DNA of 64,000 bases, taken from assembly GCF_001277135.1 (NCBI RefSeq), contig NZ_LHCF01000002.1:1-64000 (forward strand). The letters run 5' to 3'. Position 1 is the first letter of the stretch; each line of letters begins with the position of its first letter. The notes beneath the pieces are model-generated. The model was not told where the DNA came from, did no database searches, and saw only the letters and a list, made by a program, of their open reading frames with translations. The DNA comes from Candidatus Phytoplasma pruni. GTDB taxonomy: Bacteria; Bacillota_I; Bacilli_A; Acholeplasmatales; Acholeplasmataceae. Positions 1-64,000 of this stretch are shown here, in pieces. Position numbers and translations under genes: made by a program.

Positions 1-58
1 TTTTTTTAACAACTTTTTTAAGAAAGAAGGTTTATTTCTTATTTTAAAATAAAAAGGA

Positions 59-82
59 ACTATAAACTTGGACTATAAACTT
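59..82. repeat. short direct repeat, 11 bp twice
   Basis: The 11-mer ACTATAAACTT occurs at 59-69 and again at 72-82, separated by two bases. It lies just downstream (on the minus strand) of the membrane-protein gene that ends at 117. I see no terminator hairpin or gene in bases 1-116. The repeat may be chance in A+T-rich DNA. Confidence 0.4.
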
Positions 83-116
83 CAAGGATTAAAAACCTAA
101 AAGGAAAAAGTTCTTC

Positions 117-746
117 TTAACGAAAAAAATGATTTTTTTTAATTAAAAAAAACACGTTTAATAGTTGTTTTTTAATAATACGGTATAAATAAGTAATTAA
201 AAAAGAGACTAAAAAAACGCTGATAAATTTAATGTATAAAAAAGGCGTTAAAAATCTTCCCATAAAATTATCTTGTAATAAAATCGTAAAACTGCCTTCT
301 TTTTTGTTGAAAATAGCGTCTATAAAAAAGAAATTTAAAAGGATAAAAAGAAAAAAATGCATCACCGCAATAAAGGTAATAATTAAATAATGTTTTAAAA
401 AGGACATATCCTTATTTTTTAATATTAATAAAGGTAAAAAACCCCAACAAAAAGCGAAAGAAACACTTAAAAGGGGATTATAAGGATAAAGTGATTTCCT
501 AAGGCAAAAACTCACAAATTCTGATAAAAAAGCCGCTACAGAAGCAACAAAATAATTTTTGTTATACAAAGATATAAACAAAAAAGGGATTACTTTTAAA
601 AAATCTAACCAAAGGAATTTTTGTAACGGTCGGACAAAACCTAAAATTTTAGGCGTCATCACGTTTAAAACAATGGATAAAGCCGATAAAGAAGAAGCAA
701 ACACCAATTGCTTTAAATTAATATATCTCAAGTTATTTTTTTTCAT
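117..746 (-). CDS. ECF transporter S component-like membrane protein (substrate unknown)
   Basis: This 209-residue protein is almost entirely hydrophobic, with about five to six predicted membrane helices and basic ends. Its size, the N-terminal helix of the type LVFASSLSALSIVLNV, and the polar residues between helices recall small S components (FolT/RibU type) of energy-coupling-factor vitamin transporters. These bind a vitamin and pair with a shared EcfT and two ATPases, which are not in this window. The start ATG lies 13 bases after the obgE stop, so it is probably the last gene of the rplU-prp-rpmA-obgE transcript. The family call is inferred from topology and general resemblance; no substrate-specific motif is visible. 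Confidence 0.5.
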   Translation of the reverse strand: MKKNNLRYINLKQLVFASSLSALSIVLNVMTPKILGFVRPLQKFLWLDFLKVIPFLFISLYNKNYFVASVAAFLSEFVSFCLRKSLYPYNPLLSVSFAFCWGFLPLLILKNKDMSFLKHYLIITFIAVMHFFLFILLNFFFIDAIFNKKEGSFTILLQDNFMGRFLTPFLYIKFISVFLVSFLITYLYRIIKKQLLNVFFLIKKNHFFR

Positions 747-759
747 ACTTATGACTGGA

Positions 760-2019
760 TTAAGTGGCTATTTCAAAAATATAATCACAAATTTTCACTT
801 GATTGTTATCTTTCATACCCTTTCTTTTCAATTCTTCTTCTACGCCTATTTTTTTCAAAATATGAGAAAATTTTTTCACTGATTCGTAGTTATTAAAATC
901 TGTTCTATAAAAAAACTTTTCTACCATTTTACCTTTCACAACAAAATCGCCAAATTCATCTTTATAAACTTCAAACTGTTTTTCTTCATCCAAAGTAAAA
1001 AACTGATGAGTTGTATCTATTTCCGGCATAATCGGTTGATGATTTTTCAAAGAATCTATAATTTTAAATTTCAACGCATCTAAATTAAAACTATTCCAAG
1101 TAGAAATGGAAAGAATGTTTTCCTCAGAAATTTTTTTTTGAAAGTCAGCTAATTTAGCTTCAGAATCGGGCAAATCCATTTTATTAACCACAATGATTTG
1201 TGGTTTTTTTAAAATAGCTGGATTATACATTTTTAATTCTTGCAGTAAGTTTTGATAATTTTGATAAATATCATCACTTTCAGGACTTAATAAATGAACC
1301 AAAACTTTACATCTTTCGATATGTTTTAAAAAACTAATACCCATTCCACGACCTAAATGTGAATTTTCAATTAAACCAGGAATATCAGCTACTGTAAAAC
1401 TAAAATCTTGATAATAAACCATCCCTAAAAAGGGTTGTAAAGTAGTAAAAGGATAAGAATCTACTTTAGGTTTAGCATTAGAAATAACCGAAATTAAAGA
1501 AGATTTACCAACATTAGGATAACCGATTAAACCAACATCAGCTAAAACTTTTAACTCTGTTTTAATGGTTAAACTTTCTCCTAAATCACCTTTTTCCGCG
1601 AAATTAGGTACTTTATTTTTGGAGTTGGCTAAAGCGAAATTACCACGACCGCCACGACCGCCTTTAGCGATAACTAACTGTTGACCATGTTCTAAAATTT
1701 CCCCAATAAAACTATTATCTTTATTATTGTAAACTAAAGTCCCTAAAGGCACTTTAACAAATAAATCTTCAGCTTTAGCGCCATTTTGAGTTTTATTTTT
1801 ACCGTTAACACCGTGTAAAGCTTTTATTTTCGTTTTGTATCTCAGTTTTAATAAAGTGTTTTCACCGGATTCACCAACAAAAATAACGGATCCGCCTTGT
1901 CCGCCGTTTCCTCCAGAAGGACCTCCATAAGGAACGAATTTTTCCCTTCTAAAAGAAACAATTCCGTTACCGCCGTTACCAGCTTGAACGAAATTTATTG
2001 CTTCATCTATAAAATTCAT
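760..2019 (-). CDS. obgE: Obg/CgtA GTPase, 50S assembly factor
   Basis: This 419-residue protein has all three Obg domains. The glycine-rich Obg fold covers about residues 1-156 (repeated GGNGG-type turns). The G domain has G1 GYPNVGKSS at 167-175, the switch TT near 192, G3 DIPGL at 212-216 and G4 NKMD near 284. An OCT-type C-terminal domain starts at about residue 350. Obg binds the 50S subunit late in assembly and links growth to GTP/ppGpp levels. It follows rpmA by 31 bases, the classic rplU-prp-rpmA-obg order of Firmicutes. Length is normal for the family and no key residue is missing. Confidence 0.97.
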   Translation of the reverse strand: MNFIDEAINFVQAGNGGNGIVSFRREKFVPYGGPSGGNGGQGGSVIFVGESGENTLLKLRYKTKIKALHGVNGKNKTQNGAKAEDLFVKVPLGTLVYNNKDNSFIGEILEHGQQLVIAKGGRGGRGNFALANSKNKVPNFAEKGDLGESLTIKTELKVLADVGLIGYPNVGKSSLISVISNAKPKVDSYPFTTLQPFLGMVYYQDFSFTVADIPGLIENSHLGRGMGISFLKHIERCKVLVHLLSPESDDIYQNYQNLLQELKMYNPAILKKPQIIVVNKMDLPDSEAKLADFQKKISEENILSISTWNSFNLDALKFKIIDSLKNHQPIMPEIDTTHQFFTLDEEKQFEVYKDEFGDFVVKGKMVEKFFYRTDFNNYESVKKFSHILKKIGVEEELKRKGMKDNNQVKICDYIFEIAT

Positions 2020-2050
2020 TTATAATTGTTCCTTCTCAATTGAAAAAACA

Positions 2051-2344
2051 TTAATTTAATTTGTTTTCCAAAAAGTAAACAGAAACTTGTTTTTTCTTAT
2101 TTCTTTTAGTTTCGTACTTAACAATTCCGTTGACATGAGAAAATAAAGTATCATCTTTACCAATGCCTACATTGTTACCAGGAAAAATTTTTGTTCCTCT
2201 TTGACGGTAAATAATAGAACCCGCATTAGCACGTTGACCGTCTGATAATTTAGCTCCTAATCTTTTAGAATGAGAATCACGACCATTACGAGTCGAACTA
2301 ACACCTTTTTTAGAAGCAAATAATTGAATATTTAATTTTAACAT
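2051..2344 (-). CDS. rpmA: 50S ribosomal protein L27, with cleavable N-terminal leader
   Basis: The 97-residue L27 starts with a nine-residue leader, MLKLNIQLF, followed by [15 protein letters not shown]. This is the Firmicutes type, in which the protease Prp cuts after Phe so that the mature N-terminus can reach the peptidyl-transferase centre. The core motif [10 protein letters not shown] and the [11 protein letters not shown] segment are intact. The prp gene lies just upstream in the same transcript (17-base gap), so substrate and protease are co-encoded. The leader is visible in the sequence; cleavage is known from Staphylococcus aureus and inferred here. Confidence 0.97.
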
Positions 2345-2360
2345 GATTAAAACACCTTTT

Positions 2361-2672
2361 TTAAATTATTTTTTCTTGTAAATATTTACTATAAGTTTTA
2401 TTTAAATCTTTTAAGGAATATTCTAAATTAGTTAAGAGATTATTGACAATCTCGTCTTTTTCTAATAAATTTAAAAAAAAATATCCTTGTTTCAATTGAA
2501 AAGTGACTTTTTTTTGTAAACCGAAAAGTTCAATAGCATTCATAGTGAGAATAATAGCTGTGGAAACAGAAGCACAAACTATATCTTTATTTTTAACAGC
2601 GTATAAAGCGTGACCTTTAATTTCTATTTGTTGAATGATGTTGTTTTCTTTTTGAAAAAAATATTCAATCAT
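2361..2672 (-). CDS. prp: ribosomal-processing cysteine protease Prp
   Basis: This 103-residue protein has the two catalytic signatures of the Prp (YsxB) family: GHA at about residues 20-22 (His) and the segment DIVCASVS at about 30-37 (Cys). It sits between rplU and rpmA, the conserved place for this gene. The known job is removal of the N-terminal leader of L27, and the rpmA product downstream has the matching leader. The start ATG is 4 bases after the rplU stop, so translation is probably coupled. Length is typical of the family. Confidence 0.9.
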
Positions 2673-2676
2673 TGAC

Positions 2677-2985
2677 TTAAATGATTATCTTAGTGATTAA
2701 AAATTTAGTATAAAGTTGTCTATGACCTTGTTTTAAACGATATTTTTTTCTTCTTTTGTATTTCGCTACAATTATTTTTTTAGCTTTACCTTGTTTAAGT
2801 ACTTTAGCTTCAATTTTAGCTCCTTCAACGAATGGAGTGCCTAAAATTTTCTTATCGTTTTCGATAGCTAAAACTTCTTCAAAAACGTAATTTTCTTCTT
2901 CATTAACAGGTAATTTTTCTACATAAATTTCTTGACCTGGAGACACTCTAAATTGCTTGCCTCCTGTTTTTATAATCGCAAACAT
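2677..2985 (-). CDS. rplU: 50S ribosomal protein L21
   Basis: L21, 102 residues, has the typical start [14 protein letters not shown] and the conserved basic tail [16 protein letters not shown]. It is the first gene of the rplU-prp-rpmA-obgE transcript. A perfect Shine-Dalgarno AAGGAGG (minus strand, 2994-3000) lies 8 bases before the ATG. A sigma70-type promoter is seen upstream at 3162-3190, with a possible second one nearer the gene. Confidence 0.97.
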
Positions 2986-3032
2986 TTCGCAATCCTCCTT
3001 TTTTTATTTTTTTATAATTTAATTTATCCCAA

Positions 3033-3057
3033 TTTATAGCATAACACTTTTTGACAA
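3033..3057 (-). promoter_or_regulatory. possible second (proximal) rplU promoter, extended -10
   Basis: Read on the minus strand, TATAAA (3033-3038) is preceded by TGC, an extended -10. TTGTCA (3052-3057) lies only 13 bases upstream, too close for a normal -35. If active, this promoter would work mainly through the extended -10. The match is modest. Confidence 0.3.
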
Positions 3058-3161
3058 CGTTATTATCATAAAATCCATCATTTCTCAGAAAAGTAAAAAA
3101 ACAAATTCTTTAAAATATTATAATTTTTAGAAAATTATAATAAAATAAAAACTCTCATATT

Positions 3162-3190
3162 ATTTTATCTTATTTATTGTCAAAAGTCAA
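3162..3190 (-). promoter_or_regulatory. sigma70-type promoter for rplU-prp-rpmA-obgE
   Basis: On the minus strand a -35 box TTGACT (3185-3190) and a -10 box TAAAAT (3162-3167) are separated by 17 bases. They lie in the 261-base gap between rplU and trhO, in the right orientation for rplU. The leader to the rplU start would be about 170 bases. Confidence 0.6.
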
Positions 3191-3246
3191 AATATTTTAA
3201 CAAAAAAGAACAATTTTGATGACTTAATCATTTTTTAACCTAATTA

Positions 3247-4191
3247 TTATAAAATTGATTTATATTCTTTTTGATTGATATCAACATTATGTTTGATAAC
3301 ATAACGGTTTTTAGGATGTTTTCGACATTCTTTCGAACAACTGCCTAAATATTTATGTTCGTTCTCTTCGCTGCATAAAATTTGTACGTTACAACTTGGA
3401 TTAGCACAGTTAATATATCTTTCACATGGTTTTTGATCAAAATAATCTTTACCCACGATAACATTTTCATGTTGATTTACTTTAGTCGCTATTCTTTCGT
3501 CAAAAACATACACTTGACCGTCAAATAATTTACCTTGAACCTCTTCGTCTTGACCGTATTTAATAATACCGCCTTTCAATTGGTAAACTTCTTCTACCCC
3601 TTTTTGCCTTAAAAAAGCGGACATTTTTTCACAACGCACTCCACCAGTACAATAAGTCAAAACTTTTTTATCTTTTAATAAAGAGATATTTTGTTCAGCC
3701 CATTCAGGTAAATCACGGAAATTACGAACATTAGGGTTAATAGCGTTTTTAAAATGTCCTATATTATATTCATAATCATTACGAACATCCAACACTACTA
3801 CATCTTTTTCTTGTAATAATTGATAAAATTCTTTAGGTTTTAAATAATTATTCGCTTTTTCTTCTAAAGAAATATCGTCTTTTAATTTTAAAGCCACAAT
3901 TTCTTCTTTATGTTTTACCGAAAGACGAGGGAAAACATGTTTATCAGAAGACTCTATTTTAAATTCTGTTTCTGAGAAACGCGGATCTTGCGCTAAATAA
4001 TCCATATAAGCGTTAATGTCTTTTTCTAAACCTGATAAAGTACCATTAATACCTTCATGAGAAACAATAATTCTCCCTAAAAGTCCTAAGTTTTGGCAAA
4101 ATTTTAAATGACTTTTTTGAAAAGTTTCAGGGTTTTCAATATGTGAATAATTATAAAATAAAATAACTAAATAAGGTTTTTTTTCGGCCAT
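3247..4191 (-). CDS. trhO: tRNA uridine(34) hydroxylase TrhO (YceA-type rhodanese protein)
   Basis: This 314-residue protein has an N-terminal acylphosphatase-like region with SHEGINGTLSG, then a rhodanese domain whose active-site loop is CTGGVRCEK near residue 181. A cysteine-rich tail follows (CERYINCANPSC, then CSKEC) that could bind zinc. This is the TrhO/YceA/YbfQ architecture. TrhO makes 5-hydroxyuridine at tRNA position 34 using oxygen and prephenate-pathway input in Escherichia coli. How it works in a host-dependent organism without that pathway is unclear. The gene stands alone, with its own upstream gap. Confidence 0.88.
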   Translation of the reverse strand: MAEKKPYLVILFYNYSHIENPETFQKSHLKFCQNLGLLGRIIVSHEGINGTLSGLEKDINAYMDYLAQDPRFSETEFKIESSDKHVFPRLSVKHKEEIVALKLKDDISLEEKANNYLKPKEFYQLLQEKDVVVLDVRNDYEYNIGHFKNAINPNVRNFRDLPEWAEQNISLLKDKKVLTYCTGGVRCEKMSAFLRQKGVEEVYQLKGGIIKYGQDEEVQGKLFDGQVYVFDERIATKVNQHENVIVGKDYFDQKPCERYINCANPSCNVQILCSEENEHKYLGSCSKECRKHPKNRYVIKHNVDINQKEYKSIL

Positions 4192-4402
4192 AAATTATAA
4201 TTCCTACCTTGTGAATAACTTTTTAAAAATATTTTAAGTGAAAAATAAAAATTTTTAAATGTCATAACTAAATATATTATAAATCGTTTTAACTCAATTT
4301 TACTAAAAAAATATATTAATTTTCTTTCTTGTCTATCTCTTATTCAAAAGAAGAACTCTTAAAAGATTTCAAGTACTTTCTTAAAAGAGCTCTAAAACAA
4401 AA

Positions 4403-4425
4403 ATGAGCCATTGAATATGACTCAT
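4403..4425 (-). terminator. rho-independent terminator
   Basis: An inverted repeat pairs ATGAG and CAT with ATG and CTCAT (one mismatch, 5-base loop). On the minus strand it is followed by TTTTTGTTTT. It lies 26 bases after the stop of the ThiT-like gene and should end that transcript. Confidence 0.7.
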
Positions 4426-4450
4426 TTCTTTCTCTATGCTCTTCTTTTAC

Positions 4451-5134
4451 TTAGAAGTTAATTTTTTCTAAAGAATATTTTTCTAAAACATATTCTAATT
4501 TAGGAGCTAAAAAAATAATTAATATACTGCCGATAACATAATAAATTATAAATAAAAAAGAGCTAAAAAATAAACAAAATTCCCAAGCTTGTCCCTTTTC
4601 TTTTAAACTGTATAAAAAACGCCAGAAAAACAAATCTTTTTGCGAAGGATTGATTCTTTGAAAATAAACAAAATAAGTAGAAAGAGAAGTGCTTAAAATT
4701 CTTAAAAAGACTACTGTAAACAAACTGATTAAAATAGTTTTTTTATTTTTTAACTGATTAAAATCGTTTTTATAAAAAAGACCTGATAAACTAACGGATA
4801 AATCATAAATAAGGTAATCAAAAAGTAAAGTTAAGGAAAAATAAAACCATCCCAATTGATAAACTTCTTTAGTGCTGATGATATAAGCATAACTTTTTAA
4901 TAAATGGAATAAAATGTAAAAACAATTGACCGTTAAACCGTTTTTAAAACCTAAAACGAAACCTGATAAAAATAAAACAAGAAAAGATAATTTAAAAATT
5001 TGTCCTCCAAAAGGTAAAGTTAAAAAAGGTAAAAACCATTTTTGAAAATAATCCAACATTATGGACATTGAAATAAAAATAGAAATAATAATTATTTTAC
5101 GTAAAATAAATTTTCCTGTCTGTTTTTTAACCAT
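4451..5134 (-). CDS. ECF transporter S component, ThiT-like
   Basis: This integral membrane protein has about 227 residues and six predicted helices. The segment FLTLPFGGQIFKLSFLVLFL resembles the loop-helix of thiamine S components (PFGG/PQGG followed by a helix). The start at 5134 is preferred over an upstream in-frame TTG because AGAGG lies 5 bases before this ATG. ThiT binds thiamin and works with the EcfA/EcfT energising module, which is not in this window. The gene is monocistronic, with its own terminator at 4403-4425. Thiamin specificity is inferred; it could be another vitamin S component. Confidence 0.55.
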   Translation of the reverse strand: MVKKQTGKFILRKIIIISIFISMSIMLDYFQKWFLPFLTLPFGGQIFKLSFLVLFLSGFVLGFKNGLTVNCFYILFHLLKSYAYIISTKEVYQLGWFYFSLTLLFDYLIYDLSVSLSGLFYKNDFNQLKNKKTILISLFTVVFLRILSTSLSTYFVYFQRINPSQKDLFFWRFLYSLKEKGQAWEFCLFFSSFLFIIYYVIGSILIIFLAPKLEYVLEKYSLEKINF

Positions 5135-5256
5135 TGTTACCTCTTTGAATTTGAACAATATTAAATGAAATTATTTTTTTCAATATCAATTTAATTTTAT
5201 CATAACAAATATGGAAAAATGATTAAATATATAAAAACGCTAATTATTTTTGATAA

Positions 5257-5597
5257 ATGGTTTATAAAGGAGGAAAAAGACTTATAAAAAACAATTATCT
5301 GAATTGCCAAATGAAAAAAAATCCATATTATGTGGCTAGCGGCGGCATAGAACCTTTGGGGCATTATCATTCACATAATTCTATCAAAGACGCCATAACT
5401 ATAGTTTGTGCTGGCAGTATCGGTAATGTTTTTTTTATAAAGAAAACTTTTGGTTTAGTGACAGTTCTGTAAAATTAAATATTAAAGAAGAAAAAATTAA
5501 TATTGAAGATATTATGGAAAATATTGAAGAAAATAAAAAAAATCTTGCACAATTAGAAAAAACAAATCAACGCTTATTTAGAAGAATTAGACATTAA
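5257..5597 (+). pseudogene. type I restriction specificity subunit (HsdS) fragment, frameshifted
   Basis: The first open segment (to about 5430) encodes NPYYVASGGIEPLGHYHS and an ITIVCAGSIGNVFF stretch, typical of an HsdS target-recognition domain. The match then moves to another frame after a run of eight T near 5430: YKENFWFSDSSVKL, followed by a coiled coil (NIEENKKNLAQLEKTNQRL) to a stop at 5597. HsdS proteins are about 400 residues, so only about 110 remain. No hsdM or hsdR is next to it. It is a dead remnant of a restriction-modification system, followed by a perfect terminator. Confidence 0.65.
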
Positions 5598-5670
5598 AAG
5601 GTAATTTTATAAGTATCTTTTAGCTTTTACCAGGCTAAAAACTATTAAAAAAGACCTTTATTAAATATAA

Positions 5671-5692
5671 AAAAGACCTTGGAAGGTCTTTT
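5671..5692 (+). terminator. rho-independent terminator
   Basis: A perfect stem AAAAGACC/GGTCTTTT with loop TTGGAA is followed by a T run up to 5696. It lies about 75 bases after the hsdS remnant and suggests that this remnant once had, or still has, a transcript. Confidence 0.75.
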
Positions 5693-5757
5693 TTTTATAT
5701 AACCAAATAAGAAATATTTTTATTGCACTTTAAAATAATTAATGCTGCTGATATATT

Positions 5758-5783
5758 AATTAATCAATCCTAAATGATTAATT
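5758..5783 (-). repeat. A/T inverted repeat downstream of the 5841 gene
   Basis: AATTAATCA and TGATTAATT form a perfect 9-bp stem with an 8-base loop. It follows the minus-strand gene ending at 5841 by about 60 bases. The stem is A/T-rich and has no clear U tract, so it is at best a weak terminator. Confidence 0.35.
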
Positions 5784-5840
5784 TACTCAAAAAAAGTAAA
5801 GAAATAATGTACTAAAACTAAATTATAAGAATAAACTTTA

Positions 5841-6518
5841 CTAGGCAAAAGTCTTCTTGATGGATAAATTTTTTTGGTTATTTTGCGAAAAAGAAAGTTT
5901 TAAACCAGATATGAATTCAATTAGTTTGAAAAAAACTAAGAAAGATAAAGCGTATAAAACCACTGCTTTAAGGTTGTTAGTGTTATTGATGTCTTTAAAA
6001 ATAACGAAAGTAGCTGTTAAGTAAATAACGACTAAATTAACAGTTAAAGTAATTGCTAAGCGAATGCGACTAAAAATAGTCTTTATTTCGTACTTATTAA
6101 TCTTTTTAACTTGTTTTAAAGTGTCGTAAAAAGTTTCAAATTGGATGCCAGAGAAAACAACTCCCATATAAAAAGTGAAAACAAAAACAGCGTATAAAGA
6201 AATATGCGAAAAAGAAGAGCCGATCATGAACACTAAAAAACCAATTAAAATAATTAATTCTTCGCCTTGATAACCCAGTAATTCAAATTCAGAAATAAAT
6301 TTTTTAACGTTGAATTTAATTGCGGCAAAATGGAACAACAATATAATCGTCAACATACCAACAAACATTATAGCGCATAACAAAAGAATAATTTTTAAAA
6401 ATAGTCTATCATCTTTTTTTTCATTAGCTAAATATTCTGGAGTAGTAGTTATTTCTTGTTGCTCGATTTTAGAATAAGCGAACTTTTTCTTTGCAAATCT
6501 GTTCAACAATATATACAT
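5841..6518 (-). CDS. lineage-specific membrane protein, paralogue of the 6953-7849 product
   Basis: This 225-residue protein has a short cytoplasmic N-terminus containing FAYSKIEQQ and about five membrane helices. Its closest relative in the window is the next gene upstream: both have AY-S-(K/R)-IE near the start and a shared core of the form Y-(Q/K)-GE followed by two helices and FY-T. The copy is about 70 residues shorter at the C-terminus. I do not recognise a characterised family. The tandem arrangement points to duplication. It has its own promoter at 6597-6625. Confidence 0.7.
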   Translation of the reverse strand: MYILLNRFAKKKFAYSKIEQQEITTTPEYLANEKKDDRLFLKIILLLCAIMFVGMLTIILLFHFAAIKFNVKKFISEFELLGYQGEELIILIGFLVFMIGSSFSHISLYAVFVFTFYMGVVFSGIQFETFYDTLKQVKKINKYEIKTIFSRIRLAITLTVNLVVIYLTATFVIFKDINNTNNLKAVVLYALSFLVFFKLIEFISGLKLSFSQNNQKNLSIKKTFA

Positions 6519-6596
6519 ATATTATTTTCCTTATTAATTTCCTTTTTTTCTTTAATTTTTCTTATAAAAGTATTTTTAATATTAAGGATTGCTAAC

Positions 6597-6625
6597 ATTT
6601 TATCATATTTAATTTAAAATATCAA
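6597..6625 (-). promoter_or_regulatory. sigma70-type promoter for the 5841-6518 gene
   Basis: On the minus strand TTGATA (6620-6625) and TAAAAT (6597-6602) are separated by 17 bases, with TG one base before the -10 (extended -10). The rest of 6519-6952 holds only the terminator at 6866-6888; the open frame at 6740-6937 does not look like a real gene. Confidence 0.55.
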
Positions 6626-6865
6626 GTAAAAAGTTAACTTTTTTAATTTCTTTTTCGATAAAGTTAAAATAAGTCTCTTTTTTCGGTTCTTTTGTTGAAT
6701 AATAGAACTTCTTTTTTCCTCTCTTGTTAAAAAGTCTTTCTATATAGATAAAAAAGAAGTTTTTTCACCTATTATTAATTTATTTATAACCCTAAAAAGA
6801 ATAAAACAAAGAAATTTAACCGTAAGGCGGCAGCATTGAATAGACTTTTCTTTGATAAAAGAAAA

Positions 6866-6888
6866 AAGACCTCTATACAATAGGTCTT
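6866..6888 (-). terminator. rho-independent terminator of the 6953-7849 gene
   Basis: AAGACCT and AGGTCTT form a 7-bp stem with a 9-base loop. On the minus strand it is followed by a T-rich stretch. It lies about 65 bases after the stop codon of the 298-residue membrane protein. Confidence 0.7.
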
Positions 6889-6952
6889 GAATGTATGCTT
6901 CACATGAACAGTGCATTAATCTGTCTAATAATTCCAAATTTTTTTCAATCCA

Positions 6953-7849
6953 CTAAGAACTATTTCTAAAAGCGTTGCAGAAAATACTTGCTAGTTGTTC
7001 TATAGCAGGATATTCTACAATAAAAACACTAATAAAAGAAAATATTGTTGCAAAGGACACTAAAAAACCTAAAATAATTAAAGATTGGTTTTTAGCAGCA
7101 ATTGTTCTATGAGATAATTTATGCACCATATCTAAATCTTGAATAATGCCCAAAGTAGCTAGAATTAAGAAAAAAAAACGGAACACAAAGGAAATATTTC
7201 TAGTTTGAGGTATTAAATCAATGCCAAAGACAAATGATAAAAAACCTACAAAAATTAAAACAGAAAAAGAGTTATAAATAAAATGTTTCACTTTAGGTCT
7301 CATATAGAAATCTTTCGCTAAAGTGACAGTGATCATAATGATAAAAATAGATAAAGTACGTACAAAATCAACCCCTAAAGCTTTTTGACTAAAAAGAGTT
7401 CTCGCAACGAAGGCATCAAAGTTTTTTTCCTGTTGGACGGTGTTATAAAAATCTAGAAATCGAGGACCGAAAAAAAACGCCCCAAAATAAAAAGAGAAAA
7501 TCAAAATAACATATAAAGAAGTAAAAGATAGAGAAAAACCTATTATCAATAAGACAAAAGCGATTAAATAAAGAACATCTTCGCCTTTATAAATAAGGAA
7601 TTTCAAATTATTAATCCAATCTGCTGACAAACTTTGTTTAATTTTAGGGTTAAAATTAGGGTTATGGTGAAATAAGATAGCGACTAAAAGTCCCATAATC
7701 ATCATCCCAGCGAAAATGAAAGTTAGTTTCCATAAAACACTTTTATGCTCTTGCTTTTCTTCTTCTAGCCAAGCACTATCTGTACGCCCTTCTCTTTCTA
7801 TCCGAGAATAAGCCAATAATTTCATGAAAAAAAAGACGTTTAAAAACAT
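6953..7849 (-). CDS. lineage-specific membrane protein, longer paralogue
   Basis: This 298-residue protein has a cytoplasmic N-terminus with LLAYSRIEREGR and seven to eight predicted membrane helices. Residues about 85-160 align with the neighbouring 225-residue protein (YKGEDVLYLIAF, then SLYVILIFSFYFGA and DFYNTVQQ). The last 70-90 residues, with two or three further helices, have no counterpart there. The start has a good ribosome site (AAGGAG, 6 bases before ATG). The function is unknown; nothing indicates a transporter or enzyme family. Confidence 0.7.
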   Translation of the reverse strand: MFLNVFFFMKLLAYSRIEREGRTDSAWLEEEKQEHKSVLWKLTFIFAGMMIMGLLVAILFHHNPNFNPKIKQSLSADWINNLKFLIYKGEDVLYLIAFVLLIIGFSLSFTSLYVILIFSFYFGAFFFGPRFLDFYNTVQQEKNFDAFVARTLFSQKALGVDFVRTLSIFIIMITVTLAKDFYMRPKVKHFIYNSFSVLIFVGFLSFVFGIDLIPQTRNISFVFRFFFLILATLGIIQDLDMVHKLSHRTIAAKNQSLIILGFLVSFATIFSFISVFIVEYPAIEQLASIFCNAFRNSS

Positions 7850-7902
7850 ATTTATCTCCTTATTTGTTTCTGTTTTTTCTAATTTTTTTCAGTTGATAAA
7901 AA

Positions 7903-7930
7903 AGTATAATGTAAAATTTTAATTATACAA
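7903..7930 (-). promoter_or_regulatory. promoter for the 6953-7849 gene
   Basis: On the minus strand TTGTAT (7925-7930) and TATACT (7903-7908) are separated by 16 bases and lie about 50 bases upstream of the start codon. Confidence 0.4.
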
Positions 7931-8049
7931 TTTATTATTATTTTATCATATTTCCTGCTTAATTATCATAAATAAACTTTTTTAGGCAAGAATTAAAAAC
8001 TCATCTTTAAACCTCAAAAAGACGAACTAGCAAAAAAACCCGTATAAAT

Positions 8050-8076
8050 AAAAAAAGACTATCAAAGTCTTTTTTT
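8050..8076 (-). terminator. rho-independent terminator after tuf
   Basis: AAAAAAAGACT and AGTCTTTTTTT form a perfect 11-bp stem with a 5-base loop. It lies 15 bases past the tuf stop and marks the end of the rpsL-rpsG-fusA-tuf transcript. The A/T arms make it work in both directions. Confidence 0.85.
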
Positions 8077-8091
8077 AAGAAGGGGACGGAA

Positions 8092-9276
8092 TTATTCAAG
8101 AATTTTAATTACTGAACCTGCTCCAACAGTGCGTCCACCTTCACGAACAGAAAATTTAGTTCCTTCTTCCATAGCGATTGAACTAATTAAAGTAACTGTA
8201 ACTTCCACTAAATCACCAGGCATTACGATTTCAACACCATCTTGCAATTTGATAACACCAGTCACGTCAGTAGTTCTTAAATAGAATTGAGGACGATAAT
8301 TATTACCGAAAGGAGTAGTTCTTCCGTTTTCTTCAGCTGTAAGAACATAAATTTGCGCTAAGAATTTAGAATGTGGTTGAACGCTGCCAGGCTTAACTAA
8401 AACTTGTCCACGTTCTACGTCTTCACGAGAAACACCACGCAATAAAACCCCTACGTTGTCACCAGCTTGCGCTGTTTCTAAAGATTTTCTAAACATTTCT
8501 AAACCTGTAACAACAGCTTTTTTAGTTTCTCTAATTCCAACTATTTCTACTTCTTCACCAACTTTAACCATTCCTCTTTCAACACGTCCAGTAGTAACAG
8601 TTCCTCTACCCGTGATAGTGAAAACATCTTCTATTGGCATTAAAAAAGGTTTGTTCATTTCACGAACTGGGTCTTCCACGTAAGTGTCTAATAAGTCAAG
8701 TAATTCTTGGATTTTTTCTAAATATTTAGGGTCTCCTTCAACCGCTTTTAAAGCAGATCCTCTAACGATAGGAACTTCGTTGCCTAAAAAATCATGTTTG
8801 TTTAATAAGTCTCTAATTTCGATTTCTACTAATTCTAAAAGTTCTTCATCAGCAGCAACATCACATTTGTTGATGAAAACTAATAATTTAGGAACACCTA
8901 CTTGTTTAGCTAATAAGATATGTTCTTCTGTTTGGGGCATGATTCCGTCAACAGCAGAAATTACTAAAATACCAGCATCCATTTGAGCAGCACCAGTAAT
9001 CATATTTTTAATGTAATCGGCGTGCCCAGGACAATCTACGTGAGCATAGTGTCTTTTTTCTGTTTCGTATTCTACGTGAGAAGTACTAATAGTGATACCA
9101 CGTTCTTTTTCTTCAGGTGCTTTATCGATTTGATCGTAACTTTGTTTATCTGCTAATCCTTTTGTAGATAAATAAGAAGTAATTGCAGCTGTTAAAGTAG
9201 TTTTACCATGATCAACGTGACCAATAGTTCCTACGTTAACGTGTGGTTTATTTCTGTTAAAATTTTTAGTAGCCAT
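8092..9276 (-). CDS. tuf: elongation factor Tu
   Basis: EF-Tu, 394 residues, delivers aminoacyl-tRNA to the ribosomal A site as a GTP complex. The G domain has GHVDHGKT at 19-26, the effector-loop [13 protein letters not shown] and NKCD. Two beta-barrel domains follow, with [14 protein letters not shown] at the start of domain 2. The ending [10 protein letters not shown] is canonical. The gene has a strong ribosome site (AAAAAGGAGG), is last in the str operon and is followed by a terminator. Length and motifs are normal. Confidence 0.99.
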
Positions 9277-9331
9277 TTTATTAAGGCCTCCTTTTTGAAT
9301 TTTTTATTTTTTTAATAAATATTTTGAGAAA

Positions 9332-11398
9332 TTAACTACGTTCTTTAATAATATTTTCCGTAATACTTTTTGGTGTTTTTTCATATTTAGCAAATTGCAT
9401 TACGAAATTGGCTCTGCCTTGAGTGTTGGAACGCAAATTAGTCGCGTAACCAAACATTTCTGATAAAGGAACCAAAGCTTTAATTGCTATTGTGTTGCCA
9501 CGGTTTTCTTGTGTTTCTAATCTACCTCTTCTGGAAGTTAAATCACCAATTACATTACCAATATATTCATTCGGTGTTATGATTTCTACATTCATAATAG
9601 GTTCTAAAATAACAAGACCGCCATTGTTTTTGGTTTCTTTTAAAGCTATAGAAGCAGCGATTTTAAACGCCATCTCTGATGAATCGACGTCATGGTAAGA
9701 ACCATCTGTTAAAGTTGCTTTAACATCAATGAAAGGATAACCGGCTAAAATACCGCCAGATAAAGATTCTTCTAGTCCTTTTTTAACTGAAGGGATATAT
9801 TCACGCGGAACAGAACCACCCACAATTTTATTAACAAACTCAAACCCTTTACCAGGATTTGGCTCAAAAGTCATACAAACATGTCCGTATTGCCCACGTC
9901 CACCAGATTGACGAATGAATTTACCTTCTGTTTGCGTTTCTTTAGTTAAAGTTTCGCGATAAGAAACTTGAGGTTGTGCCACATTAGCTTGGATTTTGAA
10001 TTCTCTTCTTAAACGATCCATAATGATGTCTAAATGAAGCTCACCCATACCAGCAATAATAGTTTGAGCTGTTTCGTGGTTAATATAAACTTTAAAAGTT
10101 GGATCTTCTTCTGCTAATTTTCCTAAAGCAAAAACAATTTTCTCTTGATCATTTTTAGTTTTTGGTTCAACTGCGATCTCAATAACTGGCTCAGGGAAAT
10201 TCATTGATTCTAAGATTACAAAATCATTTTCAGCTGTTAAAGTGTGTCCTGTAATAGTATTTTTCAATCCTACTACAGCCACAATATCGCCAGCATTAGC
10301 TTCTTTAATCTCTTCTCTATCATTAGCGTGCATTTGCAACAAACGTCCTACACGTTCTTTCACGTTTTTCACAGTATTCTTAATATAAGTTCCTGTTTTA
10401 ACAGTGCCCGAATAGACTCTTAAAAAAGTTAAACGTCCTACAAAAGGATCAGTCATAATTTTAAAAGCTAAAGCTGTGAAAGGTTCGTCATCAGAAGTTT
10501 TACGAACTATTTCGTTACCATCAGCATCTGTACCAGTAATAGAAGGCACATCAGACGGAGAAGGTAAATAATCAATAACAGCGTCTAAAGTTTTTAAAAT
10601 GCCTTTATTTTTAAAAGCAGAACCACATAAAACAGGGAAAAATTTAACATCTAAAGTCGTTTTTCTGATGATTCTTTTTAACATGTCTATCGGAACTTTT
10701 TGTTCATCCAAAAACATTGTCATTAATTCATCATCAAAATCTGCTAAAGTTTCAATTAATTCTTTTCTTTTTGATAAAGCAGTTTCTTTCAAATATTCAG
10801 GTATTTCTATTTCTTTAGCGTTTTCTGACGGTGAACCGTCATATTCAAAAGCTTTCATTTCGATTAAATCGATTAAACCAGTGAAATTATTTTCTTTACC
10901 GATAGGCCATTGAATAGCACAAGCTTTCACGCCTAAGCGTTTTTTCAAAGTGTCAATAGCGTAAGCATAATCGGCTCCCACTTTATCCATTTTATTAACA
11001 AAAATAATTCTTGGCACTTTATATTCAGTCGCTTGACGCCAAACTGTTTCTGTTTGCGGTTCCACTCCTGCTTGAGCATCAATTACCACTACTGCACCAT
11101 CTAAAACTCTTAAAGAACGAGAAACTTCGACTGTAAAATCAACGTGTCCCGGAGTATCAATAATTTGAATTTGATGATCTTTCCAAAAAGTTGTTGTAGC
11201 GGCAGAGGTAATAGTAATTCCTCTTTCTTGTTCTTGTTCCATCCAGTCCATTTGCGAAGCACCATCATGTGTTTCGCCTATTTTATGAATCTTACCTGTA
11301 TGAAATAATATTCTTTCAGTTGTTGTTGTTTTACCGGCATCAATGTGAGCCATAATGCCAATATTGCGAATTTTTTCTAGTTTAAATTGACGTCCCAT
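9332..11398 (-). CDS. fusA: elongation factor G
   Basis: EF-G, 688 residues, drives ribosomal translocation. G1 is AHIDAGKTT at 17-25, G3 DTPGHVDF and G4 NKMDK. Domains II-V follow, including the domain IV segment GGRGQYGHV and a C-terminal [14 protein letters not shown]. It lies between rpsG (28-base gap) and tuf (56-base gap), as in Firmicutes. AAGGGA lies about 10 bases before the ATG. Nothing is missing. Confidence 0.99.
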
Positions 11399-11425
11399 TA
11401 GTATAATTTCCCTTACTTATTCAGA

Positions 11426-11896
11426 TTACCAACGATAATGAGCGAAAGCTTTATTAGCTTCAGCCATACGATGTGTATCTTCTCTTTTTTTCACTGATAA
11501 ACCAGTTCCAGAAGCAGCTTCAACTATTTCTTTAGCTAGTTTCCTTTCCATAGTTTTTTCACTACGTTTTTGAGCATATTGAATTAACCATTTTAAACCT
11601 AAAGATTGACGTCTTTCCGCACGAACCTCTGAAGGAACTTGATAGTTTTGGCTTCCTATTGTACGCGTACATACTTCTAAAATAGGCATAATATTATTTA
11701 AAGCTTCATTAAAAACATCAATAGGTTCTCTCTGAGTCATTTCTTTTACACGATCTAATGCACCGTATAAAATAGATTGAGCTGTTCCTTTTTTACCACT
11801 TTTCATAATCGTATTAATAATTTTAGTTACTAATTTAGAATTATAAATTGGATCTGGTGAAACTTCTCTTTTTTGAGCACTTCTTTTACGAGACAT
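11426..11896 (-). CDS. rpsG: 30S ribosomal protein S7
   Basis: S7, 156 residues, binds the 3' domain of 16S rRNA and the mRNA exit region. It starts [20 protein letters not shown] and ends [12 protein letters not shown], both typical. AAAGGTG lies 6 bases before the start. It is second in the str operon. Confidence 0.98.
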
Positions 11897-11957
11897 ATAT
11901 GCACCTTTATTTCTTTCGTTATTTTTTATCTGAACATTTTTTTAATAAAAATAATGC

Positions 11958-12376
11958 TTATTTTTTAGCTACAACTCTTTTAGAGCCGTATTTAGAACGA
12001 CTTTGTTTTCTATTGGCTACACCAGTAGCATCCAAAGCTCCTCTTACAACGTGATAACGTACACCAGGTAAATCTTTCACTCTTCCTCCACGTACTAAAA
12101 CAGTACTATGTTCTTGCAAAGAATGACCTACTCCAGGAATATAAGCTGTTACCTCAGAGCCGTTACTTAAACGCACTCTGGCAAACTTTCTTAAAGCGGA
12201 GTTAGGTTTTTTTGGTGTCATAGTAGAAACTTTAATACAAACGCCTGATTTTTGAGGCGAATTGTAATTTTTAGTTTTTTCTTTAAATTATTATAACTAA
12301 AACCTAAAGCAGGTGATTTAGATTTAGAAACTTTATCGCTTCTTCTTTTTTTAATTAATTGTGAAATAGTAGGCAT
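11958..12376 (-). CDS. rpsL: 30S ribosomal protein S12, frame interrupted once
   Basis: S12 sits at the decoding centre. Translation from the ATG at 12376 gives [20 protein letters not shown] then [14 protein letters not shown]. The frame then fails at six T (plus strand 12275-12280). The downstream frame continues [26 protein letters not shown] and runs to the normal end at 11958. One extra A in that run (minus strand) restores a continuous 139-residue S12 with the expected [13 protein letters not shown] junction. The only long uninterrupted frame is the last 87 residues. Because S12 is essential, a base-calling error in a homopolymer is the likeliest cause. Confidence 0.93.
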
Positions 12377-12416
12377 CGCGAAATGAATCCCCTTTTTTTA
12401 TTTTTTTCTAAAGTAT

Positions 12417-12443
12417 AAAGATAAGACAACTTATTTTATCTTT
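12417..12443. repeat. inverted repeat overlapping the rpsL promoter -10
   Basis: AAAGATAA (12417-12424) and TTATCTTT (12436-12443) form an 8-bp inverted repeat with an 11-base spacer. The right arm overlaps the -10 box, so it could be an operator or a 5' leader hairpin. Chance is possible in such A+T-rich DNA. Confidence 0.35.
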
Positions 12444-12461
12444 TTTTATGATAAAAGTCAA
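12433..12461 (-). promoter_or_regulatory. sigma70-type promoter of the rpsL-rpsG-fusA-tuf operon
   Basis: On the minus strand TTGACT (12456-12461) and TAAAAT (12433-12438) are separated by 17 bases in the gap between rpoC and rpsL. The first gene, rpsL, starts about 57 bases downstream of the -10. Confidence 0.65.
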
Positions 12462-12501
12462 TATTTTTATACTTTATTTTTGCAAAATATACCTTTTTTT
12501 A

Positions 12502-15500
12502 TTAAATACTTTCTTCTGGTAATGTTTTTCCCTCTTCAAGAGGTTTTACTTCAAGGTTTTCTTCCAGATTTTCTGGTTCAACCTCTGGATTAACCACTTG
12601 GTAAATTGGGTACTCAAAATGAGATGTTTCCAAAATACCTGTTCCTGCCGGAATCAAACCACCAACGATAACGTTTTCTTTCAATCCGTATAAATTATCT
12701 TTTTGACCTCTAATAGCTGCATCGATTAAAATTTTGGTTGTTTCTTGGAAGGAGGCTGCTGAAAGTAAAGAATCACTTTTCAACGAAGCTCTCGTAATCC
12801 CTAATAACACCGGTCGTCCTACAGCTAAAGTTTTGTTTTGTTTAATCATCTCAGTGTTAGCTCTTTTGAATTCTTTAATGGAGACTTCTAATCCCGGTAA
12901 GAAATGAGTATCACCTTCAGAGATAATTAAGACTTGTTTAAACATTTGGCGAACGATAATCTCAATGTGTTTATCGCTAATATTAACGCTTTGAGATTGG
13001 TAAACTTTTTGTACTTCTTCTAAAATGTATTTTTGTGTTTTTTCCACACTACTTGCTTTTAACATTTCTCTTAAATCAACCGAACCAGAAGTTAACCTTT
13101 GTCCTGCTTCAACGTGCATATTTTTCTGCACTATAACATCCGCATTACCATCAACAGTGTAAATATATTCTTCGTTCGGATTGTTATCAGGAACAATAAT
13201 AATTTCGTAAGAAGAAGAAGTAATTTTTTTTACGTCTCTAACCATACCGTTGTATTCACTAATAATAGCTTTACCTTTTGGTTTTCTCGCTTCAAATAAT
13301 TCTTGAATTCTCGGTAAACCTTGCGTAATATCTGCTACCGAAAGAACTCCACCAGTATGGAAGGTCCTCATCGTTAACTGAGTACCCGGTTCACCAATAG
13401 ATTGAGCCGCTACTACACCAACTGCTTCACCTATTTCTACGTTTTTATTAGTCGCTAAGTTTAAACCATAACATTTAGTACAAATACCGTATTCACAATT
13501 ACACGTCAAAACGCTTCTAATTTTAACTTTAGTGATATTAGCTTCTAAAATAACTTTAATGATTTCTCTTGTGATAACTTCGTTTTTAGCTAAAATAACT
13601 TCTTGTGCTTCTGGATGAATAATATCTTCTGAAGTAAAACGACCAAAAATTCTTTCTGATAAAGAAATTATTTCTTTTTCGTCTCTTGTAATAGCTTCTA
13701 CGCTAACGCCTTTGTCGCTACCACAATCTTCTTTGATAATAATGATATCTTGAGCTACATCCACCAACCTTCTAGTTAAATAACCAGATTCAGCTGTTTT
13801 TAAAGCTGTATCAGTCGAAACTTTACGAGCTCCGTGAGTAGAAATAAAGAATTCATGCACTGTTAACCCTTCTTTGAAAGAGCTTTTAACAGGAATTTCT
13901 AATACTTCTCCTTTTGGACTATTCATTAACCCTCTCATCCCAGATAACTGAGAGAAGTTAGAAGCATTACCACGAGCTCCACTATCGCTAATCATGTATA
14001 AATGATTATCTTGGTGGAATTCTTGCATTAACCCTTCTTGGATCACATCACGAACATTTTTCCATTCTTGAATCACTAAGCCTTTTTTTTCTGAAACAGT
14101 CAAGAAACCTTTATCATAAAATTTTTCTATTTCTAAAATTTTATTTTCTACTTGGTCGATTAAAGCTTCTTTTTCAGAATAAACGTTAATATCTGAATGA
14201 GAAATAGTAATCCCTCCCATTGTAGAGTATTTAAAACCTAAGTTTTTAATATCATCTAACATTTTGGAAGTTTCAGTAATATTACTTTTCTTAAACACTT
14301 GGTCAATTATCATAGAAAGGAATCTTTTTTTGAAAGGTTCAGGTGGTTTAATATTAGCTAAATAATCGGAAGGATTAAAGCCTCTAGGAATGAAATAAAC
14401 ATCTGGCGTTCTTACTTCTAAATTATATAAAGAAGGTTCTTGAACATAGGGGAAATCACTAGGTAAAATATCGTTAAAAATCATTTTTCCTAAAGTTGTA
14501 ACCAAATACTTGTTTTTTTGTGCTTCGGAGAAATAAGAGTCAATATTAGACGTTTTTACTAAAATTCGTGTATGTAAAGAAATTACTTTATTATGGAAAG
14601 CTAATTCAGCTTCTTTTAAATCATAAAATAATTTTCCTTCATTGCGGTGTTTGAATTGATGTTCTTCGTTCAGTTTTTCAGGATTAACACCTTTTACTGT
14701 ACGATCTTTAACCTCTTCAATAGTTAAATAATAATTACCTAAAACCATATCTTGAGAAGGAGATAAAACTGGGTTACCGTTTTTAGGGTCTAAAATATTA
14801 TTAGATACTAACATTAATAAACGCGCTTCAGCTTGAGCTTCTAAAGAAAGAGGAACATAAACTGCCATTTGATCGCCATCGAAATCCGCATTAAAAGCTG
14901 GTGTTACTAAAGGATGTAATCTAATTGCTTTGCCATCAATTAACTTCGGTTCAAAAGCTTGTATTCCTAAACGGTGTAAAGTCGGAGCTCTGTTTAATAA
15001 AACCGGATGTTCTTTAACAACTTCCTCTAAAACGCTCCAAACATATTCATTCATCTTTTCATACAACAAATTAGCGCTTTTTTTATCAACTCCTTTAGCT
15101 TCTTGCAATTTATTTAAAATAAAAGGTTTAAATAAAATAACTGCCATTTGTCTCGGAATACCACATTGGTGGATTTTTAAATCAGGACCAACGATAATAA
15201 CTGAACGACCTGAATAATCCACTCTTTTCCCTAAAAGATTTTGACGGAAACGGCCTTGTTTCCCTCTCAATATTTCGGATAAAGATTTCAAAGGACGATT
15301 TCTTTCCACATTAGAAGTATTTTTTTTACTTACTTTTACATTATCAAACAAAGCATCAACCGCTTCTTGGAGTAGTCTTTTTTCGTTTTTAATAATTAAT
15401 CTTGGCGCTTTTTGAATAATTTGTTTTTTCAAACGATTATTACGGTTTAAAATTCTTCTGTATAAATCATTAGTATCGGTCGTTGCAAAATGTCCACCAT

Positions 15501-16824
15501 CTAAAGGAACAATAGGTCTTAAATCAGAAGGAAGAACAGGAATAACATCCATTACCATCCATTCTGGTTTATTATCAGATTTACTGAAAGATTCGATAAT
15601 TTCTAATCTTTTAATAATTACATCTCTTTTTTGTTTAGAGACTTGTTTTAACATTTTTCTTAATTCTGTAACACTTTTTTCTAAATCAAGTTCTTCTAAT
15701 AATTTTTTAATTGCTTCTGCCCCGGTTAAAGCGACAAACCCATTATTGCCAAAAAGTTCTAAATATTGGCTATATTGCAATTCTGTAATGATTTGTCTTT
15801 TTTCTAAATTAGTTTCGCCTGGCTCAAGAACGATATAAGAAACATAATAAACGATTTCGGATAATTCTTTAGCTTTAATGCCTAATAAAATCGCTAATCT
15901 GCTTGGCAAACTATTAACATACCAAGTATGAACGATAGGAGCTGCTAATTCGATATGTCCCATTCTTTCACGTCTTACTTTTTGTTCGGTAATTTCAATA
16001 CCACAACGTGAACAAGTTTGACCTTTTTTTAAAGTTTGTTTTTTAGCACAAGCGCATTGTAAATCTTTGACAGGACCAAAGATTTTCGGACAAAATAAGC
16101 CACCGAATTCCGGTTTAGCCGTACGATAATTAATAGTTTCGTAATTAACAATTTCTCCATAAGACCATTGTCTAATTTCATGCGGAGAAGCTAAACGAAT
16201 TTTAAAATATTCGTATTCTCTACTACCGTATTCTTTTTGTGATTTAAAGTCAGTTTGATCTTCTACACTAAAAGTAACTGGAGAAGAAAAACTTTTAGAA
16301 CCAGAAGGAACCACATCTGTTAAAGTGGTTTTTTCGTTTAAAAAAGGATTAAAATTTTCATCTAATTCTTTTTTTATATTTATTTCGTAATCTTCTTCCT
16401 TTTCTAAATCATCTTCATTAAAATCAATGTCTTCTAAGTCATCATCTTCATAATCGTTAAAATCATCATTATATAAACTAAAAACTAACTCAATTTCTTC
16501 TAAACGATCCGGTTCGTCTTGAAATAACTGCAATAACATGGATTTATTAGTTTGAATTAAAGAACGACAATCCATAATTTTATTACTATGTAAAATTTCA
16601 ATAATCTCTGGATTTAAATTTAAATTTTCTAAAGATTCAGGCAAATAGTGCTCTTTTAAAATTAATATTGTTTCAAATAAAAAGTCTTGTGGCAATAAAG
16701 TGTGGAGGTCTTTTAAAGTGTAATTGTTAAAATCAGATAACGAAGTAACACCGATTAATTTTAACGCTTCAATAGTTTTTTCCGACAGCGAAAGTTCTTC
16801 AATTTTAACATTTAAATTTATCAT
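12502..16824 (-). CDS. rpoC: RNA polymerase beta' subunit with unusual N-terminal extension
   Basis: Beta', 1440 residues against about 1200 in Bacillus. The canonical protein starts near residue 205 (YFKIRLASPHEIRQWSYGE). It has the zinc site CAC then CSRC, the catalytic NADFDGDQMA and a second cysteine cluster CNCEYGICTKC. The first 200 residues are extra. Residues 5-61 (KIEELSLSEKTIEALKLIG and onward) and 63-116 (LENLNLNPEIIEILHSNKI and onward) look like two alpha-CTD/helix-hairpin-helix modules, followed by an acidic linker at 119-160. The start is supported by an ATGA overlap with the rpoB stop. Beta' is otherwise complete. The module identity is inferred. Confidence 0.97.
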   Translation of the reverse strand: MINLNVKIEELSLSEKTIEALKLIGVTSLSDFNNYTLKDLHTLLPQDFLFETILILKEHYLPESLENLNLNPEIIEILHSNKIMDCRSLIQTNKSMLLQLFQDEPDRLEEIELVFSLYNDDFNDYEDDDLEDIDFNEDDLEKEEDYEINIKKELDENFNPFLNEKTTLTDVVPSGSKSFSSPVTFSVEDQTDFKSQKEYGSREYEYFKIRLASPHEIRQWSYGEIVNYETINYRTAKPEFGGLFCPKIFGPVKDLQCACAKKQTLKKGQTCSRCGIEITEQKVRRERMGHIELAAPIVHTWYVNSLPSRLAILLGIKAKELSEIVYYVSYIVLEPGETNLEKRQIITELQYSQYLELFGNNGFVALTGAEAIKKLLEELDLEKSVTELRKMLKQVSKQKRDVIIKRLEIIESFSKSDNKPEWMVMDVIPVLPSDLRPIVPLDGGHFATTDTNDLYRRILNRNNRLKKQIIQKAPRLIIKNEKRLLQEAVDALFDNVKVSKKNTSNVERNRPLKSLSEILRGKQGRFRQNLLGKRVDYSGRSVIIVGPDLKIHQCGIPRQMAVILFKPFILNKLQEAKGVDKKSANLLYEKMNEYVWSVLEEVVKEHPVLLNRAPTLHRLGIQAFEPKLIDGKAIRLHPLVTPAFNADFDGDQMAVYVPLSLEAQAEARLLMLVSNNILDPKNGNPVLSPSQDMVLGNYYLTIEEVKDRTVKGVNPEKLNEEHQFKHRNEGKLFYDLKEAELAFHNKVISLHTRILVKTSNIDSYFSEAQKNKYLVTTLGKMIFNDILPSDFPYVQEPSLYNLEVRTPDVYFIPRGFNPSDYLANIKPPEPFKKRFLSMIIDQVFKKSNITETSKMLDDIKNLGFKYSTMGGITISHSDINVYSEKEALIDQVENKILEIEKFYDKGFLTVSEKKGLVIQEWKNVRDVIQEGLMQEFHQDNHLYMISDSGARGNASNFSQLSGMRGLMNSPKGEVLEIPVKSSFKEGLTVHEFFISTHGARKVSTDTALKTAESGYLTRRLVDVAQDIIIIKEDCGSDKGVSVEAITRDEKEIISLSERIFGRFTSEDIIHPEAQEVILAKNEVITREIIKVILEANITKVKIRSVLTCNCEYGICTKCYGLNLATNKNVEIGEAVGVVAAQSIGEPGTQLTMRTFHTGGVLSVADITQGLPRIQELFEARKPKGKAIISEYNGMVRDVKKITSSSYEIIIVPDNNPNEEYIYTVDGNADVIVQKNMHVEAGQRLTSGSVDLREMLKASSVEKTQKYILEEVQKVYQSQSVNISDKHIEIIVRQMFKQVLIISEGDTHFLPGLEVSIKEFKRANTEMIKQNKTLAVGRPVLLGITRASLKSDSLLSAASFQETTKILIDAAIRGQKDNLYGLKENVIVGGLIPAGTGILETSHFEYPIYQVVNPEVEPENLEENLEVKPLEEGKTLPEESI

Positions 16825-19800
16825 TGATAATGTTTTTCCTTATTATTATTAACTAAAGAATGATTAACTTTATTCTCTTTAGTGTCAGATTTAATTAATT
16901 CCACATGCAAACCTAAAGATTGTAATTCTTTTGAAAAAACTCTAAAACTTTCAGGAATAGAAGGTTTGGGTAGCGGTAATCCGTTGGTAATAGAATTATA
17001 AGTTTTATTACGTCCGATAATATCATCACTTTTCACAGTTAAAATTTCTTGCAAAGTGTGAGCGGCACCATAAGCATATAAACTCCAAACCTCCATCTCG
17101 CCAAACCTTTGTCCTCCGTTTTGGGCTTTACCACCCATCGGTTGTTGAGTTATCAAAGTATAAGGTCCTACGTTTCGAGCATGCAGTTTATCATCGATCA
17201 TATGAGATAACTTAATCATATATAATGATCCTACAGAAATAGGATTATCATAAGGTTCTCCCGTTCTTCCGTCGTATAAAGTCATTTTACCATCAGGCGA
17301 TAAATTAGCTTCTTCCATGATATTTTGTAAATCTTGGTTATTAAAGCCATCAAAAATAGGCGTTGCTACTTTAATATTTAATTTTTTAGCTGCCATACCT
17401 AAATGCATCTCTAAAATTTGCCCAATATTCATACGACTTGGCACGCCTAAAGGATTTAAAATAATATCAATCGGAGTACCGTCAGCCATATAAGGAAGAT
17501 CTTCTTTCGGTAAAATCAAGGAAATTACCCCTTTATTTCCGTGCAATCCCGCCATTTTATCACCGACATTGATTTTTCTTTTTTTAGCGATAAAAATACG
17601 GATAATTTCGTTCACACCTGGTTTGGAAATAGGATCGCCGTTTTTAATAGAGAAATATTGTACACTTTGAACAATACCGCCATCTCCACAAGGATATCTT
17701 AAAGAAGCATCTTTGTAATCACGTGCTTTTTCCCCAATAACCGTTTGAATTAATTTTTCGTAAGGCGTCGGTTCAAAAACTCCTTGAGGAATGATTTTAC
17801 CTACTAAAATATCGCCTTCTTTAACTTCAGAACCAGGAATAATAATTCCTCTTTCGTCTAAATTTTTAACCGCTTCAGCACTAACGTTGGGCACTTCACG
17901 AGTGATTTCTTCTTTACCAGAACCTTTTTTCAATTCTCTAGTTTGAATTTCGTATTTGTTAATATGAATAGAAGTATACATATCTTTTTGCACTAAATTT
18001 TCGGACATAATAATCGCATCTTCATAATTATAACCGTGCCACGTCATGAAAGCTACCGTTACATTTCTACCTAAAGCTAATTCACCTTGATAAGTTGAAG
18101 GACCGTCTACGATAAGATCGCCTTTTTTAATATATTCGCCTCTAACCACGATAGGTTTATGTAAAATTAAAGTATCTTGGTTGGATTTAACAAAAGTCGT
18201 TAATTCATAAGAACGTTCTTGTCCTGAATATTCTTTAATCACTATTTTTTTAGCATCAACGTATTTCACAATACCGCCTTCTTCAGCCACAATTAAGCAA
18301 CCTGAATCTTTGGCGATTCTGTGTTCAATACCAGTAGCAACAGTTGGAGATCTAGGAATTAATAAAGGTAACGCTTGGCGTTGCATGTTGGCACCCATCA
18401 AAGCTCTAGAAGCATCATCGTGTTCTAAAAAAGGAATAGAAGAAGTTGCTACAGAAACGATTTGTTTCGGAGAAACATCCATATAAGTAATCTTATCAGC
18501 ATCAAATAATCCTGTTTCACCGTTTCTTCTTGCGATCACTTTTAAAGTTTTAAAATTGTTATTTTCATCTAAAGGTGTAGAAGCGGAAGCAATGATTTGT
18601 TCTTCCTCTTGAATAGCTGTTAAATAATCGTATTCTTGAGTTACGTGAGAAACACCGTTTTCATGTTTCACTCTAAAAAAAGGAGTTTTAATAAAACCGT
18701 ATTTATCTACTTGGGCGTAAGTCGATAAAGAAGAAATTAAACCGATAGAAGGTCCCTCAGGCGTTTCAATAGGACATAAACGTCCGTAATAAGAGTTATG
18801 AACATCCCTTACTTCAACCCCAGCGCGGTCACGATCTATACCGTCAGTTCCTAAAGCAGAAATTCTTCTTTTTTGGGTTAACTCGGCTAAAGGATTAATT
18901 TGATCCATGAAGTGAGATAAACGCGAACTACTAAAAAAAGTTTTTAAAACAATAGAAAGCGAAGAAAAGTTAACTAATCCTCCAGGAGCGATAGATTCGA
19001 ATTTACTAATTGACATACGGTCTTTAATGTTTTTTTCTGATCTAGTCAAGCCAATACGGAATTGATTTTTTAACAATTCATCTATTAATCTTAATCTTCT
19101 GTTTCCTAAATAATCGATATCATCAACATGTCCGATATTCACATACAAGTTTAAGTAATAACTAATGCTAGCTATAATATCAGATAAAACGATGTTTTCT
19201 GATCTTTCTTCTTGATTATTACCAATTATTTTCACAAAAGTTTTGTTTTCTTTGTCATCTAAAAAATAAACTTCTAAAACTTCGTTAAAAACTTTTTAAC
19301 GTCGTTTTCTTTTTTTCAACGTTTTGACCTTCTAAAAAGAATTTAACTATTTTTTCGTCAATCATTTCTTTATTCGCTTTTATAATAGCGATAACTTCGT
19401 CATTTAATATAGAATCAGCTTCAATTAAGATTTCACCTGTCTGAAAATTAGAAATATTATCTTTAACGTATAAGTTGTCATCTGTTTCGCTTTTTCTATA
19501 AGTCATGGTAAATTCGTTAGTCATTTCGTTTTCTAAATGATATTCAGAATTAACCAATTCCGTACGTAAATGTTGACGTTGATCTCTTAATTGTTCAATG
19601 ATATCACGAGTTAAAAGAGTACCTTTAGGGAATAAAATCTCATGAGTATCTATATCTTTTAAATCTTTTGCTAAAAAAGTGTTTTTTACTCTATTTAAAA
19701 CGTCTAATTTTTTATTAATTTTATATCTACCTACAGAAGATAGATCGTATTTTTTACGATCGAATAAACGCGTTCTAATGAACTCTCTCGCTGCATTGGC

Positions 19801-20547
19801 AGGCACTTTTTCCCCTTGATGTAATTTTGAATAAAGTTCCACAATAGCGTCACTAGAATTAGATTCTTCGTCTTTTTGAAAACTTAAATCCAATAATTCA
19901 TTTTTTCCAAAAACATTTTCAATTTCTTCTCTCGAATTAAATCCTAAAGTATGAATGAATTTAGTTAAAGGTATTTTTTTAGAACGATCTAATTTAGCAT
20001 ATAAAAAATCTTTATTGCTTTGTTCGAATTCTATCCAAGCTCCCCTAGTAGGGATGATTTGACCTAAAAAAAGCATTTTATTCGTTTTATTGTCGAATTT
20101 TTTAGAAAAATAAGCCCCAGAAGAACGAATGATTTGTGCCACAACAACTCTTTCAGTCCCATTGATAACAAAAGTTCCTGAAGGAGTGATTAAAGGCAAA
20201 TCAGCCATTAATATATGTGATCTTTTCACTTCTTTAGTTAAAACATTTTCTAATTTAACGTGGACAAACAATTCAGATGAATAAGTAAAATCTCTGTTTT
20301 TAGATTCTTTAATATCAAATTTCGGCTTTTCTAAAAAAAAATCTTCAAAATGTAATTTTAAATCACCATTATAACTTTCAATGGGAAAAATATCTTCTAA
20401 AGCCGATCTAATGCCTGATTCTAAGAATTTTTTAAACGAATTCTTTTGAATTTCTATTAAATTGGGCAAGGGAAAGTCATATTTCATTTTCGAATAGTTG
20501 CGTCGTTCTACTTTATTACCATATTTAACGTTGCGATATCTGCTCAT
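16821..20547 (-). CDS. rpoB: RNA polymerase beta subunit, frame interrupted once
   Basis: The N-terminal 420 residues (20547-19285) and the C-terminal 804 residues (19235-16821) are two frames of one gene. The frame breaks at adjacent A5/T5 runs (19287-19297). Removing one base joins EKKKTTLK to VFNEVLEVYFLDDKENKTF and gives a normal 1241-residue beta. The rifampicin region (plus strand about 18840-18960) is clear, with substitutions at positions equivalent to E. coli 513, 518, 522 and 526. The C-terminal segment with [20 protein letters not shown] is intact. It overlaps rpoC by 4 bases. Since beta is essential, the break is probably a sequencing error. Confidence 0.95.
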
Positions 20548-20653
20548 TTTTTACTCCAATGCATCATTTATTCATTTGTCGAAAGAAAATAGATAAAATC
20601 AAGTCTTTAAAATAACCTTTTTATATGATAAAAAATATAAGTCAAAAGACAAT

Positions 20654-20685
20654 AAAAAACCTAAGATTTTTTCCTCAGGTTTTTT
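20654..20685 (-). terminator. terminator or attenuator between rplL and rpoB
   Basis: AAAAAACCT and AGGTTTTTT form a 9-bp stem (a few more pairs are possible inside) and are followed by a T run on the minus strand. In many bacteria a partial terminator at this place lowers rpoBC output relative to rplJL. The strength here is unknown. Confidence 0.65.
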
Positions 20686-20709
20686 ACTAATAATATTTTT
20701 TAACGAATA

Positions 20710-21087
20710 TTATTTTAATTCTACTTTAGCGCCTAAAGCTTCTAATTTAGTTTTAATTTTTTCCGCTTCGTCTTTGCTAACATTTTTTTTAACAGTAGCA
20801 TCAGGTGTTTCAGTTAAATTTTTAGCATCTACTAATCCTAAACCTGTAATTTCACGGATCATTTTAATAACATTTATTTTGCTAGAACCAAAGTTTTTCA
20901 AAATAACTCGGAATTCTGTTTGTTCTTCAACTACAGCAGCTGAGTCAGCGCCGTTACCGGCTAAAGCTAATGAAGCAGAAGGATCAATTCCGAACTCTTC
21001 TTTTAATCCATCTACTAATATTTTAATTTCTAATAAAGACATCCTTTTTAAAGATTCAATAAAAACCTCTTTAGTTAATTTAGTCAT
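20710..21087 (-). CDS. rplL: 50S ribosomal protein L7/L12
   Basis: L7/L12, 125 residues, forms the stalk that recruits translation GTPases. The N-terminal dimerisation helix is followed by an Ala-rich hinge and the C-terminal domain EFRVILKNFGSSKINVIKMI and GLGLVDAKNLTE. It lies directly after rplJ (47-base gap), as usual. Length and motifs are normal. Confidence 0.97.
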   Translation of the reverse strand: MTKLTKEVFIESLKRMSLLEIKILVDGLKEEFGIDPSASLALAGNGADSAAVVEEQTEFRVILKNFGSSKINVIKMIREITGLGLVDAKNLTETPDATVKKNVSKDEAEKIKTKLEALGAKVELK

Positions 21088-21134
21088 TTGTTTGATTCCT
21101 CTCTTTTGTTATCATTTTAACAATTTTATATTTA

Positions 21135-21619
21135 TTATTCTTTTTTAGATAAAATATCTAATCCGACGGATAATTCTTTTAAAGGCATTAACATGCCTGA
21201 AGCTAACATAGTTAACAATACTTCTCTTGAAGGCAAAGTAGCTAACTCATGCATCATTTCAACTGAATATATTTTATTTTCAACAAGTCCAGAAGAAATT
21301 TTAACAAATTTATTTGTTTTAGAAAAATCATATAAAACCTTTAACGGTGAAATTAAGTCATCTTCGCTAAATAATAAAGCTTTTGAGTTTTTAAAATCAG
21401 CTAAATCTTGATGATCAACAGAAACAAAAGCTCTTTTAATGATGTTATTAGAATATAATTTGATATTGCTGCCAAATTCTCTTAATTGTACTCTTAATTG
21501 AGTAAAATCACTCACTTTAAGACCTTTATATTCAAATAAAACCACTAATTTAGATTTGTTTATTTTTCCGTTAAAGTGTTAACGTTTTTTATTTTCTTTT
21601 CAATAACAGATCTTAACAT
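21135..21619 (-). CDS. rplJ: 50S ribosomal protein L10, frame interrupted once
   Basis: L10 anchors the L7/L12 stalk. The 136 residues from 21545 start with GTG inside the L10 consensus (VLFEYKGLKVSDFTQLR). The missing N-terminus is present in another frame: from the ATG at 21619, MLRSVIEKKIKNVNTLTEK, then TAA. Adding one A to the five-A run (plus strand T5 at 21563-21567) joins it to INKSKLVVLFEYKG and gives a normal L10 of about 161 residues. This is the second ribosomal-protein frameshift in the window. Confidence 0.92.
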
Positions 21620-21688
21620 ATTTTTTTATCACTTTCTATTTATTTGTATATATCGCACACTACAAATATTTTTTCAAAAAAGTTTTTT

Positions 21689-22378
21689 TTAACTCATTAA
21701 AGTATGATCAACTCTAACACCAGGAGCCATTGTAGAAGAAAGAGTCATGGATTTGATAAAATTACCTTTTACTGTTTTAGGTCGCGCAGAAGCTATATGT
21801 TTGTATAAAAACTGAGCGTTTTCAAATAATTGTTCTTTACTGAAAGAAGTTTTTCCTAAAATAGTGTGTAAATTACCATTTTGATCAACTCTATATTCTA
21901 TTCTCCCTTTTTTAATATCTTTAATTAAAGGAGCTAAGTTGTCTGTAACTGTTCCTAATTTAGGGTTAGGCATTAAACCTTTAGGACCTAAAACACGTCC
22001 TAATTTGGACACACTTGGCATCATTTCAGGAGTAGCGATTAAAACATCAAAATCTAACCAATTTTTAGTGATTTTATTCACTAATTCTTGGTCTCCTACT
22101 ACATCAGCACCAGCTTCTTCAGCTTCTTTAACTTTCATCCCTTTAGCTAGAACAGCTACTTTTAGCTTTTTACCGCTACCATGAGGTAACACTAAAGCGC
22201 CACGAATATTTTGTTCTGCTTTTTTAGGATCAAGATTTAAAGAAAAAATACATTCAACAGTGGCATTAAATTTAACTAATTGAGTTTGTTGAACTAAATC
22301 AACTGCTTGCGAAACTGAATAAGATTTTTTAGAATCTATCATTTGACGCATAGCTAAATATTTCTTACTTCTTTTCAT
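21689..22378 (-). CDS. rplA: 50S ribosomal protein L1
   Basis: L1, 229 residues, binds the L1 stalk of 23S rRNA. It has the motif GRVLGPKGLMPNPKLGTV and the ending SSTMAPGVRVDHT. It lies between rplK and rplJ in the standard order. In many bacteria L1 also represses its own operon; no obvious L1-binding mimic was found in the short gaps here. Confidence 0.98.
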   Translation of the reverse strand: MKRSKKYLAMRQMIDSKKSYSVSQAVDLVQQTQLVKFNATVECIFSLNLDPKKAEQNIRGALVLPHGSGKKLKVAVLAKGMKVKEAEEAGADVVGDQELVNKITKNWLDFDVLIATPEMMPSVSKLGRVLGPKGLMPNPKLGTVTDNLAPLIKDIKKGRIEYRVDQNGNLHTILGKTSFSKEQLFENAQFLYKHIASARPKTVKGNFIKSMTLSSTMAPGVRVDHTLMS

Positions 22379-22474
22379 ATTTAAAAAAACCTATTTAAAA
22401 TTTAAAACCTTTCTAGGACGTTATTCAAAATAAAATCATTAAAAATATTTATTTCCACTAATAAAGGAAATAAA

Positions 22475-22901
22475 TTATTTTTCAACTACAATACCCATAT
22501 TAAGTGCAGTACCTTCTATTATTTTACAAGCACTATCAACTGTATAAGCATTTAAATCAGACATTTTTAATTTAGCGATTTCTTCTATTTGTTCATATTT
22601 AATGGTTGCTAATTTACTTTTGCTAGCGTTAGCAGAGCCTTTTTGGATATTAGCAGCTTTTTTTCAAAAGATCACTAGCTGGCGGAGTTTTAGTAACAAA
22701 AGTAAAACTTCTATCATCGTAAACAGAAATAATCACTGGAATAACAAAACCCATTTGATCTTTAGTTTCTTCGTTAAACTTGGAACAAAAAGACGGAATA
22801 TTTACTTGAGCCTGACCTAAAGCTGGACCTACTGGTGGAGCCGGATTAGCTTTCCCTGCAGGAATTTGAAGTTTTACAGTTTTTACAACTTTTTTAGCCA
22901 T
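22475..22901 (-). CDS. rplK: 50S ribosomal protein L11, frame interrupted once
   Basis: L11 binds the GTPase-associated centre and is needed for Rel activation. The frame from 22901 ([20 protein letters not shown] and onward) runs to [11 protein letters not shown] and stops. The rest, [20 protein letters not shown] and on to NMGIVVEK, follows in another frame to 22475. Removing one base from a seven-A run (plus strand T7 at 22658-22664) gives the normal 141 residues. GAGGT lies 9 bases before the ATG, which favours 22901 over the upstream ATG at 22910. Confidence 0.94.
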
Positions 22902-22988
22902 TTTATTCAAACCTCTTTTTTTATTAATTTGTATTATAAAAAAAATTATATATTTAAAAATTTAAGAAAATAAAATAATAACTGAGAT

Positions 22989-22997
22989 ATTATAACA
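22989..22997 (-). promoter_or_regulatory. extended -10 promoter upstream of rplK
   Basis: On the minus strand TGTTATAAT is a perfect extended -10, lying in the gap between nusG and rplK. There is no clear -35 at the usual distance. It may give rplKAJL a transcript apart from nusG. Confidence 0.45.
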
Positions 22998-23040
22998 TAT
23001 TTACAGCATTAAAAAAGACACTAATTCAAAAAAACAATCA

Positions 23041-23664
23041 TTAAAGGACTGCTTTAAAAGAATCAAAAGAAATTTCGATAGGTGTAGCTCTTCCGAATAG
23101 ATCAATTTCAACAATAATTTTATCTTGATTATGATCTACAAAAGATACTTTACCAATTTGACCAGCAAAAGAACCGTTAGTGATTTCTACCTGTTTACCG
23201 ATTAAATAATCGTAATTAGGCTTAGCGATGATCCCCATTTTTAATAAAATAGGTCTTATTTCGTTATCACTCAAAGGAACGGGTTTAGAACCGCCTCCTC
23301 TAATAGAACCTAAAAAACCAGTCACTTTCGGAATGTTTCTTACCACAAACCAAGAATGATCAGTCACAACCATTTTAACAAACACATAACCAGAATAGAT
23401 TTTTTTCTCTCTTGTTTGTTTAGTGCCGTCGGCTTTAGTTTTATAATAAGTTTCTTTTGGGCAAATAGCGTCTAAAATTAAACTGGAAATACCAACGCCG
23501 CTATCAGCAATTCTTAATAAATCTTCTTTAACAGAATTTTCATAACCTGAATAAGTTTGAATGATATACCATTTGGGTTCATTATCGTTGTTTTTTTTGC
23601 TATTTTGCTTTTCTTGCGTTTTATTAACAACTTTATCTATTTCTTTTTCTTTTGTATCTATCAT
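23041..23664 (-). CDS. nusG: transcription antitermination factor NusG
   Basis: NusG, about 207 residues from the ATG at 23664, couples RNA polymerase and the ribosome. After a charged, lysine-rich N-terminal stretch of about 28 residues, the NGN domain starts with KWYIIQTYSGYENSVKEDL. The C-terminal KOW segment is VEITNGSFAGQIGKVSFVD. An in-frame TTG two codons upstream is less likely because AGGG is placed properly for the ATG. It lies between secE and rplK, the universal order. Confidence 0.96.
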   Translation of the reverse strand: MIDTKEKEIDKVVNKTQEKQNSKKNNDNEPKWYIIQTYSGYENSVKEDLLRIADSGVGISSLILDAICPKETYYKTKADGTKQTREKKIYSGYVFVKMVVTDHSWFVVRNIPKVTGFLGSIRGGGSKPVPLSDNEIRPILLKMGIIAKPNYDYLIGKQVEITNGSFAGQIGKVSFVDHNQDKIIVEIDLFGRATPIEISFDSFKAVL

Positions 23665-23715
23665 ATTCAAACACCCTAAATTAATATAATTTATTTTCTA
23701 TTAAATCATTATATC

Positions 23716-24105
23716 TTATTTATTTTGAAAATACCCACTACATTTGGAAATATAATCTTTATAAAGCGTTTCAAAGTTTGTATTCATTGTTACTAAAATC
23801 AAGATAAAAATTAAAACCTGTATAATTTGGAAAAAAATTTGCTTACCTGTCGGTAGGCTAACCGTTTTCATACCTTTCATGGTGTTTTTCATCAAGACAA
23901 CAACACTTAATAAGAAAACCGCTAAAGCAGCGCCAAATAAGACTTTATATAATGATTTTTCTTGATCTTGTTTTATAAAATCGCCAAAAACGCCCATAAA
24001 CACCATAGTCAAAACGATCAAAAAAACATTGATCAAACCATATTCTTGTTTGATTATTTTAAACAAAGGATTTGCGTGTTTTGCTTCTTTATTTTTATAT
24101 GACAT
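23716..24105 (-). CDS. secE: preprotein translocase subunit SecE, long three-helix form
   Basis: This 129-residue membrane protein lies exactly where secE belongs (rpmG-secE-nusG). It has three predicted helices at about residues 24-45, 53-72 and 88-108. A positively charged amphipathic stretch (MKGMKTVSLPTGKQIFFQII) precedes the last helix, as in the conserved SecE core. Firmicutes SecE is normally about 60 residues with one helix; this length resembles E. coli SecE (127 residues, three helices). The call rests on position and topology more than on strong sequence identity. Confidence 0.75.
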   Translation of the reverse strand: MSYKNKEAKHANPLFKIIKQEYGLINVFLIVLTMVFMGVFGDFIKQDQEKSLYKVLFGAALAVFLLSVVVLMKNTMKGMKTVSLPTGKQIFFQIIQVLIFILILVTMNTNFETLYKDYISKCSGYFQNK

Positions 24106-24132
24106 AAAAACTCCTCTAATTTAATATTTGAT

Positions 24133-24276
24133 TTATCTAGATTCTTCATGTAAAACGTGTTGTTTACAGTGAGGACAATATTTCTTCAAAGTTAAACGAT
24201 TACTTCTATTATGATCATCAGTAGGATAATTACGATTTAAACATACAACACATATTAAAATATTTTTTTTAGTCAT
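24133..24276 (-). CDS. rpmG: 50S ribosomal protein L33, zinc-binding form
   Basis: This short gene encodes 47 residues starting [20 protein letters not shown] and ending HVLHEESR. Two CxxC pairs (Cys 9/12 and 34/37) make it the zinc-binding C+ form of L33. The segment [12 protein letters not shown] is the L33 signature. It lies 27 bases before secE, the usual partner. Confidence 0.93.
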
Positions 24277-24383
24277 TTTTCAGAATCCTTCTTTTTTTAA
24301 AGATAAAAAAATAAATTTAAGTAAATCAAAATATATCCTCTTTATTTTAACATATTTTTTGAAAATTAACGAAATATATTATT

Positions 24384-25082
24384 TTATTTCATTTGTAAAC
24401 CGAACATAATCACAGCCGCAGCTACACTAACGTTTAAAGAATTGATTTTCCCACTCATCGGAATCCGTACTAAGTAGTCACAATTTCTCTTCAACAAAGG
24501 TCTAACTCCGATACCTTCATTACCCAAAATAATAGCAAAAGATTCGTTTTGAGGGATTTCGTTAAACACTAATTCTGCTTTTATATCGGTTCCAATTACC
24601 TTAATACCGTGTTTTTGAAATTGTAAAATAGTGTGGTGTAAATTATTAACTAAAAAAATATTAACGTATTCGAAAGCTCCACTAGAGGTTTTAGCCACTA
24701 TTCCGTTTAAAAGAACTTGGTGTTTTTTACCTATAATAACGCCGTCAAAATTAGCAGCTTCCACGCTTCTTAAAATGGCTCCTAAATTGTGAGGATCATG
24801 TATTTCGTCTAAAATTAAAAATTTTTGTATTTTATCAGTCGATAAATAATCCGCTAAATTTTTATAAGTATAATCTTGGACTTCAGCAACAACTCCTTGG
24901 TGTTGAGTGTTTTGCGCTTTTTCGTTTAATTGGTGTTTATTTAACATCTCATATGTCAGATTATGGTTTTTTAAATGGTTTAAAAACGCTGTATCAGTCA
25001 TTTTTACATCAATGTATATCTTATAAATGGGTCGTTTAGCGTTAATGGTCTCTTTGATGATATTTTTTCCATAAATAATCAT
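24384..25082 (-). CDS. rlmB: 23S rRNA 2'-O-methyltransferase, RlmB/TrmH family
   Basis: This 232-residue SpoU-family methyltransferase has all three motifs: motif 1 around ILDEIHDPHNLGAILRSVEA, motif 2 ILGNEGIGVRP, and motif 3 IPMSGKINSLNVSVAAAV. The trefoil-knot SAM site is therefore intact. The N-terminus, MIIYGKNIIKETI, is a short substrate-binding domain. In Firmicutes, rlmB lies between cysS/mrnC and rpmG-secE, as here. RlmB modifies G2251 of 23S rRNA; substrate specificity is inferred from position. Confidence 0.88.
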   Translation of the reverse strand: MIIYGKNIIKETINAKRPIYKIYIDVKMTDTAFLNHLKNHNLTYEMLNKHQLNEKAQNTQHQGVVAEVQDYTYKNLADYLSTDKIQKFLILDEIHDPHNLGAILRSVEAANFDGVIIGKKHQVLLNGIVAKTSSGAFEYVNIFLVNNLHHTILQFQKHGIKVIGTDIKAELVFNEIPQNESFAIILGNEGIGVRPLLKRNCDYLVRIPMSGKINSLNVSVAAAVIMFGLQMK

Positions 25083-25119
25083 GATTTTAATTCTTTCCTT
25101 GAAATTACGTTGATAAGCA

Positions 25120-27540
25120 TTATTTATTAAACAATTCCTGCTTAAAAGCGGTTAATTGTTTAATAAATATCATGCCTAAAACAAAAATGATATTGATAAT
25201 AGCTAAAAGTATAAAAACCGTTAAATGGTTATATATTTTATCAGTAATATTGAACAATACTTTTTGGAATTCTCTTTTTCTAAAGAAAGTCCAATGTCCA
25301 AAGGTTAAAAAACCTACAATCATAGAGTGAAATAATAGTGTTTTCCATTTATTAAAAGGAAGACAGTTCTTAAATAACAAGAAACAGAACATAAAGGAAG
25401 TGATTAACATCAACAAAACTGAAACATGATCATGCCTTTTCGTCTGATCGCTCCATTTCACATGCAATAAGTAAATATAATTAAAAGCAATTAAAGAAGC
25501 AAAGAAAAAAGCGTTTTTTAAAATATTGTTTAAAAAATTTTTATTTAAAGGTTTATCGTTAGGTTCTAAAGATAAAAAGAAAGACGGGGTTCCGATGAAA
25601 AAGATATCAATTAAATTCCATTTTAAAGGATCAAAAGGGAAAATTATACCATCCATTGAAGAGTAATAATTGTGGAAAATAGTAATGACTGCTAATAAAA
25701 AAGATAAAATAGATTTTACTAAAAATAAAACTGAGTTTTTTTCTAAATTATTAATTACTCTTCTACCTTCAGAAACAACTTGCGGTAAAGAACTAAAATT
25801 AGAATCGATTAAAACTAAATTAGCTACATTTTGAGCTGCTTGACTACCGGAAGCCATAGCGATCGACATATCTGACTCTTTAAAAGCTAAAATATCATTA
25901 ACACCATCGCCAATCATCGCGACTTTTTTATTATCTTGTTTCAAAGTTTTAATTAGAATTTGTTTTTGTTCTGGCGTTACTCGCCCAAAAACGTCGTATT
26001 TATGAGCTATTTTAATTATTTCTTTTTCACTTAGACCAGCTAAACTGATAGCTTGTTTTTTGCTTTCAATAACGCCTATTCTTTGGGCGATATAAGAAAT
26101 AGTAGAAGGATTATCACCAGAAATAATTTTTATTTGAATCCCTAAATTTTTAAAATAAGTCACGGTATCAAAAGCATCTGCTTTAATTTTATCTTCTAAC
26201 ATAATTAAGAAAACAGCTTGATATTCAGTATTATGATCCATTTGTTCTATACTTTCACTAGTTTGAGCTAACAATAACACTCTATAACCCATTTTAGCGT
26301 GTTTTTCGACATCTTTTTCTATTTTAGCAAATTTTTTTTTGAAAATAATTTCTGGAGCTCCTAAAAGAAAAGTGCCTTCTTTCTCAAATTCTACGGCGCT
26401 ATATTTTCTTAAACTAGAGAAAAACTCAATCTTTTTGATTTTATGATTCCCTTTGAGAAAATAATCATTCTTTAAAAATTTATGATGTAGAGCTTTTTGC
26501 GTTGGGTTATCATCCGGAAAAGCGCTAATAATACTAGTCATTAAATCTTCAGAAACTTTTTTAGCTTCCGGATAAGAATAAACTTCTTTGACTTCCATAG
26601 TTCCATCAGTAATAGTGCCAGTTTTATCTAAACATAAAATATCTATTTGGGTTAACATCTCAATCCCGAATAAATCTTTCATATAAGCATTCTTTTTCGC
26701 TAAATTAACGAAACCAACCGCTAAGGACATGCTAGTCAATAAGAATAAACCTGAAGGCATCATTCCTATCATAAAACCACTTAAACCTAAAAGGAATTCT
26801 GATTTATTTTCAGTGCGAATGTTAGATTCGTAAGAAAAATAAAAGATAAAAGTAGTAGGGATTAATAAAATCATTATCACCATGACTAAATTAGCGAAAT
26901 TTTGCATTAAAGGGGTTTTGATGTTTTTATATTTTTTTGCTTCATGGGTTAATTTAGAAATATACATCTCATCACCCACAGCCGTAATTTCCGCACAAGC
27001 ACGTCCGGAAACAACATAACTACCAGAATATAAAAAATCGCCTTTACTTTTGAAAACCGTTTTAGATTCTCCTGTTAAAAAAGATTCATTTACTTCTAAA
27101 GTACCTTCAGCGATTTTAGCGTCTGCTACAATCTGAGCCCCTAATTCTAAAAATAAAAGGTCTTTAACTACTACTTCATTCATAGAAACCGATTTTAAAA
27201 CGCTATCGCGCACTACATGAGTATCATTAGACATTAACAAAGAAATCTTATCTAAAGTTCTTTTAGCCTTAATTTCTTGGACAATACCTAAAGATAAATT
27301 TAAAAAATTAACCAATAAAAACAATAATTGATCGTATCTTTTAATTGCCATAATAATAATAAACAGGATTAAAACTAATAAATTCAACAAAGTGAAAACA
27401 TTAGAAACAATAATATCTTTCACACTTTTACTGTTCTTATCTTTTTTAAGATTTTTTTTTCTTTCTTGTAGTTGTTTTTCTACTTCTACTTGCGGAAGTC
27501 CTGTAAGGTTAAAAAATTTGTTATCAGTTTTTTTATTCAT
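25120..27540 (-). CDS. cation-transporting P-type ATPase, CtpE-like
   Basis: This P-type ATPase has 806 residues when started at the ATG at 27540, which has a better-placed ribosome site than the ATG two codons upstream. Features (numbered from that upstream ATG): actuator TGES at 158-161, phosphorylation site DKTGT at 307-311, hinge MIGDGVND near 545, and about ten membrane helices. The M4 motif is PSG, not the PEG or CPC of SERCA or heavy-metal pumps, and together with the N-terminus it resembles the CtpE group (Ca2+ uptake in mycobacteria). The ion is not certain. It interrupts the conserved cysS-rlmB order. Confidence 0.85.
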   Translation of the reverse strand: MNKKTDNKFFNLTGLPQVEVEKQLQERKKNLKKDKNSKSVKDIIVSNVFTLLNLLVLILFIIIMAIKRYDQLLFLLVNFLNLSLGIVQEIKAKRTLDKISLLMSNDTHVVRDSVLKSVSMNEVVVKDLLFLELGAQIVADAKIAEGTLEVNESFLTGESKTVFKSKGDFLYSGSYVVSGRACAEITAVGDEMYISKLTHEAKKYKNIKTPLMQNFANLVMVIMILLIPTTFIFYFSYESNIRTENKSEFLLGLSGFMIGMMPSGLFLLTSMSLAVGFVNLAKKNAYMKDLFGIEMLTQIDILCLDKTGTITDGTMEVKEVYSYPEAKKVSEDLMTSIISAFPDDNPTQKALHHKFLKNDYFLKGNHKIKKIEFFSSLRKYSAVEFEKEGTFLLGAPEIIFKKKFAKIEKDVEKHAKMGYRVLLLAQTSESIEQMDHNTEYQAVFLIMLEDKIKADAFDTVTYFKNLGIQIKIISGDNPSTISYIAQRIGVIESKKQAISLAGLSEKEIIKIAHKYDVFGRVTPEQKQILIKTLKQDNKKVAMIGDGVNDILAFKESDMSIAMASGSQAAQNVANLVLIDSNFSSLPQVVSEGRRVINNLEKNSVLFLVKSILSFLLAVITIFHNYYSSMDGIIFPFDPLKWNLIDIFFIGTPSFFLSLEPNDKPLNKNFLNNILKNAFFFASLIAFNYIYLLHVKWSDQTKRHDHVSVLLMLITSFMFCFLLFKNCLPFNKWKTLLFHSMIVGFLTFGHWTFFRKREFQKVLFNITDKIYNHLTVFILLAIINIIFVLGMIFIKQLTAFKQELFNK

Positions 27541-27601
27541 AATCATAACCTACCATTTTTGATATCGACTTTATCATTTTTTTTAGGAAAAAGATGTTTT
27601 T

Positions 27602-28918
27602 TCAAATAAAACTTTTTTCTTCTAAAAGTTTTCTTAAAAGATCTGCTTTTTTAAAATCTTGATTTTGTCTCGCTTGAAGCCATTTTTGATAAAGAGTTAC
27701 ATCTTTGGGAGTAATATTTTTTAAAGGTAAAGAAATCCCTAAATGTTGAAACAAATATAATAAAGTGTTTTGTAATTCCGACATTTCGATCAAAACATGA
27801 GTTTTATTCAATTCTTTGATAATTTGATCTATGAGAGTGACCACATTAGGAGTATCAAAATCATTTTGCATCAACTGATGAAATTGTTGTAAATAAGCTA
27901 ATTTTTTATTAGAAGCCTTTGTATGATTCATTTTTAATTGAAAATTGTTTTTATTTAAAGCATGAACTATTTTATGATATTTAGTTTGTATAGGTAAAAG
28001 CAATTCATAACTAAAATTAATAGGTTGTAAGTAATGATGTGATAAAAAAAAGAATTTAATCACGTTAGCTTCAAAATCTTTTAACACATCTTTCGCTAAA
28101 ACAACGTTATTTAAGGATTTACTCATTTTTTGTTTTTGGTAATCCACCCGTCCTATATGAACGAAAAAATTAGTTAAAGGTTTTTTTTGACTAGCTACAA
28201 ACTGAGCTTGTTCGTTTTCATGATGAGGAAATTTCAAATCATTGCCACCACCGTGAATATCAATAGTGGTTTTAAAAATATCTTTAATCATGACAACACA
28301 TTCAGTATGCCAACCAGGTCGACCTAAAAACCAAGGACTTTCGTATTGAACGCCTGTTTCGGTTTTTTTCCATAAAATAAAATCTTCAACATTTTCTTTT
28401 TGAGGATCTAACTCTTTACGAGCGTTTTTTTTCAATTTAGTTAAATCTTGTTTACTTAAAATACCGTAATTATCAATTAAATTAACACGAAAATAAACGC
28501 CTGTTTCGGTTAGATAAGCATAACCTTTTTGCATTAAATCTTGGATAAAAGTGATAATAGACTTGATATAATTGCTTACCAAAGGAAATTTATCAATGGT
28601 ATCAATATCTAGTTTTTTTAATAAAGTAAAAAAAACTTGAATATAATGTTGAGCAATTTGAGCTTCTGTGGTATCGTTAGCTAAAGCAGTTTGAATGATT
28701 TTATCATCTATATCCGTAATATTAACGACTAATTTAACCTTAAAATCTAATAAAGTGAAATATCTTTTCATCATATCAAAAAAAATTAAAGGCTTGATAT
28801 TGCCGATATGAAGGTGATCATAAACAGTCGGACCACAAACATAAATATTAACTTCATTTTCAGTTAAAGGGATAAAATTTTCTTTTTTTTGAGTTAATGA
28901 ATTATAAATTTTCAACAT
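27602..28918 (-). CDS. cysS: cysteinyl-tRNA synthetase
   Basis: CysRS, 438 residues, class I. It has the HIGH-type motif HLHIGN near residue 36, the zinc ligands (Cys in YVCGPTVYD, GWHTEC, HHENE) and KMSKSL. Length is typical, with a short C-terminal anticodon domain. It lies downstream of gltX in the same direction, as in Firmicutes, but cysE is missing between them. Confidence 0.97.
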   Translation of the reverse strand: MLKIYNSLTQKKENFIPLTENEVNIYVCGPTVYDHLHIGNIKPLIFFDMMKRYFTLLDFKVKLVVNITDIDDKIIQTALANDTTEAQIAQHYIQVFFTLLKKLDIDTIDKFPLVSNYIKSIITFIQDLMQKGYAYLTETGVYFRVNLIDNYGILSKQDLTKLKKNARKELDPQKENVEDFILWKKTETGVQYESPWFLGRPGWHTECVVMIKDIFKTTIDIHGGGNDLKFPHHENEQAQFVASQKKPLTNFFVHIGRVDYQKQKMSKSLNNVVLAKDVLKDFEANVIKFFFLSHHYLQPINFSYELLLPIQTKYHKIVHALNKNNFQLKMNHTKASNKKLAYLQQFHQLMQNDFDTPNVVTLIDQIIKELNKTHVLIEMSELQNTLLYLFQHLGISLPLKNITPKDVTLYQKWLQARQNQDFKKADLLRKLLEEKSFI

Positions 28919-29017
28919 GATATTCCTTTTACTTTTTTAAAATAAGATATTTGTTAATTAATGATTGTTTTTTTTATCAGATAGTTTTTTTAACTTAATA
29001 AGTTAATTCTTTTCAAA

Positions 29018-30346
29018 TTAGAGACTTAAAATAGTTTGGATATTTTTTAAAACAGTTTCTTTCCCTAATAATTCTAAATAAATAGGTAAATGCGGGCCAT
29101 TCATTTGTAAAGTGGATGCTATACGAATTAAAATAAATAAATTTTTACCTTTTAAAGAGGATCGTTGTTCTAATATAGTAATACTTTCTTTGATGTTAAC
29201 AGAATCAAAATTTTCTAACTTATATAATATATTATATAAAATTTGCACCAAGTTAAAACCTTTATTTTCTTTAATAAAGGTTAAAAATTCTTCTTTAACT
29301 TCTTTCGGTTCTACAAAAAAGCTTTGGTATAAGCGTACTGTTTCTGCTAGATAACTAATTCTACTTTGAAATAAAGACACTATTTTGGTTAATTTCTCCT
29401 GAGAAATAACAATCTTGGCTTGGTTAAAAAAAACGGCTGTTTGAGAAACTAAATCCACAAGAGGCATTTTTTTCAAATATTGGCTATTAATAAAGGATAA
29501 TTTGGGTACATCAAAAATAGCGGGCGCTTTAATAAAGCGTGTTTTATCAAATAAAGACACCATTTCTTCTAAAGAAAAAATAGTTTTATTACTTTTAGGG
29601 GCGAAACCTAAGAGAAACAAGAAATTAAATAAAGCTTCTGGAACATAACCTAAAATCATGTATTTTTCAATAAATTGAATTACATTCTTATCTCTTTTAC
29701 TGAGTTTCTTTTTCTGTTCGTTTAAAATTAAAGAAATATGCGCAAAAGTAGGTATTTCCCACCCAAAAGCTTGATAAATCATCATTTGTTTCGGAGTATT
29801 GGTAATATGTTCTTCACCGCGAAAAACATGAGAAATCGCCATTAAATGGTCATCTATTGCTACAGCATAATTATAAGTTGGATAACCATTTTCTTTCATA
29901 ATGATCCAGTCTTCGATTTCTTTACTGTCAAAAGATAAAGAACCTCGAATTAAATCTTTAAACTCATATTTGGTTTCAGCAGGAACTTTAAAACGTACTA
30001 CATATTTAGAATTATCGTTTTGGTATTCTTTGTAAGCCAGTTTTTTTTCTAACAATATTTGGGTATATTTTTGATAAAACGTTAATCTTTCGGATTGTCT
30101 ATAAGGTCCTAAGGATCCGCCAATATCAGGCCCTTCGGTCCATTTGATACCTAACCAATTTAACTGTTCTAATTGTTTTTTTTCACTGTCAGCGACGTTT
30201 CTCTCTAAATCAGTATCTTCAATTCTAATAATGAATTCACCTTGATAACGCGCAGCGAATAAATAGTTAAATAAAGCGGTTCTAGCATTGCCGATATGTA
30301 AAAAACCGGTCGGACTTGGGGCGTAACGTACTCTTATTTTTTGCAT
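29018..30346 (-). CDS. gltX: glutamyl-tRNA synthetase
   Basis: GluRS, 442 residues, class I. It has the motif PTGFLHIGNARTALFN at the N-terminus and KLSKRDKNV (KMSKS loop) near residue 240. The C-terminal anticodon-binding region is a little short (usual length about 470-485). GAAGGAG precedes the ATG. It may charge both tRNA-Glu and tRNA-Gln if a GatCAB amidotransferase is present, which cannot be seen here. Confidence 0.96.
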   Translation of the reverse strand: MQKIRVRYAPSPTGFLHIGNARTALFNYLFAARYQGEFIIRIEDTDLERNVADSEKKQLEQLNWLGIKWTEGPDIGGSLGPYRQSERLTFYQKYTQILLEKKLAYKEYQNDNSKYVVRFKVPAETKYEFKDLIRGSLSFDSKEIEDWIIMKENGYPTYNYAVAIDDHLMAISHVFRGEEHITNTPKQMMIYQAFGWEIPTFAHISLILNEQKKKLSKRDKNVIQFIEKYMILGYVPEALFNFLFLLGFAPKSNKTIFSLEEMVSLFDKTRFIKAPAIFDVPKLSFINSQYLKKMPLVDLVSQTAVFFNQAKIVISQEKLTKIVSLFQSRISYLAETVRLYQSFFVEPKEVKEEFLTFIKENKGFNLVQILYNILYKLENFDSVNIKESITILEQRSSLKGKNLFILIRIASTLQMNGPHLPIYLELLGKETVLKNIQTILSL

Positions 30347-30413
30347 CTGCTTTCTCCTTCTAATAAGCTCATTATATAATAAATTATTTTAATAAAGTAT
30401 TTTAAAATTAAAA

Positions 30414-30437
30414 AAGAGCCTTTTTTAAAAGGCTCTT
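30414..30437 (-). terminator. rho-independent terminator after rpsI
   Basis: AAGAGCCTTTT and AAAAGGCTCTT form a perfect 11-bp stem with a 2-base loop, followed on the minus strand by a T run. It lies 33 bases past the rpsI stop and separates rplM-rpsI from gltX. Confidence 0.85.
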
Positions 30438-30469
30438 CATACTAGTGAAAAATATTATTAAGAAATAAA

Positions 30470-30868
30470 TTAACGTTTGGAAAATTGAGGTGCACGACGA
30501 GCTTTTTTTAAACCGTATTTTTTACGCTCAACACAACGTGAATCTCTAGTTAATAAACTAGCTTTTTTTAAAATAACTCTTAAATTAGGTTCAGCTTCTA
30601 ATAAAGTTCTAGCAATGCCTAAACGGATCGCTCCAGCTTGGGAAGTTATTCCGCCGCCGTAAACATTCGCAACCACATCATACTTTTCTAAAGTATTAGT
30701 TAATTTTAAGGGTTTTAAAGTTTCTAAACGAGTTTCTTGAGAAGGGACATAATTAGTAAAATCTCTTTTATTAATTTTAATTTGTCCTGTGCCAGAAATT
30801 AAAATAATTCTCGCTACAGAACTTTTACGTCTGCCTGTTCCAAAATATTGATTTTTCTTCATTTTCAT
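30470..30868 (-). CDS. rpsI: 30S ribosomal protein S9
   Basis: S9, 132 residues. It has the signature [19 protein letters not shown] and the C-terminal tail [12 protein letters not shown] that reaches the P-site tRNA. The start overlaps the rplM stop (TAATG), so translation is coupled. A second ATG two codons later is also possible. Confidence 0.97.
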
Positions 30869-31341
30869 TATACCTCTAACACTTTAGGTTTTTGTGATTC
30901 GTGTCTATGCGATTCGTTGGCATAAACAAATAATTTTTTACGCATTTGGCGTCCAAGTTTAGTATGCGGTAACATGCCGAAAACAGCTTTCTCAACAATT
31001 AAAGTAGGAGATTTTTTCAACATATCAGAAACCATTACTTTAGTTAAACCGCCTGGATAACCTGAATGTCTGTAATAGGTTTTTTGTTCCCATTTTTTAC
31101 CTGTTAAATGGATTTTAGAAGCATTGATAACTGCTACATAATCGCCATTATCAATATGAGGAGTATAATGAGTTTTACCTTTGCCTTTTAAAACAGAAGC
31201 TACTTTAGTTGCTAAACGTCCTAAAGTTTTTCCTTCAGCGTCTACTATATACCATTTTCTTGTCGCCATTTGATTGTTAACGCTAATAGTTTTATTATTT
31301 AACTTTAATTCTTGTTTTTGTTCTACGTTTATGTTATTCAT
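30868..31341 (-). CDS. rplM: 50S ribosomal protein L13
   Basis: L13. The conserved body starts [20 protein letters not shown] and ends [11 protein letters not shown]. Three in-frame ATGs are possible: 31395 (no ribosome site, far too long), 31341 (AGGAG about 14 bases upstream, 157 residues) and 31269 (133 residues, no ribosome site). L13 is normally 142-150 residues with 10-20 residues before the RKW motif, so 31341 is chosen. A consensus promoter lies at 31434-31462. It forms an operon with rpsI. Confidence 0.93.
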
Positions 31342-31433
31342 GAATAATAATGTTGCTCCTAGAAATATTTTATATTTTAAAATTTTTTCATCCAAATTTT
31401 AAAATTGCGCAAAATGATTAAATGTACTTACTA

Positions 31434-31462
31434 ATTATAATACATTGCTGCCAAAATGTCAA
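31434..31462 (-). promoter_or_regulatory. consensus sigma70 promoter of rplM-rpsI
   Basis: On the minus strand perfect TTGACA (31457-31462) and TATAAT (31434-31439) boxes are separated by 17 bases. This is one of the two best promoters in the window and is placed right for rplM. Confidence 0.85.
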
Positions 31463-31485
31463 CTTGCTTTGTAAAAAAAATCAAA

Positions 31486-31565
31486 TAAAAACAAAAAATA
31501 ATATTAAAAAGAAACAATTATTTCTTAAAAACATCAAAAATAATTAATTTTATTTTTTGTTTTTA
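31486..31565. repeat. 16-bp perfect inverted repeat between rplM and the tRNA genes
   Basis: TAAAAACAAAAAATAA (31486-31501) and its exact reverse complement (31550-31565) flank 48 bases of A+T-rich DNA. It lies downstream of tRNA-Gly (minus strand) and upstream of the rplM promoter. It could end the tRNA transcript, but the loop is long for a terminator. Confidence 0.55.
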
Positions 31566-31581
31566 TTGGAATAAATCGATG

Positions 31582-31657
31582 TGGAGCGAATGATGGGAAT
31601 CGAACCCACATCTCTAGCTTGGAAGGCTAGGGTAATAGCCATTATACGACATTCGCC
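31582..31657 (-). tRNA. tRNA-Gly (TCC)
   Basis: A full cloverleaf of 76 bases with encoded CCA. The acceptor stem GGCGAAT pairs with ATTCGCT (one wobble), the anticodon loop is CTTCCAA (anticodon TCC) and the T loop is GGGTTCGATTCCC. It is last in a four-tRNA cluster read on the minus strand. Confidence 0.97.
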
Positions 31658-31667
31658 TTTGTTTTAA

Positions 31668-31745
31668 TGGTCGGGAAGACAGGATTTGAACCCGCGACCT
31701 CCTGGTCCCAAACCAGGCGCTCTACCAAGCTAAGCTACTTCCCGC
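31668..31745 (-). tRNA. tRNA-Pro (TGG)
   Basis: A cloverleaf of about 78 bases with encoded CCA. The anticodon stem-loop is CCTGG-TTTGGGA-CCAGG (anticodon TGG), and the acceptor CGGGAAG/CTTCCCG is fully paired. It lies 10 bases from tRNA-Gly. Confidence 0.97.
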
Positions 31746-31772
31746 TTTAAAATTGTATATTTAAAATTAAAA

Positions 31773-31849
31773 TGGCACACTCAAGAGGACTCGAACCCCT
31801 AACCTTCTGATCCGTAGTCAGATGCTCTATCCAATTGAGCTATGAGTGC
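31773..31849 (-). tRNA. tRNA-Arg (ACG)
   Basis: A cloverleaf of 77 bases with encoded CCA. The anticodon stem-loop is TCTGA-CTACGGA-TCAGA (anticodon ACG, normally edited to ICG by TadA). The acceptor is GCACTCA paired with TGAGTGT (one wobble). Confidence 0.96.
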
Positions 31850-31860
31850 CTATATCAATT

Positions 31861-31879
31861 ATTGAGCTATGAGTTGCTT
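31861..31879 (-). repeat. partial duplicate of the tRNA-Arg 5' half
   Basis: The 14-mer ATTGAGCTATGAGT found inside tRNA-Arg (D-arm to acceptor, about 31834-31847) is repeated at 31861-31874, just upstream of that gene, followed by TGC with one extra T. It is too short to fold into a tRNA and looks like a small tandem duplication or recombination scar. Confidence 0.55.
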
Positions 31880-31901
31880 TTTAAGTTGTTTTATTTAAAA
31901 T

Positions 31902-31977
31902 TGGTGACCCGTACGGGATTCGAACCCGTGAATGCATGCGTGAAAGGCATGTGAGTTAACCGTTTCTCCAACGGGCC
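31902..31977 (-). tRNA. tRNA-Glu (TTC)
   Basis: A cloverleaf of 76 bases with encoded CCA. The anticodon stem-loop is CATGC-CTTTCAC-GCATG (anticodon TTC). The acceptor GGCCCGT pairs with ACGGGTC (one wobble). It is the first gene of the cluster on the minus strand. Confidence 0.97.
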
Positions 31978-32328
31978 ATATTTGCATAATTTAAATCTTA
32001 AAAAATAAAATAGTGCGAAATACAATAGTAAAAATAAATTTTATTAACAAGAAATATTAATAGGATATTTTTAAATTAATGTCTTCTCAAAATGAATTAA
32101 TTAATTTAAAATAACTTTTATTTTTTAACCGTTTAAGATTTTAACAATATTTTTGAATAAAGTCAATCTTTTTTATTAATTTTTTTGAAAAAAACAATAG
32201 AAAGCAAACATTAAATATTTATTCTGTAAATAAATATTGGAAAATGTTATTTTTTTTATTATTGACTATTTCATTATAATATAAAAAACTTTTGATTAAA
32301 CAAAAAAGAAAAAATTTTGACAATAAAC
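31978..32328. other. A+T-rich gap with no gene
   Basis: This stretch lies between the tRNA cluster and the remnant region. I see no coding frame with homology. The minus strand has a weak promoter-like pair (TTGTTA, 17 bases, TATTGT) that could serve the tRNA cluster, and the plus strand has a TATAAT at 32275-32280 without a good -35. Confidence 0.5.
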
Positions 32329-32352
32329 AAAGACTAAGTCAAAATAGTCTTT
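32329..32352 (+). terminator. terminator-like hairpin
   Basis: AAAGACTA and TAGTCTTT form an 8-bp stem with an 8-base loop, followed by three more T on the plus strand. No plus-strand gene precedes it. It could end a short transcript from the TATAAT at 32275, or be a relic. Confidence 0.5.
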
Positions 32353-32415
32353 TTTGATTATAAAAAATAGCAATTATTTCTTAATTAAAATATTAACTTA
32401 TCCTTTTGCGCGAAG

Positions 32416-32676
32416 ATGTTTTTTTAATAATATTCACAAACTTCATCTGTTTGACAATTTTCTGTTTGTTGTTCTTGATTGTTTTGGCAACCGCAACCTT
32501 ATTCTTTATTGTTCATTTTTTCTTCGTGGTTATTCGGAATCGAACAAAAAGAAATTATTAATACTAAAAAACCTCAATTAACATTAATTTGTGATTACGA
32601 ATTAGTCGATTCCCAAGGTAAAACTTATGATAATGGCCTTCAAACTGTTGAAAAAAACATCTCTAATTTAGCATAA
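32416..32676 (+). pseudogene. decayed small membrane/secreted protein gene
   Basis: Three reading frames each carry part of a plausible protein. An ATG at 32416 and a T run lead into a strongly hydrophobic segment (CLTIFCLLFLIVLATATLFF, in a shifted frame). A hydrophilic end in another frame, QLTLICDYELVDSQGKTYDN and onward, stops at 32676. A perfect terminator follows at 32687-32715. The pattern is that of a gene broken by frameshifts. I do not recognise the family; phytoplasma mobile units carry many small proteins of this size. Confidence 0.4.
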
Positions 32677-32686
32677 TAAAAAAACT

Positions 32687-32715
32687 AAAAGAACAAGGAA
32701 ACTCCTTGTTCTTTT
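32687..32715 (+). terminator. rho-independent terminator
   Basis: AAAAGAACAAGGA and TCCTTGTTCTTTT form a perfect 13-bp stem with a 3-base loop, followed by more T. It lies 11 bases after the broken small gene. Confidence 0.85.
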
Positions 32716-32736
32716 TTTTAAAAAAGGAAATAAAAT

Positions 32737-33374
32737 ATGATTATTAAAAACAAACCAAAGCAAATTTTTAATTTAACTAAATTAATGATATTCATAATAA
32801 TATCAATTATTTTATGTTTAGAAAGTTATGTTTGGATTCATCATCAAACTTTAATGGAAATTGAAAAAAATCTCACAACAAATCATAAACAATTAGAAAC
32901 CCAAAATAAAAATCTCCAAAAAATAACAACCACTAATTTACAACAATTAATAATCAAGAATAATCAAATTTTCATTCTTCTAATAACCAACAATTCCCTT
33001 CTTTCAACCAATTAATCAGGTTCAAAGAAGAAAAACAAGCCGTTGATGGTTTCATTGATTATCTAAATAACAAATCTAATTATGAAAACATCGGTGTAAT
33101 TGAAACGCCCTTAGGCATCTTAATGTATGGAATCCCTGGTACAAGTAAAACAACCTTAGTTAGAGACTTTGCCAAAGAAAATAATCTCCCCTTCACTTTA
33201 GAAGCTGGTTCAGAAATTGCCAATGTGGTAAACCAATTCAAAACCGAAATGACATCATTTGAAAATGACCCTGAACATCCTATCTTTATTATTGGAGCAA
33301 CGGCGATGATTACCTTTCTTACACTTCTAAGAATGCCTTCTCCGTATAATACTAATCTGCATCGCTACCTCTGA
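32737..33374 (+). pseudogene. AAA+ ATPase (FtsH-related, mobile-unit type), frameshifted and truncated
   Basis: The first frame (to 33015) has an N-terminal membrane helix (LMIFIIISIILCLESYVWI) and a coiled-coil-like stretch. After a frameshift near 32965 the second frame reads FNQLIRFKEEKQAVDGFIDY and on to a Walker A region GIPGTSKTTLVRDFAKE. The canonical GxxGxGKT Gly before Lys is Ser here. The similarity fades before Walker B and the sensor motifs, and the frame stops at 33374. Full FtsH-like ATPases are several hundred residues, so this copy is dead. Such ATPases are common in phytoplasma mobile units. Confidence 0.75.
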
Positions 33375-33571
33375 ATTTAATCTTTTATTTTTTTAAAATT
33401 TTATAATTAAATTATAACTTAAATAAAGTGGTTTGTCAATCGTTTTTTTAAAGAAAATAAGAGATTTGTTAAAAACTTGGTTATGAGGGAGGATGAGAAG
33501 AGGGTGAGAAAGGATATAACTTTTTAAATCTTTGTTATATAGGTTCTTTTCTTGCTTATCTGATAGTATTA

Positions 33572-33730
33572 TTATTGTTCTGGAACTAATTTATAATTAA
33601 TAATACATTTAATTTTGTTTTTGGAAACAGATTCTTTGAATAATTGTAATTTGTCATTATTATCTAATTTATCAACTTTTAATTGAATTTTATTATACAC
33701 TGTAAATTTTTTATTTTGATCTTTTTTCAT
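33572..33730 (-). CDS. small hypothetical protein or gene fragment
   Basis: An open frame of 52 residues starts MKKDQNKKFTVYNKIQLKVD and ends IKCIINYKLVPEQ. It is hydrophilic and lysine-rich with no signal peptide, and no clear ribosome site lies before the ATG. It sits among remnants, so it may be a fragment of a larger gene. The rest of 33375-33840 shows no other gene. Confidence 0.3.
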   Translation of the reverse strand: MKKDQNKKFTVYNKIQLKVDKLDNNDKLQLFKESVSKNKIKCIINYKLVPEQ

Positions 33731-33795
33731 TATTTTTAGTTTATTTAATATTATATATATTTTTATTGTTTTTACAATCTTCTTAAGTTAATAAA

Positions 33796-33821
33796 AAAGA
33801 CCTCATTCAAATAAGGTCTTT
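33796..33821 (-). terminator. rho-independent terminator
   Basis: AAAGACCT and AGGTCTTT form an 8-bp stem with a 10-base loop. On the minus strand it is followed by a T run. It lies 19 bases after the final stop of the DUF2963-like pseudogene, so the gene's original 3' end is preserved. Confidence 0.7.
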
Positions 33822-33840
33822 AAGGCGAAAACAATGTTCT

Positions 33841-34515
33841 TTAATGATCAATGATTTCTTTCGCTGAATCATCAGAATTATAATAAATAGTTCTTTTTAA
33901 TTTTTCGTTTTCAAGGTCGTATTCTTACACCATATTTCTTTTGTTATCTTGGATATTATAGTAAGTTTTTTTAATCATTTTACCATTATTAGGGTGAAAT
34001 TCAATGTCATAAAAACGACCAAACAAGCCTTTAAATATTTAGATAGGTGGTCGGTAAGTTTCATTGGAAAAAGTCATCTTTTCAGATATAGCGGGCGGTG
34101 GTGTAGTGTCTAAATAATCTAATTTCCATTGAAAATCTTTTAAAACCATTGAAGTACCTAAATTAATATTATCCAAAAACCATTCATCATTGATAAAACC
34201 TTTTTTATATTTGTATTGATGTTTATTTCCTTCGCTATTGTAAAGGGTTTGACTTTCTCTATATAATTTTTTTCTGATTTCTCTGCCTTTATATTCTCCT
34301 TGTTTGATATAATATTGTTTTTTCCATTCTTTTAAATCGTTGTCGTAATCATCTTTATTTTCATATTTTTCATGAGTTCCAATATTGTTTTTCGGAGGTA
34401 ATTTTCGGGGCGTCTGATAAAACATAATTAGCCCTAAAATAAAACATAATATCAATATGGAAGATATTATAGCGGTTATAATGCATTTTTTTAGTTGTCG
34501 CCAATTTTTTGAGTT
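33841..34515 (-). pseudogene. DUF2963-like phytoplasma protein, two in-frame stops
   Basis: One frame is open for 225 codons except for two TAA codons. It has an N-terminal membrane segment (IIISSILILCFILGLIMF-type) and a lysine-rich middle. The C-terminal repeats are of the form EFHPNNGKMIKKTYYNIQDN and EYDLENEKLKRTIYYNSDD, which resemble the tandem EYD-(P)-TGKLIKKTYY units of the Mollicutes DUF2963 family found in phytoplasma mobile units. The longest uninterrupted part is 34039-34455. No proper start codon with a ribosome site was found at the 5' end. The stops sit exactly in frame, so the decay is recent. Confidence 0.65.
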
Positions 34516-35251
34516 TTATCTTTTCTTTCTTTGATTGTTGTTGTAGCAAAAGTATAATTAATAGATTCTTAATGTATGCTTAAAAATGATTTGCTTTTTT
34601 TATTTATGTCTCTATTATACGTTTGTTTTGCAATAGTTTGAGGGCAAAAATTAATCTTTTTAAACAAACGCAAAAATTCATAACATAAAAAAACATAAAA
34701 TGAAGACAATATCGTTGATTTATGCATTTCTCTGTGAATATATTAATGACCTAATTTCTTTCATTATGACAAGAACAGGATTTATTTATCTTCTCTATGA
34801 TAAACTCCACAGACATTTGTTAAGTTAATTCGTTAAAAATAACTTGACAATTATATATAAAATAACTTATAATTAAAGTGAATTATATTTATTTGTTTGT
34901 AAAAAAGTTTTTACATTTTTCTTAATTTTTAATGATTATTAAAATTTTTAAATAGGTAGTTAATGAAATCTTATTATTAATATTAGTTTTTAAAATCTTA
35001 AGATCGATAAAATAACGTATTTATCTTATATTTTGTATGAACGAAAACTTTTATCTTTTTTAGTTTTATTTTCTTTTTTATCTATTTATGCATTATTTTA
35101 ATAATTATTGATAAAATGATTCTTTTCCATGTAAACATTATAATTTGATTTGAATAAAAAATATGATTTGATGATTTTATTAATATTCTGACAAAGAATT
35201 AAAACAATTTTTAAAATATTAATAATTATTTTATTGGCGGGAGCTAAAAAA
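34516..35251. other. long gap with one strong promoter
   Basis: This 736-base A+T-rich gap separates the minus-strand half of the window from the plus-strand half. It holds the consensus promoter at 34844-34873 and, 25 bases downstream of it, a short A/T hairpin (TGTAAAAA/TTTTTACA, 34898-34915). An open frame of 42 codons from 34696 has no ribosome site and no recognisable product. No T-box or other riboswitch motif was seen in the asnS leader. Confidence 0.5.
34844..34873 (+). promoter_or_regulatory. consensus sigma70 promoter upstream of asnS
   Basis: Perfect TTGACA (34844-34849) and TATAAT (34868-34873) boxes are separated by 18 bases. It should start the asnS transcript and possibly the sugar transporter behind it, with a leader of about 370 bases. 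Confidence 0.75.
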
Positions 35252-36646
35252 ATGTGTTCTGTTAAAGATATTTATACCGATTACGCTCTTTATTTAAACA
35301 AAAAGATCACCATTAATGGTTGGATAAAAAACGGTCGTTTTCAAAAAAAATTTGTTTTTATTGATGTAAATGATGGCACTTTTGTAGATGACTTGCAAAT
35401 AGTTTTAAAAGAATCTGAAGGGATTGATTTAAACAAGATTAAAGACTATTTGACGATAGGAACTGCTGTAAAAGCGGAAGGTGTTTTGGTCGCTACTCCT
35501 CAAGCTAAAAAACCTTTTGAATTGTTAGTTTCTCAAATACATATTTTAGGCAATAGTTCTTATGAGTATCCTATTCAACCTAAAAAACATTCTAAAGAGT
35601 TTTTACGCACAGTGGCTCATCTCAGATTAAGAACTAATCTCTTTGGGGTAGTTTTTCGCCTTCGTAACACAGTTTCTATGGCTATTCATCATTTTTTTCA
35701 ACAAGAAGGATTTATTAACGTGCATACACCCATCTTAACTGGTAGCGATGGCGAAGGAGCGGGTCAATTATTTCAAGTTACAACCTTGGATTTAAACAAA
35801 GCCCCTTTAAACGCCAATAAACAAATCGATTATAAACAAGATTTTTTCGGACAACCGGCTTATTTAACTGTAACGGGTCAATTAGAAGCTGAAGCTTTCG
35901 CGACCGCTTTTAGTAAAGTTTATACTTTTTCCCCTACTTTTAGAGCGGAAAATTCTCATACTCAACGACATATGTCTGAATTTTGGATGGTAGAGCCAGA
36001 AATGGCTTTTTATGATTTAGGACAGAATATAGCAATGGCTCAAAAAATGCTCCAAAGTGTGATTTCTTATTCTTTAGAAAAGAGTCAAAAAGATTTTGAA
36101 TTTTTAGATCAAAACGTCGAAAACGGTTTAATTCAAAGATTAACTACTATAGCTACTTTGGAAAAATTTCCACAAATAACGTACGAAAAAACAATTAATC
36201 TTTTATTAAAAAGTGAAGTAAATTTTGAACAAAAACCTTTTTATGGTGGCGATTTAGCTACAGAACATGAAAAATATTTAACGGATAAGGTTTTTAAAGC
36301 GCCTGTTTTTGTGATTAATTGGCCTAAAGAGATTAAAGCTTTTTACATGAAAAATAATCCTGATAATAAAACAGTGGCTGCTATGGATCTTTTAGTCCCT
36401 AAAATAGGTGAATTAATTGGTGGTTCACAAAGAGAAGAAAACTTAGAAGTTTTGGAAGCTAAAATAAAAGCTTTTAATATTTCCCAACAAGACTTAGAAT
36501 GGTATTTAGATCTACGTCGTTTCGGCACATGCGTTCATTCCGGTTTCGGCTTAGGTTTTGAAAGGCTAATGCTTTATTTAACTGGTTTAGACAATGTTAG
36601 AGATGTAATTGCTTTTCCAAGAGTACCGAATAATATTTCTTTTTAA
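35252..36646 (+). CDS. asnS: asparaginyl-tRNA synthetase
   Basis: AsnRS, 464 residues from the ATG at 35252. An upstream in-frame TTG at 35234 is ignored because GGGAG lies 8 bases before this ATG. It has an OB-fold anticodon domain (KKITINGWIKNGR) and class II motifs: motif 1 near FINVHTPILTGSDGEGAG, motif 2 FRAENSHTQRHMSEFWMVEPE, and motif 3 GFGLGFERLMLYLTG. The ending FPRVPNNISF separates it from AspRS, which is also in this window. Confidence 0.97.
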   Translation: MCSVKDIYTDYALYLNKKITINGWIKNGRFQKKFVFIDVNDGTFVDDLQIVLKESEGIDLNKIKDYLTIGTAVKAEGVLVATPQAKKPFELLVSQIHILGNSSYEYPIQPKKHSKEFLRTVAHLRLRTNLFGVVFRLRNTVSMAIHHFFQQEGFINVHTPILTGSDGEGAGQLFQVTTLDLNKAPLNANKQIDYKQDFFGQPAYLTVTGQLEAEAFATAFSKVYTFSPTFRAENSHTQRHMSEFWMVEPEMAFYDLGQNIAMAQKMLQSVISYSLEKSQKDFEFLDQNVENGLIQRLTTIATLEKFPQITYEKTINLLLKSEVNFEQKPFYGGDLATEHEKYLTDKVFKAPVFVINWPKEIKAFYMKNNPDNKTVAAMDLLVPKIGELIGGSQREENLEVLEAKIKAFNISQQDLEWYLDLRRFGTCVHSGFGLGFERLMLYLTGLDNVRDVIAFPRVPNNISF

Positions 36647-36692
36647 CTTTAATAAAAACAAAATCAAAAAAGGATACTAATAAAAAACGATC

Positions 36693-37787
36693 ATGGGAAT
36701 TATAATGAAAAATGTTTCCAAAATTTTTACAAATCAACAAACTAAAAAACAAACTTATGCAATTAAGGACTTAAATTTAGAAATTAAAAAAGGCGAATTA
36801 GTGAGTCTTTTAGGGCCTTCCGGTTGTGGTAAATCCACTATTCTTTATATGATTGCTGGACTTTTAAAAGTGAACGAAGGGGAAATTTTTTTTGGAGATC
36901 AAAATGTGACCCATCTTCCTCCTGAAAAAAGAGGAGTAGGTTTGGTCTTTCAAAATTACTCATTATACCCACATATGACAGTGAAACAAAATATTATGTT
37001 TCCTTTGCAAAATTTAAAAATGCCTAAAGAAGAAATACAAGAAGAAGTAGACAGAATAGCGGTTTTAACTTCTGTAGAAGAATATTTAGATAAAAAACCA
37101 GGAGAACTTTCTGGCGGTCAACAACAAAGAGTCGCTATCGCTCGTGCTTTGATTAAAAACCCTAAAGTACTGTTATTAGATGAACCTTTATCTAATTTAG
37201 ATACTAGATTACGTTTTCAATTGAGAGACGAAATTAGAAGAATACAAAAAAAGACCAAAATTACTGCTGTTTTTGTCACACACGATCAAGAAGAAGCGAT
37301 GTATATGAGTGATAAAATATATGTGATGAATAAAGGTTATATCCAACAAACAGATGTTCCTAGAGAAATTTACAACAATCCTGCCAATTTATTTGTAGCC
37401 TCTTTCTTAGGTGTTCCTCATATTAATATTTTTAACGGTACTATAAATAATGGTGAAGTTAAAGTTGGCGATACCGTACTTTTTAATAAATCAGAATTAA
37501 AAGGGCAAAAAAAAGACGTTCATATAGCTATCAGACCAGAAGGTTATATTTTAGATGAAAAAGGTCTTTTTGAAGTTCAAGGGATAGCGATTGAAAGTCT
37601 CGGCAGAGAAACTGTTTTATTAGCTAAAAAACCAGAATCTTTACATAAAATTTTTCAAATTATCATCCCTACTTATAAACAAAAAGAATTGGATTTCGCT
37701 CATATTAATAAAACCACCGTTCGTTTTAACATTATGGAACATAGATGCTTTGTTTTTGATCAAAATGATGGTAGTAGGATTTTATAA
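36693..37787 (+). CDS. ABC transporter ATPase, MalK/UgpC type (sugar import)
   Basis: This 364-residue ATPase has Walker A GPSGCGKST near residue 39, Q-loop VFQNYSLYPHMT, signature LSGGQQQRVAIARAL, Walker B VLLLDEPLSNLD, switch HDQEEA and a C-terminal TOBE/regulatory region. This is the MalK/UgpC/MsmK group of carbohydrate importers. It is followed directly by two permeases and a binding protein, so it forms a complete importer. A second ATG at 36705 is an alternative start. The sugar (maltose, trehalose, sucrose or glycerol phosphate) cannot be told from sequence. Confidence 0.93.
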   Translation: MGIIMKNVSKIFTNQQTKKQTYAIKDLNLEIKKGELVSLLGPSGCGKSTILYMIAGLLKVNEGEIFFGDQNVTHLPPEKRGVGLVFQNYSLYPHMTVKQNIMFPLQNLKMPKEEIQEEVDRIAVLTSVEEYLDKKPGELSGGQQQRVAIARALIKNPKVLLLDEPLSNLDTRLRFQLRDEIRRIQKKTKITAVFVTHDQEEAMYMSDKIYVMNKGYIQQTDVPREIYNNPANLFVASFLGVPHINIFNGTINNGEVKVGDTVLFNKSELKGQKKDVHIAIRPEGYILDEKGLFEVQGIAIESLGRETVLLAKKPESLHKIFQIIIPTYKQKELDFAHINKTTVRFNIMEHRCFVFDQNDGSRIL

Positions 37788-38753
37788 ATGTTAGAAATTG
37801 CAGGTCACAAACAAAATAAACATTGGTTTTATTTAGCTCCTACTTTAATCGCTTTAACTTTATTTTCTTTTTTTCCTCTAATTAAAAATATCATTATTTC
37901 TTTTAACGGTGATTACCAAAAATTTAGTGATTCTTTTAGTAAAACAGAATTATTAAGTTTCAAGAATTATGCTAAAGTGCTTCGAGATGTGGAATTTCGT
38001 TACTCTCTTAGGAATACTTTAGTTTTGGTTCTTTTAACAGTCCCTATTTCTTTAACCTTTTCTTTAGTTATCGCTTTAGCTTTGAATAGTGTTTATAATC
38101 ATTATTTAAAAGATTTTTTTAAAACTTTTTTCTTTTTGCCATTACTTGCTAATACGGTTATTATGGGTATGATTTTTAGTTCCTTTTTTTACCACAATAA
38201 CATCCCTTCTATCAATAAGCCGGAAGGTTTATTTAATAATTTTTTAAATCTTTTTGGCATGAAACCTAAAAATTGGATTAATATTTCTGCTCCTTATATG
38301 AATAAAATGTTTGTTATTATTTTTTATAACATATGGCACAGACTACCTTTTAAAATTTTTGTTTTCGTATTGGCTTTACAAGATATTAATAAATCTTATT
38401 ATGATGCTGCTAAAATTGATGGGGCATCCAAATGGCGCATTTTTACTAAAATAGTATTGCATTTATTGGCTCCAGTGCTTTTTTATCAATTTATTATTGA
38501 ATTATTGACAATCATGAAAGAATATGAAACTGTTGTCGGAGTTTTCGGTAAAAACGCTGATTATAAAATTCAAACTATTGTGGGTTATATTTATTCTCAA
38601 ATCAATAGTCCTAATTATAATTCTTATTCTAAAGGCGCAGCAGCAGCTGTTATATTATTGTTTTTTTCCGTTTTATTTACGACAATTAGCTTTGTATTAC
38701 AAAAAAGAAAAAATAAATTAGCGAAAGTAGATAGCGAAAGAAAAAATGAGTAA
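37788..38753 (+). CDS. ABC sugar permease, MalF/UgpA type
   Basis: This 321-residue protein has six predicted membrane helices and the EAA loop YDAAKIDGASKWRIFTKIVL, which docks on the ATPase. It starts 1 base after the ATPase stop and overlaps the next permease by 8 bases, so the three are translated as a unit. It is the first-permease type (UgpA/MalF), with an extracytoplasmic loop between the third and fourth helices. Confidence 0.93.
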   Translation: MLEIAGHKQNKHWFYLAPTLIALTLFSFFPLIKNIIISFNGDYQKFSDSFSKTELLSFKNYAKVLRDVEFRYSLRNTLVLVLLTVPISLTFSLVIALALNSVYNHYLKDFFKTFFFLPLLANTVIMGMIFSSFFYHNNIPSINKPEGLFNNFLNLFGMKPKNWINISAPYMNKMFVIIFYNIWHRLPFKIFVFVLALQDINKSYYDAAKIDGASKWRIFTKIVLHLLAPVLFYQFIIELLTIMKEYETVVGVFGKNADYKIQTIVGYIYSQINSPNYNSYSKGAAAAVILLFFSVLFTTISFVLQKRKNKLAKVDSERKNE

Positions 38754-39660
38754 AATAAAATCTTTTTTTAAAAACACATGGGAAAAAATACAAAAATTCA
38801 AATTGAAGCACAAAATTAATTTTTTTTTCATTATGAAATTTAGTTTTTTGTTTTCAGTTATTCTGTTTTTGACCTTTCCTTTTTATGTGATGGTTATTAC
38901 ATCTTTAAAAAATAAAGCCGATATTGAAACCAATAACGCTTTAATGTTACCTCAAAGTTGGGAATGGAGAAATTATAAAGAAGTTTTTCGAACACCAAAT
39001 TTTAAATTTATTAAATACTTTTTAAACACTTTATTAATGGTTATCATTTCTACCACTTTAGGAACTTTATTCGCTGTTTTGGCAGCTTTCGCTTTGAGTA
39101 TTTTGAATTTCCCTCTCAAAAAAACTATTGTCGCTCTTTTATTTATAGCGATGATGATTACCAGCGAAACCTTAGTATTAACTAATTTCCGTACTATAGC
39201 TAAATTGGGGATGGTTGATACTGGCAACGGCGCTTCCTTCCCTTTAGGGGTCACTTTCGCTATGGTGTTACCTTATTTAGTTAACGTGGTTCATGTCTTT
39301 TTAATTATGCAGGCTTTTCAACGCGTTCCTAAAGAATTATATTATACTTCTAAAATAGATGGTACTACTGATTGGGAATACCTTTGGAAAATATTAATTC
39401 CCATCACTAAATCTTCGATTATTGTGACTGTTATTTTTAGAACAGTAGCGGCTTGGAATGCTTATTCTTGGCCAGAATTAGTAGGAGGTCAATTGTTAAC
39501 TAATATGATAAGAAAAACATTTGACGGAGAAAGTGGTATCGATCAGTTGCACCTACAAATGGCGGTTTCTGTTTTGATTAATTTACCATTATTATTAATT
39601 TTTATTTTTTCAAAAAAATACATTATATCTGGGGAAAATAAAAGTGGCATCAAAGGATAA
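38746..39660 (+). CDS. ABC sugar permease, MalG/UgpE type
   Basis: This 304-residue protein has six helices and the EAA loop YYTSKIDGTTDWEYLWKILI. The N-terminus is a lysine-rich cytoplasmic tail before the first helix. It overlaps the upstream permease by 8 bases and the binding-protein gene by 17 bases. It is the second-permease type (UgpE/MalG). Confidence 0.93.
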   Translation: MSKIKSFFKNTWEKIQKFKLKHKINFFFIMKFSFLFSVILFLTFPFYVMVITSLKNKADIETNNALMLPQSWEWRNYKEVFRTPNFKFIKYFLNTLLMVIISTTLGTLFAVLAAFALSILNFPLKKTIVALLFIAMMITSETLVLTNFRTIAKLGMVDTGNGASFPLGVTFAMVLPYLVNVVHVFLIMQAFQRVPKELYYTSKIDGTTDWEYLWKILIPITKSSIIVTVIFRTVAAWNAYSWPELVGGQLLTNMIRKTFDGESGIDQLHLQMAVSVLINLPLLLIFIFSKKYIISGENKSGIKG

Positions 39661-41223
39661 TTTTAAAAAAAATAGTTTATTTATTGGTTTATTTTTTTTG
39701 TCAATCTTTATATTGATTTATATTGACAATTTGTTCACTTCGCCTAAGGATAAAACTTTTTATCAAAAAGAATATGATGATTTGAAAGTTTTAGTTGAAA
39801 ACAAGTTTAAAAATGCAGATCAACAACAAAAATATTTCGAAGATCCTGATAAAAAGGTAGAAATTGTTTTTTGGCATAATTTATACCCAGAAGAAAAAAA
39901 GGTTTTAGATAAAGTTATTAAACAATTTGAAAAAAAATATCGTAGCATTAAAATTAAAGAAGTTAATAAATCAAACTGGGGTAATATCGCTAAAAGCGTA
40001 GCTAACGCATTGCCAGTTAATAAACAACCTAATTTAGTTTTTTCATATCCTGATCATGTGGAATTTTATTCTAAATCTCATAAGGTAGTGCCTTTAGATA
40101 TTTTTATACAAGGAGATGATAAAAACATTGAAGGTCAATTTTACAAAACTTATTTGAAAAAAAATACATTAGAACATGGATATGATGGAAGAGAACATTA
40201 TTACAGCTTCCCTTTTAGCAAAACAACTGAAACACTTTTCTATAATAAAGATATGTTTAAAGAATTTCGCAACGTTTTAAACCATACCCTTAAAGACGAA
40301 GTCATAAATGAAGATGGTGTTATTTACCTAACAGATCAATCAAAAGGCTTAACTTGGGAACAATTAGAAATCATTGCCGAAAAAATGAAAGAATTAAAAA
40401 AAACATAAACGGTTTTATTCCGATAGTAATCGGTAGCGAAGCCAATTTATTGAATACTGCTTTTCAACAATCGGGAATAAAATTTCCAAAAACTCAAAAA
40501 GAAGCTGAAGAATTTTTAAGAGGAGAAAAAGTACAACAAGTCATCAAATATTTTAAAGAAAAATTTTACAATACAGGTTATATGACTACTTCGAAAATGA
40601 ACGGCGAACAAAAAGCTTTAGATATGTTTTGTCAAAAAAAGAGCAGCATTTTTATTGATTCTACAAGACTGGTTCATAAAGTTCAAGAAAGCGATTTGAA
40701 AAATGTAGGTTTATCAAGGGTACCTTTGTTCACGTTAACGAAAGAAGAATATAAATATAAAAATGTGATGCAAGGTGCTAATATAAATATGTTTTATTCT
40801 TCTGAAAAAGATGAAATGTTAGCTTCTTGGTTATTTTTAAAAACCTTAACTTCTCAAGACAACCTTATTAACTTGTTAAACGCCGAAGGCGGTTTAAACA
40901 TCACAAGACAAGATATTTTTAAAAAAGTGGAAAACAAAATAAAAGATCCTTCTAACCTTGATCCAATAACTGTAGAACCGAATACCCTTCATTTTATTTC
41001 TTTAGAATATGCCTATAATAATCAAAAAACAGACGATGATAAACAAGAAGACAAAATTTTTTTTGAAACACCTATTTTTCCTAATTCAAACTTTTTACGA
41101 ACTTTTTTAGCCGAATTATTTACTTATACATTAGCTATTGATCAAAGTATAACAGAGGACGCATTGAAAAAAGAAATCAAATCTTTATGCGCACAAGCTG
41201 CTACAAGAATAGAGACTAATTAA
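39644..41223 (+). CDS. ABC sugar-binding protein, signal-anchored, frame interrupted once
   Basis: The binding protein of the importer. The GTG start at 39644 has GGGGA 8 bases before it. Residues 11-30 form one membrane helix with no lipobox Cys, so it seems anchored by an uncleaved signal. The mature part starts KKVEIVFWHNLYPEEKKVLD, typical of family 1 sugar-binding proteins. The frame breaks at an eight-A run (40396-40403). Adding one A joins MKELKK to NINGFIPIVIGSEANLLNTA and gives 526 residues ending at 41223. It is either a base-calling error or a slippage site. Confidence 0.88.
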
Positions 41224-41299
41224 TCTTACATAAAAAAACATTAATCATTAATGATAAGTAATTACAAAAAACAATGAAAGGGAGGCGCCCATAAGCATA

Positions 41300-42268
41300 A
41301 TGGATTTTATTAAACAACAAATTATTAATTTTGATACCATTATCATTCACGGACACAAAAGACCGGATGGAGATTGTTACGGTTCTCAATTAGGTCTTAA
41401 AGATATTATTCAAGAAAACTATCCTCATAAAAAGGTTTATGCCGTAGGAGAGATTAATCCTAACATGGCTTTTTTAGGAGATATGGATTCTATCACAGAT
41501 GAAACTTACCAAGACGCTTTATCAATCGTGGTTGATTCTGGTAACGCTAATATTATTAGTGATCAAAGATATAAATTAGGTAAAATGATTATCCGAATAG
41601 ATCATCATTTATCAGCAGAAAAGTATGGCAATTATCATTATCAATGGGTAGAACCTCGATTCGCTTCTTGTTCAGAAATGATTTATACTTTTAAAGAATA
41701 TCATAACTATAAAATAAGTCTTAAAGGAGCGATGCCGATGTATGTAGGAATGGTAACTGATACCGGCAATTTCCGTTTCGATAGGGTAACGGATAAAACT
41801 TTACAAATGGCTTCAGAATTGTTGCAATTTGAATTTAACGCTTTTGAGATAGATAAAAAAATCAACACGCAAAGTTTACAAATGTTAAAATTAAAAGGTT
41901 ATATTTGTGAAAATTTTATCGCCGAAGATGGTTTAATTTATATTCAAATTTCACAAGAAATCATTAAAAAATTTAACTTTAGTATTGATGAAATTTTTTC
42001 TATAGTTAATATTTATAGTAATGTTGCAGATTATCCTGTTTGGGCTTTTATCGTAGAGATGTCTAGTCAAGAATGGAAATTAAGCATCCGTTCTGCCGGT
42101 CCTAAAATTAACCATATTGTAAGTAAATTTGATGGCGGAGGACATTTAAGAGCTTGTGGTGCTTTTGTGAAATCTCAAGAGAATATTGATGAAATAATTA
42201 ATTCATTAAAACAATCCATCAAAGAGTTTAAACAAGAAGAAACCCTGAACATAAGTACAGAAAGTTAA
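41300..42268 (+). CDS. nrnA: DHH-family phosphoesterase, NrnA type
   Basis: This 322-residue protein has the DHH-DHHA1 architecture: motif I GHKRPDGDCYGSQ, a DSG motif near residue 80, DHH in IRIDHHLSAEK, and the DHHA1 signature GGGHLRACGAF near the end. NrnA degrades nanoRNA (2-5 nt) and dephosphorylates pAp. In organisms lacking Orn it finishes RNA turnover. A GGGAGG lies about 14 bases before the ATG. Confidence 0.88.
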   Translation: MDFIKQQIINFDTIIIHGHKRPDGDCYGSQLGLKDIIQENYPHKKVYAVGEINPNMAFLGDMDSITDETYQDALSIVVDSGNANIISDQRYKLGKMIIRIDHHLSAEKYGNYHYQWVEPRFASCSEMIYTFKEYHNYKISLKGAMPMYVGMVTDTGNFRFDRVTDKTLQMASELLQFEFNAFEIDKKINTQSLQMLKLKGYICENFIAEDGLIYIQISQEIIKKFNFSIDEIFSIVNIYSNVADYPVWAFIVEMSSQEWKLSIRSAGPKINHIVSKFDGGGHLRACGAFVKSQENIDEIINSLKQSIKEFKQEETLNISTES

Positions 42269-42293
42269 TAAATAAAAAAAGTGTGGTGAAGCC

Positions 42294-43664
42294 ATGTACG
42301 AAGAAACTATTGCTGCTATTTCCACTCCTTTAGGAACGGGAGGAATCAGCATTATCAGAATCAGCGGCGCTAAAGCGATCGAAAGTATAGACCAAATTTT
42401 CAAAAGCCCTAAAAAACATTTTACTTTAAAAGAAGTTCCTTCTCATACTATTCATCATGGTTACATTCTAGACCATAAAAACGATATTTTAGATGAGGTT
42501 TTAGTGTCAGTTTTTAAAAAGCCTAATTCTTTCACTGGCGAGGATGTAATAGAAGTGCACGGACATGGTGGTATTTTAATTACTCAACTATTATTGGAAA
42601 GAATTTTATCCTTAAACATTAGAATAGCTGAACCAGGCGAATTTAGTAAAAAAGCCTTTTTAAATGGTAAAATAGATTTAATCCAAGCAGAATCTATTAT
42701 GGATTTGATTCATGCTCAAAACGAGAATGCTATTAAATTATCTCATCTAGGTTTACAAAAAAAAACGTCTGAACTCATAGAAATTCTAAGTAAAGATGTT
42801 TTAAGTTTAATCGGTAAAATAGAAGTTAACATTGATTATCCTGAATACGAAGATATTCAAATGATGACTAATGAGATTATTTTACCAGAAGTTCATCGTT
42901 TAATTAAAAGTATGCAAGATATTTTAGATCATTCTGTAACAACGCGTTTTTTAAAAGAAGGCATTAAGACCTTAATTATTGGCAAACCTAATGTGGGTAA
43001 ATCGAGCTTATTAAACGCTATTTTAGACGAAAAAAGAGCGATTGTTTCTGATATAGCTGGAACTACTAGAGATTTTTTAGATGTGCATGTTAATATTAAA
43101 GGCGTTTCTTTAAATTTAATTGATACTGCAGGAATTAGAAAAACTGATGATCCTTTAGAAAAAATGGGCATTTTACTGTCTAAAAAATTCTTCAAAGAGG
43201 CGGAATTGGTTTTATTATTATTAGATCAAAGCCGTCCTTTAAGCCAAGAAGATAAAGAATTACTAGAAATGACTAAAAACCATCCACGCATTTTAATCGG
43301 CAGTAAATCTGATTTACCTTCTGAAATGAATTCTTCTTTTTTAGAAGAAGAAATTGTTTTGATTTCTAACATCACCAAAAAGGGGATTAAACAACTCAAA
43401 GATAAAATTTTAAAAACTTTTCAATTAGACCTGATTGAAGAGAAAAACTTTAATTATTTATCTAATTCTAGACATATCCAACAAATGAAAAATGCTTTGC
43501 AAGCTTTAAAAAATGTTATTATAGATATTGATCAACAAATTCCGATAGATATTCATATTATTTCTTTAAAAGAAGCTTATGAGGCTTTAGGATCTATTGT
43601 AGGAAACAATATTAATGAAACCTTAATGGATGAATTATTTTCTAATTTTTGTTTAGGAAAATAG
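42294..43664 (+). CDS. mnmE: tRNA modification GTPase MnmE
   Basis: MnmE, 456 residues. The N-terminal folate-binding domain has PLGTGGISIIRISG. The inserted G domain has G1 GKPNVGKSSLLN near residue 226, switch GTTRDF, G3 DTAGI and G4 SKSD. The helical domain ends in FCLGK, the C-terminal Cys motif (usually C-I/L-GK). With MnmG it makes cmnm5U at position 34 of tRNAs. MnmA, which thiolates the same base, is also in this window. Confidence 0.96.
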   Translation: MYEETIAAISTPLGTGGISIIRISGAKAIESIDQIFKSPKKHFTLKEVPSHTIHHGYILDHKNDILDEVLVSVFKKPNSFTGEDVIEVHGHGGILITQLLLERILSLNIRIAEPGEFSKKAFLNGKIDLIQAESIMDLIHAQNENAIKLSHLGLQKKTSELIEILSKDVLSLIGKIEVNIDYPEYEDIQMMTNEIILPEVHRLIKSMQDILDHSVTTRFLKEGIKTLIIGKPNVGKSSLLNAILDEKRAIVSDIAGTTRDFLDVHVNIKGVSLNLIDTAGIRKTDDPLEKMGILLSKKFFKEAELVLLLLDQSRPLSQEDKELLEMTKNHPRILIGSKSDLPSEMNSSFLEEEIVLISNITKKGIKQLKDKILKTFQLDLIEEKNFNYLSNSRHIQQMKNALQALKNVIIDIDQQIPIDIHIISLKEAYEALGSIVGNNINETLMDELFSNFCLGK

Positions 43665-43731
43665 TTCTTTTAAACAGGTTTTTATGTATAATTTATAGCA
43701 TTGAATAAAAGAAAGGACTAGATTTAGCTTT

Positions 43732-45657
43732 ATGATTAAAATACGTTTTAATAATGATGTAATAGAATCTTTTTCTAAAGGAATTACTCCTGTTGAAATC
43801 ATTCAACAACAAAATTTAAATTTTGCTACTAAACCGATAGCCGCTTTATTTAACGAAAAAGCGATCGAGTTGAACCGTCCTTTAGAAGAAGATGGCACTT
43901 TAGAAATCATGATAGAAAAGCATGAAAAAAGTTTGGAAATTTTAAACCATAGTACCGCTCATTTAATGGCCCAAGCGATTAAAAGGCTTTATCCTGAAGC
44001 TCTTTTTGTTGTCGGCCCAACCATTAAAGAAGGTTTTTATTATGATATCGATTTTCAAAATTCAGTCGTTTCGGAGAATGATTTTGCGACAATCGAAAAA
44101 ATGATGCAAACTATTTCACAAGAAAAATTAGCTATTATGAGAAAAGAAGTTAGCTACGAAGAAGCAGAAAAGTTATTTGCTGATAATATTTATAAACAAA
44201 CTATATTAAAAAATATTAAAGACCCTATTTTAAGCGTTTATACTCAAGGTGAATTTACTGATCTTTGTCGCGGCATCCACATGACTAATACTAAATTTAT
44301 CAAACATTTTAAATTGTTAAAAACATCTGGTTCCTATTTTCAAGGCAGTGTTAAAAATAAAGCTTTAACAAGAATTTATGGTATTTCTTTCTTTAACAGG
44401 CTAGATTTGAAAAATTATTTAAATTTATTATTAGAAAGAAAACAAAGAGACCACAAAAACATAAATAAAGAACAAAATTACTTTATGTTGTCTCCTGAAG
44501 TGGGAGCGGGTTTGCCTTTTTGGTTACCTAAAGGCGCTACTATACGTCGTATTTTAGAAAGATATATTGTGGATAAAGAATTATCTTATGGTTATCAACA
44601 TGTTTATACTCCTATTATAGCTAATACTAAATTATACGAAGAATCAGGCCATTTAGAGCTTTATAAAGATAATATGTTCCCTATTATGGAATTAAAAAAA
44701 GAAGAAAAACTGGTTTTAAGACCGATGAATTGTCCTCATCATATGATGATTTTTAAACAACAATTACGTAGTTATAAAGATTTACCTCTTAAAATCGCTG
44801 AATTAGGAATGATGCATAGATACGAACATTCTGGAGCCGTTTCGGGTTTGCAAAGAGTAAGAGAAATGACCTTAAATGACGCTCATATTTTTATCACTCA
44901 AGAACAAATTAAAACCGAATTTGTGAAAATTATGAATTTAATTTTTGAAGTTTATAAAGATTTTAATATTACGGATTATTTTTTCAATTTAAGTATTAGA
45001 GATCCAGAAAATAAAGATAAATATTTTGATGATGATAATATGTGGCATAAATCTGAATCTATCTTAAAAGAAATTTTAAATGGTTTAAGCATCAAATATA
45101 AAGAGCAAAAAGGTGATGCTGCTTTTTATGGTCCTAAATTAGATGTCCAAGTTTTAACCGCTTTAGGCAATGAGGAAACCTTATCCACTATTCAATTAGA
45201 TTTTCTGTTACCACAAAGATTTAACTTAACTTATATTGGTGAAGATAGTAAAGAACATGCTCCTATCGTGATCCATAGAGCAGTTATTTCCACAGTAGAA
45301 CGTTTTTTAGCTTATTTAATTGAACAAAATAAAGGTGTTTTTCCTTTATGGTTAACCCCTTTACAAGTTGTTTTAATACCTGTTAACGCTCAATTACATT
45401 TAGAACATACTAAAAAAATACAAGAAATTTTATTGAAACATAATTTAAGAGTAGAAATTAACAATAAAGAAGCTACTTTAGGATATAAAATTAGAGAATC
45501 TCAAAAAGCCAAAATTCCTTTCCAAATTGTTATTGGCGATCAAGAGTTAACTAGCAATCGTTTGACTTATCGAGAATACGGTGATAATAAACAAAATAAC
45601 GTTTCTGTGGAAGAATTTGTTTCGATGTTAAATGATAAAATTCAACAAAAAAAATAA
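43732..45657 (+). CDS. thrS: threonyl-tRNA synthetase
   Basis: ThrRS, 641 residues: a TGS domain at about 1-60, then an editing domain with HSTAHLMAQA (HxxxH) and CRGIH (usually CRGPH). The class II catalytic domain follows, with the zinc ligands in MNCPHHM, RYEHSG and IHRAV, and then a C-terminal anticodon domain. The editing Pro is replaced by Ile but its Cys and His ligands are kept. No T-box was seen upstream. Terminators lie just downstream on both strands. Confidence 0.97.
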   Translation: MIKIRFNNDVIESFSKGITPVEIIQQQNLNFATKPIAALFNEKAIELNRPLEEDGTLEIMIEKHEKSLEILNHSTAHLMAQAIKRLYPEALFVVGPTIKEGFYYDIDFQNSVVSENDFATIEKMMQTISQEKLAIMRKEVSYEEAEKLFADNIYKQTILKNIKDPILSVYTQGEFTDLCRGIHMTNTKFIKHFKLLKTSGSYFQGSVKNKALTRIYGISFFNRLDLKNYLNLLLERKQRDHKNINKEQNYFMLSPEVGAGLPFWLPKGATIRRILERYIVDKELSYGYQHVYTPIIANTKLYEESGHLELYKDNMFPIMELKKEEKLVLRPMNCPHHMMIFKQQLRSYKDLPLKIAELGMMHRYEHSGAVSGLQRVREMTLNDAHIFITQEQIKTEFVKIMNLIFEVYKDFNITDYFFNLSIRDPENKDKYFDDDNMWHKSESILKEILNGLSIKYKEQKGDAAFYGPKLDVQVLTALGNEETLSTIQLDFLLPQRFNLTYIGEDSKEHAPIVIHRAVISTVERFLAYLIEQNKGVFPLWLTPLQVVLIPVNAQLHLEHTKKIQEILLKHNLRVEINNKEATLGYKIRESQKAKIPFQIVIGDQELTSNRLTYREYGDNKQNNVSVEEFVSMLNDKIQQKK

Positions 45658-45715
45658 TTTATTTATTTTGAAAAAAGAAATGAAAAAAATTCGCCGCAAG
45701 GTGCAAATCATAATT

Positions 45716-45737
45716 AAACCATCTTTAAGGATGATTT
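45716..45737 (+). terminator. terminator after thrS
   Basis: AAA-C-CATC pairs with GATG-A-TTT (one mismatch, 6-base loop TTTAAG) and is followed by three more T on the plus strand. It is a modest hairpin 58 bases past the thrS stop. Confidence 0.5.
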
Positions 45738-45770
45738 TTTCTTTGTCTTAAACCAAAGTATAGAAATAAA

Positions 45771-45794
45771 AAAGAGACCTAATATGGTCTCTTT
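45771..45794 (-). terminator. rho-independent terminator after ftsH
   Basis: AAAGAGACC and GGTCTCTTT form a perfect 9-bp stem with loop TAATAT. On the minus strand it is followed by six T. It lies 56 bases past the ftsH stop; thrS and ftsH converge here. Confidence 0.8.
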
Positions 45795-45849
45795 GTTTTG
45801 CAAATATTGTTGATGTATTGAAACCCTTTTTGGGTTTTAAAATTAATAA

Positions 45850-47457
45850 TTAATGAAGTTGTTGAACTATTTGTTCTAATTGTTCTTTGACGATAGTTTC
45901 TTGTTCTAACAATGTGTTAGCTATTTTATCTAATAAATCTTTATTTTCTTTAATTATTTTTCTTGTTTCTTCCATGCATTCATCGATGATTTTTTTAATT
46001 TCTTTTTCTACTATTTCATTACGTATAAAAGAATTATTATCATTCTGCATAGGTCCTAAATCAGACATCCCTAATTTAGTTACCATTTGGGTCGCTATTT
46101 GAGTGGCAGATTTAAAATCTCCATAAGCTCCGTTAGAAATATCATCAAACATTAATTCTTCGGCCGCTCTGCCGCCTAAATAAGAGATAATATTAGCTAA
46201 CATTCTTTTTTTAGAAGAAAAGAAAGTTTCTTTTTCTGGCAACATTAAATTATAACCACCAGCATTGCCTCTTGGGATAATAGTTACTTTATGTACTTTA
46301 GGAGCATGTTTTAACTTTAAACCAATAACAGCGTGCCCCGCTTCATGATAAGCTACCATTTTTCTTTCTTCTTCATCGTATTTTCTTGATTTTTTCGCTG
46401 GACCCATTAAAACACGATCAATCGCTTCTTCTAGTTCTGTTTGAGTAATTAATTTTTTATCATTTCTAACTGTTAAGATAGAAGCTTCATTTAAAACAGC
46501 AGCTAATTGGGCCCCACTCATAGAAGTTGTTTGTTTAGCGATTTGTTCTAAATCAACCGATGGATCTAGTTTTTTATTTTTAGCGTGCACTTCTAAGATC
46601 GCTTTTCTCGCTTTTACATCAGGTAAACCAACAGTAAATTGACGATCAAATCTGCCGGGACGAAGTAAAGCAGGGTCCAACATATCTTTTCTGTTAGTAG
46701 CGCCAATAATAATAATTCCTTTAGAAGTAGTAAAACCATCCATTTCGGTTAAGAGTTGATTTAGAGTATTTTCTCTTTCTTGAGAACCGCCACTATTCCC
46801 GCGGCCTCTTTTACCACCTAAAACATCTATTTCATCAATAAAAATTACACAGGGAGAATTATATTTAGCATCTTTGAATAATGATCTTATTCTTGCGGCA
46901 CCAACTCCAACATACTTTTCTACAAACTCAGAACCAGATACTGAATAAAAAGGAACATTTGCTTCTCCAGCAACCGCTTTCGCTAATAAAGTTTTACCAG
47001 TTCCTGGTGGTCCTTCTAATAAAACTCCTTTCGGAATAGAAGCCCCTATATCTTGGTATTTTGTAGGATTTTTTAAAAAATCAATTAATTCTTGCATTTC
47101 TTCTTTTTCTTCTTCATTTCCAGCTATATCTTTGAAAGTGAATGAACTTCTTTGAGAAGAAGAAATTTTTTTAGAAGATGAACCATCATTTGCTAAAAAC
47201 ATTTCTCCCCAATAACCTAACAATAACAAAGTGGAAATAGGTCTTAAAAACTGATCTATCGTGCCTTTAATATCGCGATTAATAATGATGTTACATAAAT
47301 AATATTTTTTAAATCGATAAATACCGTTCGATCTTTTTGGGTTCAGGATATATTTATCTAATACATCTGATACAATAGTTAAAAAATAAAAAATAATTAA
47401 CATAATAATAATGTTTTTAAAACTAATTTTTTGTTTTAATTTCTTCATGATCTTCAT
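45850..47457 (-). CDS. ftsH: membrane ATP-dependent zinc protease FtsH/HflB
   Basis: FtsH, 535 residues (usual length 610-700). Two membrane helices at about 15-32 and 72-90 enclose a small outer domain. The AAA module has Walker A GPPGTGKT, Walker B VIFIDEID and the second region of homology with RPGRFDRQ. The protease has HEAGH near residue 371 and a third-ligand Asp in [10 protein letters not shown]. The C-terminus is short, ending after a coiled coil. It degrades unassembled membrane proteins. It lies 28 bases after the peptide-binding-like gene, so both may share a transcript. Confidence 0.95.
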
Positions 47458-47485
47458 ATCAAATTCATCCTGATAATCCCTTTCT

Positions 47486-48739
47486 TTAATTTTTGGCTAT
47501 ATAATTGACTAATGGAATATGAAATCGATAATCTTTAATTAAAGCTAATAATTTTATAAATATTTCTTCATATGTTTGTTGTATGAGTTGTTTTTCTTGA
47601 GTTTTGTTACTTCCTCTGGGCAATAATTTTAAAATAACATTATCGTAAAAACATAAAAATTCTTTATGAGAAGAAGTGAAAAGACCTGTTTGCGGATCGA
47701 CTCCTGGATAAGCTATATCATATTGATTTCCTGTTTCTGATTTCAAGCCTGAAAAAAATTGGGTATCAATTTCATTACCTTGTTGCTTTTCTTCATCTAA
47801 ATATATTTTCAAAGGGGAAAAGTTTAAAGTTATTTTTTCTTCTCCTATACCACCACTATTTAAAACATCATTAATGATATACCAATAATATTTTGCTTCC
47901 CAATAATCATTTGCTTCATTGCAATTTTCTTCATTGCGTTCAGCTTTTTCTGGTATTATACTCAAGCACATATTCATATTTTGCGAAGGATCTTGTGTAT
48001 TATTGATTTTATCAACTATTTGCATTTTGATTTGATTTTCTGGTAAATTATTTTTATTAATAAAAGTAGTGAATAAATGTTTTATTTGTTTTAAAATTGA
48101 ATCAGTTAAATCTTTTAATTTTGTTTCTTCTAAATATTCTTCTAAATCTTCTTCTTGAAACAATAAATTTAATTTATAATTCTCTTGTTTTTGTTCAGTA
48201 GTTAAATCATCCCAAGCTTGTTGTAATAAGTTTAGAGCTTTGTCTTCATCAAAACCGTCATTTTCTAATTTATCGTCTTTATATGCTTTAGCATCTTCTT
48301 CGTTAAAAGGGAAATTTTTTGCAGGAAAATAAACATGATTATCGTTGAAAAAAGCTTTGGTAAATAACACTGGAGATGATGATAATTTGAAATTATCATT
48401 TGTTTGTTCTAAATTTTTTCTATTTAAAGAGTGATAAATACTTTTGCGGAAATTTATGTTTTTAGTTAAAGCGTTTGTATATTTATCATTTGACAAAAAA
48501 CTTAAAAAAATTAAAAGACCGCTGTCTGCAACTTTTTCATTTAAAATCTTTAAAGCGGTTTGTTCTTTTTCTGGTGTTGTATTTGAAATAACACTTGTGG
48601 AAGAACTTTCGTCCTTATTGTCTTTAATAAAACTTTTAACTCCGAAAAAAACGCCAACTATCAGCAAAATCCCTAATAATCCTATTGCTACTAACGTTAT
48701 TATTTTCTTATGTTTCCGAATAAATTCTTTATAATTCAT
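47486..48739 (-). CDS. membrane-anchored protein, possibly derived from a peptide-binding (OppA/DppA) protein
   Basis: This 417-residue protein has a basic N-terminus and one helix (ITLVAIGLLGILLIVGVFFG), then an acidic extracytoplasmic part. The segments NINFRKSIYHSLNRKNLEQ and DEDKALNLLQQAWDDL recall the second half of family 5 peptide-binding proteins (FRKAI...INR; YDPEKAKQLL). The first domain of such proteins (about 250 residues) is absent, so it may not bind peptide. There is no lipobox Cys. No permease or ATPase is adjacent. The call is tentative; an unknown secreted protein is the alternative. Confidence 0.45.
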   Translation of the reverse strand: MNYKEFIRKHKKIITLVAIGLLGILLIVGVFFGVKSFIKDNKDESSSTSVISNTTPEKEQTALKILNEKVADSGLLIFLSFLSNDKYTNALTKNINFRKSIYHSLNRKNLEQTNDNFKLSSSPVLFTKAFFNDNHVYFPAKNFPFNEEDAKAYKDDKLENDGFDEDKALNLLQQAWDDLTTEQKQENYKLNLLFQEEDLEEYLEETKLKDLTDSILKQIKHLFTTFINKNNLPENQIKMQIVDKINNTQDPSQNMNMCLSIIPEKAERNEENCNEANDYWEAKYYWYIINDVLNSGGIGEEKITLNFSPLKIYLDEEKQQGNEIDTQFFSGLKSETGNQYDIAYPGVDPQTGLFTSSHKEFLCFYDNVILKLLPRGSNKTQEKQLIQQTYEEIFIKLLALIKDYRFHIPLVNYIAKN

Positions 48740-49618
48740 TTCTTTTTTAACCTTTCTTCATTTTCTTCATTTTGGAATTAATTTTTAATAATTTAGAAAA
48801 TTAAATTATTAAAAATTATTATACACAAAAAAAAAAAAAACAAGTCTTAGCGAGTTAATTTCGTTCTGCCCAACAAGAAAAAGATGAAAAAAATTACCAT
48901 TTTTGATATAATGAAAATATGAAAAAAGAGGACCAAAAAAGGTAAAAACCATTTTAAAGCATTTTTCAAGAATAATTTATCTTTTTCAAAAGAGAAAAAA
49001 AACCTAGAGAACTATTTTTTAAAAGAGTTGTAGGACTTGTTATCAGATGATTTTCTATGAGAAGATATAATAATCTTTCCTTGTGTTAAATGTACTTAAC
49101 TAATTATTAATTATTAATTAATGGAGGGAATTATGTTATTATTATAATATTAGCATATTTTTTTATGAAGCAATAAAGTTCCTTAAAAAAAGTTTTTCTT
49201 TTTCTTATTGGTCTTAATTATTGGACTTTTGTGAAAAAATAAAAATATAAAAAACAGCTAATTTAGACCCATAAATAATTTTTTTAAATTTCTTTAGAAG
49301 GTTGTTTTTTATCAAAAATATTTCTTTTAAAAAAATGTTTTTCTCCCAGAAAAGAGATATTATTAATTTAAGGGTTGGTTTGTATTATTAAACACTAAAT
49401 AAAACTATTAAAAAAGGTTTGAATTAAACTAATTAAACCAATAAAGAGCAAATTAATCATTACTTTTTTCTTTTCATAAAAGAGGTAATGCTCATTAATA
49501 TTAAAAAAGAGCAAAAAAACTTAATTTTTAATATTATTAAAATAGATATTAATTTTTATTCAATTAATAAAAATAAAAATAATCGATAAATTATTTTTTC
49601 AAGAAAGGTTATATAAAC
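48740..49618. other. long gap upstream of secA with a decayed ORF
   Basis: On the plus strand an extended -10 (TGATATAAT, about 48908-48916) leads into an eight-codon frame (from 48919) that stops at once. A shifted frame gives KGKNHFKAFFKNNLSFSKEK and, after two in-frame stops, EDIIIFPCVKCT, so it is a dead gene of unknown type. At about 49122 a good ribosome site (GGAGGG) leads to a four-codon frame. The rest up to secA is A+T-rich and holds only the hairpin at 49446-49493. Confidence 0.4.
49446..49493 (+). promoter_or_regulatory. hairpin with alternative pairing in the secA leader
   Basis: CATTAC (49458-49463) pairs with GTAATG (49485-49490), with an inner stem CTTTT/AAAAG closed by loop CAT. 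GAGC (49446-49449) and GCTC (49490-49493) can pair as an outer or competing stem. It lies about 125 bases before secA. It could be a leader structure or a leftover terminator. Confidence 0.35.
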
Positions 49619-52126
49619 ATGTTAAGTTTTATTAAAAAATTATTTGATTCTTCCAATAAATATTTAAAAAAAGCGAAAGTAACAAGTACTAAAATTGAAA
49701 AATTAGAAGAAGAGATGCAACGACTAAAAGATGAAGATTTTCCTAAAGAAACCGAAAAATTAAAACAACGTTTTCAAGAAGGTGCTTCTTTAGATAGTTT
49801 ATTAGTGGAAGCTTACGCTTTAGCGAGAGAAGCTTCCAGAAGAGTAACTGGTTTAACACCTTATTACGTACAACTTTTAGGTTCTATCGTTTTACATCAA
49901 GGACAAATAGCCGAAATGAAAACAGGAGAAGGTAAAACTTTAACTTCTGTTTTACCAGCTTATTTAAACGCTTTAAGTGGCAATTCAGTTCATATCGTGA
50001 CAGTTAATGAATATTTAGCTAGTCGTGAAGCCGAAGGGAAAATAGGCGATATTTTCCGTTTTTTAGGCATGACTGTAGGTTTAAATACTAAAGATAAAAC
50101 CATTCCCGAAAAACAATTAGCTTATCAAGCCGATATTCTTTATTCTACTAATAGTGAATTAGGTTTCGATTATTTAAGAGATAATATGGAAACTGATATT
50201 AATAATTTAATGATGCATCGTGATTATAACTACGTTATTATTGATGAAATAGACTCTATTTTAATTGATGAAGCCAGAACTCCTTTAATTATTTCGAGCA
50301 ACACTCAACAAGGTAAAAAGTTTTACCGTGATGCTGATCGTTTCGTAAAAAGCTTAAAACCAGAACATTATATGATCGATTTAGAATCTAAAACTATCGA
50401 ATTAACTGAAGAAGGCGTACGAAAAGCTGAAGCTTTTTTCCAATTAACTAATTTATACAATAATTCTCACTCTTTGTTATTACACCACATTAAAAATAGT
50501 TTAAAAGCCGGTTTTATTATGGAAAAAAATAAAGATTATTTAGTGGATAAAGGACAAGTCTTAATTATTGACCAATTCACTGGTAGGATTTTAAATGGTC
50601 GTCAATTCAGCGATGGTTTACATCAAGCGATCGAAGCTAAAGAAGGATGTGTTATTAAAGAAGAAACAGAAGTTTCCGCTACTATTACTTACCAAAATTT
50701 CTTTAGAATTTACCGTAAAATGTCAGGTATGACAGGAACAGCTAAAACAGAAGAAAAAGAATTTGTTAATATTTATAAAATGAAAGTAGTGGAAATTCCT
50801 ACTAATAAACCAATGATTAGAGAAGACGCTCCTGATTATGTTTTCGCTTCTGCTGAAAAAAAATGGCAAGCTTTATTAGGCGAAATTGAAAAAAGGCATG
50901 CTAGACAACAACCTATTTTAATAATCGGAACATCAACAGTGGAAGTTTCTGAAGAAATATCTAAATATTTGAAAAAAAGAAAAATTAAACATGAAGTTCT
51001 TAACGCTAAAAACCACTCTAAAGAGGCAGAAATTATCGCTAAAGCCGGACATAAAGGTTCTATCACTATCGCTACTAATATGGCTGGTCGTGGGACTGAT
51101 ATCCGTTTAGGCGAAGGAGTAGTTGAATTAGGTGGATTAGCTGTTTTGGGGACCGAAAGGAACGAGGCACGTAGAATCGATAACCAATTAAGAGGACGTG
51201 CCGGACGTCAAGGAGACCCGGGTTTTTCCCGTTTTTTCGTTTCCGCTGATGATGATTTAGTGAAACGTTTTGGCAGTAACAGAATGCAAAGAATTATCGC
51301 TATGTTACAAAACAACAGCGATTCTGATGAACCTATCACTTTAAAAATGTTTAGTAATTTTGTGACTAATATTCAGAAAAAAATCGAATCTTCTAATTAT
51401 GATTACCGTAAATTTGTTTTACAATTTGATTCTGTTTTAAGATTACAAAGAGAAATCATTTACCAACAAAGAAAAGAAATTTTAAAATCTGAAGAAGTAG
51501 ATGTTTTAGCTGTAAACCTAATGAATAAAACTTTAAACAGTAATATTGATTACTTTTTAAAAAATAAAATGACCAATAAAGATGATGAAGGTATTAAAGA
51601 ATTTATAACTTATTTAGAAACTTTATTTTTCCTTCCCAATACTTTTACGGTCCAAGATTTCCAAACTCAAGAAGAACCACGTTCTCTTTTGACTTCTAAA
51701 GAAATAGAAGAAGTAGTGCAAAAAAAAGTAACGACTTTCTTGGAAGAGCAAAAAGCTAAATTACAAGTTATTGATGATAAGCAGTATTTTTATGTTTTAA
51801 GATACATTATGCTACAAAAAATAGATTCTTATTTCAAACGTCATATTAATGATATGAATATTTTGAGAAGAGGAATTAATTTTTTAAGTTACGGTCAACA
51901 AAACTCCTTAGTAGTTTACCAAGAAGAAGGGCAAAAGTTTTTCAACCAAATGATCGAAAATATCGCTCTTGATGTAACAAAAACTATTTTAAAAAGTTCC
52001 ACTTTAACCGACCAATTAGTGGAATCATTTCAAGAAAAATTAATTTTCAACCGTCCTGTTTCTAAAAACAATACTGCGAAAAGGAAAAATAGAAAAGTTA
52101 GAGGTTCTAGAAAACCTTGGAATTAA
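49619..52126 (+). CDS. secA: preprotein translocase ATPase SecA
   Basis: SecA, 835 residues. It has Walker A GEGKTLT near residue 102, DEAD-like [17 protein letters not shown], the preprotein-binding insert, and NBD2 with GTDIRLG and the arginine finger in [13 protein letters not shown]. The C-terminal zinc tail (CxCx8CH/C) is absent; the protein ends in a basic tail ([15 protein letters not shown]). AAGAAAGG lies 10 bases before the ATG. It works with SecY and SecE. In phytoplasmas this route also exports host-acting effectors. Confidence 0.97.
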
Positions 52127-52423
52127 ACTTTTTTATACCCCAAAAATGAACATCATTTAAAACAGTCTTTTAAAGGAGTTTTTATTTTCTGAAAATATTT
52201 TTAGTATTTATGGCAAAGGGTATTGTCCGATAGAAGGAAAATAAAATGAATAAAAACGAAAAGATAAAACCTATATGTTCCTTATAAAAATAATCATTTT
52301 TTAGATTTAGTTAATAAAAAACAAAACTCACTTTTAACATTTAAAGCCGAATGTAATTCAAATACCTGCTTTAGAAGGTGGAGCTGGTTTAAAAGAAAGA
52401 TTTTTTTATGCCGCACTTGTTAA
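52127..52423 (+). other. decayed 5' part of a methyltransferase-region gene
   Basis: No full reading frame is present. Short in-frame pieces appear in all three frames, for example GGAGLKERFFYAALVKIKF around 52380-52435. They may be the broken N-terminal half of the methyltransferase whose end is seen at 52424-52684, but the match is too weak to name. Confidence 0.35.
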
Positions 52424-52684
52424 AATAAAATTTTACCATCCAAAGAGTTAAAAAAACATTTAAAACATGATACAATAGTTCATCCTACGCAAAAACCTCA
52501 ATTCTTAACTGAAAAACTGATTAATTCAGTTATTAAAATAAAAACACCAGGAAATGTTTTAATCCCTTTTATGGATTTTGGTTCAGAATTATTAGTAGCT
52601 AAAAGGATGAATTTAAATTATATCGGCATTGAAATAAATCCTAATTATGTGTTTTTAACTGAAGAGGTTTTGAAGAATGTATAA
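52424..52684 (+). pseudogene. DNA N6-adenine/N4-cytosine methyltransferase, C-terminal fragment
   Basis: An 87-codon frame without a start ends at 52684. It has the signature HPTQKPQFLTEKLI followed by GNVLIPFMDFGSELLVAKR and NYIGIEINPNYV. This is the C-terminal part of a beta-type methyltransferase, where the SAM motif is normally DPFMGSGTT; here it reads IPFMDFGSE. The catalytic DPPY/SPPY motif is not found upstream. With the hsdS remnant at 5257, it shows that restriction-modification systems were once present. Confidence 0.75.
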
Positions 52685-53534
52685 ATTAATTCTTCAAATG
52701 TTGAACAATTTGGAAGCAAAATTAAAAAAATTTCATAATCTTTTTGATTATGCAAGTTGAAGCTCTTTACAATTAGAAGAATTAATTGTAAAAAGAATTC
52801 AAGAATATTCTTCGAATTTTGATAAGATCGAATGGGGTTCTGCAACAGTCGCAATGTAGAACATGAATTTTGATTAACGGCAAAACTCGTATTCAAATTA
52901 AATTTGGCAAAAAAAAAAAAACTAAATTAGTTTTTTTCTGGCCATAGGTTAAGTAGATTTAATGGCTATTTTAAACAAATTAATAATTTTCTGAATGGAT
53001 TTGATTATTCATTAATAGCCATCCCTTACAAAAGAAAAGAAATGAAAAATGGTAAAAAATATTTTTACGAAGTTATGCAATTTCAAAATGATATATTAAA
53101 AATTTCTGAAAACGATTCATGGGTTAAAAAAGGTAAAAGGGCATCGATTAACTAATTCTCATGGAGTGGTTTTTTCAATATATCCTTCAATGAGTTGGCA
53201 AATTTGGCGGCACATTCCTTTATATTTAACCCCCCACAAAGACTTATATGATTGAAATTTAAAAAAAATTATTAAACAAAAAAAACTATATGATAAATAT
53301 TTAATTATTAAGATATGATGTAGGTTTTTCTTTTCTTACGATTCCCCAAGCGATGACAAAATTTTCAGATAAAAATTAAAAATAATTTGCTTTCTTATGA
53401 AAAAGAAGTTTTGCTTAATGTTAGTATTTTTTTAAAATTAGAATATTTGCAAATGTTCTAATTTTAAAAAGAAACTTTTGATAAACCTTCATTGCATAAA
53501 AAAGGACAAAATTTTTAATACGGAGAAAAACGAA
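52685..53534 (+). pseudogene. decayed gene downstream of the methyltransferase remnant, possibly the partner restriction enzyme
   Basis: Pieces of coding sequence appear in several frames and are broken by many stops: LQLEELIVKRIQEYSSNF (about 52760), FNGYFKQINNFLNGFDYSLI then AIPYKRKEMKNGKKYFYEVM (about 52960-53070), and in a shifted frame HRLTNSHGVVFSIYPSMSWQ then IWRHIPLYLTP. The aromatic, charged makeup and the place behind a methyltransferase suggest a former type II endonuclease, but I recognise no family. The end of the stretch is the prfB leader. Confidence 0.4.
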
Positions 53535-54635
53535 ATGGAAAGATATGAAATTAATCAAACTCTAACCACTTTGCAAACTGTTTTGCACAATTTAGAACAA
53601 AAAATAGATTTAGAAGACAAGAAAAAACAAATAAACGATTTAATGGCTTTAATGGAAAAACCTAATTTTTGGACTGAAAATAAAGACGCTATTGATATTA
53701 GTCAAAAACTTCATCAACTAAAAAATAAAATTTCTAATTTTAATTCTTTAAAGAAAAAATACGATGATTTGGCGACTTTATTTGAACTAGTAGAAAATGA
53801 AAACGATAATGATTTTCTTTTCCTTATTGCAGAGTTAAAACAAATTCAAAAAGAAATTAAAGATTTTGAAATTGAAGTTTTATTGAATCAACCTTATGAC
53901 GAAAATAACGCTATTTTAATTTTACATTCAGGCGCTGGCGGAACCGAGTCGCAAGATTGGTGTGAAATGTTAACACGAATGTACCAAAAGTACGCTCAAA
54001 GAAAAAAATTTCAATACGAAATTCTTCATTCTCAACAAGGCGAAGAAGCAGGTTTAAAAACGGCGACTATCTTAATTAAAGGTCCGTACGCTTACGGATA
54101 TTTAAAAGCCGAAAGAGGTGTTCATCGTTTGGTGAGAGTATCTCCTTTTGATTCCGGCGCAAGAAGACACACTTCTTTTGCTTCTTGTGAGGTTTTACCT
54201 GAAATTAACGAAGATATTCAAATTGAGATTAAAGATGAAGATATCAAAGTAGATGTTTATCGCAGTAGTGGTGCTGGCGGACAACATGTTAATACGACGG
54301 ATTCTGCGGTAAGAATTACTCATTTACCGACCAACACTGTTGTGACTTGTCAAAACGAAAGAAGTCAAATTAAAAATAGAGAAAAAGCTTTACAAATTTT
54401 AAAAACCAAATTATTGCAAATAGCTTTAAAAGAACAAGAAGAAAGTAAAAAAAACTTTAACGGAGAACAAAAAGATATTAGTTGGGGTTCTCAGATTAGA
54501 AGTTATGTTTTTCACCCTTATCAAATGGTAAAAGACCATCGCACGAATTATGAATATTTTCAAATTGACGCTGTAATGGATGGTTTTTTAGATGATTTTA
54601 TTAACGCTTTTTTGAGGCAAAAAAACGATTCTTAA
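53535..54635 (+). CDS. prfB: peptide chain release factor 2
   Basis: RF2, 366 residues from the ATG at 53535 (GGAG 9 bases before; upstream in-frame ATG at 53478 is less likely). It has the catalytic GGQ in SGAGGQHVNTTDSAVR, the SPF recognition tripeptide in RVSPFDSGARRHT (stop codons UAA/UGA), and the RF signature HSGAGGTESQDW. RF2 in most bacteria is made through a +1 frameshift at a UGA near codon 25. Here the frame reads straight through with no UGA, so the autoregulation is lost. It fits an organism that still uses UGA as stop. Confidence 0.95.
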   Translation: MERYEINQTLTTLQTVLHNLEQKIDLEDKKKQINDLMALMEKPNFWTENKDAIDISQKLHQLKNKISNFNSLKKKYDDLATLFELVENENDNDFLFLIAELKQIQKEIKDFEIEVLLNQPYDENNAILILHSGAGGTESQDWCEMLTRMYQKYAQRKKFQYEILHSQQGEEAGLKTATILIKGPYAYGYLKAERGVHRLVRVSPFDSGARRHTSFASCEVLPEINEDIQIEIKDEDIKVDVYRSSGAGGQHVNTTDSAVRITHLPTNTVVTCQNERSQIKNREKALQILKTKLLQIALKEQEESKKNFNGEQKDISWGSQIRSYVFHPYQMVKDHRTNYEYFQIDAVMDGFLDDFINAFLRQKNDS

Positions 54636-54702
54636 TAATAAAAAAACCTCATTAGAAAGGAGTATAAAACGATTATTCAATCTTTTTATATAATAATTAT
54701 TT

Positions 54703-55428
54703 ATGGACGCCAATATTTCCAACAAGAAAAATAACATTAAAAAATGGACAAGTTTGATTTTAAATGATATTGTCTTATCTATCGCTATTTATTTCTTTTT
54801 AATTTCTACTAATTTAAACATAGGAGGAATGGATGGCTTAGCTATGTTGATGGAAAAATTGGTTAAACCCTATTTATTTTCAAAAAGTTTTTCTAATATT
54901 TCTATTTTTATTTTCCTCGCTCAAGTATTTTCCTTAATAGTTGGTTGGAAAGCTTTTGGCAAAGAATTCTTCACTAAAACCGCTTTTTTAGTTATTATTT
55001 TAATTGTCAGCGTTCCTCTTTTTGATTTGTTAACTGGCGAGAATAAAGGCAAGATTTTTGATTTATTACATATAAAAAACATATACGTTCAATTAGTTAT
55101 TGCTTCTCTGATGAGCGGTCTTCTGATTGGAACTACGTTGGCAAACATTCGAAACCACGGTTATACTACTGGGGGAATGGATGTTTTTCATAAACTTTTA
55201 AAAGATAAGTTTAAAATTAATTTCATTATTATTTTATTTATGACTGATGGTGTTTTAGTTTCAATTGATTCTTTATTAAAAAGTATGGAAAATAAAAAAG
55301 AATTTGATGGAAAAGTTTTTTTGGAAACTGGGATTAGATTGTTATTGTCTTATATAACTATCACTATTATTGGTTATATCATGGAAAAGAAAAATAAAAT
55401 TAACGTTGATATTGCCGATAACAAATAA
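54703..55428 (+). CDS. YitT-family membrane protein (DUF161)
   Basis: This 241-residue protein has five to six predicted helices. The segments NIGGMDGLAMLMEKLV and HGYTTGGMDVFHKLLKDKFK match the YitT pattern (GG-x-GL and GGTDIIAK-like). Family members are probably transporters of unknown substrate. The C-terminal domain usual in YitT proteins (DUF2179) is missing. No ribosome site is seen right before the ATG; AAAGGAG lies about 45 bases upstream. Confidence 0.65.
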   Translation: MDANISNKKNNIKKWTSLILNDIVLSIAIYFFLISTNLNIGGMDGLAMLMEKLVKPYLFSKSFSNISIFIFLAQVFSLIVGWKAFGKEFFTKTAFLVIILIVSVPLFDLLTGENKGKIFDLLHIKNIYVQLVIASLMSGLLIGTTLANIRNHGYTTGGMDVFHKLLKDKFKINFIIILFMTDGVLVSIDSLLKSMENKKEFDGKVFLETGIRLLLSYITITIIGYIMEKKNKINVDIADNK

Positions 55429-55494
55429 AAAAGTCTTCAATTCTGAAAATAAAACACCGCATTAGAACTCAATATTAGGAAGGTTTTTCAACCC

Positions 55495-57306
55495 ATGTAT
55501 AACAACGGTTTTATTAAAATAGAATTATCCAATCCTGATTTGCACATCGGGAATCCCTTTAAGAATGCTGAAAGTATTCTTGAAGTTCTTAACCACAGCA
55601 AAGCTAGCTTTGTTTTATTTCCTGAATTATTTTTAAGTAGTTATACAGCTGGAGATTTATTTTTTGAAATTACTTTTTATCAGGAAGTTTTAGAATCTTT
55701 ACAATTTCTCATGGAAAAGACCGTTTTTGAAGGCGTTTATTTAGTAGGAATCCCTTTCTTTTTGGAAGAAGTTTTATTCAATGTCGCTGTGGTAATTCAA
55801 AAAGATAAAATTTTAGGCATTGTTCCTAAACACACTATTCCTAATTATAAAGAATTTAGCGAAAAAAGATGGTTTCATTCTGGCAAAACTATCCAAACAC
55901 AAGAGATTGATTTTTTAGGACAAAAAGTACCTGTCGGTAATATTTTGTTTATTAATAAACAATTCGATATCAGTTTTGGGGTGGAGATTTGTCAAGATTT
56001 ATGGACTATTGAATCTCCTAGTGATTTATTAGCTTTAAATGGAGCGGAATTGATTTTTAACTTATCTTCTTCTACCGAACATATCGGTAAAAAAGAAATG
56101 CGCAAAAACGCGGTTATTAATCATTCTCGTAAACATATTGGTGGTTATTTTTACACTAGTAGTGGAATTACAGAATCATCTACTGATGTTCTTTTTTCTA
56201 ATCATAAAATAGCCGCTGTTTTCGGTAATTTAATTGGTGAAAAAGATTTATTTAACCAAGATGATACTAGCTTAGTCGTTGATGTTTGCATTGATTCTAT
56301 CAAACACCAAAGAAGAATTGATACCACTTTAGGGGACCAAAAAATCGGCAAAGAATATCCTTTTTTTAAAGCTTATTTCGATATTAAAGAATATGATAAT
56401 TATGAATTTGAAAAACCTTTCTACCAAAAACCTTTCGTGGAAATGAATGATTTAGAGGAACAATTAAAACTAGCGAACCATATTCAGTTTTTATCTTTAC
56501 AAAGTAAATTATCGCATATTAAAAATGTGAAAGTGATTTTAAAATTAGCTTCGCGTTCGAACGAATTATTATCCCTTTTGGCGGTTATACAAAGTTTTCA
56601 AGCTAGTAAAAAAACACTAGATGATTTGATTGTGATTATGGAAGATGAAAAAGATTTTCAACCTGATTTTGTTGCATTGATTAAAAACTTTTTAAACAAC
56701 TTAGGGATTAAAAATATTCTTCTGGATAATGAGGTTCATCAACCTCAAGTTAAAGAGCAGTTTAGCAAAAAATTGATCCATCACGCTTTAAGTAAGTTTA
56801 CCCCAAATCCTCTGATGTTGGATGATTCACAAATTTTAGTGTTAGAAAGTGATAATTTGTCCGATACGGCTTTAGGAAAAGTAAGTGAAAGAATGGATTA
56901 TTACGATCAATTGTATAATGTTAATGTTGGTTTAAGCCAAACTTTCATGACTGAATTGATTTTTTTTCATTTGAATAAACCTATCATTCCTATTCCTCCT
57001 GAATTAAAAGTTTTTTACCAAGAACAGATAGAAAAATTTTTAACCCCTAATATCATCATAGAAGATTTTATTTTATATCATCATTTAAAAAATAATTTTT
57101 CTAAAGCAAAAATCGCTTTTTTAATTGAACACACTTTCGCTTTAAATGCGGAAGAAAGTTTAGTTTTAGTGCAAAATTATTTAAAAACTTTTTATCAGGT
57201 GCAATACAAAAGGCAACAAATGTCCCCAGGTCCTAAAATTTTAGAAAATAGCCTTTCACCGAGAACGGAATTTAAGTTACCTATTAATTTCCAACGAAAA
57301 GAGTGA
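55495..57306 (+). CDS. nadE: glutamine-dependent NAD synthetase homologue with degraded ATP site
   Basis: This 603-residue protein has the two-domain NadE layout. The nitrilase-like glutaminase domain keeps the triad Glu44 (FPELF), Lys112 (PKHT) and Cys166 (GVEICQDLW). The synthetase domain should have SGGLDS; residues 346-362 read VKVILKLASRSNELLSL, so the PP-loop is gone. TGDLSELALGW is changed to SDNLSDTALGK. The end (YKRQQMSPGPKILENSLSPR) is still NadE-like. It may be a pseudo-synthetase, an amidase, or an inactive relic kept in frame. The stop is TGA. mnmA follows 33 bases later. Confidence 0.85.
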   Translation: MYNNGFIKIELSNPDLHIGNPFKNAESILEVLNHSKASFVLFPELFLSSYTAGDLFFEITFYQEVLESLQFLMEKTVFEGVYLVGIPFFLEEVLFNVAVVIQKDKILGIVPKHTIPNYKEFSEKRWFHSGKTIQTQEIDFLGQKVPVGNILFINKQFDISFGVEICQDLWTIESPSDLLALNGAELIFNLSSSTEHIGKKEMRKNAVINHSRKHIGGYFYTSSGITESSTDVLFSNHKIAAVFGNLIGEKDLFNQDDTSLVVDVCIDSIKHQRRIDTTLGDQKIGKEYPFFKAYFDIKEYDNYEFEKPFYQKPFVEMNDLEEQLKLANHIQFLSLQSKLSHIKNVKVILKLASRSNELLSLLAVIQSFQASKKTLDDLIVIMEDEKDFQPDFVALIKNFLNNLGIKNILLDNEVHQPQVKEQFSKKLIHHALSKFTPNPLMLDDSQILVLESDNLSDTALGKVSERMDYYDQLYNVNVGLSQTFMTELIFFHLNKPIIPIPPELKVFYQEQIEKFLTPNIIIEDFILYHHLKNNFSKAKIAFLIEHTFALNAEESLVLVQNYLKTFYQVQYKRQQMSPGPKILENSLSPRTEFKLPINFQRKE

Positions 57307-57339
57307 AAAACAGAATTTATAGAAATAGAAGTATAAAAT

Positions 57340-58482
57340 ATGAAAAAAAAAGTGATTGTTGGTTTATCAGGTGGAGTTGATAGTAGCGTCACGGCTTTAT
57401 TATTAAAACAACAAGGTTATGAGGTAGAAGGTATTTTTATGCGTAATTGGGATAGTAGTTTGAATTATGATGTTCAAGGTAATCCTAATGTTAATGATGA
57501 TGTTTGCCCTCAAACAGCCGATTTTAATGATGCTGCTGCCATCGCCAAACAATTAGATATTAAATTTCATCAAGTTGATTTTTCCGAAGAATATTGGGAC
57601 CAAGTGTTTTCATATTTTTTAAAATTATTAAAACAAAATTTAACCCCTAATCCTGATGTTTTATGCAATAATCAAATTAAATTTCTCACTTTTATCGAAT
57701 ATGCCGAACAATTCAATCCTGATTTTATCGCTATGGGGCATTATGCCAATATTACTCATGAAAAAAATCAACCCATCTTAACTAAAGCTTGGGACGATAC
57801 TAAAGACCAAACTTATTTTTTATCTCAACTTAAACAAAAACAATTAGATAAAATTCTTTTCCCTTTAGGAAAAATGAATAAAAAAGAAGTCAGAGAAATC
57901 GCGGCTAAAAATTCTTTAATAACAGCGAGAAAAAAAGACTCCACTGGTATTTGTTTTATCGGAGAACGCAAATTCAGTTCTTTTTTAAAAAATTATATTC
58001 CTGCTAAAAAAGGCCCTATTAAAGATATGAATGGTAAGTTGTTTCAAGAACATGAAGGCGTTTTTAATTATACTATTGGTCAAAGAAAAGGTCTTAATTT
58101 AGGGGTTACTCAAGAAAATCAAGCCCCTTGGTTTGTTGTGGGTAAAGAATTACCTACCAATACTTTGTTTGTGGACCAAAGTTATGACAGTCCTTACCTT
58201 TATAGCGATGCAGCTTTAATCATTGATGTGGTATGGAGAAATTATGGTGTTTATCAAAATCATGGTAAAATGAAGATGATGGCTAAATTTCGTTATCGTC
58301 AACCCGATCAAGAAGTGGAACTTGTTTGGTTGGATAAAACAACTTTAAAAGTGTATTATCCCCAAAAAATCAAAGCTGTTACGCCAGGGCAAATAGCGGC
58401 TTTTTATAAAGATGATTTTTGTCTAGGAGCGGGAATGATTAAAGAAGTTTATTATCAAGAGAAAAAACTTTCATATGTTTAA
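57340..58482 (+). CDS. mnmA: tRNA-specific 2-thiouridylase MnmA
   Basis: MnmA, 380 residues, makes s2U at position 34 of tRNA-Lys, -Glu and -Gln. It has the PP-loop SGGVDSSV at 9-16, the first catalytic Cys in NPDVLCNNQIKF (near residue 108) and the second in STGICFIGER (near 206). The C-terminal beta-barrel domain is complete. It works together with MnmE (also here) on the same wobble base; the tRNA-Glu (TTC) in this window is a substrate. Confidence 0.97.
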   Translation: MKKKVIVGLSGGVDSSVTALLLKQQGYEVEGIFMRNWDSSLNYDVQGNPNVNDDVCPQTADFNDAAAIAKQLDIKFHQVDFSEEYWDQVFSYFLKLLKQNLTPNPDVLCNNQIKFLTFIEYAEQFNPDFIAMGHYANITHEKNQPILTKAWDDTKDQTYFLSQLKQKQLDKILFPLGKMNKKEVREIAAKNSLITARKKDSTGICFIGERKFSSFLKNYIPAKKGPIKDMNGKLFQEHEGVFNYTIGQRKGLNLGVTQENQAPWFVVGKELPTNTLFVDQSYDSPYLYSDAALIIDVVWRNYGVYQNHGKMKMMAKFRYRQPDQEVELVWLDKTTLKVYYPQKIKAVTPGQIAAFYKDDFCLGAGMIKEVYYQEKKLSYV

Positions 58483-58530
58483 ACATTTTTTATCCTTTAA
58501 AAAAGATGTTTTAAAAATTCAAAAAAATAG

Positions 58531-60775
58531 GTGATTAAAGTGCTTTTTAATACTACTGAAACCCATAACATAGAAAAAAAAGTTCATGAAGAAGTTTTAT
58601 TCCAAGAATTGATGCAAAAAGTAAAAAAATACATTCATGAAAAAACAGTCTTAGATAAAATTAATCAAGCTTATTTATTGGCTAAAAAACAACATACAAA
58701 TCAAAAAAGAGTAACAGGTGAAAATTTCATTATTCACCCTATTTCTGTTGCTATTATTTTAGCTGATTTGAATAGTGAACCCAATACTTTAATGGCTGGT
58801 TTATTACACGATTCTTTAGAAGATACGGATTTAACTTTTGATGAATTAAAGGATTTTTTAGGGGAAGATGTGGCTTATATAGTGAAAAGCACCACTAAAT
58901 TAGCTAAACTTAGTTTTAACCCTAAACAAAGACAAGTAGAAAACCATCAAAAACTTTTTTTAGCTATGGCTAATGATATTAGAGTAGTTTTAGTAAAAAT
59001 AGCAGATAGACTACATAATATGCAGACTTTAAAAGAAATGAAGCCTGAAAAACAATTACATATTTCCCAAGAAACATTAGATATTTATGTTCCTTTAACC
59101 CATCGTTTAGGTCTTTTTCAAATTAAATCTCAATTAGAAGATTTAACTTTTAGATATATGAACCCTAAAGAATATTACCGCATTTCTAACTTAATTAACG
59201 CTAAAAAAAATGAACGCGAAAATTCTATCCAAAATATTATTAAAAATATTAAATCTTTATTTTATAAGTCCGGCATTACTGATTTTTCCATTAGCGGACG
59301 TAGTAAAAATATTTATAGTATTTATAAAAAGATGAACCAAGGACAAGTTAGTTTTGACGAAATTTTTGACTTATTAGCGGTTCGTATTATTGTGGATAAA
59401 GTAGATGTATGTTATCAATGTTTAGGCCTTATTCACGCTCATTATTCTCCTTTACCAAGGAGATTTAAGGATTATATCGTTGTTCCAAAGCCTAATTTAT
59501 ACCAAGCCCTTCATAACACGGTTTTAGCCAAAGATGGTTCTATTTTTGAAATCCAAATCAAAACTAAAGAAATGGATGAAATTGCCGAAAAAGGAATCGC
59601 CGCCCATTGGGGTTATAAAGAAAATAAAGTTTATTCCAAAGACAATAAACAGTTGGAAATAGCGCAAAAATTAAGATGGTACCAAGATTTAATTAAAATC
59701 ACCAAAGATACTAAAAATAAATCTCTACAAAATTCCAAAAATTTAGTAGATTCTATTAAAAATGATATTTTAAGCAAAAATGTTTATGTTTTTACACCGA
59801 AACAAGAAGTATTCGAATTTCCAGAAGGTTCCACACCTATTGATTTTGCTTTCCGTATACATTCTATGATTGGTTTTACCATGACAGGCGCTATTGTGAA
59901 CGAAAAAATCGTTCCTCTTGATTATAAGCTGAAAAACGGTGATATTATTTCTATTAAAACAAATAAAAACGTTTTTAGAGTGCATAAGGATTGGTTGAGG
60001 ATAGCAAAAACTTCTTATGTTAAAAAATTCATTACAAATTTTTTAAATAAACAGAAAAAAGAAGTTTTAACTTTAATCCAAAATGGTAAAGAAATTTTAG
60101 ATAAAGAATTGCAAGCACAAAAGAAAGATTTTAAAATTGACCACAATTTTGTTAGAAAAAGTTTTCACAAGCAATCTATTCAAAATGTTCATGAATTATA
60201 TGAAGCTTTGGGAAGAAAAAAAAATCACTCCTGATGTGGTGCTCGCTAAAATCAATTCTTTTGAAGAAATACGCAAAGAATACAATAAAGAACAAATTTC
60301 AAAAAAATTGAAAAAATTCACTTATGAAAACGAAACAGGTGTTTTTATTGAAGGATTAAATAAAACTAAATTAAAATTAGCGAATTGTTGCAATCCTATT
60401 TTTGGCGAAGAAATAGTGGGTTTTATTACCAAAGATAAAGGCACCAATGTTCACCGTAAAGATTGTGTTAATTTACAACAATACGATTCTAACCGTCTTA
60501 TTGTCGCTCATTGGCGCCAAAATTATCAATTAAAATACGCCACTTGGCTTTTGATTATTGGTTCTTATAGTTCTTCTTTAATTGCTAATATTACTGATAA
60601 AGCTAACGCTTTAGGAATTCATATTTCTAAAATAAACATGATTAATAATAATAAATTATCAGAAACCACTATTAAACTGCAAATACTAGTAAAAAATATT
60701 TCTGAAATGGAAAAATTAATTTCTCATTTATTACAATTATCTAATATTTATCAAATTTATAGAGGAACAAATTAA
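58531..60775 (+). CDS. spoT: bifunctional (p)ppGpp synthetase/hydrolase Rel/SpoT, frame interrupted once
   Basis: Rel/SpoT, about 747 residues if rejoined. The HD hydrolase has HPISVAIILADL and HDSLEDTD. The synthetase has GRSKNIYSIYKKM and RFKDYIV (RxKD type, bifunctional). TGS starts NVYVFTPKQEVFEFPEGSTP. After a nine-A run (60216-60224) the frame changes. Removing one A joins ALGRKK to ITPDVVLAKI and restores the zinc-finger/CC part (LANCCNPIFGEEIVGF) and the ACT end. GTG 58531 or GTG 58540 could be the start; AGGTGA favours the second. Without repair the product would lose its regulatory end. Confidence 0.93.
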
Positions 60776-60782
60776 AAGGTTT

Positions 60783-62072
60783 ATGGTTAAAAAAATAAAA
60801 GGGACTCACGATTTATTTTATGATGAGATGTCTAAATGGCAGTTTATCGAAAAGAAACTTAAAACTCTTTTGGAAGCGTACAATTTTCAGGAAATAAGAA
60901 CTCCTATTATCGAATATAAAGAAGTTTTTTATCGTGCTACCGAACAATCCGATATTGTTAAGAAAGAAACTTATCAATTTCACGATAAAAAAGGTAGATT
61001 AATAGCTTTAAGACCGGAAGGGACGGCTTCTGTTATTAGAAGTTATATCGAAAATAAATTGGATTTTCAAAACGAGTTAACTAAATTATATTATTTAGGT
61101 CCTTTTTTTCGTTATGAAAGACCACAAAAAGGTCGATATCGTCAATTCCATCAAATAGGCGTTGAAGCCATTGGTGTACCTAATTCTTTATCCGAAGTAG
61201 AAGTTATTATTTTAGCTTATGAATCTTTGTTAACTTTAGGACTCAAGAATGTTAAAATTAAAATCAACACTTTAGGGGACCTTCCTACTCGTCAAAAATT
61301 TTTAACTATTTTTAAGAATTATATTGACCAAAATACTCAAGATTTATGTAGTTTATGTTTAGAAAGAAAAGAAAAAAATGTTTTACGTATTTTTGATTGT
61401 AAACAATGTTCCCAAAAAGAGGTTTTAAAAAAAGCTCCTTTAATTTTAGATCACCTTTCTGTAGAAGTTAAAAATAAATTTAACCATGTTTTAGAACTTT
61501 TAAAAGAAGCTCGGGTTAATTACGAAATAGACCCTCTTTTGGTAAGAGGTCTAGATTATTACACAGATACAGTTTTTGAAATTGCCGCTAATGACGCCAC
61601 TAACCAAAATGATTTAGTTTTAGGTGGCGGTGGCAATTATAACGAATTAACCGAAATTTTTGGCGGTAAAAAAACTAATTGTATTGGCTTTGCTTTGGGA
61701 ATAGAACGTTTAATGATTGCCATGGAAGAGAATCATTTATTCCCTTATGTCAGTTCCTCTGTTTTAGATGTTTATTTATTAGCGTTAGACCAAGAAGCTT
61801 TAAAACCAACCTTTATGTTGATGCAAAAAATCCGTCAACATAGTCTACAAACTAACATGAATTATGAAACAGGTCATTTCAATAAAAAGTTAAAAAAAGC
61901 TTTACAAACTAACCCTAAATACATTCTTTTTATTGGTCAAAAAGAATTAAAAGATAACGTCTTAACGGTTAAAAATATAGCAGAAAAAAAAGAATATAAA
62001 TTTTCACCAGAACAAACAATCAATTTTTTAATAAAGGAATTAACAAGTGAAAACAAAATATATTTACGATAA
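60783..62072 (+). CDS. hisS: histidyl-tRNA synthetase
   Basis: HisRS, 429 residues, class II. It has motif 1 around NFQEIRTPIIEY, motif 2 GPFFRYERPQKGRYRQFHQ, the His-binding GLDYYTDTVFE and motif 3 CIGFALGIERL. Four cysteines (CSLC, CKQC at about 195-215) may form a zinc site. It starts 7 bases after spoT and overlaps aspS by 26 bases; hisS-aspS is the usual Firmicutes pair. Confidence 0.97.
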   Translation: MVKKIKGTHDLFYDEMSKWQFIEKKLKTLLEAYNFQEIRTPIIEYKEVFYRATEQSDIVKKETYQFHDKKGRLIALRPEGTASVIRSYIENKLDFQNELTKLYYLGPFFRYERPQKGRYRQFHQIGVEAIGVPNSLSEVEVIILAYESLLTLGLKNVKIKINTLGDLPTRQKFLTIFKNYIDQNTQDLCSLCLERKEKNVLRIFDCKQCSQKEVLKKAPLILDHLSVEVKNKFNHVLELLKEARVNYEIDPLLVRGLDYYTDTVFEIAANDATNQNDLVLGGGGNYNELTEIFGGKKTNCIGFALGIERLMIAMEENHLFPYVSSSVLDVYLLALDQEALKPTFMLMQKIRQHSLQTNMNYETGHFNKKLKKALQTNPKYILFIGQKELKDNVLTVKNIAEKKEYKFSPEQTINFLIKELTSENKIYLR

Positions 62073-63798
62073 TAACGAGATAACCCTTAACCAAAAAGGC
62101 GAAAAAGTCTTTTTAAAAGGTTGGATCGAAAGAAAAAGAAATTTAGGTAATAAACTTTTTATTGATTTAAGAGATGTTTCGGGGATAGTTCAATTAGTGG
62201 TACTTAACAATCATCCTCAATATCAACAAATTGCTTTAACTAAAATCGAAACAGTGGTTGACGTTAAAGGCGCAGTGATCGAAAGAATAAATAAAAACCC
62301 TAATTTAACGACCGGTGAAATCGAAGTTTTAGTGCAAGAAATGTCTTTTCTTTCTGAAGCGGAGCACATACCTTTAAGCATTGTGGAAAAAAACGAAGCT
62401 TTAGAAGATTATCGTTTAAAATATCGTTATTTAGATTTAAGAAAAAAAGATAAAAAAAGTTTTTTAATTCAAAGGCACGAAATTACTCAAAACATTAGAC
62501 AAACTCTTTTAAATAATAAATTTTTTGAATTAGAAACTCCTTTATTATCAAAATCAACTCCTGAAGGGGCGAGAGATTATTTAGTTCCTTCGCGCATTCA
62601 TCCTCATCATTTTTACGCTTTGCCTCAGTCTCCGCAAATTTACAAACAATTATATATGATTTCTGGCTTTGAAAGATATTTTCAAATAGCTCGTTGTTTT
62701 AGAGATGAAGATTTAAGATCAGATAGACAACCAGAATTTACTCAAATAGATATTGAGACTTCATTTTTCAGTCAAGAAGATTTAATGAATTTAACTGAAG
62801 AAATTATGACGAATTTGTTTGCCGAAATATTAAACAAACCTTTGCCCACTCCTTTAGAACGTCTGTCTTTCCAAGAAACTATGAACTTGTATGGTTCAGA
62901 TAAACCTGATTTAAGGTTTGATTTAAAGATCGAACCTTTAAAGACTTATTTTAAAGAAGATTTCGTTAATGCAGAAGGAACCGAGAAAACCATTAAAGGG
63001 ATTAAATTAAATTCTTCCCTCCCTTTAAACCTTTTAACAAGAAAAAAAATAGACGAATATAAACATTTGATCAAAACCCAATTTAATTTAAATTTAAATC
63101 TTTTTAAAAAAAAAGACAATACTTTAAAAGGTAATTTAAGTCAATTTGTTAATGATGCTTCTTTTTTAGAAGAAGACGAATGGTGCTTTGTTATTAGTAA
63201 CGATTTAAAGGACCTTTCTTCAGAAAATCATTTATTAAAAACATTAGGTTTTTTGAGAAATAAATTAGGTCATAATTTGAATTTAATCGACCCTAATCAA
63301 GAATCTTTATTGTGGATAGTGGATTTTCCTTTGTTTGAATTTAATTCAGAAGATAATCGTTATTACGCTATGCATCATCCTTTTACAGCCTCTTCAGATA
63401 TTAATATTTTAGAAAAACACCCTGAAAAAGCTCAAGCTCAAGCTTATGATTTAGTGTGGAATGGTTATGAAATTGGAGGAGGTTCTTTGAGGAATTATCA
63501 AAGCCACGTGCAAGAATTAATGTTTCAAAAATTAGGTTTTAGCAAAGAAGAAGTTCAAAATCGTTTTGGTTTTTTAATAGAAGCGCTAAAATACGGCACT
63601 CCTCCACATGGAGGCATCGCTTTAGGATTAGACCGTTTAGTGATGTTATTTACTAAAACGAATAATATTAAAAATGTTATTGCCTTCCCTAAAACTCAAA
63701 GTGCTCAAGATTTAATGATGGAAACGCCTAATTTAGTTGATCAAGAACAATTAGATGTTTTAAACATTCAATTAAAAAAGGACGCTGAAAAGAAATAA
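62047..63798 (+). CDS. aspS: aspartyl-tRNA synthetase
   Basis: AspRS, 583 residues, bacterial type with the GAD insertion. The GTG start at 62047 lies within hisS and has AAGGA 8 bases before. It has an OB-fold (KGWIERKRNLGNKLFIDLRD), motif 2 FRDEDLRSDRQPEFTQ, and motif 3 GGIALGLDRLVMLF. The GAD insert seems a little degraded. A perfect terminator follows 15 bases after the stop. Confidence 0.97.
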   Translation: MKTKYIYDNNEITLNQKGEKVFLKGWIERKRNLGNKLFIDLRDVSGIVQLVVLNNHPQYQQIALTKIETVVDVKGAVIERINKNPNLTTGEIEVLVQEMSFLSEAEHIPLSIVEKNEALEDYRLKYRYLDLRKKDKKSFLIQRHEITQNIRQTLLNNKFFELETPLLSKSTPEGARDYLVPSRIHPHHFYALPQSPQIYKQLYMISGFERYFQIARCFRDEDLRSDRQPEFTQIDIETSFFSQEDLMNLTEEIMTNLFAEILNKPLPTPLERLSFQETMNLYGSDKPDLRFDLKIEPLKTYFKEDFVNAEGTEKTIKGIKLNSSLPLNLLTRKKIDEYKHLIKTQFNLNLNLFKKKDNTLKGNLSQFVNDASFLEEDEWCFVISNDLKDLSSENHLLKTLGFLRNKLGHNLNLIDPNQESLLWIVDFPLFEFNSEDNRYYAMHHPFTASSDINILEKHPEKAQAQAYDLVWNGYEIGGGSLRNYQSHVQELMFQKLGFSKEEVQNRFGFLIEALKYGTPPHGGIALGLDRLVMLFTKTNNIKNVIAFPKTQSAQDLMMETPNLVDQEQLDVLNIQLKKDAEKK

Positions 63799-63812
63799 AA
63801 TAGTATAATATT

Positions 63813-63840
63813 AAAAGATCCCTAAATATGGGATCTTTTT
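63813..63840 (+). terminator. rho-independent terminator of the spoT-hisS-aspS unit
   Basis: AAAAGATCCC and GGGATCTTTT form a perfect 10-bp stem with a 7-base loop TAAATAT, followed by T. It lies 15 bases after the aspS stop. Confidence 0.9.
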
Positions 63841-63879
63841 TCTATATCAAAACTTTTAGAAAGAAAATGACTTTTTTCC

Positions 63880-63907
63880 TTGACTTTTGAAAAAGAAGGT
63901 TTATAAT
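63880..63907 (+). promoter_or_regulatory. strong sigma70-type promoter at the right edge
   Basis: TTGACT (63880-63885) and TATAAT (63902-63907) are separated by 16 bases. The transcript would start near 63915. The 85 bases that follow hold AAGGAGAGG with a few ATG codons, so a coding or RNA gene begins at or beyond the edge; it cannot be named. Confidence 0.65.
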
Positions 63908-64000
63908 ATAAATAATCATATCGATTAAACGAAAGATTTTAGTCAGGGCGTTTTGGCATGGTTAAGGAGAGGAAAGAATGAAATGATGGGCTATCATATT

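Follow-up and report, generated by a model that had tools for sequence, protein, structure and literature searches.

NadE-like proteins of phytoplasmas: a lost NAD synthetase site beside a conserved nitrilase-like half

The best described relative of the protein reported here is the glutamine-dependent NAD synthetase of Mycobacterium tuberculosis (Mtb NadE; 3DLA, 3SZG, 6OFC; NF002730). In this enzyme the glutaminase is nearly off until NaAD-AMP has been made by the synthetase: it works at 0.0038 per second alone and is 179-fold faster once the synthetase intermediate forms (PMC6946656). The phytoplasma protein shares the two-domain architecture throughout (Z 44, 25% identity), together with the Cys-Glu-Lys triad, the second Glu, the YRE loop and the C-terminal tunnel lysine, but it is without the ATP loop, part of the P2 loop, the NaAD contacts and the YENxQAR segment. 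Sister Acholeplasmataceae have orthologous NadE proteins (L032 and L039 in genus g3; L076 in Acholeplasma laidlawii), which are the nearest clade and are also encoded before mnmA. L032 and L039 are 44-45% identical to the phytoplasma protein over the full length. The sister proteins differ in having kept SGGLDS; their genes are arranged as nadD-nadE-mnmA and these genomes also contain pncB, while phytoplasmas have neither nadD nor pncB.

Two other groups can be compared with it. Stand-alone amidases (Nit2, N-carbamoylputrescine amidase, aliphatic amidase) share the fold of residues 1-290 (Z 26-28) and the type of triad, but they contain no synthetase-derived half and are distant in sequence (11-20%). 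The NadE of genus g5 (L150, L151, L152) is similar in that one half of a two-domain NadE was lost by residue changes and the other stays; there, however, the catalytic Cys, the YRE loop and the tunnel Lys are lost and SGGADS is kept. Under the name nadE, the gene serves as a routine genetic marker of phytoplasmas (PMC13259348).

The nadE-like gene, its neighbours and its history

The window (the whole analysed stretch of 64,000 nucleotides from 'Candidatus Phytoplasma pruni') contains the nadE-like gene between two neighbours:

54703..55428, + strand: YitT-family membrane protein, the upstream neighbour in one phytoplasma clade
55495..57306, + strand: nadE-like gene of 603 codons and a stop codon, the orthologue in phytoplasmas of the glutamine-dependent NAD synthetase gene
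57340..58482, + strand: mnmA, the ancestral downstream neighbour (profile searches; synteny)

The family sample comprised 88 Acholeplasmataceae genomes, 29 from phytoplasmas and 59 from sister genera. The gene order in sister genera is nadD-nadE-mnmA, with nadE directly before mnmA, and a canonical NadE is found at this position in 57 of the 59 sister-genus genomes and in none of the 29 phytoplasmas. TIGR00552 is matched above the cut-off in 57 of the 88 genomes, all outside the phytoplasmas. The phytoplasma NadE-like copies, which a protein search found in 28 of the 29 genomes (27 copies intact), form a single clade in the tree, sister to the canonical NadE of genus g3. By tree, synteny and two-domain fold, the nadE-like gene is an orthologue that descends from NadE.

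We also searched for a second NadE with PF02540 and TIGR00552, and the phytoplasmas gave only the PP-loop of the neighbouring MnmA or similarly weak places. For the genome of the window (598,511 bases, 46 contigs), the mnmA PP-loop was the sole match to the NAD_synthase profile. An earlier sequence-only reading of this gene had suggested that its product may be a partner of another synthetase, which is disfavoured because the search for a second nadE found none in the 29 phytoplasma genomes.

'Ca. P. luffae' (G009) is the one phytoplasma genome without the gene. No NadE-like remnant was found upstream of its mnmA (L062, 453-5809), a region with sigma-like, SSB and HU-like genes reminiscent of mobile units. 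This genome is nested inside the genus in the MnmA tree, so the gene loss there is secondary. The copy of another genome (G001, L063) is frameshifted around residues 254-285, seemingly by two compensating frameshifts, and the remainder of its frame is intact; the interruption is either genuine or an artefact of sequencing.

The upstream neighbour varies by clade, with prfB-YitT in the clade of the window and groEL-amp in the aster-yellows/stolbur type (L065, L066, L068, L071, L074). Gene neighbours were rejected as a clue to function, since the mnmA adjacency is ancestral and the upstream neighbour depends on the clade. Besides, a RelA/SpoT-like gene of the window (58531-60775) is divided into two overlapping frames of 567 and 212 aa; elsewhere in phytoplasmas it is a single frame of about 736-741 aa.

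Residues lost and kept in the two halves

To compare the halves, 28 canonical Acholeplasmataceae NadE were taken as the reference, and a column was called invariant when it was at least 95% conserved among them. Residue roles follow the published structural work on the Mtb and human enzymes (PMC6946656). The features of the protein are as follows, with counts given for the 27 intact phytoplasma copies:

55495..56394, + strand: nitrilase-like glutaminase domain, residues 1-300, intact (PF00795, E 1.4e-10; 58 of 73 invariant canonical columns)
55624..55626, + strand: Glu44, catalytic general base (Mtb Glu52), 27/27; role from PMC6946656
55828..55830, + strand: Lys112, catalytic (Mtb Lys121), 27/27; role from PMC6946656
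55846..55863, + strand: YRE-loop equivalent YKEFSE, residues 118-123 (Tyr118, Glu120, Phe121 and second Glu123 27/27); role from PMC6946656
55990..55992, + strand: Cys166, catalytic nucleophile (Mtb Cys176), 27/27
56548..56565, + strand: degenerate PP-loop, residues 352-357, ASRSNE instead of SGGLDS (alignment with canonical relatives)
56722..56832, + strand: variable low-confidence stretch, residues 410-446, YENxQARxR gone, length different among species
56842..56880, + strand: altered second motif, residues 450-462, LESDNLSDTALGK; GTGD and the nicotinate-stacking Trp/Phe lost, Asp to Asn454 fixed in 27/27
57025..57063, + strand: shortened P2-loop region, residues 511-523; Q524, G531 and Y533 of L032 gapped in 27/27
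57064..57093, + strand: start of the retained helix linking P2 loop and glutaminase (alpha17 equivalent, DFILYHHLKN), Asp524 and Phe525 27/27; role from PMC6946656
57202..57264, + strand: retained C-terminal segment, residues 570-590, QYKRQQMSPGPKILENSLSPR, which includes Lys581

Residues 346-362 (56530-56580) read KVILKLASRSNELLSLL and are aligned to KIIIGISGGLDSTLALL of the closest canonical relative. The sequence-only reading had seen here the SGGLDS region of NAD synthetase with a lost PP-loop, and our alignment agrees, placing A352-E357 at the SGGLDS position. It had also described an altered second nucleotide/NaAD segment, and S452-K462 (SDNLSDTALGK) indeed stands where canonical relatives have TGDMSEIALGW. 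What it understated was the scope, since the P2 loop and YENxQAR are affected too, and across the genus. The SGGxDS ATP-pyrophosphatase loop is absent from all 27 intact phytoplasma copies and present in all 28 canonical relatives; a search for any phytoplasma NadE that carries the canonical loop found none. With the loop missing from the intact copies of 27 genomes, a sequencing or assembly error is excluded as the cause. Among the 73 non-phytoplasma loci retained in a scan of genome contigs there is no degenerate PP-loop, save the NadE of Mycoplasmatota bacterium zrk7 (L094, 2632-4359), which has SGGLDY for SGGLDS and is otherwise canonical.

The losses reach well beyond the loop: of the invariant columns, phytoplasmas retain 21 of 107 in the synthetase half, whereas the glutaminase half has 58 of its 73 left. 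GTGD, with its Asp replaced by a fixed Asn, and the nicotinate-stacking aromatic are lost in 27 of 27 copies, the YENxQAR segment and part of the P2 loop are missing, and neither the adenine-contact Phe nor the Lys of LPKT is still conserved. In Pfam searches the 603-aa protein was matched by CN_hydrolase and no NAD_synthase domain was found, while both were matched in the closest canonical relative (NAD_synthase at 4e-40). The best NCBIfam match of the phytoplasma protein is NF002730, with 303 bits where the cut-off is 473. TIGR00552 gave no match; the canonical L032 scores 637 and 116 for these two models. As the phytoplasma copies are one clade sister to canonical g3, a single loss of the synthetase site preceded the divergence of the sampled phytoplasmas. 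That every synthetase motif is gone from the 27 intact copies supports the earlier inference that this protein cannot form NAD in the usual manner, and judging from these residues the phytoplasma 'NadE' is almost certainly not an NAD synthetase. By descent it is a NadE; by function it appears to lie outside the NadE enzyme family, as its ATP site is not recognizable in the residues.

The other half presents a different picture. Glu44, Lys112, Cys166 and the second Glu (E123) are invariant in 27 of 27 aligned copies, and so are Tyr50, Tyr118, Glu120, Phe121, the gate Trp170, Asp524, Phe525 and Lys581, the last of which corresponds to Mtb Lys644 of ammonia-tunnel constriction 2A. The KRQQMSPGPK tail is present at the C-terminal end of the window protein; its retention, like that of the triad in a frame open over 603 codons, had been noted before and proved correct. 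The Cys-Glu-Lys triad with the second Glu, the CN_hydrolase fold and the Pfam match place the protein in the nitrilase superfamily. Tyr118, whose Mtb counterpart contacts glutamine (PMC6946656), is variable in canonical relatives (17 of 28) and fixed in phytoplasmas.

The same triad might have been turned to a different substrate than glutamine, perhaps some other small amide. The nitrilase fold spans amidases, Nit2, N-carbamoylputrescine amidase and others, all of which match the model, and Ser48, His196 and Phe219 are invariant among phytoplasmas and rare in canonical copies. However, the known glutamine-holding and gate residues of NadE (Tyr118, Glu123, Trp170) are unchanged, and Gln167 is ancestral in this family, so this alternative seems unlikely. 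We consider it reasonably probable from these residues that the phytoplasma 'NadE' is an active amidase, most likely a glutaminase; of the three fates proposed in the sequence-only reading, an amidase fits best.

Conservation within the phytoplasmas is consistent with this. The mean pairwise identity of glutaminase, core and C-terminal parts is 0.69, 0.38 and 0.49 among phytoplasmas; canonical copies give 0.58, 0.60 and 0.68. Constraint is thus inverted, the glutaminase having become the half on which it is strongest. In all three parts, close phytoplasma pairs mostly have Nei-Gojobori dN/dS values of 0.06-0.4, estimates that are rough in AT-rich genomes; the low values in the synthetase core mean that the dead core is not neutral. 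A slowly decaying relic that is no longer needed would agree with the loss of the gene next to mobile-element genes in 'Ca. P. luffae' and with the interrupted G001 copy. Nevertheless, the frame is open in 27 of 29 genomes, the loss of the synthetase site is older than the genus, dN/dS is well below 1 in all parts and the glutaminase half is 69% identical among phytoplasmas, which makes a relic very unlikely. Open frames, purifying selection in every part and inverted conservation speak against ordinary decay, and the early-stage relic of the previous reading is disfavoured as well, given the age of the loss and the continuing purifying selection.

An AlphaFold2 model of the 603-aa protein reached pLDDT 86.7 with a 46-sequence alignment, with values below 50 at residues 413-423 and 438-443. 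Aligned to Mtb NadE by VIA-align, it matched over the full length (Z 44.4, rmsd 2.5, 566 residues), and its first 290 residues matched single-domain nitrilases (Z 26-28). In the model the synthetase half keeps its fold, so the loss is not explained by truncation or unfolding. Since both halves remain folded in the predicted structure and some synthetase-domain residues are still invariant among phytoplasmas, one could think of a non-catalytic or regulatory protein whose oligomeric shell is kept for protein-protein contacts. In that case Cys166 or Lys112 should drift, as the catalytic Cys did in g5, but the catalytic and gate residues are kept in 27 of 27 copies; we regard such a role as improbable.

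The g5 proteins just mentioned are a mirror image. All three g5 genomes show changes at the catalytic Cys, the gate Trp position and Tyr50 and in most of the YRE loop. SGGADS is retained there, as is most of the synthetase (79 of 107 synthetase and 30 of 73 glutaminase columns). The g5 protein is presumably an ammonia-dependent NAD synthetase, and the g5 and phytoplasma NadE form a reciprocal pair. The position of Lys581 is Asn in all 3 g5 copies and Lys in all 27 phytoplasma copies, which suggests from the alignment that this residue serves the glutaminase although it lies in the synthetase half. The idea that the retained synthetase columns track the glutaminase as a set was rejected (Fisher p 0.42 against g5); only Lys581 stands out.

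NAD supply in phytoplasmas

It turned out that nadD has no match in the 29 phytoplasma genomes and a match in 58 of the 59 sister genomes, and that pncB is found in 0 of 29 and 51 of 59, respectively. PF01467 gave weak matches in eight phytoplasma genomes, inside frames of 310-382 aa that we take to be TmcAL-like proteins. PnuC was found in 0 of 29 phytoplasmas, and the NTT carrier (PF03219) had no match in phytoplasmas, nor in any control genome; the importer search proposed earlier yielded no NAD importer. An alternative NAD entry was rejected, since nadD, pncB and PnuC were not found. NAD kinase (PF01513) was found in 0 of 29 phytoplasmas and gave weak, mostly sub-threshold matches in the 59 sister-genus genomes; its loss as part of the same stem event was rejected, as it is not convincingly found in the sister genera either. 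The NAD-dependent DNA ligase LigA is present in all 29 phytoplasmas, 'Ca. P. luffae' included, which means that phytoplasmas still require NAD.

In the published metabolic model, phytoplasmas import deamido-NAD and NadE completes NAD (PMC3322544 section 8.3.1). With the final NadE step apparently missing too, they would have to import intact NAD, and on the gene content found here phytoplasmas probably import ready-made NAD. This contradicts the published model. Keeping that model would require a protein that still amidates imported deamido-NAD, with ATP and NaAD bound by other residues. The overall fold and length are retained, NF002730 remains the best NCBIfam match, and section 8.3.1 of PMC3322544 assumes such an activity. 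However, the PP-loop, GTGD, YENxQAR, part of the P2 loop, the LPKT Lys and the contact aromatics are lost or unconserved, 86 of the 107 invariant synthetase columns are gone, the NF002730 score is below its cut-off, TIGR00552 is unmatched, and 'Ca. P. luffae' retains LigA without any copy, so that this possibility is extremely unlikely. In a literature search that covered few subscription papers, we found no report of the loss of the synthetase site in phytoplasma NadE.

Proposed role and significance

Taken as a whole, the best explanation is that the synthetase site was lost, a glutaminase or amidase was freed on a dead scaffold and NAD is imported, which we consider fairly probable. In this order of events, nadD and pncB would have been lost first in the ancestor of the sampled phytoplasmas, making the NadE synthetase site useless; the site would then have decayed, and the protein would have been retained for its nitrilase-type half. 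With its Cys166-Glu44-Lys112 triad the protein would split glutamine, or some related small amide, into glutamate and ammonia, and NAD itself would be taken up from outside. In phloem sap, glutamine is often a predominant amino acid (PMC3322544). GatCAB was rejected as a consumer of the released ammonia, since it is reported absent from phytoplasmas (PMC3322544).

The NaAD-AMP signal of the Mtb enzyme would not arise in the phytoplasma protein, and its glutaminase must then have been freed from such control. Since no intermediate is to be expected and yet every glutaminase residue is kept, the glutaminase itself is best explained as the selected activity. The dead synthetase domain may act as a scaffold shaping the oligomer, with the C-terminal tail (Lys581) and the alpha17-like helix possibly holding the YRE loop of the glutaminase. 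A more specific version makes the dead synthetase a pseudoenzyme clamp, which would hold the glutaminase in a permanently active state via the Glu120-Lys581 contact inherited from the ammonia gate, in a genus without any NAD synthesis that imports intact NAD. It is tentative, and we think it somewhat doubtful. Against an essential role, 'Ca. P. luffae' survives without the nadE-like gene, the function of which is dispensable at least there.

Phytoplasmas are plant-infecting bacteria that harm many crops, and no attempt to grow them in cell-free culture has succeeded. If their NadE is no synthetase, there is no known NAD-forming step in the genus, and some transporter must then import NAD itself. 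If true, NAD import would alter expectations about the host and about any culture medium. For enzymology, phytoplasmas would offer a natural separation of the NadE halves, reversed in the sister lineage g5, and with it a direct test of which residues belong to which half.
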